DNA of 36,989 nucleotides, taken from NCBI GenBank assembly GCA_030529455.1, contig JAUMWV010000009.1:10688-47676 (forward strand), in the 5' to 3' direction. A program made the position numbers and the translations under genes. This DNA comes from Propionibacteriaceae bacterium. GTDB taxonomy: Bacteria > Actinomycetota > Actinomycetes > Propionibacteriales > Propionibacteriaceae. This document shows positions 1 through 36,989 of the stretch, in pieces (position 1 is the stretch's first letter; each line of letters starts with the position of its first letter). The notes under the pieces were generated by a model. That model did no database searches, was not told the origin of the DNA, and saw only the letters and a list, made by a program, of their open reading frames with translations.

Positions 1-1
1 G

Positions 2-970
2 GAGGACGCCAGGGACGCGCTGGCCGCCGCGCTCGGTGCCCATCCTAGCGAGGTGGTCTTCACTTCCGGGGGAAGCGAGGCCGACACCATCGCGGTGCTC
101 GGCTCGACCGCAGCCAGGCGGGCACCGGCGCTGGTGGCGGCCACCGAACACCCAGCGGTGCGCGGGGCGACCGCCTCGGGGGCCCAGCTGTGGCCGGTCG
201 ATACCGATGGTCGGGTGCGGCTGGACCAGATGCCAGCCGGGGAGTTCTCGGTGGTCTCGGTCATGGGGGTCAACAACGAGACGGGGGTGCACCAGCCGGT
301 CGCCGAGGTTGCCGAGCTGGCCCGCTCCCGCGGAGCCTGGGCGCATTCGGACGCGGTGCAGCAGGCCGGTCACGAGCCGTTCTGCTTTGCCTCCTCCGGC
401 CTCGACCTGGCCTCGGTGTCGGCCCACAAGATCGGCGGGCCGGTCGGGATCGGGGCCCTGCTGGTGCGCCGCGAGGTCGGCCCCGCCGCGACCGGCCTGG
501 GTGGGGGGCAGGAACGCAAGCTGCGGTCGGGCACCCAGCCCGCGATGCTCGCGGCCTCCTTCGCGGCGGCGATGACCGAGGCCGTCGCCCAGCTGGACCA
601 GGCCCGCGCCCGGTACCTGGCCTGGCGGGGGCGGGTGCTGGACGTGGCCCTCGGCCTGCCGGAGGTCCGCTCGGCCAGCGCGGAGGCCCCGTCCAGCCCC
701 CACATCGTCAACCTCACCTTCGCCGGGCTGAGAGCCGACGACCTGCTCGTGCTGCTGGACGCCGCCGGTATCGACGCCTCGGTCGGGTCGGCCTGTCAGG
801 CTGGGGTCCACCAGCCGAGCGAGGTGCTGCTGGCGATGGGACGCACGGCGCACGAGGCCCTCGCCAGCGTCCGGTTCTCCTTCGGGCACACCACCACCGA
901 CGCCGACATCGACCGCCTGCTGGCGGTGCTGCCGGATGCCGTCGCCCGCGCCCGGGCGGCGTACGCTTAG
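2..970 (+). CDS. Cysteine desulfurase, NifS/IscS family (5' partial)
   Basis: PLP enzyme that takes sulfur from L-cysteine as a persulfide for Fe-S clusters and tRNA thiolation. The reading frame is open from the left edge, so the N-terminus lies outside the window. Visible family marks are TSGGSEAD near the start, the lysine of [10 protein letters not shown] that should bind [16 protein letters not shown], and the catalytic loop [11 protein letters not shown] with the persulfide Cys. The gene stops 23 nt before mnmA, its natural sulfur acceptor. The same pair (iscS-trmU) occurs in mycobacteria, so supplying sulfur to MnmA is a likely role. Whether it also serves general Fe-S assembly cannot be judged here. 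Confidence 0.93.
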
Positions 971-993
971 TAGCCTGTCTGGTGAGGAGGACT

Positions 994-2073
994 ATGCGGG
1001 TACTGGTTGCGATGTCGGGCGGGGTGGATTCCGCCGTCGCCGCGGCGCGCCTGGTGGCGGGCGGCCACGACGTGACCGGCGTGCATCTGGCGCTCAGCAA
1101 GAACCCGGAGTCCTACCGCAGCGGCTCCCGGGGGTGTTGTTCCCTTGAGGACTCCCACGACGCCCGCCGGGTCGCCGACCGGCTCGGCATCCCGTTCTAC
1201 GTGTGGGATTTCGCCGAGCGGTTCCACGCCGACGTGGTCGAGGACTTCATCGCCGAATACCGGGCCGGGCGCACCCCCAACCCGTGCCTGAGGTGCAACG
1301 AGAAGATCAAGTTCGCCGCGGTGCTGGAGCGCGGCGTCGCCCTCGGCTTCGACGCGGTCGCGACCGGCCACTACGCCAAGCTGGCCCGGGTGGGTGAGCG
1401 CGTCCAGCTGTGGCGCGCCGACGACGCCGCCAAGGACCAGTCCTACGTGCTGGGGATGCTCACGCAGGAACAGCTGCGCCGCTGCCTGTTCCCGCTCAAC
1501 GACGTGGTCAAGGCCGATGTGCGGGCCGAGGCGGCCGCGCTGGGCCTCGGTGTGGCCAAGAAACCCGACAGCCACGACATCTGTTTCATCCCGGACGGCG
1601 ACACCGCCGGGTACCTCACCCGGACGCTCGGCTCCAGGCCCGGCGAGATCGTCGACGCCGACGGCCGCCACGTCGGCGACCACTCGGGTTTCCACCAGTT
1701 CACCATCGGGCAGCGCAGGGGCCTGCGGCTGGGCACACCGGCCGCCGACGGGCGCCCCCGCTACGTCCTGGCGATCGAACCGGTGGACAACCGGATCGTC
1801 GTCGGGGCGAAGGAGCAGCTCGCGGTGCGCCACCTGGACGGCATCCGCGCCACCTGGACCGAGGAGGTCGTGACCGGCCCGTGGCGGGGACTGGCCCAGA
1901 TCCGGGCGCACGGGGAGGCGCTGCCCGCCACCATCAGCGGGGACGCCGAAACCCTACGGATCAGCCTCGACCGCCCGGTCAGCGGCGCGGCCCCCGGGCA
2001 GGGCGTCGTCGTCTACGACGGGGACCGGGTCGTCGGCTCGGCGACCATCGCCTCGACCCGGAGGGCCGACTGA
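994..2073 (+). CDS. mnmA: tRNA-specific 2-thiouridylase MnmA
   Basis: 359 aa. Adenylates and thiolates U34 of tRNA Lys, Glu and Gln. The N-terminal PP-loop SGGVDS (8-13) binds ATP. Cysteines 98 and 101 in TPNPCLRCN and Cys197 in DSHDICFI are the expected catalytic cysteines; the first site is of the CXXC kind where E. coli has DXXC. ATGHYAK (~123-129) and [10 protein letters not shown] are also family motifs. The C-terminal third is the usual beta-barrel. The start is ATG 994, chosen because the purine-rich GAGGAGG lies 5 nt upstream and the PP-loop begins at residue 8. The stop overlaps the next start as TGATG, so the two are probably co-translated. Confidence 0.95.
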
Positions 2074-3056
2074 TGCGGGCCAGCGCGGCCGGGTCCCTGC
2101 CCGGCACGGACTTCCGCGGTGCCTTGCGGTTCGTGCTGGAGGAGTTTTCACTCGCCCCCTGGCCGGAGCTTCCCGCCCGCGGGGCAGGATCGGGCATGAT
2201 CGGCCGGGCGGCGGCGCTGCTGAGCGACCTCCCGGTGGAGCTGACATCGGCGGGCTGGCGCCTGAGCAGCCACGCCGACGCCGGTCACCGGCGGGCCCGG
2301 GCCGCCTGGCGGAGCGACCTGGACGACGCCGAAGAGCTGGCCCAGGACTTCACCGGGGTGCTGAAAATCGGGGTGTGTGGCCCCCTGACGCTGGCCGCGT
2401 GCCTTCAGCGTCCACGCGCCGAGGCGGCGATCGCCGACGCTGGGGCCAGGCGGGACATCGCCCAGGCCCTCGCCGAGGGCCTGCGAACGCTCCGGGCCGA
2501 GCTCGCGCGGCGGCTGCCGGGTGCGGGGCTGATGATCCAGATCGACGAGCCGATGCTGCCCGCGATCCTCGGCGGCCAGGTGCCGTCGGCCTCGGGCGTG
2601 CACCGCCTGCCCGCCGTCGACGCCGCCGAGGCCGCGGCGCTGCTGAGCGGGCTGGATTCCGGCATGGCGCTGCACTGCTGCGCCCCCGGAACGGTCTGGG
2701 AGGTCGCGTCGGCGGCCGGGTTCGGCGCCGTCCACCTCGACCTGAGCGCCCCCAGCAGCGAGACCCTCGACGCGCTGGGGTCGTGGCTGGACGCGGGCAA
2801 CACGGTGCTGGCCGGGCTCCTCGACACCGCCGCGATCGACGCGGTCCCGGCGCCGGACGCGTTGCTGCGCGGCGTCCTCGGCCTCACCGAGAGGCTGCGC
2901 GCCGATCCCGGAGAGGTCGACGCCCGGGTCGTGCTGGCCCCGGTGTGCGGGTTCGCCGGGTGGAGCCGTGACGGCGCCGCGCGGGCCATGAAGACGCTCA
3001 GCCGGGCGGCCGCGCTCGCGGGCGAGGCGCTGGCTGGCCGGGCGGGGCTACCCTAG
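2073..3056 (+). CDS. MetE C-terminal-domain-like protein (methionine synthase, short form)
   Basis: 327 aa, less than half the length of full MetE (about 750 aa), and matching only the catalytic C-terminal barrel. QIDEP (156-160), His201-Cys202/203 and Cys292 in APVCGFAGWS correspond to the active-site and zinc-binding positions of cobalamin-independent methionine synthase. Actinobacteria keep such a stand-alone protein next to mnmA (compare Rv3015c in M. tuberculosis, from memory). Without the N-terminal folate half the methyl donor is uncertain; a corrinoid protein or small methyl donor is possible. It overlaps mnmA by one base (TGATG) and is probably in the same transcript. Confidence 0.8.
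   Translation: MRASAAGSLPGTDFRGALRFVLEEFSLAPWPELPARGAGSGMIGRAAALLSDLPVELTSAGWRLSSHADAGHRRARAAWRSDLDDAEELAQDFTGVLKIGVCGPLTLAACLQRPRAEAAIADAGARRDIAQALAEGLRTLRAELARRLPGAGLMIQIDEPMLPAILGGQVPSASGVHRLPAVDAAEAAALLSGLDSGMALHCCAPGTVWEVASAAGFGAVHLDLSAPSSETLDALGSWLDAGNTVLAGLLDTAAIDAVPAPDALLRGVLGLTERLRADPGEVDARVVLAPVCGFAGWSRDGAARAMKTLSRAAALAGEALAGRAGLP
3049..3054 (+). promoter_or_regulatory. -10 box TACCCT for a leaderless transcript
   Basis: TACCCT fits TANNNT and sits 6 nt before GTG 3061, the spacing seen for leaderless actinobacterial genes. It lies inside the end of the MetE-like gene. No clear -35. Confidence 0.45.
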
Positions 3057-3060
3057 GGGC

Positions 3061-3261
3061 GTGCGCATCTTCACCGACCTCAAACTCGACGGCGAAAGTT
3101 CGGCCCGCGCCCGCCCCAACGTGGGCGAGTGGGGGCCGCACCTGGTGCCGACGACGCGGCGCAAGCGCTGGCAGCGGGTCTACGTGCCGCTGCTGTTCAC
3201 CCTGGTGGCGGCCGCGCTGGTCTTCTTCGGCTACGTCTTCTACACCGCTCTCACCAGCTAG
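3061..3261 (+). CDS. Small single-pass membrane protein, unknown function
   Basis: 66 aa, GTG start. The first ~36 residues are polar and basic toward the end (TTRRKRW at about 31-37). One transmembrane helix covers roughly 41-63 (VPLLFTLVAAALVFFGYVF) and only a few residues follow, suggesting a cytoplasmic N-terminus with a C-terminal anchor. No family was recognised. High third-position GC, the TACCCT box just upstream and the tight fit between genes argue that it is real. Its stop codon overlaps that of the convergent ACT gene within the palindrome CTAG. Confidence 0.6.
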   Translation: MRIFTDLKLDGESSARARPNVGEWGPHLVPTTRRKRWQRVYVPLLFTLVAAALVFFGYVFYTALTS

Positions 3262-3872
3262 CCGGACAGCGAAGCCAGGTGCTTCAGCCGGTTGAGTTCC
3301 GAATCGAGGAACCAGGGCCCGCCGCTGCGTCCGATCACCATGACGCACCCATCGGCCAAGGGCACCGCCGCGATGGCGGTCTCGACCCAGCCGGGCAGCC
3401 ACTCGGCGGGCAGTTCGGCGCGGGACGGGGCCGTCACGAGCAGCCGCTGCGCCGCCTCTTGGCTCAGCTGCGGGGCGAGGTCGCTCGCCCCCAGCGTCGT
3501 GGCGTCCGGGCTGAGCAGCACGGCCCACTGACAGTAGAAGGTGCGCGGCGCCGAGTCGATGAGGATCTCCCGGGCCCGGCCCGGGTCGGAGCTCATCTTG
3601 TCCAGGGTCTCGATGTCGGACTCGATGCCCCAGGCCCCGAGGTGGCGCGACACCCACTGCACCTCGACGCCCTCGATCTCGGAACAGGCGCTGACCAGGG
3701 CGTCCGTCGGCGTGTCGGCGGCGAGTTCCACCATGAAGTGGTTGATGGCGTAGCCGTTGCCGCGCTCGACGATCTCTACCGCCTCAATGTCGCCACCAGC
3801 CGCGCCGATGGCGGTCGCGACGTGGCCGAGGGAGCCGGGACGATCGGGAAGCTGGATTCGCACCAAATACAT
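3258..3872 (-). CDS. ACT-domain amino-acid-binding protein
   Basis: 204 aa. The N-terminus (MYLVRIQLPDRPGSLGHVA, then AIGAAGGDIEAVEIVE) is a clear ACT domain with the ligand-loop pattern D-R-P-G-S-L. The remainder (~80-204) has a second, less clear domain with TTLGASDLAPQLS and VMVIGRSGGPWFLDSEL, reminiscent of a sensor fold. There is no catalytic domain, so it is probably a regulatory, amino-acid-sensing protein. A similar ACT protein lies divergent from gatC in mycobacteria (Rv3013, from memory). Start ATG at 3872. The gene ends convergently with the 66-aa protein, the two stops sharing CTAG. Confidence 0.82.
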   Translation of the reverse strand: MYLVRIQLPDRPGSLGHVATAIGAAGGDIEAVEIVERGNGYAINHFMVELAADTPTDALVSACSEIEGVEVQWVSRHLGAWGIESDIETLDKMSSDPGRAREILIDSAPRTFYCQWAVLLSPDATTLGASDLAPQLSQEAAQRLLVTAPSRAELPAEWLPGWVETAIAAVPLADGCVMVIGRSGGPWFLDSELNRLKHLASLSG

Positions 3873-3945
3873 GTGGTCAAGTGTGGCCTACCGGGGTGAC
3901 AGTTCCGATGCCGCGCCCAAGCACCGGACCACGCCCAGAGCCGAC

Positions 3946-3951
3946 TAGGAT
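3946..3951 (+). promoter_or_regulatory. -10 box TAGGAT, probable gatCAB promoter
   Basis: TAGGAT in the 121-nt divergent gap between the ACT gene and gatC. Transcription from about 3958 would leave a short leader carrying CAGGAG (3981-3986), a good ribosome site before GTG 3994. The -35 is not recognisable. Confidence 0.45.
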
Positions 3952-3993
3952 GAGCACGCCCGACCAGGGCACCCCGACATCAGGAGACTTACC

Positions 3994-4287
3994 GTGGCCT
4001 TGACTCCCGACGACATCGCTCGGCTGTCCGATCTGGCCCGCATCGACCTGAGCCAGGAGGAATGCGTCAAGCTCGCCCCGCAGCTTGAGGTGATCCTGGA
4101 CGCGGTCGCGCGGGTCAGCGAGGTCGCCGCCGCCGATATCCCACCGACCTCACACGCGCTCGCCCTCGCGAACGTGTTCCGCCCCGACGAGGTGCGGGCG
4201 TCCCTGACGCAGCATCAGGCGCTCAGCGGGGCGCCCGATGCCGAGGACGGCCGGTTCCGGGTGCCACAGATTTTGGGGGAGCAGTGA
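3994..4287 (+). CDS. gatC: Asp/Glu-tRNA amidotransferase subunit C
   Basis: 97 aa, the usual GatC length. The start [19 protein letters not shown] and the later [12 protein letters not shown] are typical. GatC wraps around GatA and stabilises the GatAB complex. GTG start at 3994 has CAGGAG 7-8 nt upstream. Its end overlaps the GTG of gatA by 4 nt (GTGA), so the subunits are made by coupled translation. Confidence 0.95.
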
Positions 4288-5798
4288 GCGATTACACCCT
4301 GTTGACCAAGAGTGCCGCGGAGCTGGTGGCCCTGATGGAGGCGGGCCAGACCACCTCGGCCGAGATCACCCAGGCTTGCCTGGACCAGATCGAAGCGGTT
4401 GACGGCGAGGTGCACGCCTTCCTCGCCGTGGACCGGGAACGGGCCCTGAGCCAGGCCCGCGCGATCGATGCGCGCCGCGCGGCGGGGGAGCGGCTCGGCC
4501 CGCTGGCAGGCGTCCCGATCGCGGTCAAGGACAACTTCTGCTACCAGGGGCTGCCGACGACCTGCGGGTCGCGGATGCTGGAGGGCTGGGTGCCACCCTA
4601 CGACGCGACGGTGGTGCGGCGGCTGATCGAGGCTGGGCTGGTGATCCTCGGCAAAACCAACATGGACGAGTTCGCCATGGGGTCCTCGACCGAGACCTCG
4701 GCCTTCGGCCCGTCCCGCAACCCGTGGGACCTGGAGCGGATTCCCGGGGGTTCCGGCGGCGGCTCCTCGGCCGCGCTCGCTGCCTTCATGGCTCCCCTGG
4801 CGATCGGCTCCGACACCGGCGGTTCGATCCGCCAGCCCGCCGCCGTCACCGGCACCATCGGGGTCAAGCCGACCTACGGCGGGGTGTCCCGGTACGGCAA
4901 CATCGCCATGGCCTCCTCCCTGGACCAGCCCGGGCCGTGCGCCCGGACCGTGCTGGACGCGGCCCTGCTGCACCAGGTGATCGGCGGCCACGACCCGATG
5001 GATTCGACCTCCCTGGAGGCGCCCGTCCCGCCCGTGGTGGAGGCCGCGCTGAACGGCGAGGTTGCGGGGCTGCGGATCGGCGTGGTGAAGGAACTCGGCG
5101 GGGAGGGCTATCAGCCGGGCGTCGAGGCACGGTTCGCGGACGCGGTCGAGATGCTGCGCGGCCTGGGGGCGGAGATCGTCGAGGTCAGCTGCCCCCACTT
5201 CGACTACGCCTTCGCCGCCTACTACCTCATCATGCCCAGCGAGGTCTCCAGCAACCTCGCCCGGTTCGACGCCATGCGCTACGGGCTGCGCCTGGGCGAC
5301 GACGGCCAGGCCAGCGCCGACCAGGTGATGCGGGCCACCCGTGGGTCGGGTTTCGGTGAGGAGGTGAAGCGACGGATCATCCTGGGCACCTACGCCCTGA
5401 GTAGCGGCTACTACGACGCCTACTACGGTTCGGCGCAGAAGGTGCGCACCCTGATCTCCCGCGACCTGGAGGCCGCGTTCTCCCGCTGCGACGTGCTGGT
5501 CTCGCCCGCGACGCCCACGACCGCGTTCCGGCTGGGGGAGCGGATCAGCGACCCGCTGGCCATGTACATGGCCGACCTGTGCACCATCCCGTCCAACATG
5601 GCGGGCAACGCCTCGGCGTCCTTCCCGATCGGGCTGGCCGGCGAGGACGGCCTGCCGGTCGGCCTGCAGGTCATGGCCCCGCCGCTGGCCGACGACCGGC
5701 TCTACCTCGTCGGCGCGGCGCTGGAACGCGCCTTCCGGGACCGCGGCCTGACCACACCGATCCCGCCCCTGCCGAACACGAAGGTGGTGTCCGCATGA
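4284..5798 (+). CDS. gatA: Asp/Glu-tRNA amidotransferase subunit A
   Basis: 504 aa amidase-signature glutaminase that releases ammonia for transamidation. The Ser-cisSer-Lys triad is intact: Lys82 in IAVKDNF, Ser157 in GGSGGGSS and Ser181 in [12 protein letters not shown], each three residues later than in S. aureus Gat[16 protein letters not shown] is also conserved. The presence of GatCAB implies that Gln-tRNA and/or Asn-tRNA are formed by the indirect route. Overlaps gatC and gatB by 4 nt each. Mycobacteria have pfkA between gatA and gatB (from memory); here there is none. Confidence 0.96.
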
Positions 5799-7285
5799 GT
5801 GACCTGCTCGACTACGACGAGGCGCTGGCGTCCTTCGATCCCGTGCTGGGGCTGGAAGTGCACGTCGAACTCAACACCGCCTCCAAGATGTTCTGCGGCT
5901 GCCGCAACGAGTTCGGGGGAGAACCCAACACCCACACCTGCCCGGTCTGCCTGGGCCTGCCGGGCGCGCTTCCGGCGGTCAACGCCCGGGCGGTGGAGTC
6001 GGCGATCCGGATCGGTCTGGCGCTCAACTGCTCCATCGCGCCGTGGTGCCGTTTCGCCCGGAAGAACTACTTCTACCCGGACATGACCAAGAACTTCCAG
6101 ACCTCGCAGTACGACGAGCCGATCGCCTTCGACGGGTGGTGCGAGGTCGAGGTCGAGGGTGAGACCTTCCGCATCGAGATCGAGCGCGCCCACATGGAGG
6201 AGGACGCGGGCAAGCTCACCCACGTCGGCGGCTCGGGACGCATCCACGGCGCGGACTACTCGCTGATCGACTACAACCGGGCCGGGACGCCGCTGATCGA
6301 GATCGTGACCAGGCCGATCCGGGGCGCCGGGGCCAAGGCCCCGCAGGTGGCCCGCGCCTACGTCGCCTACCTGCGCGACCTCATGAAGGCGCTCAAGGTC
6401 TCTGACGTCCGGATGGAACAGGGCTCGCTGCGCTGCGACGCGAACGTGTCGCTGTCGGCCAAGGGCTCGCCGGTGCTCGGCACCCGCACCGAGACCAAGA
6501 ACGTGAACTCGCTGCGCTCCATCGAACGCGCGCTGGTCTACGAGATCCGCCGCCAGGGCGCGATCCTGGCCGCCGGGGGCACGGTCGTCCAGGAGACCCG
6601 GCACTTCCACGAGGACGGCCACACCTCGCCGGGGCGCAGCAAGGAGCAGGCCGAGGACTACCGCTACTTCCCCGAACCCGACCTGGTCCCGGTGGCGCCG
6701 GACGCCGAGTGGGTCGAGCAGCTGCGGGCCAGCCTGCCCGAACCCCCCGCCGAGCGGCGCAGGCGGCTGGTCGCCGAGTGGGGATTCACCGACCTGGAGA
6801 TGCGCGACGTGCTGGGCAACGAGGGCGCCCTCGACCTGATCGCCGAGACGGTGGAGGCGGGCTGCCCGCCCGCCGCCGCCCGCAAGTGGTGGACGGCCGA
6901 GCTGGGGCGGCGCGCCAACGAGGCGGGTGTCGGCCTGGAGGACCTGGCCATCACCCCCGCCCAGGTCGCCGAGGTGCAAGAACTCATCGGCAGCGGCCAG
7001 ATCAACGACAAACTCGCCCGCCAGGTCATCGACGGGGTGCTCGCCGGTGAGGGGTCGCCCGCCGAGGTGGTCTCGGCCCGGGGGCTGGCCGTGGTCTCTG
7101 ACGAAGGTGCGCTGTCGGACGCCGTCGATGAGGCCATCGCCGCCAACCCCGACGCGGCGGCGAAGGTCCGCGACGGCAAGGTGCAGGCGGCCGGGGCCCT
7201 GATCGGCTCGGTCATGAGGGCTATGAAGGGGCAGGCCGACGCGGCCCGCGTCCGAGAACTCGTGCTAAAAAAACTCGCCCCGTGA
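5795..7285 (+). CDS. gatB: Asp/Glu-tRNA amidotransferase subunit B
   Basis: 496 aa. Kinase-like subunit that activates the mischarged aminoacyl-tRNA and receives ammonia from Gat[12 protein letters not shown] near the N-terminus and [19 protein letters not shown], with two CxC/CxxC pairs for zinc, are the family signature. [18 protein letters not shown] and [12 protein letters not shown] hold ATP/Mg residues. The YqeY-like tRNA-binding tail fills the last ~150 residues. ATG 5795 overlaps the gatA stop as ATGA. The gene ends in AAAAAAACTCGCCCCG, and no strong terminator hairpin was evident after it. Confidence 0.96.
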
Positions 7286-7394
7286 CGCCCCGGAGCGCGC
7301 CAGGCGGCAGGTCCGCGCGCGCGTCGGTATGCGCGAGCGGGGAAAGTGCGAGAGAGTTTCCCTATTGGTGAGCTTTTTGAACAGGGAGGTTTGA

Positions 7395-8402
7395 ATGACC
7401 GACATCACTCGCTTCATGCTGTCCGACCACAACCTGGGGCTGGATCTCATGCGCGCCACCGAGGCCGCCGCGCTGGCCGCCGCCCGCTGGGCGGGACGGG
7501 GCGAGAAGGAATCCGGCGACAAGGCGGCCGTCGATGCCATGCGGGCCGTGCTGAACCAGGTGGGGATGCAGGGCACCATCGTCATCGGCGAGGGCGAGAA
7601 GGACGAGGCGCCGATGCTCGGCAACGGCGAGAAGGTGGGCACCGGCTGGGGACAGCGGATCGACATCGCGGTTGACCCGGTCGACGGCACCCGCCTGCTC
7701 GCCCGCGGCTCCCGCAACTCGATCGCGGTCCTGGCCGCCTCGGAGGGCGGCACCATGTACAACCCCCACATGTGTTTCTACATGGACAAGCTGGTCGCTG
7801 GGGCCGACGCCGCGGACGCCCTCGACATGGATGCCCCGATCGGGGAGAACGTCCGGCGGGTGGCGGCGGCGCTGGGCAAGTCCGTCAGCGAGGTCGTCGT
7901 CGCGGTGCTGAACCGGCCCCGCCACGACGACCTGGTCCGGGAGATCCGCGAGGCTGGCGCCGCGACCCGGATGTTCACCGACGGAGACGTCGCGGCCGGT
8001 GTCATGGCCGCCATGCCGGGCATGCCGGTCGACCTGATGGCCGGTATCGGCGGCAGCCCTGAGGGCGTCGTGCTCGCCTGCGCGATGAAGTGCCTCGGCG
8101 GGCGCATCCTGGCGCGGCTGGCGCCGACGACCGAGGAGGAGCGCCAGCGCACCATCGACGCGGGCTTCGACCCGAGCCGCATCCTCGACACCGACGCGCT
8201 GGTGGCCAGCGACGACACTCTCTTCGTCGCCACCGGGATCACCGACGGCGACCTGGTCGACGGGGTGCGCTACCGGCCGGACGGCAGCGCGCGCACCAAG
8301 TCGGTCGTGATGCGCTCCAAGTCGGGCACGGTCCGCTACGTCGAGGCCTACCACCACCTCGACAAGATCAACGCCTGGGCCACGGCTCAGGGACAGTCCT
8401 AG
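7395..8402 (+). CDS. glpX: Class II fructose-1,6-bisphosphatase GlpX
   Basis: 335 aa, the usual length. Hydrolyses fructose-1,6-bisphosphate to fructose-6-phosphate in gluconeogenesis. Metal and phosphate residues are in GEGEKDEAPMLG and DPVDGTRLLARG, and GGSPEGVV is also conserved. ATG 7395 has AGGGAGG 5-6 nt upstream. The gene has its own 109-nt upstream gap after gatB, so it is probably transcribed independently. GlpX is the standard FBPase of actinobacteria. Confidence 0.95.
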   Translation: MTDITRFMLSDHNLGLDLMRATEAAALAAARWAGRGEKESGDKAAVDAMRAVLNQVGMQGTIVIGEGEKDEAPMLGNGEKVGTGWGQRIDIAVDPVDGTRLLARGSRNSIAVLAASEGGTMYNPHMCFYMDKLVAGADAADALDMDAPIGENVRRVAAALGKSVSEVVVAVLNRPRHDDLVREIREAGAATRMFTDGDVAAGVMAAMPGMPVDLMAGIGGSPEGVVLACAMKCLGGRILARLAPTTEEERQRTIDAGFDPSRILDTDALVASDDTLFVATGITDGDLVDGVRYRPDGSARTKSVVMRSKSGTVRYVEAYHHLDKINAWATAQGQS

Positions 8403-8409
8403 ATCGTCT

Positions 8410-8444
8410 GCCGGGGAGTCCGCCGAGTTGGTAGGCTCCCCGGC
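8410..8444 (+). terminator. Hairpin between glpX and the ABC transporter
   Basis: Perfect 9-bp inverted repeat, 8410-8418 against 8436-8444, with a 17-nt loop. It begins 8 nt after the glpX stop and ends on the base before the next start codon. No T-tract follows, so it may be a weak terminator or a structure over the promoter of the next gene. Confidence 0.4.
8432..8437 (+). promoter_or_regulatory. -10 box TAGGCT for a leaderless transcript
   Basis: TAGGCT is 7 nt before GTG 8445. No ribosome-binding site precedes the GTG, which supports leaderless initiation. The box lies in the loop and 3' arm of the hairpin described at 8410-8444. Confidence 0.5.
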
Positions 8445-9368
8445 GTGTCCTCCGTCATCACCGCCCGGGGCCTGCTGAAGCGCTACGGTCCGTTCACCGC
8501 TGTCGATGGCATCGATTTCGAGGTGCCCGCCGGGGAATCCTTCGGCCTGCTCGGCCCCAACGGGGCGGGCAAATCCACGACCATGAGGATGATTGGGGGC
8601 ACCCTCGAACGCAGCGGCGGCGAGCTTCGGGTGCTGGGCCTCGACCCGCAGCGCCACGGCCCGCAGGTCAGGGCCAGCCTCGGCGTGGTGCCGCAGCAGG
8701 ACAACCTGGACGAGGAGCTGCGGGTCTTCGACAACCTGGTGACCTACGGCCGCTATTTCGGCCTGCCCCGGGCCTGGCTCCGGTCCAAGGCCGAGGAGCT
8801 GCTCGCCTTCGCGCAGCTGAGCGACAAGGCGAACGCCAAGGTCCGCCACCTCTCGGGGGGCATGAAACGTCGCCTCACCATCGCCCGGGCCCTGATCTCG
8901 GAGCCCCGCGTCCTGCTGCTGGACGAGCCGACCACCGGCCTCGACCCGCAGGCCCGCCACATCCTGTGGGACCGGCTGTTCCGGCTCAAGGAGGCCGGGG
9001 TGACGCTCATCGTCACCACGCACTTCATGGACGAGGCCGAGCAGCTGTGCGACCGGCTGATCGTCATTGACAAGGGCACGATCATGGCCGAGGGCTCCCC
9101 GCAGGACCTGATTCGCCGGTACGCGACCCGGGAGGTGCTAGAGGTGCGCTTCGGCGCCGAACGCAGCAGGCCGGTCATCGAGCGCATCGCCGGGATCGGC
9201 GTGCGCCAGGAGGTGCTGCCCGACCGGGTGCTGGTTTATGCCGACTCCGGGGAACAGGCGCTGGAGGAGGTCACCTCCCGGGGCCTCCGCCCGGTCAGTT
9301 CCCTGGTGCGGCGCGGCTCGCTGGAGGACGTGTTCCTGCGCCTGACCGGACGGAGCCTCATTGACTGA
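8445..9368 (+). CDS. ABC-2 type exporter, ATP-binding subunit (DrrA/NodI-like)
   Basis: 307 aa. Walker A GPNGAGKST (~37-45), Q-loop VVPQQDNLD, signature LSGGMKRRLTIARAL, Walker B VLLLDEPTTGLD and the switch His of TTHFMDEAE are all present. The ~80-residue C-terminal tail is typical of the DrrA/NodI group, which powers ABC-2 exporters of lipids, polysaccharides or drugs. Two ABC-2 permeases follow with overlapping starts, giving a probable ATPase2-TM1-TM2 complex. The substrate cannot be told from sequence; the two flanking loci give no hint. GTG start, probably leaderless. Confidence 0.9.
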   Translation: MSSVITARGLLKRYGPFTAVDGIDFEVPAGESFGLLGPNGAGKSTTMRMIGGTLERSGGELRVLGLDPQRHGPQVRASLGVVPQQDNLDEELRVFDNLVTYGRYFGLPRAWLRSKAEELLAFAQLSDKANAKVRHLSGGMKRRLTIARALISEPRVLLLDEPTTGLDPQARHILWDRLFRLKEAGVTLIVTTHFMDEAEQLCDRLIVIDKGTIMAEGSPQDLIRRYATREVLEVRFGAERSRPVIERIAGIGVRQEVLPDRVLVYADSGEQALEEVTSRGLRPVSSLVRRGSLEDVFLRLTGRSLID

Positions 9369-10236
9369 CCTGTCGCAGCACCGGCACGACCTGGGCCACG
9401 CCGAGGTCGCCTTCTCGGGCACCCTTCCGGACTCCGCCGAACTGGCCGCGCGGGCCCGGCGGTACGGCTGGTGGTACTTCGCCGAGTACACGCTGCTGGC
9501 CATGCGGGCGTGGCTGCTCAGCGCGCTGGTCGCGGCCCTCGGCAACCCGCTGGTCTACCTGTTGGCCATGGGCCTCGGGCTGGGCGCCATCGTCAGCGAG
9601 CGCACCGGGACGGTCGACGGGGTGCCCTACCTGGTGTTCGTCGCCCCCGGTCTGCTGATCTCGACGGTCGTGATGAGCGTCATCGGGGAGATGGCCTACC
9701 CGGTGCTGGGCGGGTTCACCTGGCACCGGACCTTTCACGCGGCCCACACCACGCCCGTCGAACCCTGGCAGATCGCGGTGGGTCACGCCCTGGCGGTGCT
9801 GCTGCGGTTCGTGGCCCAGTCGGCGATCTTCTACGCGCTGATGCTGCTCTTCGGCGCCAGCCCCGGCGCCTGGGGATGGCTGAGCATCGGGATCGGCGCG
9901 CTGGCGGCCGGGGCCTTCGGTATGCCGGTCATGGCCTTCTCGGCCAGCCGCGAATCGGCCGGGGACGGTTCCTTCGTGCTGATCCAGCGTTTCGTGGTGA
10001 TGCCGATGTTCTTGTTCGCTGGCACCTTCTTTCCGCTGGAGGCCATGCCGTGGTACCTGCACTGGATCGGCTGGATCTCACCGATCTGGCACGGGACGCA
10101 GCTGTCCCGGTTGGCCAGTTACGGTTCCCCGGTCCCGGGCTGGCTCGTCGCGGTGCACCTGTGCGTCCTGGTCGCCATGACGGGCCTGGGCATGTGGCTG
10201 GCGGTGCGGGTATTCACCCGGAGGCTGCGGTCATGA
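9361..10236 (+). CDS. ABC-2 type exporter permease 1
   Basis: 291 aa. A ~45-residue cytoplasmic N-terminus is followed by six hydrophobic segments, beginning at LLSALVAALGNPLVYLLAM and ending at VAMTGLGMWLAVRVF. AMGLGLGAIV and the W-H motif SPIWHGTQLSRL are typical of NodJ/ABC-2 permeases. TTG 9361 was chosen as start; it overlaps the ATPase end by 8 nt with CGGAG just upstream. No ATG candidate before the first helix fits better. Paired with the second permease, which has the same layout. Confidence 0.85.
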   Translation: MTDLSQHRHDLGHAEVAFSGTLPDSAELAARARRYGWWYFAEYTLLAMRAWLLSALVAALGNPLVYLLAMGLGLGAIVSERTGTVDGVPYLVFVAPGLLISTVVMSVIGEMAYPVLGGFTWHRTFHAAHTTPVEPWQIAVGHALAVLLRFVAQSAIFYALMLLFGASPGAWGWLSIGIGALAAGAFGMPVMAFSASRESAGDGSFVLIQRFVVMPMFLFAGTFFPLEAMPWYLHWIGWISPIWHGTQLSRLASYGSPVPGWLVAVHLCVLVAMTGLGMWLAVRVFTRRLRS

Positions 10237-11063
10237 CCGATATCCCCGAGCTGGCCCGGGAGCGGCTGGCCAGACCCCGGCCGTTGCCGGGCCTGTATTC
10301 CGGCAATGTTCGGGCGGTGTTCGAGCGCGGGCTGAAGGCGATCGCGTCCCAGAACTGGACGATCGTGGTGTCGGGTTTCTTCGAGCCGGTGCTCTACCTG
10401 CTCGCCATGGGCCTGGGCGTGGGCGCGCTGGTGGGGCAGGTGAGCGGGCCCGGCGGGGTCCCCACGAGCTATGTGGCCTATCTGGCACCGGCGCTGCTCG
10501 CCACCTCGGCGATGAACGGCGCGATCTACGACTCGACCTGGAACGTGTTCTGGAAACTGCGCTACGCCAGGCTGTACGAGACCATGCTGCAGGCCTCGCT
10601 CGGGCCGCTGGACGTCGCGCTGGGCGAGATCCTCCTGGCGCTGCTGCGCGGGGCGCTCTACTCGTCGGGGTTCCTGTGCGTCCTGGCCGCCATGGGGCTG
10701 GTCACCTCCTGGTGGGCGCTGCTGATGGTGCCGTGCGCGCTGCTGATCGCGCTGGGTTTCGCGGCGCTGGGTATGGGGGTGACCAGCCTGGTCACCAGCT
10801 TCCAGCAGATGGACCTGGTGAATTTCGCGATGCTGCCGATGTTCCTGTTCTCGGCGACCCTGTACCCGATCACGGTCTTCCCCTCAGCGATCCAGTGGAT
10901 CATCATGGCCCTTCCGCTGTGGCACGGCGTCGAGCTGATGCGCCACCTGGCGGTGGGCCACGCCGAGGCGCTCACGGCGGTGCACGCCGCCTATTTCGTG
11001 GGCATGACGGCCCTCGGGCTGGTGTTCACGACGCTGCGCCTGCGCACGCTGTTCCTGCGCTGA
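10233..11063 (+). CDS. ABC-2 type exporter permease 2
   Basis: 276 aa, ATG 10233 overlapping the preceding stop as ATGA. Topology parallels permease 1: cytoplasmic N-terminus of ~45 residues, then six hydrophobic segments. FFEPVLYLLAMGLGVGALV, MLPMFLFSATLYPI and LPLWHGVELMRHLA match the NodJ-like signature. The shared pattern with permease 1 suggests an old duplication and a heterodimeric channel. The gene is followed by a strong bidirectional terminator. Confidence 0.86.
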   Translation: MTDIPELARERLARPRPLPGLYSGNVRAVFERGLKAIASQNWTIVVSGFFEPVLYLLAMGLGVGALVGQVSGPGGVPTSYVAYLAPALLATSAMNGAIYDSTWNVFWKLRYARLYETMLQASLGPLDVALGEILLALLRGALYSSGFLCVLAAMGLVTSWWALLMVPCALLIALGFAALGMGVTSLVTSFQQMDLVNFAMLPMFLFSATLYPITVFPSAIQWIIMALPLWHGVELMRHLAVGHAEALTAVHAAYFVGMTALGLVFTTLRLRTLFLR

Positions 11064-11066
11064 GGC

Positions 11067-11104
11067 GGGCCGGGGCGCTCAGGCGTCCGCCAGCGCCCCG
11101 GCCC
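11067..11104. terminator. Bidirectional terminator, 13-bp perfect stem
   Basis: 11067-11079 and 11092-11104 are perfectly complementary (13 bp, nearly all G-C) around a 12-nt loop. The element starts 4 nt after the permease stop and covers the last codons of the convergent symporter gene. There is no T-tract, as is common in actinobacteria. Confidence 0.75.
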
Positions 11105-12419
11105 GGTTCGGGGCGGCGTAGCGGTCCTCGTCGAGGATGCCCTGGCGTTTCGCCACGATGGTGGGCACCAGCGCCTGGCCCGCGACGTTGACGGCGGTCC
11201 GCCCCATGTCGAGGATCGGGTCGATGGCCAGCAGCAGCCCCACCCCCTCCAGCGGAAGCCCCAGCGTGGACAGCGTGAGGGTGAGCATGACGACCGCGCC
11301 GGTGGTGCCGGCGGTCGCCGCCGATCCCAGCACCGCGACCACGACGATGAGCAGGTACTGGGTGAGGCTGAGCTCCAGCCCGAAGAAGCGCGCCACGAAG
11401 ATCGCCGAGACCGCAGGGAAGACCGCAGCGCAGCCGTCCATCTTGGTCGTCGCGCCCAGCGGCACCGCGAAGGAGGCGTATCCGGCGGGCACCCCAAGGT
11501 TGCGTTCGCTCACCCGCTGGGTCAGCGGCAGCGTGCCGACCGAGGAGCGGGAGACGAAGGCCAGCTGGAGCGCGGGCCAGACGCCGGAGAAGAACCTGCG
11601 CACGCTCAGCCCGTTGAGCTTCAGCAGCAGCGGGTAGAGCCCGAACACCACGGCCGCCAAGCCCAGGTAGTTGGCCAGCACGAAGATCCCGAAGGAACCC
11701 ACCTTGTCCCAGCCGTACTCGAACATCGCCCGCCCGATCAGGCCGACGGTGCCGATGGGGGCGAGCCGGATGATCCACCACAGCACCTTCTGGATCACCT
11801 CGAGGGCGCTGCGGACGAATGCCAGGAACGGGTCGGCGCGCTCGCCCAGCCTGACCACCGCGACGCCGACGGCCAGCGAGATGACCAGCAGCTGCAACAC
11901 GTTGAACGAGACGCTAGAGACCGCCCCCGCGTCCGTGACGCGGGTGGTGACCTCGAGGCCGAAGACGTTGGACGGGATCAGGCCCTGGAGGAAGCCCAGC
12001 CACGATCCCTGCCGACCGGTGTAGGAGGCCGGGGCGGTCAGCGCGGTGTCCGAGCCGGGCCTCAGCACGACCCCGGCGGCGATGCCGATGAGGACCGAGG
12101 CGAGGGCCGTCAGCGCGAACCAGCCCAGGGTGTGGGCCGCCAGCCGGGCGGCGTTGGTCACCTGGCGAAGGTTCGCCACGGAGGCGATCACCGCGGTCAC
12201 GATGAGCGGCACGACGATGGTGCGCAGCAGCGCGACATAGCTCGAGCCGATCGTCGACAGCGTCGTCATGAGCCAGTTGGGCGAGGACTTCGGGTCTCCG
12301 CCGAGCGCGGCGGCGGCCAGGCCGAGGCACACCCCAGCGATGAGGGAGAGCAGGATCTGGGAGCCGAAGGAGGTCGCCCAGCCGGGGAGGCGGCGGGCTC
12401 GCGGTGATGATTCGGTCAT
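11079..12419 (-). CDS. Dicarboxylate/amino-acid:cation symporter (DAACS/GltP family)
   Basis: 446 aa polytopic inner-membrane symporter. Family marks are the serine-rich hairpin AFVSRSSVGTLPLT, the TM7 motif ATTKMDGCA (NMDGT in most members), the second hairpin around AGTTGAVVML, and the TM8 motif ILDMGRTAVNVAGQ. The Asp-Arg-Thr-Asn substrate residues are present. The position equal to Asp405 of GltPh, a sodium ligand, is Gln, so ion coupling may differ. Substrate could be glutamate/aspartate, a C4-dicarboxylate or cystine; it cannot be settled here. ATG start at 12419 with GGGAG 11 nt upstream. Monocistronic. Confidence 0.88.
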   Translation of the reverse strand: MTESSPRARRLPGWATSFGSQILLSLIAGVCLGLAAAALGGDPKSSPNWLMTTLSTIGSSYVALLRTIVVPLIVTAVIASVANLRQVTNAARLAAHTLGWFALTALASVLIGIAAGVVLRPGSDTALTAPASYTGRQGSWLGFLQGLIPSNVFGLEVTTRVTDAGAVSSVSFNVLQLLVISLAVGVAVVRLGERADPFLAFVRSALEVIQKVLWWIIRLAPIGTVGLIGRAMFEYGWDKVGSFGIFVLANYLGLAAVVFGLYPLLLKLNGLSVRRFFSGVWPALQLAFVSRSSVGTLPLTQRVSERNLGVPAGYASFAVPLGATTKMDGCAAVFPAVSAIFVARFFGLELSLTQYLLIVVVAVLGSAATAGTTGAVVMLTLTLSTLGLPLEGVGLLLAIDPILDMGRTAVNVAGQALVPTIVAKRQGILDEDRYAAPNRAGALADA

Positions 12420-12508
12420 GTTGTGTTCGACTCCCGAGGGGGCCCAGATATTCCGCTGTTCGCCCAGAGTGAACCCTCGCTGGGGTCGCCAGGCAACGGT
12501 GCGGGCGA

Positions 12509-12514
12509 TAGTCT
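12509..12514 (+). promoter_or_regulatory. Candidate -10 box TAGTCT for the tRNA-like element
   Basis: TAGTCT fits TANNNT and would start RNA near 12521, about 16 nt before the cloverleaf. The same hexamer lies before hisA. It is in the 118-nt divergent gap between the symporter and the tRNA-like element. The -35 is weak, so this is tentative. Confidence 0.35.
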
Positions 12515-12537
12515 TTCTCTCGGGCCGGTGACGGCCA

Positions 12538-12608
12538 CGACGTGTAGTTCAGCAGCAGAACACCGGGCTACATTCCCGGAGGGCGCAGGGGCAGCACCTG
12601 CCACGTCG
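12538..12608 (+). ncRNA. tRNA-like cloverleaf RNA upstream of an unknown gene
   Basis: 71 nt folding exactly as a tRNA. Acceptor stem 12538-12544/12602-12608 (7 bp); linker T8-A9 (12545-12546); D stem 12547-12550/12558-12561 (4 bp, loop AGCAGCA); A26 at 12562; anticodon stem 12563-12567/12575-12579 (5 bp, loop CTACATT with T33, nominal anticodon ACA); variable loop AGGGC; T stem 12585-12589/12597-12601 (5 bp, loop GGCAGCA). All 21 pairs are Watson-Crick. A14, G15 and C48 allow the U8-A14 and G15-C48 core contacts. It is not a standard tRNA: no D-loop GG, no T-loop TTC, pyrimidine at 37, and no CCA next to the acceptor. It may be a separate RNA, a processed one, or a structured 5' leader of the gene starting at 12636. 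Confidence 0.75.
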
Positions 12609-12635
12609 GCTCACCACGGTAGCGAGGGGAGATCC

Positions 12636-14789
12636 ATGGCCCACGGTTATGTGCACCTGCAGCTGGCGAAGGCGCTGCAGACCGCCGCCGGGCACGAGGA
12701 CCCCGAGACCAGGGCCCGCGCCGACGCCAGGGTCGCGGACTGGGTGCGCACCATGCAGGCGATCGACAGCGGTGCCGTGACGGTCGGTTCGCGGTCGCCG
12801 TTGCGCGGCTTTCCGGCCTGGGTGACCCCCGAAGTGCTGCGCGGGGGGTTCGCGACCGGTGAGGCGGAGGCCGCTGGCCCCCTGACCAGGCACGAACGGG
12901 AGCGGGCCCGGCGCCACAGCCTGCCCGAGCGCCGCGACGCGGTGTTCGCGTCCTACCTCACCGACGAGGGGATGGCCGAGTTGCAGGCGCTCCTCGCTGG
13001 CGGCAATTACCGGATCGGCGTGCCCGAGGAGGCGGCGCTGCTGGTCGTGGCGGCCCTGTTGCGCGCCGGTCACCGCGGCGCGGCGCTGGAACTGCTGGAG
13101 GAGCTGTCCGCCTACGCCGGGCAGCTCCGGTTCACGCCGCAACCGGACCGGCCCCCGCGGCGGGACAGCGGACAGGTGTTTCGGCGGACGGTCGACGAGG
13201 TGTCCCAGGCGCTGCGCACGGTACGCGCCGAGCCGAGGATCGAGGCCCAGCGGGAGGCGCTGACGGTGTGGCTGCCGCTAACCGACAAGGTCGTGGAGTT
13301 CTGGGTCACGCACGCCGGTGAACCGTCCTGGTCGCCCGCGACGGCGGCCCAGGCCCAGGCCCTGGTGGACGAGTACGACCGGGCCTGCGCCGACCACGCC
13401 CGGTGCACGAAATACCGCAACCCCAAACACAACCTGGCGATCCTGGTCGCGGTGCTCCGGGACAGCGTTGGCCGGACCCCCAGCCAGGCCGGGCTCGCCC
13501 GCGTCCGGCACGTCATCTCGTGCATCCGCGCCAAGCGTGGCCTGCCGTCAGAGGAGAGCTGCCGGTCGTTGCGGTCCAGGCAGGCCGCCGACGCCGCCAG
13601 GCCGTCCCACGATCAGCTGGCGCAGGTGGCGATCCGGCGCCTTGAGGCCCGCCGCGCCGACGAGGGCATCCCAGACCCCGGCGAGGTGAGCCGCCCGGTG
13701 GCCGAGCGGGAATCCTCTCGCGCCCTGCCCGCGGGCACACCGATGCCCGAGGGGGTCCGGCGCAAGATCTGGCTGGGCTGGTCCGCCACGCTGCCGGACC
13801 TGATCGCGGGCGGGGTCGTCCCGTCGGCCGAGGTGATCGCCGAACTGCTCCCGGCGATCACGGCCGAACAGGTCGCCGCCGGTTTCCCCGACCCGCAGGT
13901 GGGGCGGCTGATGGGTGCCTGCTACGAGGCGTTCCGGAGGCGGCGCAGCCTGCTGCTGGTCAACCTGGCCTCCCAGGTGAGGTTCGAGGAACTGCCGTGG
14001 GTGCGGCGGGCCAGCCTCCTCGGCGGGCGGGAGCGGGTCGGACAGCCCGGCGAGGTCGCCCGCTGGGTCGCCGCCCTCTCCCTGGACAGCTTCCCCGGCA
14101 CGATCCTGCCGAACCCCTTCATCAGCGAACTCGCCACGCTGTTCCAGGCAGGGGAGGAGCCCGTCACGCTGACGGAGGAACTCGCGGCCGACATCTTCAT
14201 GAGCCAGTTCGCACCGAAGTTCCTCGCCGCCGCCCACACCGCCGCGCGGCTGCTGCGCGGCAGCCTGTACGAACGCTATTACGGCCTCGACTACGGCCGG
14301 GTGCTGACCCTGTCCACACCCGCGGAGTTCGGCGCGCTGTGCGGGGCGGAGGCCATCCAAGACAAGTGGTCCATCACGGGGAACCGGCGGGTCATCGAAC
14401 GCGCGCAAGTGCTGACCACCCACAACCTGGCGGCGCTGGTCACGGCAGGCGTCACCCCGTCTCGCCCATGGGCCGACCTGGCGGTCGAAGCGGCGCAGGT
14501 CTGTGCGCGCTCGGGCCGTCTGGCCCGCGACCCGCGCAACCGCCCGCGCGCGATCAAGGACGCGGCCTATGCCTGGCGCCAGGCCGTGTTCTTCTGCTCC
14601 ATGGCAGACCCGTCTCAGATGCCAGGCATCGTGTCGCGGATGGCCGGGCTGGCCTACGCCCAGGAATGGCCCCTGGCCCAGCTGCGCTCAGACCTCGAGG
14701 GCTGCTGGGGCGGCGAACGGGTGGAACCCTTCTTCGCCTGGACGCCGGGCAGCCGCCGGGAACCTCCGGGTTCACAGTCCCAGGTCTAG
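12636..14789 (+). CDS. Uncharacterised 717-aa helical protein, linked to tRNA-like RNA
   Basis: Not recognised as any named family. It is soluble, rich in Ala, Leu and Arg, and predicted by eye to be almost wholly alpha-helical, with no signal peptide, membrane segment, Walker motif or nuclease signature. Landmarks that look conserved-like: SYLTDEGMAELQALL (~106-120), the charged HARCTKYRNPKHN (255-267), RRRRSLLLVNLASQV (434-448), ERYYGLDYG (546-554), LTTHNLAALV (593-602) and AYAWRQAVFFCSM (645-657). Basic stretches could bind RNA. ATG 12636 was chosen because GAGGGGAG lies 5 nt upstream; the frame stays open to 12423 but that part is low-complexity and would run through the tRNA-like element. 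The tail overlaps the convergent gene by 18 nt. Confidence 0.8.
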   Translation: MAHGYVHLQLAKALQTAAGHEDPETRARADARVADWVRTMQAIDSGAVTVGSRSPLRGFPAWVTPEVLRGGFATGEAEAAGPLTRHERERARRHSLPERRDAVFASYLTDEGMAELQALLAGGNYRIGVPEEAALLVVAALLRAGHRGAALELLEELSAYAGQLRFTPQPDRPPRRDSGQVFRRTVDEVSQALRTVRAEPRIEAQREALTVWLPLTDKVVEFWVTHAGEPSWSPATAAQAQALVDEYDRACADHARCTKYRNPKHNLAILVAVLRDSVGRTPSQAGLARVRHVISCIRAKRGLPSEESCRSLRSRQAADAARPSHDQLAQVAIRRLEARRADEGIPDPGEVSRPVAERESSRALPAGTPMPEGVRRKIWLGWSATLPDLIAGGVVPSAEVIAELLPAITAEQVAAGFPDPQVGRLMGACYEAFRRRRSLLLVNLASQVRFEELPWVRRASLLGGRERVGQPGEVARWVAALSLDSFPGTILPNPFISELATLFQAGEEPVTLTEELAADIFMSQFAPKFLAAAHTAARLLRGSLYERYYGLDYGRVLTLSTPAEFGALCGAEAIQDKWSITGNRRVIERAQVLTTHNLAALVTAGVTPSRPWADLAVEAAQVCARSGRLARDPRNRPRAIKDAAYAWRQAVFFCSMADPSQMPGIVSRMAGLAYAQEWPLAQLRSDLEGCWGGERVEPFFAWTPGSRREPPGSQSQV

Positions 14790-15386
14790 GCCGCGAACCT
14801 GCTCGACCCTGCGGGCGGGGCCGATGAACTCGACGTGGGCGAACCGGCCCCGTCCGCTCAGGAACAGCAGCAGCTCGCTGGGCTTGCCGAGGATCGTCAC
14901 GATCTCGGCGCCCGCGCCGACCCGGTGCGTGGCGCCAGTGTCGGCGCGTTCGACGACGATGGCGGTCTTCGCGCGCCTGAGCCGCAGCGAGACCAGCCTG
15001 ACCTTGCCCCACAGCGCGTCCTCGTCGGACGGGGTGGGCGGGGCGTACTCCAGGGTGTGGTCGGCGCGCAGCACGTCAATGCGGTGGAGGAAGAATTCGG
15101 CGCCGTTGGCCGGGCGCATCGCCTTCGTCCAGACCCTGGGGCGCCGGAAGCGGCGCACCAGCTCGGCGTAGGAATACCGCTGCCGGGCCCGGTCCATGCG
15201 CCGACCGGTGAGTGGGGCGAATGCGGTCAGCGCGATGCCGGGCAGGGACAGGGGGTCGTTCTCCCTGACCCACAGGTGGGCGGCCAGGTCGTGCGTCGTC
15301 CAGTCACCGGCGAGCGTCGGCGCCTGCGGTCCGACCCGCTCCAGCAGGCGCGCCAGCTCGGCGCGCTGTTCGTCTGCGAAGTTCAC
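14772..15386 (-). CDS. TIGR03085-like metal-binding protein (mycothiol isomerase/DinB-like fold)
   Basis: 204 aa. The start (MNFADEQRAELARLLERVG), the motif DWTTHDLAAHL with its probable metal His, and EFFLHRIDVLRAD with a second His match the actinobacterial TIGR03085 group, relatives of mycothiol-dependent maleylpyruvate isomerase. Members are thought to bind a divalent metal and perhaps use mycothiol, but no reaction is established. GTG start at 15386 with a TACGAT box 6 nt upstream, so probably leaderless. The 3' end overlaps the 717-aa gene by 18 nt in convergent orientation. Confidence 0.8.
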   Translation of the reverse strand: MNFADEQRAELARLLERVGPQAPTLAGDWTTHDLAAHLWVRENDPLSLPGIALTAFAPLTGRRMDRARQRYSYAELVRRFRRPRVWTKAMRPANGAEFFLHRIDVLRADHTLEYAPPTPSDEDALWGKVRLVSLRLRRAKTAIVVERADTGATHRVGAGAEIVTILGKPSELLLFLSGRGRFAHVEFIGPARRVEQVRGLDLGL

Positions 15387-15392
15387 CCCGGC

Positions 15393-15398
15393 ATCGTA
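15393..15398 (-). promoter_or_regulatory. -10 box TACGAT for a leaderless transcript
   Basis: On the minus strand TACGAT lies 6 nt before GTG 15386 with no ribosome site between, in the 92-nt divergent gap shared with the S4-domain gene. Confidence 0.5.
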
Positions 15399-15478
15399 GC
15401 GAGCCCGCGCCGCCGGACCGTGCTCACCCGCCGTCGTGGCGGGATGCGCGCCGCGGAGCGGGCGGGGAGAATGGTGCC

Positions 15479-15841
15479 ATGGCGCGACTGGATGTGTGGC
15501 TGTGGTCGGTGCGGCTGTTCAAGACCAGGTCGGGGTCTGCCGCGGCGTGCCGGGGCGGGCACGTGCGGGTGAACGGGCAGCCCGCGAAACCCGCGCACAC
15601 CCTCAAGGTGGGTGACGTCGTGACGGTGCGCGAACCCGGCTGGGAACGCCGCTTCGAGGTGAGCCAGCTCATCACCAAACGGGTCGGTGCCCCCGTCGCG
15701 GTGGGTTGCTATGTCGATTTGTCGCCGGCCCGGCCAGCTCACCTGGACGCTCCCACCGCGCGCCGGGACCGGGGGAGCGGGCGCCCCACCAAGAAGGACC
15801 GGCGCGCGATCGATGCCCTGCGCGGCCGCGACTCGGTCTAG
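15479..15841 (+). CDS. RNA-binding S4-domain protein (Hsp15/HslR-like)
   Basis: 120 aa. The S4 domain fills the first ~60 residues: RLDVWLWSVRLFKTRS, then ACRGGHVRVNGQPAKPAHTLKVGDVV. The basic, disordered tail (RPTKKDRRAIDALRGR) is typical of the Hsp15 group. E. coli Hsp15 binds stalled 50S subunits carrying peptidyl-tRNA; a ribosome-rescue role here is inference. ATG start has GGGGAG 7-8 nt upstream. It stands alone, 92 nt before hisI. Confidence 0.88.
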   Translation: MARLDVWLWSVRLFKTRSGSAAACRGGHVRVNGQPAKPAHTLKVGDVVTVREPGWERRFEVSQLITKRVGAPVAVGCYVDLSPARPAHLDAPTARRDRGSGRPTKKDRRAIDALRGRDSV

Positions 15842-15933
15842 GCCGACGCGGGCGGCGCCCGGGAAGGCGCGCTATGACAGGAGCGGGTTCCCAATCCCCG
15901 CAGCGGCCACCGGCGGGGTGACACAATGACGCT

Positions 15934-16284
15934 ATGCAGTTGCCTTCCGATCTCGCCGGTCGCCTCAAGCGCACCCCGGACGGACTCATCCCCGTCGTCG
16001 TCCAGGACGCCACCACCCGGGAGGTGCTGATGCTCGCCTGGGCCGACGACGAGGCGCTGCGCCGGACGCTGGACACCCGCGCCGCGACCTATTGGTCGCG
16101 TAGCCGCGGCGAATACTGGGTCAAGGGCGCGACGTCGGGGCACACCCAGCGCGTGCGCGAGATCCGCCTGGACTGCGACGGGGACACGCTGCTCTACGTC
16201 GTGGATCAGACCGGGGGTGCCTGCCACACCGGTGACCGGACCTGCTTCGATGCCGACGTGATCCTCGGGAGGGACCATGCCTGA
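15934..16284 (+). CDS. hisI: Phosphoribosyl-AMP cyclohydrolase
   Basis: 116 aa, the stand-alone cyclohydrolase without a HisE part. Opens the purine ring of PR-AMP in histidine synthesis. [35 protein letters not shown] and [11 protein letters not shown] carry the zinc and magnesium ligands. The other his genes lie 12 kb away; here hisI leads the trp cluster and overlaps trpE by 8 nt. A CACAAT sequence 6 nt before the ATG may be a leaderless -10 box. Confidence 0.94.
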
Positions 16285-17773
16285 GCTGCGCATTCTGCCC
16301 GACCTGGCCGGGTTTCGTGACCTGGCCCGCGACCGCCGGGTGATTAGCGTCCACACCCGGGTCAGCGCCGACGACCTGACCCCGGTCGGCCTCTACCAGC
16401 AGCTGTGCGGCGGCCGGGAGCTGACCTTCCTGCTCGAATCGGCCGAGGCGGGGGTTTGGTCGCGGTACTCCATCGTGGGCGTCAACGCTGCCGTGACCCT
16501 GACCGAGCGGGACGGCCGGGCCTGCTGGCTGGGCCGCGAGATCGCCGGGATCGGCGGCCAGGACCCGCTGACGGCGCTGCACCAGGTGCTCGCGGCCCTG
16601 CACACCCCGCCCGACCCCAGCCTGCCGCCGTTCCACTCCGGCATGGTCGGCTACCTCGGCTACGACGTCGTGCGCCGCCTGGAGCGGCTGCCGGACGCGA
16701 ACCCCGACGACCTGGGCCTGCCCGAACTGGTGATGATGCTCGCCAGCGACGTCGCGGTGCTCGACCACCACACCGGCGAGGTCTGGCTCATCGCCAACGC
16801 CATCAACTTCGACGACACGCCCGAGCGGGTCGAGGCGGCGCACGAGGACGCCGTCGCCCGCGTCCGGTGGATGGTCGCCCGCCTGGCGGAGCCGCGGCAG
16901 CCGCTGACCGCGGTGCGGGGCGAGCAAGCCGACCCGCCGGTGCGGCGCCAGCGCAGCGAAGGTGACTACCAGGCCGCCGTCGCGGCCGCGCTGGAGCGGA
17001 TCGGCGCCGGTCAGGTCCGCCAGGTCGTGGTGTCCCAACGGTTCGAGGTGCCGGTCACGGCGAACCCCTTCGACGTCTACCGGGCGCTGCGGCTGACCAA
17101 CCCGAGCCCCTACCTGTATTACCTCAGCCTGCCCGGTTTCGCCGTCGTCGGTTCCAGCCCCGAGACGCTGGTCACGGTCCGAGACGGTGAGGCGCTGACC
17201 CGTCCCATCGCGGGCACCCGCCCGCGGGGCCGCACCCCAGCCGAGGACCAGGCCCTGGCCGCGGAGCTGCTGGCCGATCCCAAGGAGCGAGCCGAACACC
17301 TCATGCTGGTCGATCTCGGCCGCGACGAGCTCGGCCGCGTGTGCGTGCCCGGCACGGTCACGGTGCGTGAGCTCATGGGCGTGCACCGCTACAGCCACGT
17401 GATGCACCTCGAGTCGGAGGTCGCCGGGACGGTCGCCGGGGGACGCTCGGCCCTCGACGTCACGCTCGCCTGCTTCCCCGCCGGGACGCTGACCGGGGCG
17501 CCCAAGGTGCCCGCGATGGAGATCATCGATGCCCTCGAGGTGAGCCGTCGCGGCAGCTATGGCGGTGTGGTGGGCTACTTCGACTTCGCTGGCAGCTCGG
17601 ATGTGGCCATCGCGATCCGCACGGCGGTGCTGCGCGACGGGGTGGCCTACGTGCAGGCCGGGGCGGGCATCGTCGCCGGTTCGGTCCCGGCCGCCGAGGA
17701 CGAGGAGACCCGGAACAAGGCGGCCGCCGTCGTGCGGGCGCTGGCCCTCGCCGAAGCCACCGCGCGGCTGTGA
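16277..17773 (+). CDS. trpE: Anthranilate synthase component I
   Basis: 498 aa. Makes anthranilate from chorismate with ammonia or glutamine. LLES (52-55) in [15 protein letters not shown] is the tryptophan feedback site, so the enzyme should be inhibited by Trp. Catalytic motifs [42 protein letters not shown] and [11 protein letters not shown] are complete. ATG 16277 has GGGAGGG just upstream and overlaps hisI. The glutaminase partner TrpG and TrpD are not in the window, so the pathway genes are scattered. Confidence 0.96.
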
Positions 17774-18168
17774 GGCTCTACTTCGGCCTGGTGTTCGGGG
17801 GAGTGGCCGCCGCGTTGGTCGCCGGGCAGGTCTCCGGCGGCACGCCACTGCACTCCGCGCTGGGCCTGGCCGGGCTCGCCCTGGCCGGGCTCACGACCAG
17901 GCTGGGCCGCGCCCGCCGCGTCGCGGCGGTGCCGTTGGCCGCGCTCGGCGCCGCGCTGATCGCGAGCACGCTCGCTGGCGGCTGGGAGCTGGCCGGTGCA
18001 CTGGCAGCGGTCTCGGGGGCGCTGATGGGTGGCGCCGCGGGGGCGCTGTGGCGCGGGCCGGGCATGACGTCTAGGGCGGACGCGACGCCCCGGAACGCGG
18101 ACCTGTGGGCCGCGCTGAGCGAGGGACGCGACCCGACGGCCGGGTGCGACGGCGACCCACCGGCCTGA
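17770..18168 (+). CDS. Trp biosynthesis-associated membrane protein
   Basis: 132 aa, GTG start overlapping the trpE stop (GTGA). Four hydrophobic segments occupy about residues 1-100, then a cytoplasmic tail RNADLWAALSEGRDPT that is the hallmark of the Trp_oprn_chp family found between trpE and trpC in actinobacteria. Its function is unknown; location suggests a link to tryptophan or precursor handling at the membrane. Confidence 0.85.
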   Translation: MRLYFGLVFGGVAAALVAGQVSGGTPLHSALGLAGLALAGLTTRLGRARRVAAVPLAALGAALIASTLAGGWELAGALAAVSGALMGGAAGALWRGPGMTSRADATPRNADLWAALSEGRDPTAGCDGDPPA

Positions 18169-18213
18169 ACCCAGCCCTACCTGAGCGGGGGCGCCGTCGG
18201 CACGGCACGGCTC

Positions 18214-18233
18214 CCGGAGCGCCTCGGCTCCGG
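18214..18233 (+). terminator. Short hairpin between Trp membrane protein and HGxxPAAW gene
   Basis: 7-bp perfect stem (18214-18220/18227-18233) with a 6-nt loop in the 119-nt gap. No T-tract and no Trp-rich leader peptide nearby, so attenuation by a classic leader is not supported. It could cause partial termination. Confidence 0.3.
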
Positions 18234-18250
18234 CCGCGGCCCGGAACCGG

Positions 18251-18256
18251 TAACCT
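18251..18256 (+). promoter_or_regulatory. Candidate -10 box TAACCT
   Basis: TAACCT lies 31 nt before ATG 18288 and could drive the HGxxPAAW-trpCBA part separately from hisI-trpE. The -35 is not clear. Confidence 0.35.
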
Positions 18257-18287
18257 AACCCTCATCGTCAACCCGAAAGGTCGCCCC

Positions 18288-18497
18288 ATGAGCCCTGCCC
18301 AGCGCCGCCATTACCACCACGGGCGCAGCCCAGCCGCGTGGACGGGCACCACCATCGCCTGCGTGGCCTTCATCCTGGCCACGATCGCATCGATGACCGG
18401 CCCCAACTGGACTCTCGTGTGGGTCTCCTGCGGGCTGCTGCTGGCGGCCCTCATCGTCACCGCCGTCATGAAGAAGATGGGCCTCGGCAACGGCTGA
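18288..18497 (+). CDS. HGxxPAAW family small membrane protein
   Basis: 69 aa. [10 protein letters not shown] near the N-terminus is the defining HGxxPAAW motif, followed by two hydrophobic helices ([18 protein letters not shown] and [19 protein letters not shown]). Always found beside trp genes in actinobacteria as far as I recall; function unknown. ATG 18288 has AAAGG 7 nt upstream. The stop overlaps the trpC start by one base. Confidence 0.87.
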
Positions 18498-19282
18498 TGA
18501 GCGTCCTGGACGACATCGTCGCGGGAGTACGGGCCGACCTCGCCCAGCGTGAGGCCAAGCTCGGCCTGGACGCGCTGGTGGCGCGCCTCGACGCCGCCCC
18601 GCCCGTCCGCGACCCGTGGCCGGTGTTCACCGGGCCCGGCATGTCGGTCATCGCCGAGGTCAAACGCGCGAGCCCGAGCAAGGGGCCCCTCGGCGAGATC
18701 CCCGACCCGGCGGGGCTCGCCGCCCAGTACGAGGCCGGTGGGGCGGCGGCCGTCTCGGTCCTCACCGAGCGGCGCCGGTTCAGCGGCTCGCTGGCGGACC
18801 TGGACGCGGTGCGCGCCCGCGTCGGAGTTCCCGTACTGCGCAAGGACTTCATCGTCACCGACTACCAGGTCTACGAGGCCCGGGTGCACGGCGCCGACAT
18901 CGTGCTGCTGATCGTCGCCGCCCTCAGCGACGGCGACCTGGCCCGCCTGCACCGGCTCGCGAGCCAGCTGGGGATGCGGGTCCTGGTGGAGACCCACACG
19001 GCCGACGAAGTCTCCCGGGCCCTCGACGCCGGTGCCGAGCTGGTCGGCGTGAACAACCGCGACCTGACCAACCTTGAGGTTGACCTGAACCACTTCGCCC
19101 GGCTCGCCCCGATGATCCCGGGCGGCATCGTCAAGGTCGCAGAGTCCGGCATCACCGGGGTCGCCGACGTGGCTCGGCTGCACGCCGCGGGCGCGGACGT
19201 CGTGCTGGTCGGGGAGGCCCTGGTGAGGGACGGCCACCCGGCGGACACGATCGCGAGGTTGTGCGCGGTTGGGAGAGACTAG
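18497..19282 (+). CDS. trpC: Indole-3-glycerol-phosphate synthase
   Basis: 261 aa. Closes the indole ring from Cd[15 protein letters not shown] with Lys56, [15 protein letters not shown] and VAESGI are the conserved barrel motifs. No PRAI domain is fused, so TrpF activity must come from another protein (see hisA). Start ATG 18497 overlaps the previous stop as TGATG. Confidence 0.95.
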
Positions 19283-19286
19283 AACC

Positions 19287-20528
19287 GTGAGCTATCGACT
19301 GCCAGACGAGCGGGGGCACTTCGGTATCTTTGGTGGGCGCTTCGTCCCCGAGGCGCTGCAGCCAGCCCTCAACGAGCTTCAGGAGGCCTTCGCCGCCGCC
19401 CAGGCCGACCCGGGCTTCGCGGCCGAACTGGCCAGGCTGCAGCGCGACTACGCGGGCCGCCCGACCCCGATCACGACGGCCGCCAGGTTCTCCGAGCACT
19501 GCGGCCGGGCCACCGTGGTGCTGAAACGCGAGGACCTCAACCACACCGGCGCCCACAAGATCAACAACGTGCTGGGCCAGGCGCTGCTGGCCAAGAGGAT
19601 GGGCAAGACCCGGCTCATCGCCGAGACTGGCGCCGGGCAGCACGGCGTGGCGACCGCGACGGCCGCGGCCCTGCTCGGGCTGGAGTGCCGCGTCTACATG
19701 GGCGAGGTGGACACCCACCGCCAGGCCCTCAACGTCGCCCGGATGCAGCTGCTCGGCGCCGAGGTGGTGGCCGTGGCCACGGGCAGCAGGACGCTGAAGG
19801 ACGCCATGAACGAGGCCATGCGGGACTGGGTCAGCGCGGTCTCAGACACCCACTACCTCATCGGGTCGGCCGCCGGGCCGCACCCATTTCCCTACCTGGT
19901 GCGCGAGCTGCAGCGGGTGATCTCGACCGAGGCCCGGGCCCAGATGCTCTCGGCACACGGCCGCCTGCCGGACCACGTCTGTGCCTGCGTCGGCGGCGGA
20001 TCGAACGCCATCGGCGCCTTCTTCGCCTTCATCGACGACCCAGCCGTCGCGCTGTGGGGCTTCGAAGCGGGCGGCGAGGGGCTGCACTCCTGGCGGCACG
20101 CCGCCACCATCACGGCCGGTTCGGTGGGCATCTTGCACGGGTCCCGCAGCTACCTCCTGCAGGACGCCGACGGGCAGACCCTGGAGTCGCATTCGATCTC
20201 GGCCGGGCTCGACTACCCCGGGGTCGGGCCGGAGCATGCCTGGCTCGCCCACTGTGGCCGGGCGTCCTACGAGGCGGTGACCGACGCCGAGGCCATGGAG
20301 GCCTTCCGGTTGCTGATGCGCACCGAGGGCATCATTCCCGCGATCGAGAGCGCCCACGCGCTGGCCGGTGCCATGAGGCTGGGGCATCGCCTCGAGCTGG
20401 CCGAGCCGGACGCCGCGCCGCTGATCCTGGTCAGCCTGTCCGGCCGCGGCGACAAGGACGTCACGGCCGCGATCGAGTGGTTTGGCCTCAACGGGACCCC
20501 GGACACGACGGTGGGAGACCTGGCATGA
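19287..20528 (+). CDS. trpB: Tryptophan synthase beta subunit
   Basis: 413 aa. PLP enzyme joining indole and serine. Lys91 in [10 protein letters not shown] binds [13 protein letters not shown] and [10 protein letters not shown] are the substrate and phosphate loops. GTG 19287 was preferred over an in-frame TTG at 19269 because GGGAGAG lies 9 nt upstream and [12 protein letters not shown] matches the usual N-terminus. Overlaps trpA by 4 nt, in keeping with the alpha-beta complex. Confidence 0.95.
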
Positions 20529-21328
20529 ACGCTGATCTGGGGATCACCGGCCGCGTCTTGCGCGCGGCCAGGGCGCAGGGACGCGCGGGGCTGGTCGCCT
20601 ACCTGCCGCTGGGCTACCCGAGCGTGTCCGACAGCTACACCGCCATGGCGATCGCGGCGCAGGCCGCCGACCTGGTCGAGATTGGGTTGCCCTATTCCGA
20701 CCCGGTGATGGACGGGGCCACGATCCAGCGGGCTACCCAGCGGGCGCTGGAGCGGGGAGTGCGGGTCCGCGACGTCTTCGGCGCGTGCGAGGCGGTCGCG
20801 GCCGAGGGCAAGCACGGCCTCGTCATGACGTACTGGAACCTAGTCGAACGCTATGGGGTCGACGCATTCGCCCGCGACCTCGCCGCGGCGGGGGGAGCGG
20901 GGCTCATCACCCCCGACCTGCCCCCGGACGAGGCGGCCGAGTGGATCGAGGCCAGCGACGCCCACGGGCTCGACCGGGTCTTCCTCGTCGCGCCGGGCTC
21001 GACGGACCAGCGGATCGGTGCGGCCGTGGCCGCGTGCCGCGGCTGGGTGTACGCCACCAGCGTCATGGGCGTCACCGGCGCCCGCAGCCAGACCTCGCAG
21101 GACGCCCCGCTGATCGTCGCCCGGGCGCGGGCGGCGGGGGATCTGCCGGTGGGGGTCGGGCTGGGGGTCTCCACCGGCGACCAGGCCGCCGCCGTGGCGG
21201 CCTACGCCGACGCGGTGATCGTCGGGTCGGCCCTCGTGGAATCCCTCGACGGCTCTGGCTGCCGTGACTACGACCGGCTCACGGACCGGCTGGAAGAGCT
21301 AGCCAAGGGGGTGCGCCGTGCTCACTAG
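20525..21328 (+). CDS. trpA: Tryptophan synthase alpha subunit
   Basis: 267 aa. Cleaves indole-3-glycerol phosphate and channels indole to TrpB. The catalytic pair Glu52 ([12 protein letters not shown]) and Asp63 (VMDGATIQ) is intact; GVTGARSQ is the phosphate loop. ATG 20525 overlaps the trpB stop. The end overlaps the SCO1-like gene by 11 nt. Confidence 0.95.
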
Positions 21329-21941
21329 GCGCTGCCTGCTGGCCTCCCCGGCCGCGGGGGTGCTGGCCGGATGCGCGGCCAGCGAACCGGGCGCGGCGCG
21401 GGTCAGCCTCGCCTCCGACGGCTTCGAGGGCACCGCGGTCAAGGGGGCCTTCGCCCTGCCCGACGTCACGCTGAGCGACACCTCGGGCCAGCCCTATCAC
21501 CTGCGCACGTCCCCGGCGACCCCGGTCGTGGTCGTGTTCTTCGGCTACTCCAACTGCCCCGACGTGTGCTCCGGCATCCTCGCCGACCTGGCGACCGCCA
21601 GGCGGCGGCTGCACGACCCGGAACTGGCGGCCAAGATCACGCTGGTGTGCGTCACCACCGACCCGGCGCGCGACACCCCCGAGGTGCTCGGGGCCTACCT
21701 GAAACGCATCGACCCCTCCTACGTCGGGCTGACTGGGCCGCTGGAGACCATCGTGAAGGCGGCCAACGAGGTCGGGGTGGCGATCGAGGAGGGCAAGAAA
21801 CTGCCCAGCGGCGGCTACGAGGTCGATCATGGCACCCAGGTCATCGGTTTCGGCCCGGACCGCAAGGCCGCCGTGGTGTGGACCACTGGGACCACCATCG
21901 CCGCCTACAAGGCCGACTTCGCCAAGCTCGCCTCCGGCTGA
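21318..21941 (+). CDS. SCO1/SenC-like lipoprotein, copper or redox protein
   Basis: 207 aa. A short signal with lipobox LAGC (Cys19) predicts a lipoprotein on the outer face of the membrane. The thioredoxin-like domain carries Cys80-Cys84 (NCPDVC) and His171 (EVDHGTQ), the three copper ligands of SCO proteins, which help assemble the CuA site of cytochrome oxidase. No oxidase gene is nearby; it rides at the end of the trp transcript, overlapping trpA by 11 nt. GTG start with AAGGGGG 7-8 nt upstream. Confidence 0.85.
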   Translation: MLTRRCLLASPAAGVLAGCAASEPGAARVSLASDGFEGTAVKGAFALPDVTLSDTSGQPYHLRTSPATPVVVVFFGYSNCPDVCSGILADLATARRRLHDPELAAKITLVCVTTDPARDTPEVLGAYLKRIDPSYVGLTGPLETIVKAANEVGVAIEEGKKLPSGGYEVDHGTQVIGFGPDRKAAVVWTTGTTIAAYKADFAKLASG

Positions 21942-21963
21942 CCGGCCTCCCACGGCCGGTCGG
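21938..21963. terminator. Bidirectional terminator after the trp/SCO1 cluster
   Basis: Stem 21938-21947/21954-21963, 10 pairs with one T-G wobble, loop TCCCAC. It includes the SCO1 stop codon and lies in the 49-nt gap before the convergent response-regulator gene. Confidence 0.65.
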
Positions 21964-21990
21964 GGAGGCGCACCCGGACCGCGTGGCCGC

Positions 21991-22635
21991 TCAGCTGTCC
22001 AGCAGCGCCAGCACCGCCGTGACCCGCCGGTGCACGTCCGGGTCTGGGTGCAGCCCCAGCTTGGCGAAGATGTGTTGGGAGTGTTTCTCGACCGCGCCCT
22101 CGGTGATGACCAGCCGCCTGGCGATCGCGCTGTTGGTCTGCCCCTCCGCCATGAGGGCCAGCACCTCCCGTTCCCGGCCGGTGAGGGACGCGAGCCGGTC
22201 CGGGCGCCGTCCGCGGCCCATCGCCAGCGTGACCACCTCGGGGTCCAGCACCAGCCCGCCCGCGGCCACCCGGCTCACGGCGTCGAGGAAGGAGTCGAGG
22301 TCCCCGACGCGGTCCTTCAGCAGGTAGCCGATGCCCGAATTGCCCGAGGCGAGCAGCTCGGGGAGGTATTCGGCGGCCACGTACTGGCTGAGCAGCAGGA
22401 TCGGCGCCTCGGGCCAGCCGGAGCGGATGGCCAGCGCCGCCCGCAGGCCCTCGTCGGTGTGGCCCGGCGGCATCCTGATGTCGGCGATGACCAGATCGGG
22501 ACGCAGCTGGAGCGCACAGGGCACCAGTTCGGTGCCGGTGCCGACGGAGGCCACAACCTCGTGCCCCTCTTCGGCCAGGATGAGGGCGAGGCCCTCCCGC
22601 AGCAGGACGGAATCGTCCGCCAGGATCACTCGCAC
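21991..22635 (-). CDS. NarL/LuxR-type response regulator
   Basis: 214 aa. Receiver domain with acidic pair Asp7-Asp8, phosphoacceptor Asp52 (VIADIRMPP) and the conserved Lys in YLLKDRV. The C-terminal LuxR helix-turn-helix spans ~145-195 (LTGREREVLALMAEGQTNSAIARRL). GTG start overlaps the histidine-kinase end by 10 nt, so the two are a coupled pair. Target genes are unknown; the upstream palindrome is a candidate site. Confidence 0.92.
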   Translation of the reverse strand: MRVILADDSVLLREGLALILAEEGHEVVASVGTGTELVPCALQLRPDLVIADIRMPPGHTDEGLRAALAIRSGWPEAPILLLSQYVAAEYLPELLASGNSGIGYLLKDRVGDLDSFLDAVSRVAAGGLVLDPEVVTLAMGRGRRPDRLASLTGREREVLALMAEGQTNSAIARRLVITEGAVEKHSQHIFAKLGLHPDPDVHRRVTAVLALLDS

Positions 22636-23873
22636 GGGATCACCGCCTCGATTCGGGTCGGCCCGCCGTCGGGCGAGACCACGCTCAGGGTAGCGCCAAT
22701 GCCCGCCAGCCGGTGTTCCAGCCCGGTCAGCCCATGGCCCTTGGCCGGGTCGGCGCCGCCGATGCCGTCGTCGGTGACGCTCAGCACCAGCACGCCGTGG
22801 CCGAGCCTGGCCCTGATCTGTGCCGAGGCCGCCCGGGCGTGTTTGTTGATGTTGGCCAGGGCCTCGGAGGCCACGAAGTAGGCGCTCTGCTCCACCAGGG
22901 GGTTCAGGCGGGGCAGGTCCGCCTCGACGGTGACCGGGACCGCCGACAGGCTGGCCGCCTCGCGCAGGGCCGCGCCCAGGCCGCGGTCGGTCAGGATGGG
23001 TGGGGCGATCCCCCGGGACAGCTGGCGCAGTTCCGCCAGCGTCGCCTGCGTCTGCACCACCAGGCCGTCGAGGATCTCAGCGGCCGAGGAGGGGTCGTCC
23101 AGGACGCGGCGCCTGGCCCGGCCCAGGTCCATGCTGATCCGGATCAGGCGTTGCTGCGGGCCGTCGTGGATGTCGCGTTCGAGCCGCTGGCGGGCGTCGG
23201 ACTCGGCCCGCCGGGCCGCGGTCTGGGCCGCGCGGAGCCGGTGCATCTCGGCGGGCAGGCACAGCAGTGCGCGGGACAGGTAGCGCTGGGCCTCGGCCAG
23301 CCAGCCGATGACGAAGGGCGCGCTGAGGCCGAACCCGATGCCCAGCAGCGCGTCGATGGCGGGGTCCAGCACCGCGGGGGACGGCCAGCCGAACTGGGTG
23401 GCGAAGCCGACGCTGCCGCTGCCGGGGATCATGCGGCTGACCGGACCCAGCACGATCACGGCTGTGCCGACGAGCCAGAGGATGGTCAGCGACCAGGTGA
23501 TGGCCGAGATGAAGAAGCCCGAGACCGCCCAGGCGGCATCGAGCCAGCACTGCCGGTCGAACACCGGCCAGAGCATGCGGCGCCACCGGGGGAGCTTCGG
23601 GTCGGGCGGCAGGTAGCAGGCCGAGGCTGGCCGGTGGTCGCCCAGCCAGCCGATGAACCTCCGCTCGGCCTCGGCGAACCCCCTGCTGAGCCGCAGGGAC
23701 AGGGCCAGGCCGAGCACGCCGACCCAGATCAGCACCGTGCCGAAGCTGAGCGCGAAGGAGATGGCGGACAGGATGAAGACCAGGGTGCGGAAGGGGAAGC
23801 TGAGCAGCAGGTAGCCGGTGTCCCGGAGGAAGCGGCGCACGGGGGAGGGGGTGGGGTGGGCTGTCGTCGTCAT
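22626..23873 (-). CDS. Sensor histidine kinase, HisKA_3 type with membrane sensor domain
   Basis: 415 aa. An N-terminal membrane domain with about four helices (residues ~20-190; FRTLVFILSAISFAL and later segments) resembles the 'putative sensor' domain of actinobacterial kinases. The phosphoacceptor His is in ERDIHDGPQQRL, and the ATPase has ANINKHARA (N box) and DDGIGGADPAKGHGLTGL (G boxes). No large extracytoplasmic loop, so it probably senses a membrane or cell-envelope state. ATG 23873 was chosen because the frame upstream has no family features; the ribosome site is weak. Confidence 0.9.
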   Translation of the reverse strand: MTTTAHPTPSPVRRFLRDTGYLLLSFPFRTLVFILSAISFALSFGTVLIWVGVLGLALSLRLSRGFAEAERRFIGWLGDHRPASACYLPPDPKLPRWRRMLWPVFDRQCWLDAAWAVSGFFISAITWSLTILWLVGTAVIVLGPVSRMIPGSGSVGFATQFGWPSPAVLDPAIDALLGIGFGLSAPFVIGWLAEAQRYLSRALLCLPAEMHRLRAAQTAARRAESDARQRLERDIHDGPQQRLIRISMDLGRARRRVLDDPSSAAEILDGLVVQTQATLAELRQLSRGIAPPILTDRGLGAALREAASLSAVPVTVEADLPRLNPLVEQSAYFVASEALANINKHARAASAQIRARLGHGVLVLSVTDDGIGGADPAKGHGLTGLEHRLAGIGATLSVVSPDGGPTRIEAVIPCE

Positions 23874-24124
23874 GGCAACGACTCTGCCCGCCGCTGGACC
23901 CGTGCGACATCCGGGAGACTGGCCATCGTGGGTCGGGCTAGCCCGACCATTTAGCCGGGGAACCGGGTGTAGGCGAGCCACGGCGGTCGCGTCGCGTTGG
24001 CCGAGGCCCGCGCGGCCGCGTCCGGGCGGGCGGGGGAGCGGGGGTGGGCCGACCAGCCGACGCCGTCGCACAACCCGGTTAGCTCGTCTCGGTCGGGCCG
24101 CTCCTGCGCGCTCGCGATGCTCAT
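23870..24124 (-). pseudogene. Probable GNAT acetyltransferase remnant
   Basis: From ATG 24124 a 57-codon frame with very high third-position GC runs to TAA at 23951-23953, and continues in the same frame as MVGLARPT to a TGA overlapping the kinase start. DELTGLCDGVGWSA resembles the N-terminus of GNAT acetyltransferases and, past the stop, VGLARP resembles their beta-strand 'LVGLAR'; the acetyl-CoA site is missing. A TAAGGT box on the minus strand at 24133-24138, 8 nt before the ATG, could still drive it. A short functional peptide is the alternative. Together with the dnaE leader this fills the 376-nt gap between the kinase and dnaE. Confidence 0.4.
23931..23948. promoter_or_regulatory. 18-bp perfect palindrome upstream of the histidine kinase
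   Basis: Perfect inverted repeat centred on TA (GGTCGGGC mirrored), 58 nt upstream of the kinase start. Could be a binding site for the NarL-type regulator of the pair. It also coincides with codons of the acetyltransferase remnant, so chance is possible. Confidence 0.3.
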
Positions 24125-24214
24125 GGCCACCTACCTTAGTGTGGTGCCGGACGACCGACCGGCGCCCGAGGCCGCGATCCCCGGCCGGACTGCGTCGGGT
24201 ACGAACCGATGGGC

Positions 24215-24220
24215 TAAGGT
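24215..24220 (+). promoter_or_regulatory. -10 box TAAGGT, probable dnaE promoter
   Basis: TAAGGT lies 29 nt before the dnaE ATG. The leader carries the strong ribosome site AGGAGGT (24239-24245), 4 nt before ATG 24250. The -35 is not clear. Confidence 0.5.
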
Positions 24221-24249
24221 GGGGACTCGGCCCGCGGCAGGAGGTAGCA

Positions 24250-27200
24250 ATGGCAGACAATTTCGTTCACCTGCACTGTCACACCGAGTTCTCGATGCTG
24301 GACGGGGCGGCCAGGCTGGGCGAGTTGTTTGCTGCCGCCGAGCAGCAGGGCATGCCCGCGCTCGCGATGACCGACCACGGCAACATGTTCGGCGCGTTCG
24401 CCTTCTGGGAGGCCGCCAAGAGGACCTCGGTGAAGCCGATCATCGGCCTGGAGGCCTACCTGACCCCGAAGACCCACCGCAGCGAACGCAAGCGGGTGTC
24501 CTTCGGCGACGGCACCGGCGACGACGTGTCGTCCAAGGGCGCCTACACCCACATGACCATGTGGGCGGAGAACCCGACCGGCATGCACAACCTGTTCCGG
24601 CTGAGCTCGAAATCCAGCCTGGAGGGGTATTTCTACAAGCCCCGGGCCGACCGGGAACTCCTCAACCGTTACGCCAAAGGCCTCATGGCCACGACGGGCT
24701 GCCCGTCCGGAGAGGTGCAGACCTACCTGCGGCTTGGGCAGTACCAGGCCGCGCTGGAGTCGGCCGCCGAGTTCCGCGACATCTTCGGCGCCGGGAACTT
24801 CTTCGTCGAGCTGATGGACCACGGCCTGGCGATCGAGCGGCGCGTCCGCACCGACCTGCTGCGCATCGCCAAGGACCTCAACCTCGGGCTGGTCGCCACC
24901 AACGACCTGCACTACGTGCACGAGCACGACGCCGACGCCCAAGACATCCTGCTGTGCATCAACTCCGGCTCCCGCAAGAACGACCCGGGCCGGTTCAAGT
25001 TCGACGGGACGGGCTACTACCTCAAATCTGCGGCGGAGATGCGGGCACTGTTCGCCGAACTCCCGGAGGCCTGCGACAACACCCTGGCGATCGCCGAGCG
25101 GGTGACCACGGAGTTCGACACCGGCATCGGCCAGTACATGCCACGCTTCGACTGCCCCGACGGACACACCGAGGAGAGCTGGTTCACCGAGTGCGTGTGG
25201 GAGGGGCTCAAGCAGCGCTACCCGGGCGGGCTCACCGACGAGATCGAAGACCGTGCCCGGTTCGAACTGAACACCATCACGACGATGAAGTTCCCCGGCT
25301 ACTTCCTCGTCGTCGCCGACTTCATCAACTGGGCCAAACGCAACGGCATCCGGGTCGGCCCCGGCCGCGGGTCGGGGGCCGGGTCCATCTGCGCCTACGC
25401 GCTGCGGATCACCGACCTGTGCCCCCTGGAGCACGGCCTGCTGTTCGAGCGCTTCCTCAACCCGGACCGCGTCTCCATGCCCGACTTCGACATCGACTTC
25501 GATGAGCGCCGCCGCGGCGAGGTCATCGAGTACGTCACCAACAAGTACGGCTCCGACAAGGTCGCCCAGATCGTCACCTACGGTTCCATCAAGGCCAAGC
25601 AGGCCGTCAAGGACGCCGGGCGGGTGCTGGACATGCCCTTCGCGCTGGGGGAGAAGCTCACTAAGGCGATGCCCGCCGCCGTCATGGGCAAGGACCTGCC
25701 GCTGACGGCGCTGTTCGACTCCGATCACCCCCGCTACGCCGAAGGATCGGAGTTCCGGGAGCTGTACGACAACGAGCCCGGCGCCAAACTCGTCGTGGAC
25801 ACCGCCCGCGGCATCGAGGGCCTGAAGCGCCAGTGGGGTGTCCACGCCGCCGGGGTCATCATGAGCTGGGCCCCGCTGGAAGACATCATCCCCATCATGA
25901 AGCGCGAGCAGGACGGCGCGATCATCACGCAGTTCGACTACCACGGCTGCGAGGAGCTCGGGCTCATCAAGATGGACTTCCTGGGGTTGCGCAACCTCAC
26001 CGTCATGGACGACGCCGTCAAGAACATCGCGACCAACCGCGGCATCGACCTCGACCTCGACGCGCTGCCGCTGGACGACAAACCGACCTACGAGCTGCTG
26101 GCCAGGGGGGACACGCTCGGGGTGTTCCAGCTCGACGGCGGCCCGATGCGGACGCTGCTGCGCTCGATGCAGCCCGACAAGTTCGACGACATCTCCGCGG
26201 TGGTCGCGCTGTACCGGCCCGGCCCGATGGGCGCCGACTCGCACAACAAGTACGCCCGGCGCAAGACCGGCAAGGAGGCCATCGAACCGATCCACCCGGA
26301 GCTGACCGAGGCCCTCGCCGACATCCTCGACGAAACCTATGGCCTGATCGTCTACCAGGAGCAGGTCATGGCCATCGCGCAGAAGCTCGCTGGCTACACC
26401 CTGGCCGGGGCCGACCTGCTGCGGCGCGCCATGGGCAAGAAGAAGAAGGCGGAGCTGGACGCCCAGTTCGAGATCTTCTCTGCGGGCATGGCCGAGCGCG
26501 GCTACAGCCGGGATGCCATGGAGACGGTGTGGGGCATCCTCGTCCCGTTCTCGGACTACGCCTTCAACAAGGCCCACTCGGCCGCCTACGGACTCATCGC
26601 CTACTGGACCGCCTACCTCAAGGCGAACTACCCGGCCGAATACATGGCGGCGCTGCTGCAATCGGTGCGGGCCGACAAGGACAAGTCCGCCCTCTACCTC
26701 GCCGAGTGCCGCCGCATGGGCATCCAGGTGCTGTCTCCCGACATCAACGAATCCAACGCGATGTTCACCCCGGTCGGCACCGACATCCGCTACGGCCTCG
26801 GCGCGGTCCGCAACGTCGGCGACGCGGTCGTCCAGGCCTGGACCAGCGCCCGGGCCGAGGTCGGCAAGGCCCGGGACTTCTTCGACTTCCTCGACAAGGC
26901 GCCGCTGCCGATCTGCAACAAGCGGGTCGTCGAATCCCTCATCAAAGCGGGGGCCTTTGACTCGATGGGGCACAGCCGCCGCGCCCTCATGGAGGTCTTC
27001 GAGGCCGCCATCGACTCGGTCATCACCGTGAAACGCAATGCCGAGAACGGCCAGGACGACCTGTTCGGCCTCGGCGGCGATTCCCCCGAGGTCGCGGTCG
27101 GGGAGCGGACGCTGCCCGAGGTGGAGGAATGGGACAAGCGGACCCGCCTGTCCTTCGAGCGCGAGATGTTGGGCCTGTACGTCTCGGACCACCCGCTCAA

Positions 27201-27768
27201 CGGGCTGCAGCACGTGCTGGCCGCCGAGCGGGACGCCCCCATCGCGCGGATCATCGCCACCGACGGGGTCCGCGGATCGACCCGGATCTGCGGGCTGGTG
27301 ACCGGCATCGTGCGCAAGGTCAACAAGAAGGGCGAGATCTGGGCCCGGATCAGCGTGGAAGACCTCGAAGCCAGCATCGAGGTGGTGCTGTTCCCGCGTC
27401 AGTACGACCAGGTCGCCACCCAACTCGTCACCGACATCGTCATCTCGATCAAGGGAAACGCGATCGAGTCCAACGACGCGGTGGAGCTGCGCGCCCAGGA
27501 GATCAAGATCCCCGAGATCAACGCCGATGGCCAGACCGGCCCCCTGGTGATCGTGCTGCCGATGGTGCGCTGCACCCCACCGACCGTGGAACGGATTCGT
27601 GGGCTGCTGGAGCAGTACCCGGGCGCCACCGAGGTGCGGCTGCGGGTCCAGAGCCCGCAGCAGTCGAAGCTGTTCCGGCTGGGTGCCGGGTTCCGGGTGG
27701 ACGCCAACTCCCCGCTGGTCGCCGACCTCAAGGCGCTGCTCGGGCCCAGCTGCGTCGCGAACCAGTAG
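24250..27768 (+). CDS. dnaE: DNA polymerase III alpha subunit (DnaE1 type)
   Basis: 1172 aa replicative polymerase. The PHP domain starts at residue 5 with FVHLHCHTEFSMLDG and MTDHGNMFG; its metal-binding His and Asp residues are present, as in mycobacterial DnaE1 whose PHP domain proofreads. Catalytic aspartates lie in MPDFDIDFDERRR, with GRGSGAGS before it. The fingers/beta-binding part includes KAHSAAYGLIAYWTAYLKANYP. A C-terminal OB fold (VNKKGEIWARISVEDLEASIEVVLFP) follows. Length fits DnaE1 rather than the shorter DnaE2 mutagenic type, and no imuA/imuB genes are adjacent. Start is set by the AGGAGGT site. Confidence 0.96.
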   Translation: MADNFVHLHCHTEFSMLDGAARLGELFAAAEQQGMPALAMTDHGNMFGAFAFWEAAKRTSVKPIIGLEAYLTPKTHRSERKRVSFGDGTGDDVSSKGAYTHMTMWAENPTGMHNLFRLSSKSSLEGYFYKPRADRELLNRYAKGLMATTGCPSGEVQTYLRLGQYQAALESAAEFRDIFGAGNFFVELMDHGLAIERRVRTDLLRIAKDLNLGLVATNDLHYVHEHDADAQDILLCINSGSRKNDPGRFKFDGTGYYLKSAAEMRALFAELPEACDNTLAIAERVTTEFDTGIGQYMPRFDCPDGHTEESWFTECVWEGLKQRYPGGLTDEIEDRARFELNTITTMKFPGYFLVVADFINWAKRNGIRVGPGRGSGAGSICAYALRITDLCPLEHGLLFERFLNPDRVSMPDFDIDFDERRRGEVIEYVTNKYGSDKVAQIVTYGSIKAKQAVKDAGRVLDMPFALGEKLTKAMPAAVMGKDLPLTALFDSDHPRYAEGSEFRELYDNEPGAKLVVDTARGIEGLKRQWGVHAAGVIMSWAPLEDIIPIMKREQDGAIITQFDYHGCEELGLIKMDFLGLRNLTVMDDAVKNIATNRGIDLDLDALPLDDKPTYELLARGDTLGVFQLDGGPMRTLLRSMQPDKFDDISAVVALYRPGPMGADSHNKYARRKTGKEAIEPIHPELTEALADILDETYGLIVYQEQVMAIAQKLAGYTLAGADLLRRAMGKKKKAELDAQFEIFSAGMAERGYSRDAMETVWGILVPFSDYAFNKAHSAAYGLIAYWTAYLKANYPAEYMAALLQSVRADKDKSALYLAECRRMGIQVLSPDINESNAMFTPVGTDIRYGLGAVRNVGDAVVQAWTSARAEVGKARDFFDFLDKAPLPICNKRVVESLIKAGAFDSMGHSRRALMEVFEAAIDSVITVKRNAENGQDDLFGLGGDSPEVAVGERTLPEVEEWDKRTRLSFEREMLGLYVSDHPLNGLQHVLAAERDAPIARIIATDGVRGSTRICGLVTGIVRKVNKKGEIWARISVEDLEASIEVVLFPRQYDQVATQLVTDIVISIKGNAIESNDAVELRAQEIKIPEINADGQTGPLVIVLPMVRCTPPTVERIRGLLEQYPGATEVRLRVQSPQQSKLFRLGAGFRVDANSPLVADLKALLGPSCVANQ

Positions 27769-27771
27769 GCT
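27766..27771 (+). promoter_or_regulatory. -10 box TAGGCT for a leaderless transcript
   Basis: TAGGCT begins with the dnaE stop codon TAG and lies 6 nt before GTG 27778. Confidence 0.45.
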
Positions 27772-27777
27772 GAGGCC

Positions 27778-28338
27778 GTGGCCGGATCGACGAACCAGAA
27801 TCAGGCGAGCACCGCCGGAGGCGTGATCCGGCGCTGGCTGTGGTGGTACCTGCTGGTGACGGTGCTGCTCGGGGCCGCCGCGGGCCTGGTGTGGGAAAGC
27901 GTGGTCCGGCTGCCCCGGTTCGTCCTCACCTCCGACCTGCGCGCCGTGCCCTCCCCCGAGCGGGACCTCGCGGCCTGGTTCGCCATCGACGCCTGGTTCA
28001 GCATCCTGGGGCTCGCCGTCGGCGTGATCCTCGGGATATGGAGCTGGCTGTGGTTCCGGCGCGCCGGGTGGTTCGTCACGCTCGCCGCGACCGCCGGTGC
28101 CCTGATCGCCGCCGCCCTGTGCTGGCGGATCGGCACTTGGCTGGGTCCGGAGGCCTTCGAGGTGCACCTCACCCGGGCGCTGCCCGGCGACGAGATCGAG
28201 ATTCCCTTCGAGCTGCGGTCCTGGCCCGCCGTGCTGCTGTGGCCGTTCGCGGCGATCACCCCCGTCATGCTGTTGTCGGCTTTCACTTCGGACGCCAGCG
28301 ATACCAGCCCAGACGATGAGCCTAGAATGTCCGGGTGA
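27778..28338 (+). CDS. DUF2567-like membrane protein
   Basis: 186 aa with four hydrophobic helices: [19 protein letters not shown], ~[19 protein letters not shown], ~[18 protein letters not shown] and [35 protein letters not shown] between the first two is a charged loop. It resembles the DUF2567 group near dnaE/hisD in actinobacteria; function unknown. GTG start, stop overlapping the hisD GTG by 4 nt. Confidence 0.65.
28323..28328 (+). promoter_or_regulatory. -10 box TAGAAT, leaderless his operon promoter
   Basis: TAGAAT, one base from consensus, lies exactly 6 nt before GTG 28335 and no ribosome site is present. It overlaps the end of the upstream membrane-protein gene. Best -10 box in the window. 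Confidence 0.6.
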
Positions 28339-29636
28339 TCCGTACCCTAGACCTGACCGGACGCAGCGGCGGGTATCGCCGCGTGCTGCCCCGGGCCGAT
28401 TTCAACGTGGAACGCGCCGTCGAGGTCGTGCGTCCCATCTGTGCGGCGGTGGCCGACGAGGGGCAGGCGGCGCTGCGCCGGTTCAGCGAGCGGTTCGACG
28501 GGGTCGTCCCGCCCAGTTTCCGCGTCCCAGCCGAGGAACTGGAGCGCTGCTGCGCCGCCCTGGACCCGGAACTGAGGGCCGCCTTCGAGCTGTCAGCCGA
28601 GCGCCGCCGCGCGGTGTGCGAGCAGCTCGAGACCGAGCCCGGCTGGCGCAGCACCGAGGTCGCCCCCGGGGCGCTGATCGGGCAGGCGATCGTCCCCGTC
28701 GAGCGGGTCGGGCTCTACGTGCCCGGTGGACTGGCGCCCCTGGCCAGCAGCGTCATCATGAACGTGGTGCCCGCCCAGGTGGCGGGCGTGTCGTCGATCG
28801 CGGTCGCCTCGCCGCCCCAGGCCGAGTTCGGCGGTTGGCCGCACCCGAACATCCTCGGCCTGTGCCACCTGCTTGGGGTGGGGGAGGTCTACGCGGTCGG
28901 CGGGGCCCAGGCCATCGCGATGTTCGCCCACGGCGTCGAGGGGGTGTGCGACCCGGTCGACCTGGTCACCGGCCCCGGCAACATCTACGTGGTCGCGGCG
29001 AAGCGGGCGCTCAAGGGGATCATCGGGATCGACTCCGAGGCTGGCCCGACCGAGATCGCGATCCTGGCCGACGAGAGCGCCAACCCGGCTTATGTCGCCG
29101 CCGACCTCATCAGCCAGGCCGAACACGACCCGGCCGCGGCCTCGGTGCTGGTCACCGACTCGGCACGGCTGGCCGGGCGGGTGGCCGAGGAGCTGGCCGC
29201 CCAGGTCCCGGCGATGCTGCACCGCGAACGCATCGAGACCTCGCTCGGGGGACCCCAGTCGGCCATCGTGCTGGTGCGCGACCTGGAGCAGGGCCTCGAC
29301 GTGGTCAACGCCTACGCCGCCGAACACCTGGAGATCCACACCCGGGACGCGGCCAGCCTCGCGCGCCGCGTCCGCAACGCGGGGGCCATCTTCGTCGGCG
29401 ATCACTCGCCGGTCTCGCTGGGCGACTACTCGGCCGGTTCGACGCACGTGCTGCCCACCGCGGGCTGCGCCTGCCATTCCTCCGGGCTGAATGTGCGCAG
29501 CTTCATGCGGGCGGTGCACGTGATCGACTACTCGGCCACCGCCTTGGCAAGCATCGGCGGCCTGGTCGAGTCCTTCGCGCTGGCCGAGAACCTGCCCGGG
29601 CACGCCAACGCCATCGCCGTGCGGACCCGCCGATGA
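28335..29636 (+). CDS. hisD: Histidinol dehydrogenase
   Basis: 433 aa. Oxidises L-histidinol to histidine in two NAD-dependent steps. [51 protein letters not shown] and [13 protein letters not shown] contain the zinc and catalytic residues. First gene of the his cluster; GTG start set by the TAGAAT box and the overlap with the preceding stop. Overlaps hisC by 4 nt. Confidence 0.96.
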
Positions 29637-30706
29637 GCGGCCTGGCTGACCTGCCGCTGCGTCCCGAACTGGTGGGGCAGGAGCCCTATGGCGCGCCGCA
29701 GCTCGACGTCGCCCACCAGCTGAACGTCAACGAGAACCCCTACCCGCCGAACGACGCGATCCGGGCCGAGATGGCCGAGGCGATCCTGAAGGTGGCCGCC
29801 CAGCTCAATCGCTACCCGGACCGGGAGGCCCGCGACCTGCGCCAGGCGCTCGCGGCCTACCTGGGCGCTGGGCTCGGCCCCGACAACATCTGGGTCGCCA
29901 ACGGCTCCAACGAGATCATGATGCACCTGCTCGGCGCCTTCGGCGGTCCGGGGCGCACCATGCTCACCTTCGGCCAAACCTATTCGATGTATCCCGAGTA
30001 CGCGCGCGACAGCCACACCGGCTACGTCGCGGTCAGCCGGGACCGCGACTACCGGATCACCCGCGACCTCGCGTTGGCCGCGATTGAGGCCCACCGCCCC
30101 GACGTGATCGTCGTCACCACGCCCAACAACCCGACCGGGACGCTGACGAGCCTCGACGTCATCGACGAGCTGTGCCGGGCCAGCGACGCCATCGTCGTGG
30201 TGGACGAGGCCTACCAGGAGTTCGCCGACGCCCCCTCGGCGATCGGGCTGCTGCCCACCCACCCCCGCCTGGTGGTGAGCCGCACCATGAGCAAGGCCTT
30301 CGCGCTGGCCGGCACCAGGGTCGGCTACCTCGCGGCCTCACCGGCGGTGGTGGACGCCTGCCGCATCGTCCGGCTGCCCTACCACCTGTCGGCGCAGACC
30401 CAGGCGCTCGCCCAGGTCGCGCTGGCCCACGCCCCCGAGATGCTGGCCAAGGTCGCGGCGCTGCGCGACGAGTGCCAGAGCCTTCAGTCTTGGCTGCGGG
30501 AACAGGGCTACGACGTCATCGCCTCGCAGGCCAACTTCTGCCTGTTCGGCACCTTCGACGACCGCCACGCGGTGTGGCGTCACCTGTTGGATCGCGGCGT
30601 GCTCGTTCGCGAGACCGGCCCGGCGGGTTACCTGCGAGTGTCGGCCGGGACACCGGATCAGATGGCGGCGTTCCGCGACGCCTTGAGTGAGTGGAAAGGG
30701 AACTGA
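29633..30706 (+). CDS. hisC: Histidinol-phosphate aminotransferase
   Basis: 357 aa fold-type I PLP enzyme. [10 protein letters not shown] at the N-terminus, [17 protein letters not shown] and Lys221 in [18 protein letters not shown] are all as expected. It converts imidazole-acetol phosphate to histidinol phosphate using glutamate. ATG 29633 overlaps the hisD stop. Confidence 0.96.
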
Positions 30707-30707
30707 T

Positions 30708-31288
30708 ATGCGCACGGCCACGATCGAACGCACGACGAGCGAGTCCAGCGTCACCGTCAGCCTCAACCTGGACGGGACCGGCCGCGCCACCATCAGCACG
30801 GGGGTCGGGTTCTACGACCACATGCTGACGGCCCTCGCGAAACACTCCCTCATCGACCTGGACGTCGCCACCACCGGCGACATTCACATCGACGGGCACC
30901 ACAGTGTTGAGGACACGGCCATCGTCATCGGGCAGGCGCTGCGCCAGGCCCTCGGCGACAAGTCGGGGATTCGCCGCTTCGGGGATGCCCTGGTTCCCCT
31001 GGACGAGGCCCTCGCCCAATGCGTCGTGGACGTCGCCGGGCGGCCCTACGCCGTGTGCTCCGGCGAACCGGACGGCCAGGTCTACGCCCTGATCGGGGGC
31101 ACCGGAGCGCCCTATGCCGGGTCGATGACCTATCACGTAATCGAGGCCCTGGCGCTGAATGCCGGGCTGTGCGTCCACCTGCGGCTGCTGGCCGGACGCG
31201 ACCCCCACCACATCGTTGAGGCCCAGTTCAAGGCCTTGGCCCGGGCGCTCCGGCAGGCCGTGGAACGAGCACCAAGGGCAGTCTGTGA
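30708..31288 (+). CDS. hisB: Imidazoleglycerol-phosphate dehydratase, 3' end frameshifted
   Basis: Monofunctional IGPD core of ~186 codons: [32 protein letters not shown] and [24 protein letters not shown] (metal-binding histidines intact). The usual end, roughly RDPR...PSTKGxL-stop, is not in frame. Instead STKGSL-stop appears in the +2 frame at 31268-31288, and its TGA overlaps the hisH GTG as GTGA, as expected for the ancestral end. About 25 nt appear missing near 31266. Read as given, the hisB frame stays open to 32465. The STKG segment is part of the mobile C-loop over the active site, so activity may be impaired unless this is a sequence error. ATG 30708 has AAAGGG 7 nt upstream. Confidence 0.85.
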
Positions 31289-31887
31289 CCAGAGTCGGGC
31301 TGCTCGACTACGGTTCCGGCAACCTGCATTCGGCGGCGCGGGCCCTCGCCGCGGCCGGGGCCGACGTGTGGCTCTCCGACCGCCGCGACGAGCTGTGGCG
31401 CCTGGATGCTCTCGTGGTGCCCGGGGTCGGGGCGTTCGCGGCGTGCATGGCCGGGCTGCGCTCCTGCGGGGGAGACGGTCTGGTGCTGGACTGGGCGGCC
31501 TCCGGGCGCCCGCTGCTCGGGATCTGCGTCGGCCACCAGATCCTGTTCGACGAGGGCCGCGAGCACGGGACCAGTACGGCCGGGCTCGGCATCCACCCCG
31601 GCGCGGTGGAGCGACTGGACGCGGTGCGCCTGCCACACATGGGGTGGAACGCCGTGGAGCCCGCACCGGGCAGCCGCCTGCTGCGCGGGCTCGCGGACCA
31701 GAGGTTCTACTTCGTGCACTCCTATGCCGCCACGGCCTCCGGGCCCGGGGTGAGCACCGCCAGGCACGAGCGGGCCAGCTTCGTGGCCGCGCTGGAGCGG
31801 GACAACGTGTCCTCGACGCAGTTCCACCCCGAGAAGTCCGGCCCGGCTGGGCTGCGCCTGTTGCGGAACTGGCTGGCACCGCGGTGA
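31285..31887 (+). CDS. hisH: Imidazole glycerol phosphate synthase, glutaminase subunit
   Basis: 200 aa class I amidotransferase. Nucleophile Cys81 in LLGICVGHQ (the usual Met after Gly is His), catalytic His181 and Glu183 in [20 protein letters not shown] and LPHMGWN are typical. It feeds ammonia to HisF, which is not in the window. GTG start overlapping the ancestral hisB stop. Confidence 0.95.
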
Positions 31888-32465
31888 CCGGGTCCGCCGA
31901 ACCCTTGGCGTGGGTGCGGCCCGTGGTCCTGGACGCCTCACCCGCTCGTCTCGAACCTATGGCACCCGGGGATGCCGCAGGCCTGGCGGTGGCCGTCGTC
32001 GATGGCCAGCTGTGGCGGCTCAACGTCGCCTCCGCGCCCACCCCTGACCGGGTCTCCGCCTACATTGAAGAGGCGCTCGCCGATCGGTGCCGCCGCCCGT
32101 TCACCGTGTTCAGCGCGGGAAGGATCGTCGGCACCACCAGCTATTACAACATCCTGCCGCAGGTGGCGCGCCTAGAGATCGGCCACACCTGGTATGCCAG
32201 GAGCGTGCAGCGCACCGCGGTCAACACCGCCTGCAAGGTCGCGTTGCTCGACCACGCGTTCGGGCCGCTCGGTGCGCGGGTCGTCGGCTGGCGCACGGAT
32301 CTCGCCAATACGGTCTCCCAGCGTGCCATCGAGCGGCTGGGCGCCCTGCGCGACGGCGTCATCCGCGGCGACCGGCTCAGGAAGGACGGCACGATCCGCG
32401 ATACGGTGGTGTATTCCATGACCGCAGCCGAGTGGGCCATTCACCGGGCCCGCCTGGTGCAGTAG
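31884..32465 (+). CDS. GNAT N-acetyltransferase, RimJ/RimL-like
   Basis: 193 aa. [17 protein letters not shown] at the start, then [41 protein letters not shown] and [20 protein letters not shown] follow the RimJ/L pattern; the substrate could be a small amine or a protein N-terminus. The acetyl-CoA P-loop is the diverged segment around SVQRTAVN. It lies between hisH and hisA, starts with GTGA overlap, and is in the same frame as hisB. Confidence 0.85.
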
Positions 32466-32468
32466 TCT
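32463..32468 (+). promoter_or_regulatory. -10 box TAGTCT for a leaderless hisA transcript
   Basis: TAGTCT begins with the GNAT stop codon and lies 7 nt before GTG 32476; no ribosome site is present. Confidence 0.45.
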
Positions 32469-32475
32469 CTGCTCC

Positions 32476-33237
32476 GTGACTGATCCCACCGCGTCCGAAC
32501 GCTTGATTCTGTTACCCGCTGTCGACGTCCAGGGCGGCCAGGCCGTGCAGCTCGTCCAGGGGGTGGCAGGGTCGGAGAAGGTTTTCGGCGACCCGCTGTC
32601 CGCCGCGCTGCGCTGGCAGGGTTCGGGGGCCGAGTGGATTCACCTGGTAGACCTCGACGCGGCCTTCGGGCGCGGCAGCAACGCCGAATTGATCCACGAG
32701 ATGATCGGCCGTCTCGACGTCAAGGTCGAGCTGTCCGGCGGCATCCGCGACGACGAATCCCTCCGCCGCGCGCTCGCCACCGGGGCCGAGCGGGTCAACA
32801 TCGGCACCGCGGCGCTGGAGAACCCCGCCTGGTGCGAGCGGGTCATTGCCGAGTATGGGGAGCGGATCGCGATCGGGTTGGATGTGCGCGCCGAGCGGCT
32901 CGCGGCCCGCGGCTGGACCACCGAGGGCGGCCTGTGGACCGAGACCCTGGCCCGGCTGGACGCCGCCGGATGCCCGCGCTTCGTCGTCACCGACGTCAGC
33001 TCCGATGGCATGCTCACCGGCCCCAACCTAGAGCTGCTGGGCGCGGTGTGCGCCCGCACCAGCGCCAAGGTGGTCGCCTCCGGCGGCATCTCCAGCCTCA
33101 GCGATTTGCGGCAGCTGCAAGGGCTGGTCAGCCTCGGCATCGAGGGCGCGATCATCGGCACAGCGCTCTACCTGGGCAACTTCACCCTGGAGGACGCCCT
33201 CGTCGTCGCCTCCGGAAGGGAGCCCCATCATGGCTAG
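32476..33237 (+). CDS. priA: PriA-type isomerase (HisA, probably also TrpF)
   Basis: 253 aa barrel. Catalytic Asp17 ([10 protein letters not shown]) and Asp177 ([14 protein letters not shown]), with SGGIRDD (Arg91). RGW at 145-147 matches the Arg and Trp that let mycobacterial PriA switch between ProFAR and PRA. No trpF is seen beside trpE, trpC, trpB or trpA, so this enzyme probably serves both histidine and tryptophan synthesis. GTG start, probably leaderless. Confidence 0.9.
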
Positions 33238-35581
33238 GCCAGCCGCCCCGGCGAGCCTGTTCGCCGCGGACCGTGGCGTCCACACCCCACCGCTGCTCAC
33301 CGGGCGGCTGCGGGACCTGCTCGCGGGCCGCAAGATCGCCATGACGGGGGTCACGGGCTTCATCGGCGAGCAGCTGCTGTGGAAGGTCCTCACCGAACTG
33401 CCGGACACCACCACCGCCGTCCTGGTGCGCCCGAAGGGGTCGGTGACGGCAGACCAGCGCGTCGCGGCCCTGCTCCGCAAGCCCATCTTCGCCGAGCTGG
33501 TGCGCGCCGCCGGATCGGTGGACGACCTGATGCGCGAGCGTGTCGAGGTGATCTCCGGCGACCTACCCGCGGTGCCGACGCTGCCCCGCGACATCGACAT
33601 CCTGGTGCACTGCGCCGGGGACGTGTCCTTCGACCCGCCGGTCGACGAGGCGTTCAAGACCAACGTCATCGGCACCAAGGCGCTGCTGGAACGCTTCCTC
33701 GAATCGGCCAGCGACGCCGACGGCAACCTGGAACGGATCCCGCACTACGTGCACATCAGCACCGCCTACACGGCCGGACGCAGGCGCGGGCCGATCCCGG
33801 AGGCCCCGCACGTCCACGAGGTGGACTACGTCGCCGAGACCGAGCGGGCGCTGGCGATGAAGGAATACGTCGAGAACGCCTCCCGCACCAGCGAGCAGCT
33901 CACCCGGCTGCGCCGCCAGGCCGAGCGGTTGCACCGCCCGGCCGGGTTCCTCACCACCAGCGAGGACACCGAGCGGCGCCGCCGCGAGTGGGTGAAACAG
34001 CAGCTGATTAGCGCTGGCACCGAACGCGCCCGTTCCCTCGGCTGGACCGACGGGTACACCTTCGCCAAGGCGATGGGGGAGCGGGTCGTCACCGACCTCG
34101 CGTCCCAGATCAAGGTGTCGGTCGTGCGCCCGGCCATCGTGGAATCCAGCCTCCGCCACCCCTACCCCGGGTGGATCGAGGGGTTCAAGATGGCCGACCC
34201 GATCATCCTGGCCTATGGCAAGGGACAGCTGCGGGAGTTCCCCGCCTCGCCCGATGCCGTCATCGACCTCGTCCCGTGCGACCACGTGGTCAACGCCATC
34301 GTCGCGGTCTGTGCCACCGAGCCGAAGGCCGGTGAGCCGGAGTTCTACCACTGCTCGTCCGGGGCGCGCAATCCGTTGACGTTCCGCGGTATCTACGAGC
34401 ACATCCGGGAATATTTCCTGGCCCACCCATACGTCAGCGGTCGAGGAGCCGTGCCGCTGCCGGAGTGGCGCTTCCCCGGCGCCGAGCCCGTGGAGCGGGT
34501 CATGTGGGTGGCCGACAAGGCCCAGCAGATCGGCAGCCGGGTGCTGTCCTTCGCCCCCCGGGGAGCGAAGGTGCGCCGCTGGACGACCAGCCTGGACCGG
34601 GCGGCCCGGCAGTTGGCTTTCCTCCGCCGCTACCTGACGCTGTACGGGGAGTACCTGCAGTCGGAGCTCCACTTCGTGGACGACTGCACGCTGGCCTTGC
34701 ACCGCTCCCTGCACCCCGACGACGTCGATTCCTTCGCTTTCGACACCGCGGCGGTGGACTGGAAGCACTACCTGCAAGGCGTCCACGTCCCGGCGATCGC
34801 CGACCCCCTGCGACGCCTGGAGGCGGCCAGGAAGAAACGCTCGGCCAGGGCCGCGACCTACCGGAAACTCCCGGCCTCCGCTCCCGGCACCGTGCTGGCC
34901 GCGTTCGACCTCGACGGCACCGTGATGGCGACCAACGTGGTCGAGACCTACCTGTGGACGCGGCTGCCGGAGCTGTCCCCATTCGGCAAGCTCGCCGAAG
35001 TCGCCAAGGTGGCCTCACAGCTGCCGCTGTACCTGGGAGCCGAGCGGCGCGACCGCGGGGTGTTCCTGCGTTCGCTGTACCGCCGCTACGCCGGTGCCGA
35101 CCTGGCGGCTCTGGAAGCCTTCGTCGACGAGCGCATGGCCCCGTTCGTCCTCGACCGGATGTCGCCCGAGGCGACCCGGCGGGTGCGTGAGCACCGCGAC
35201 GCCGGGCACACCACGATCCTGCTGACCGGAGCGATCCGCCCGCTCACCCGTCCGCTGCAGGGCCTGTTCGACGTCATCGTCGCCGCGGAACTGGCCACCG
35301 GCCCCGACGGCCGCTGCACCGGCTTCCTCACCGGTCCGCCGCTGGTCGGGGAGTCTCGTTCGGCCTGGCTCAGGCACTACGCGGCGCTGCACGACATCGA
35401 CCTGTCCCGCTCCTACGCCTACGCCGACAGCCACGTGGACCTGCCGATGCTGCGGTCGGTCGGTTCCCCCGTCGCGGTCAGCCCCGACATCGGCCTGATG
35501 CGTGCGGCTCAGGAGTCCGGCTGGTCCATCGTCGACTGGCCCTCCATGTCCCCCCTGCCCCGTTGGAAGATGCCCTCGTAA
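33230..35581 (+). CDS. Fatty-acyl-CoA-reductase-like / HAD-IB phosphatase fusion
   Basis: About 783 aa, two enzymes in one chain. Residues ~35-360 form an extended SDR of the NAD-binding-4 type: [13 protein letters not shown] (nucleotide), [18 protein letters not shown] and the catalytic YTFAK (Tyr276, Lys280). A helical FAR_C-like region follows (~380-530). Residues ~553-783 are a HAD-IB phosphatase with [11 protein letters not shown] (nucleophile Asp559), ILLTGA and [11 protein letters not shown]. The first half should reduce an acyl-CoA to aldehyde or alcohol; the HAD half may cleave a phosphate from a lipid or precursor. ATG 33230 overlaps hisA by 8 nt with GGAAGGG upstream. The pairing with the LarA-like gene 9 nt downstream suggests one pathway, not identified. 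Confidence 0.85.
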
Positions 35582-35590
35582 GGAACCGAT

Positions 35591-36989
35591 ATGCCAAGGC
35601 CCGGATTCGTTCTCGACACCGATGACAAGACCCCGCCGATCCTGACGATCGGCGGCGACCGCCTGCGCGCCCAGCGTTTCGGGCTGGGGACCAAGATCGT
35701 CTATCCAGCGGAAGGCGAACCCTCCAGCGACCCGGCGCAGCTCATCAACGCCTCCTTCGACGCGCCGCTGACCGACGAGCCGCTGGTGCAGCGGCTGAGC
35801 GGATGCGGCCGCCTGACGATCGTGTTCGGCGACAATGCCTCCCCCCGGCCGCAGCCCCGCTTCGACGTGCGCCGGGACATCATCGAGAGGCTGCTGGAAC
35901 ACGCCGCGCGGGCCGGGATCGACGACGTCGCCCTGGTGTGTGCGACTGGTCTGGGCAGGCAGATGACCACCGGCGAGCTGGTCCGCCTGGTGGGGGAGCG
36001 GGTGGTGAGTTCCTTCCTGCCAGAGGGCCTGCTGCGCAGCCACGACGTGACCGACGCCGACGCCTTCGTGACGGTAGGGACCGTGGAGGGCCACGAGGTG
36101 CGGGTGAACCGGCGGGTCGCCGAGTCCGACCTGGTGGTGCAGGTGGTGGTCCGCTCTGGCGACCAGGTCGGGTCACTGCGGCAGCTGGTCTGCGGCGTCA
36201 CCGACCTCGCCACCATCGACTTCGTGGCGGGGCTGGAGGGGTTGGCCAACCCCGAGAGGGCGGCGCGGGTGGCTTCGGCGATCAGCGACGCCATCCCGGT
36301 CATCACGGTCGAGGCGGTGCTGGGCGCTCCGGTCTACGACCCTCCGCTCAGCTTCATCAGCCGCCGGGAATGGGAGTGGCGGCTGGCCGACCAGCTCTCC
36401 TACGTCGGCGTCCGCCAGTTGCTCGCGCGGGCTCCCAAGCACACCGCGTCCCGGCTCTTCGGCAGCCTGCGCGCCGACTACGCGGTACTCGACGTGATCG
36501 TCGGCGACCCGCGCGAGACCAACGACCAGGCGCGCCAGGTCTGGCGGACCGGTAACGCCGCCCACCTGCCCGAGCCCGCGGACGTGGTCGTGACCTCGGT
36601 GTGGGGCATCGGGCAGGACGCGAGCGACGTGACCGGTTCCCCGCTGGCCGCCAGCCACCATGCCCTGGTCAGCACGGGCATGGTCGCCGCCCCCGACCCG
36701 CTGGTGCGCGAGGGCGGGGTCGTGGTGGCCTTCCACCCGCTGACCAACCGGTTCTCCAACCGGCACCAGAGCGCCGCGGCGGACTTCTTCGCCGAGGTGC
36801 TGCCCGAGACGCTGGACCCGGAGGAGGTGCGCTCGGGTTACCAGGACCGCTACGTCAACGACCCCTGGTACCTGCAGCTGTACCGCACCCAGCACGCCTT
36901 CCACCCGCTGGCGGTGTTCCACCAGTGGTATGCCTGCGCGCTGGCCGCCCGCCACGTCAGCGACGTGATCTGGGTCGGCGCGGACCGGC
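35591..36989 (+). CDS. LarA-like (DUF2088) protein, 3' partial
   Basis: 466 codons visible, running off the right edge. The arrangement FGDNASPRPQP, ATGLGRQMT, LRSHDVTD and VNRRVAESDLVV follows nickel-pincer lactate racemase LarA. However, the 'GTHR' His is Gly122, the usual 'VNK' Lys appears as Arg, and the 'PHxxxGFSGG' loop is replaced by RSGDQVGSLRQLVCGV. A racemase activity is therefore doubtful; another 2-hydroxyacid reaction or a non-catalytic role is possible. No larB, larC or larE is seen. AAGGA lies ~7 nt before ATG 35591; the gap to the fusion gene is 9 nt, so it is co-transcribed. Confidence 0.75.
   Translation, partial: MPRPGFVLDTDDKTPPILTIGGDRLRAQRFGLGTKIVYPAEGEPSSDPAQLINASFDAPLTDEPLVQRLSGCGRLTIVFGDNASPRPQPRFDVRRDIIERLLEHAARAGIDDVALVCATGLGRQMTTGELVRLVGERVVSSFLPEGLLRSHDVTDADAFVTVGTVEGHEVRVNRRVAESDLVVQVVVRSGDQVGSLRQLVCGVTDLATIDFVAGLEGLANPERAARVASAISDAIPVITVEAVLGAPVYDPPLSFISRREWEWRLADQLSYVGVRQLLARAPKHTASRLFGSLRADYAVLDVIVGDPRETNDQARQVWRTGNAAHLPEPADVVVTSVWGIGQDASDVTGSPLAASHHALVSTGMVAAPDPLVREGGVVVAFHPLTNRFSNRHQSAAADFFAEVLPETLDPEEVRSGYQDRYVNDPWYLQLYRTQHAFHPLAVFHQWYACALAARHVSDVIWVGADR

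Follow-up and report, generated by a model that had tools for sequence, protein, structure and literature searches.

The window, by which we mean the whole analysed stretch of 36,989 nucleotides from a Propionibacteriaceae bacterium, carries a tRNA-mimic RNA directly upstream of a gene for a large, predicted helical protein. The two are kept together at homologous loci, while the anticodon is exchanged on a nearly constant RNA body. Our tentative reading is an RNA-protein module that mimics genuine tRNAs through its exchangeable anticodon loop and may thereby serve as bait for enzymes that cut tRNAs; that the RNA is made, that the protein binds it and what the two do are inferences. A literature search, with most subscription papers and all preprints outside its scope, returned nothing that we recognised on such a cloverleaf-protein pair, and within that scope it appears to be an undescribed family whose mechanism is unproven.

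The RNA lies at 12538..12609 on the plus strand and comprises cloverleaf positions 1-72 and the discriminator base G73 at 12609, with 21 of 21 pairs being Watson-Crick. A 7-bp acceptor stem (12538-12544 with 12602-12608) is followed by T8 and A9, a D arm with a 4-bp stem and the 7-nt loop AGCAGCA (A14, G15), A26, an anticodon arm with the 5-bp stem CCGGG/CCCGG, a 5-nt variable loop with C48, which matches G15 as G15-C48, and a 5-bp T stem. The anticodon loop CTACATT (12568..12574, plus strand) holds T33, the triplet ACA (12570-12572) and T37. The variable loop AGGGC (12580..12584, plus strand) is nearly invariant, with entropies of 0.11, 0, 0, 0 and 0.22 bits in 68 ORF-proximal copies, and the T loop reads GGCAGCA (12590..12596, plus strand), the usual family form being GGC[AG]GNA in place of TTCRANY. 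Re-reading the sequence, we recovered the 21 Watson-Crick pairs in tRNA geometry with U8, A14, G15-C48 and U33 that the earlier note had described, and we likewise found neither the D-loop GG nor the T-loop TTC, and a T at position 37. Among 120 distinct cloverleafs, 113 were without TTC in the T loop and 7 had it.

The cloverleaf was both the minimum-energy and the centroid fold at -29.2 kcal/mol (z -2.39, with 4 of 200 shuffles equally good). The Rfam tRNA model RF00005 scored it at 43.8 bits (E 2.9e-8 in a search of a 351-nt piece; gathering threshold 29), in line with the geometry, U8, A14, G15-C48 and U33 that it shares with canonical tRNAs; unlike these, most mimics lack the D-loop GG and T-loop TTC and combine a constant body with a variable anticodon. 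ARAGORN and a fast-filter Rfam scan of the whole window both missed it, whereas the short piece was searched with laxer filters; tRNA mimics of this type may routinely escape whole-window scans at gathering threshold with fast filters. Our family model R1 gave one match at 93.6 bits in the bacterium's own genome, namely the window copy, which is itself in the model. The 12 other matches, obtained by scoring 150 of 3507 first-look candidates, reached at most 55.4 bits, and ARAGORN placed an ordinary tRNA at all 12 loci.

A genome-contig scan with the protein yielded 72 homologous loci, and a search of 58 relatives gave protein matches in five genomes, the window's own among them. The resulting locus set (the window, L003-L005 and L008-L079) contains 76 records and 75 distinct loci, since L003 equals L039; the homologue search in cellular genomes covered Actinomycetota. 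The cloverleaf was present upstream of the protein in 73 of the 75 distinct loci. Of the two without it, L077 is a record that begins 54 nt before the match, and in L074 the match begins only at residue 153. The ORF-proximal cloverleaf ended at most 150 nt from the start of the protein match in the 73 loci, with the exception of L073 (708 nt). There, the cloverleaf at 4222-4293 is followed by CTTGTGA and several hundred bases, the first in-frame start comes 545 nt after the cloverleaf and the protein match begins at 5001; the gap looks like an insertion. Further cloverleafs were found at later loci, in two more Streptomyces genomes, in the more distant genome L083 and in G051 (L006). Named carriers of the cassette include Streptomyces lavendulae CCM 3239 and S. 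canus. The protein also occurred on 6 plasmid records, with the cloverleaf at both of those examined (L160, L161), and no carriage was seen in phage records, or in viral contigs searched with the protein and with the RNA pattern.

The association was also apparent in 392 genomes of one genus, taken as Streptomyces because loci known from named Streptomyces contigs reappear in it with identical coordinates. The protein profile, whose matches include fragments, hit 63 of these genomes and a strict cloverleaf pattern hit 49, with both present in 48 (Fisher p 5e-47). Of the 15 genomes with the protein only, 10 have a cloverleaf outside the strict pattern; G506, G513, G528 and G819 have partial protein matches and no cloverleaf, and G648 has a match of 56 residues. 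In the single pattern-only genome, G646, an ATG stands behind the cloverleaf and its frame runs for 17 codons to a stop; the remaining 328 nt of contig hold no protein match. The cloverleaf losses that we examined fell at truncated or broken genes or at a contig end, and L169 keeps its cloverleaf although the protein frame is broken. No conserved operon partner was seen, as no other family occurred in more than 14 of 71 loci under crude gene calling. The proposal of the earlier note that the RNA is tied to its neighbour, and that the cloverleaf should recur upstream of homologues of the protein, holds up at the 73 loci and in the divergent set described below.

Selection acts on the structure itself. 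Across 90 copies (83 distinct), 99.7% of 1743 pair cells form, and two-sided changes occur at 12 of the 21 pairs; 500 shuffles gave 3.2 on average and never reached 12. With slid partners as a control, the paired fraction was only 33-44%. The compensatory stem changes for which the earlier note had proposed to look are hence present, with pairing kept. L039 was excluded from counts and alignment, except that it is included in the 73 loci of the tandem-copy count given below, and L009 is in the RNA alignment and outside the 72 loci of the spacing count, the divergence test and the anticodon-change count. A chance fold, which the earlier note had already considered very unlikely, was ruled out by the RF00005 score and because the same structure is kept at homologous loci with compensatory changes. 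A decayed ordinary tRNA was rejected as well, because 73 of 75 distinct loci retain the cloverleaf and compensatory changes are present.

The partner gene at 12636..14789 (plus strand, ATG at 12636) has 72 homologous loci and encodes a protein of 717 aa, predicted to be all-helical, for which no known family or fold was found. As the earlier note had remarked, the protein has no recognised domain: the window protein had no match in Pfam, NCBIfam or PADLOC, and 43 family members, chosen for alignment as a subset of the window and 75 loci, gave only weak matches to unrelated models, each in 1-4 of the members. None of the 43 matched the PADLOC anti-phage defence models. Fold look-up with the predicted whole protein gave nothing significant against PDB or viral models, nor did the C-terminal half alone against PDB; weak rows for HEAT-like or exportin-like folds are not evidence, and a missing listed family excludes nothing. 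Weak partial profile matches at L084-L087 (49 to 73 positions, E 2e-5 to 7e-4) fall in frames of about 400 aa from other actinobacterial families and were taken as chance. Elsewhere in the window, a 627-aa frame at 190-2073 (plus strand) has a C-terminal part matching tRNA thiouridylase (tRNA_Me_trans, MnmA-type) with 268 residues in front, a single frame at 30687-32465 (plus strand) joins imidazoleglycerol-phosphate dehydratase and GNAT acetyltransferase domains, and another at 33230-35581 (plus strand) combines a 'male sterility' NAD-binding domain with a HAD hydrolase domain.

An RNA encoded together with a helical protein recalls Y RNA and Ro60, a parallel drawn by the earlier note. According to the accessible part of PMC7790460, YrlA carries a tRNA-like domain and has been proposed as a competitive inhibitor of an anticodon nuclease, and YrlA with Ro60/Rsr resembles our pair in that a tRNA-like RNA is encoded beside the protein expected to bind it. 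A particle of this kind, in which the mimic would serve as scaffold or gate to an exoribonuclease or structured RNA and the anticodon would be incidental, is nevertheless very unlikely in our judgement. The window protein and all 43 members were without a TROVE match, as the earlier note had noticed for the protein motif, while the TROVE model did find matches (positions 288-354 of 442) in 26 of 41 Streptomyces genomes. In the mimic the cloverleaf is complete and stands alone, not as a tRNA-like module inside a longer RNA, and its anticodon is exchanged; its loops are non-random (see below), and no conserved neighbour such as rtcBA was seen at the mimic loci under crude gene calling. Y RNA families gave no match either: the 351-nt piece returned tRNA and one sub-threshold match on the other strand, and the whole-window Rfam scan showed no Y RNA family at gathering threshold. 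What stands of the parallel is a loose functional likeness. The tRNA-Other pseudo-tRNA of Bacillus cereus, which the part of PMC3399842 available to us places in a larger regulatory RNA on a genomic island, is also a tRNA-like RNA outside translation. The mimic differs from it as a bare cloverleaf that is tied to one protein family and exchanges its anticodon.

Of the two most informative features of the family, both beyond the reach of the earlier note, the first is the exchange of the anticodon on a frozen body, seen in entropies, pairwise divergence and the list of loops. In the 68 ORF-proximal copies with 7-nt loops, positions 32-33 are invariant and 34-38 are exchanged between loci; positions 34-37 have entropies of 1.0 to 1.6 bits, with most stem and variable-loop positions near zero. 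For 182 pairs with a protein identity of 80-90%, the difference amounted to 44% at anticodon positions, 26% at fourfold sites and 3% in stems. At identities of at least 90% (11 pairs), it was 24% for the triplet, 12% for fourfold sites, 3% for stems and 13% for the promoter. At 70-75%, triplet and fourfold sites had diverged equally (0.41 and 0.43), and in most other identity bins promoter divergence was about that of the triplet or higher. This test excludes L005, L074, L077, L078, L079 and all pairs with 6-nt loops. Mapped onto a FastTree protein tree of 70 loci, the anticodon (22 states) changed at least 40 times; L048 and L075, for instance, share 92.5% protein identity and carry CGG and UGA, respectively. 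Identical loops recur in distant branches; CTCGGGA, for one, is shared by Bailinhaonella, Actinoallomurus and several groups of Streptomyces. Among the frequent triplets are CUG, CGG, UGA, UCC, CUU and GUA, with GCA in the divergent clade. Loops of 6 nt occur in L003/L039, L009, L041, L051, L061, L067, L083 and L166, and ordinary tRNA decoding would not use such copies. A changing anticodon on a conserved body is the reverse of what is expected within a tRNA isoacceptor family and makes this an unusual case.

The exchanged loops are biased towards those of genuine tRNAs. As native reference, we used 43 anticodons from one Streptomyces genome. The loop list excludes L084-L100 and everything from L178 onwards, and its 40 unique loops include seven types from the 392-genome scan, of which CTGTTCT and CTTCCTT occur only there. 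A native triplet was found in 36 of the 40 unique 7-nt loops, compared with 30.3 for shuffled columns (p 0.003), and 11 of the 40 equal a native tRNA loop at 34-38, compared with 5.6 expected (p 0.009, or 0.019 if 36-38 are shuffled as a block). Once the triplet is fixed, base 37 agrees with the native tRNA in 20 of 36 loops, more than the 13.2 expected (p 0.002), and base 38 alone showed no significant excess (24 matches, 20.4 expected, p 0.09). Counted by distinct triplets, 4 of 24 are non-native, the window's ACA among them, and the excess is weak. Anticodons with A35, which are those of Leu, Ile, Val, Met and Phe, are nearly absent: they occur in 1 of 40 loops compared with 11 of 43 native triplets (p 0.004), or in 1 of 24 when distinct triplets are counted (p 0.044). 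The accessible part of PMC7790460 lists anticodon-loop cuts after DNA damage in Salmonella in tRNA-Trp(CCA), Tyr(GUA), Cys(GCA), Phe(GAA) and fMet; of these, Phe(GAA) and fMet are not copied by mimics. For the VapC literature, the part of PMC13273310 open to us gives cuts in Cys(GCA), Ser(CGA) and phage-encoded Trp, Gln(CTG), Glu(CTC) and Tyr, but also in Val(GAC), Val(CAC) and Ser(GGA). The overlap of mimic triplets with these published cut sites is partial.

A divergent clade of seven Streptomyces loci, with proteins of 488-625 aa that lack the N-terminal region and an identity of about 50% between its two groups, was informative in this respect. All seven loci carry the cloverleaf (77.7-84.6 bits), each followed by an ATG at a distance of 2 nt. 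Five have the loop CTGCACA and one CTGCAAA, so that 6 of 7 read CTGCANA, and the seventh has a 6-nt loop, while the anticodon stem changes by compensation (CCGAC/GTCGG, CCGAA/TTCGG, CCGGC/GCCGG). The main clade presents the converse, with a frozen stem and a moving loop. A loop that is kept while its stem changes argues against a merely free loop.

Other distant members bear on the origin of the mimic. L004, L005, L006 and L083 show a TTC T loop in 7 copies, the D-loop GG in 6, and T73, and ARAGORN names an amino acid for 6 of the 7 TTC-bearing copies. Intermediate T loops occur in L051 (TGCGAGT) and L043 (TGCGATC). Because distant members keep the canonical T loop and D-loop GG, and L051 and L043 are intermediate, the mimic most likely descends from a tRNA that lost its elbow, although the protein tree does not fix the root. 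The tRNA-like body, the canonical T loops of these four loci and the 6 of 7 ARAGORN calls would also suit a dedicated tRNA, charged by a synthetase and donating its amino acid to the partner protein off the ribosome. We regard this as highly improbable, since the anticodon varies while the acceptor stem and G73 are nearly constant in the main clade, and one amino acid is therefore not specified. Moreover, most members are without the D-loop and T-loop elements, and the all-helical protein has no recognised aminoacyl-transfer domain.

The second of the two features is the gene architecture, in which the start codon normally adjoins the cloverleaf. Counting from position 73, the discriminator base, the first in-frame start was an ATG at a distance of 1 nt in 6 loci, 2 nt in 14 and 3 nt in 47, together 67 of 72, which covers all three frames. 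A coding sequence mistaken for structure was thereby ruled out, and the cloverleaf is not translated, because all three frames occur relative to the ATG. Where the ATG abuts the cloverleaf, no room is left for a ribosome-binding site outside it. A role for the cloverleaf's GGAGGG as such a site after cleavage was considered and set aside because ordinary tRNAs have similar letters. Longer spacers of 22-26 nt occur in the window, L004, L005 and L067, and L009 has 10 nt. The window is thus an exception to the usual abutment, and its 26-nt spacer from G73 to ATG contains the Shine-Dalgarno-like GAGGGGAG (12624..12631, plus strand). Upstream, 59 of 72 loci have a promoter-like TTG-N18-22-TANNNT pair whose end lies 6-12 nt ahead of the 5'-most cloverleaf, a count made without a chance control. 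Tandem cloverleafs (2-3 copies) are found in 14 of 73 loci, with single copies in the others. L061 has a decayed copy in its array (4651-4722), and L051 has two identical copies with 6-nt loops (4443-4512 and 4666-4735), which suggests that units duplicate and decay inside such arrays. No terminator was found between RNA and protein gene in the window.

From the abutting ATG, the three frames, the promoter-like pair and the tandem copies, we infer excision of the RNA, which would leave the mRNA leaderless in most loci. Leaderless mRNAs are common in Streptomyces, with 264 listed for S. coelicolor in the portion of PMC4681348 at hand. A related arrangement is mitochondrial tRNA punctuation, where, according to the accessible text of PMC11112386, the tRNA adjoins the start codon and excision by RNase P and RNase Z leaves few or no 5' nucleotides. 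The likeness lies in the start codon adjoining the 3' end of the cloverleaf in 67 of 72 loci, the window and L009 not being among them. The differences are that the present case is bacterial, concerns a single gene and a dedicated mimic instead of a working tRNA, and that excision here is putative.

A CAT trinucleotide occupies positions -3 to -1 relative to the 5'-most cloverleaf in 40 of 72 loci and is complementary to the AUG that follows the cloverleaf; in 20 of 37 single-copy cases, the flanking bases are T ahead of CAT and A after ATG. The trinucleotide might occlude the start codon or indicate where transcription begins. Together with the closely placed ATG of 67 of the 72 loci and a loop divergence about equal to that of the promoter, a CAT able to pair with AUG would fit a cloverleaf that is only a cis-acting start signal, either by RNase Z release of a leaderless mRNA or by placing the ribosome at the AUG, with the loop as a free spacer. 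We consider this explanation unlikely, as loops are biased to genuine tRNA loops and the divergent clade retains its loop while the stem changes. A leader would also have no need of tandem copies or of the 22-26 nt spacers in the window, L004, L005 and L067.

Type III toxin-antitoxin systems (ToxIN) place structured RNA units, at times repeated in tandem, upstream of a protein gene. The mimic loci resemble them in having such a unit ahead of the gene, with 2-3 copies in 14 of 73 loci and a single copy in the rest. By analogy, the protein could be a toxin acting on tRNA or translation, with the cloverleaf as its antitoxin and an anticodon that tracks the target tRNA. The position of the RNA just before the gene, its tandem repetition in 14 loci, a sporadic distribution (63 of 392 Streptomyces genomes with protein matches, fragments included) and the presence on 6 plasmid records, with the cloverleaf at both examined, all speak for it. 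We still doubt this explanation and regard it as rather improbable. The near-identical proteins of L048 and L075 (92.5%) differ in anticodon, CGG versus UGA, and toxin specificity would therefore need to change almost freely. L169 keeps its cloverleaf though the protein frame is broken, and the protein family has no Pfam toxin match, the window protein in particular matching no known type III toxin family in Pfam, NCBIfam or PADLOC. To our knowledge, known type III toxins are unlike a 717-aa helical protein, which further counts against it. Unlike in type III systems, the RNA units here are cloverleafs, the protein has no match among known families and no terminator was found between mimic and gene in the window.

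Our preferred, if tentative, reading of the module as bait would run as follows. The cassette, one to three tRNA-mimic cloverleafs followed by the gene of the large helical protein, would probably be transcribed as one RNA, from which RNase P and RNase Z (or equivalents) would excise a 73-nt mimic and leave a leaderless mRNA. The protein would bind the constant body of the mimic, and the loop, by copying the anticodon of a genuine tRNA, would act as a bait or a decoy towards attackers or readers of anticodon loops. Such attackers may be tRNA-cutting toxins of phages, of competitors or of the host's own toxin systems. The bound protein could then shield tRNAs by titration, or respond once the bait is engaged or cut. 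A more specific form, which we hold to be somewhat doubtful, is a sensor particle in which the loop on the constant body is swapped to copy an attacked host or phage tRNA and the protein detects the cut or captured bait; each mRNA would carry its own bait and release it on becoming leaderless.

The protein, with fragments included, matches 63 of the 392 Streptomyces genomes examined. If the bait reading is true, the record of loops lists the tRNA anticodons that have been under attack in soil actinomycetes. If the architecture alone holds, the family would represent a bacterial tRNA punctuation that makes leaderless mRNA.
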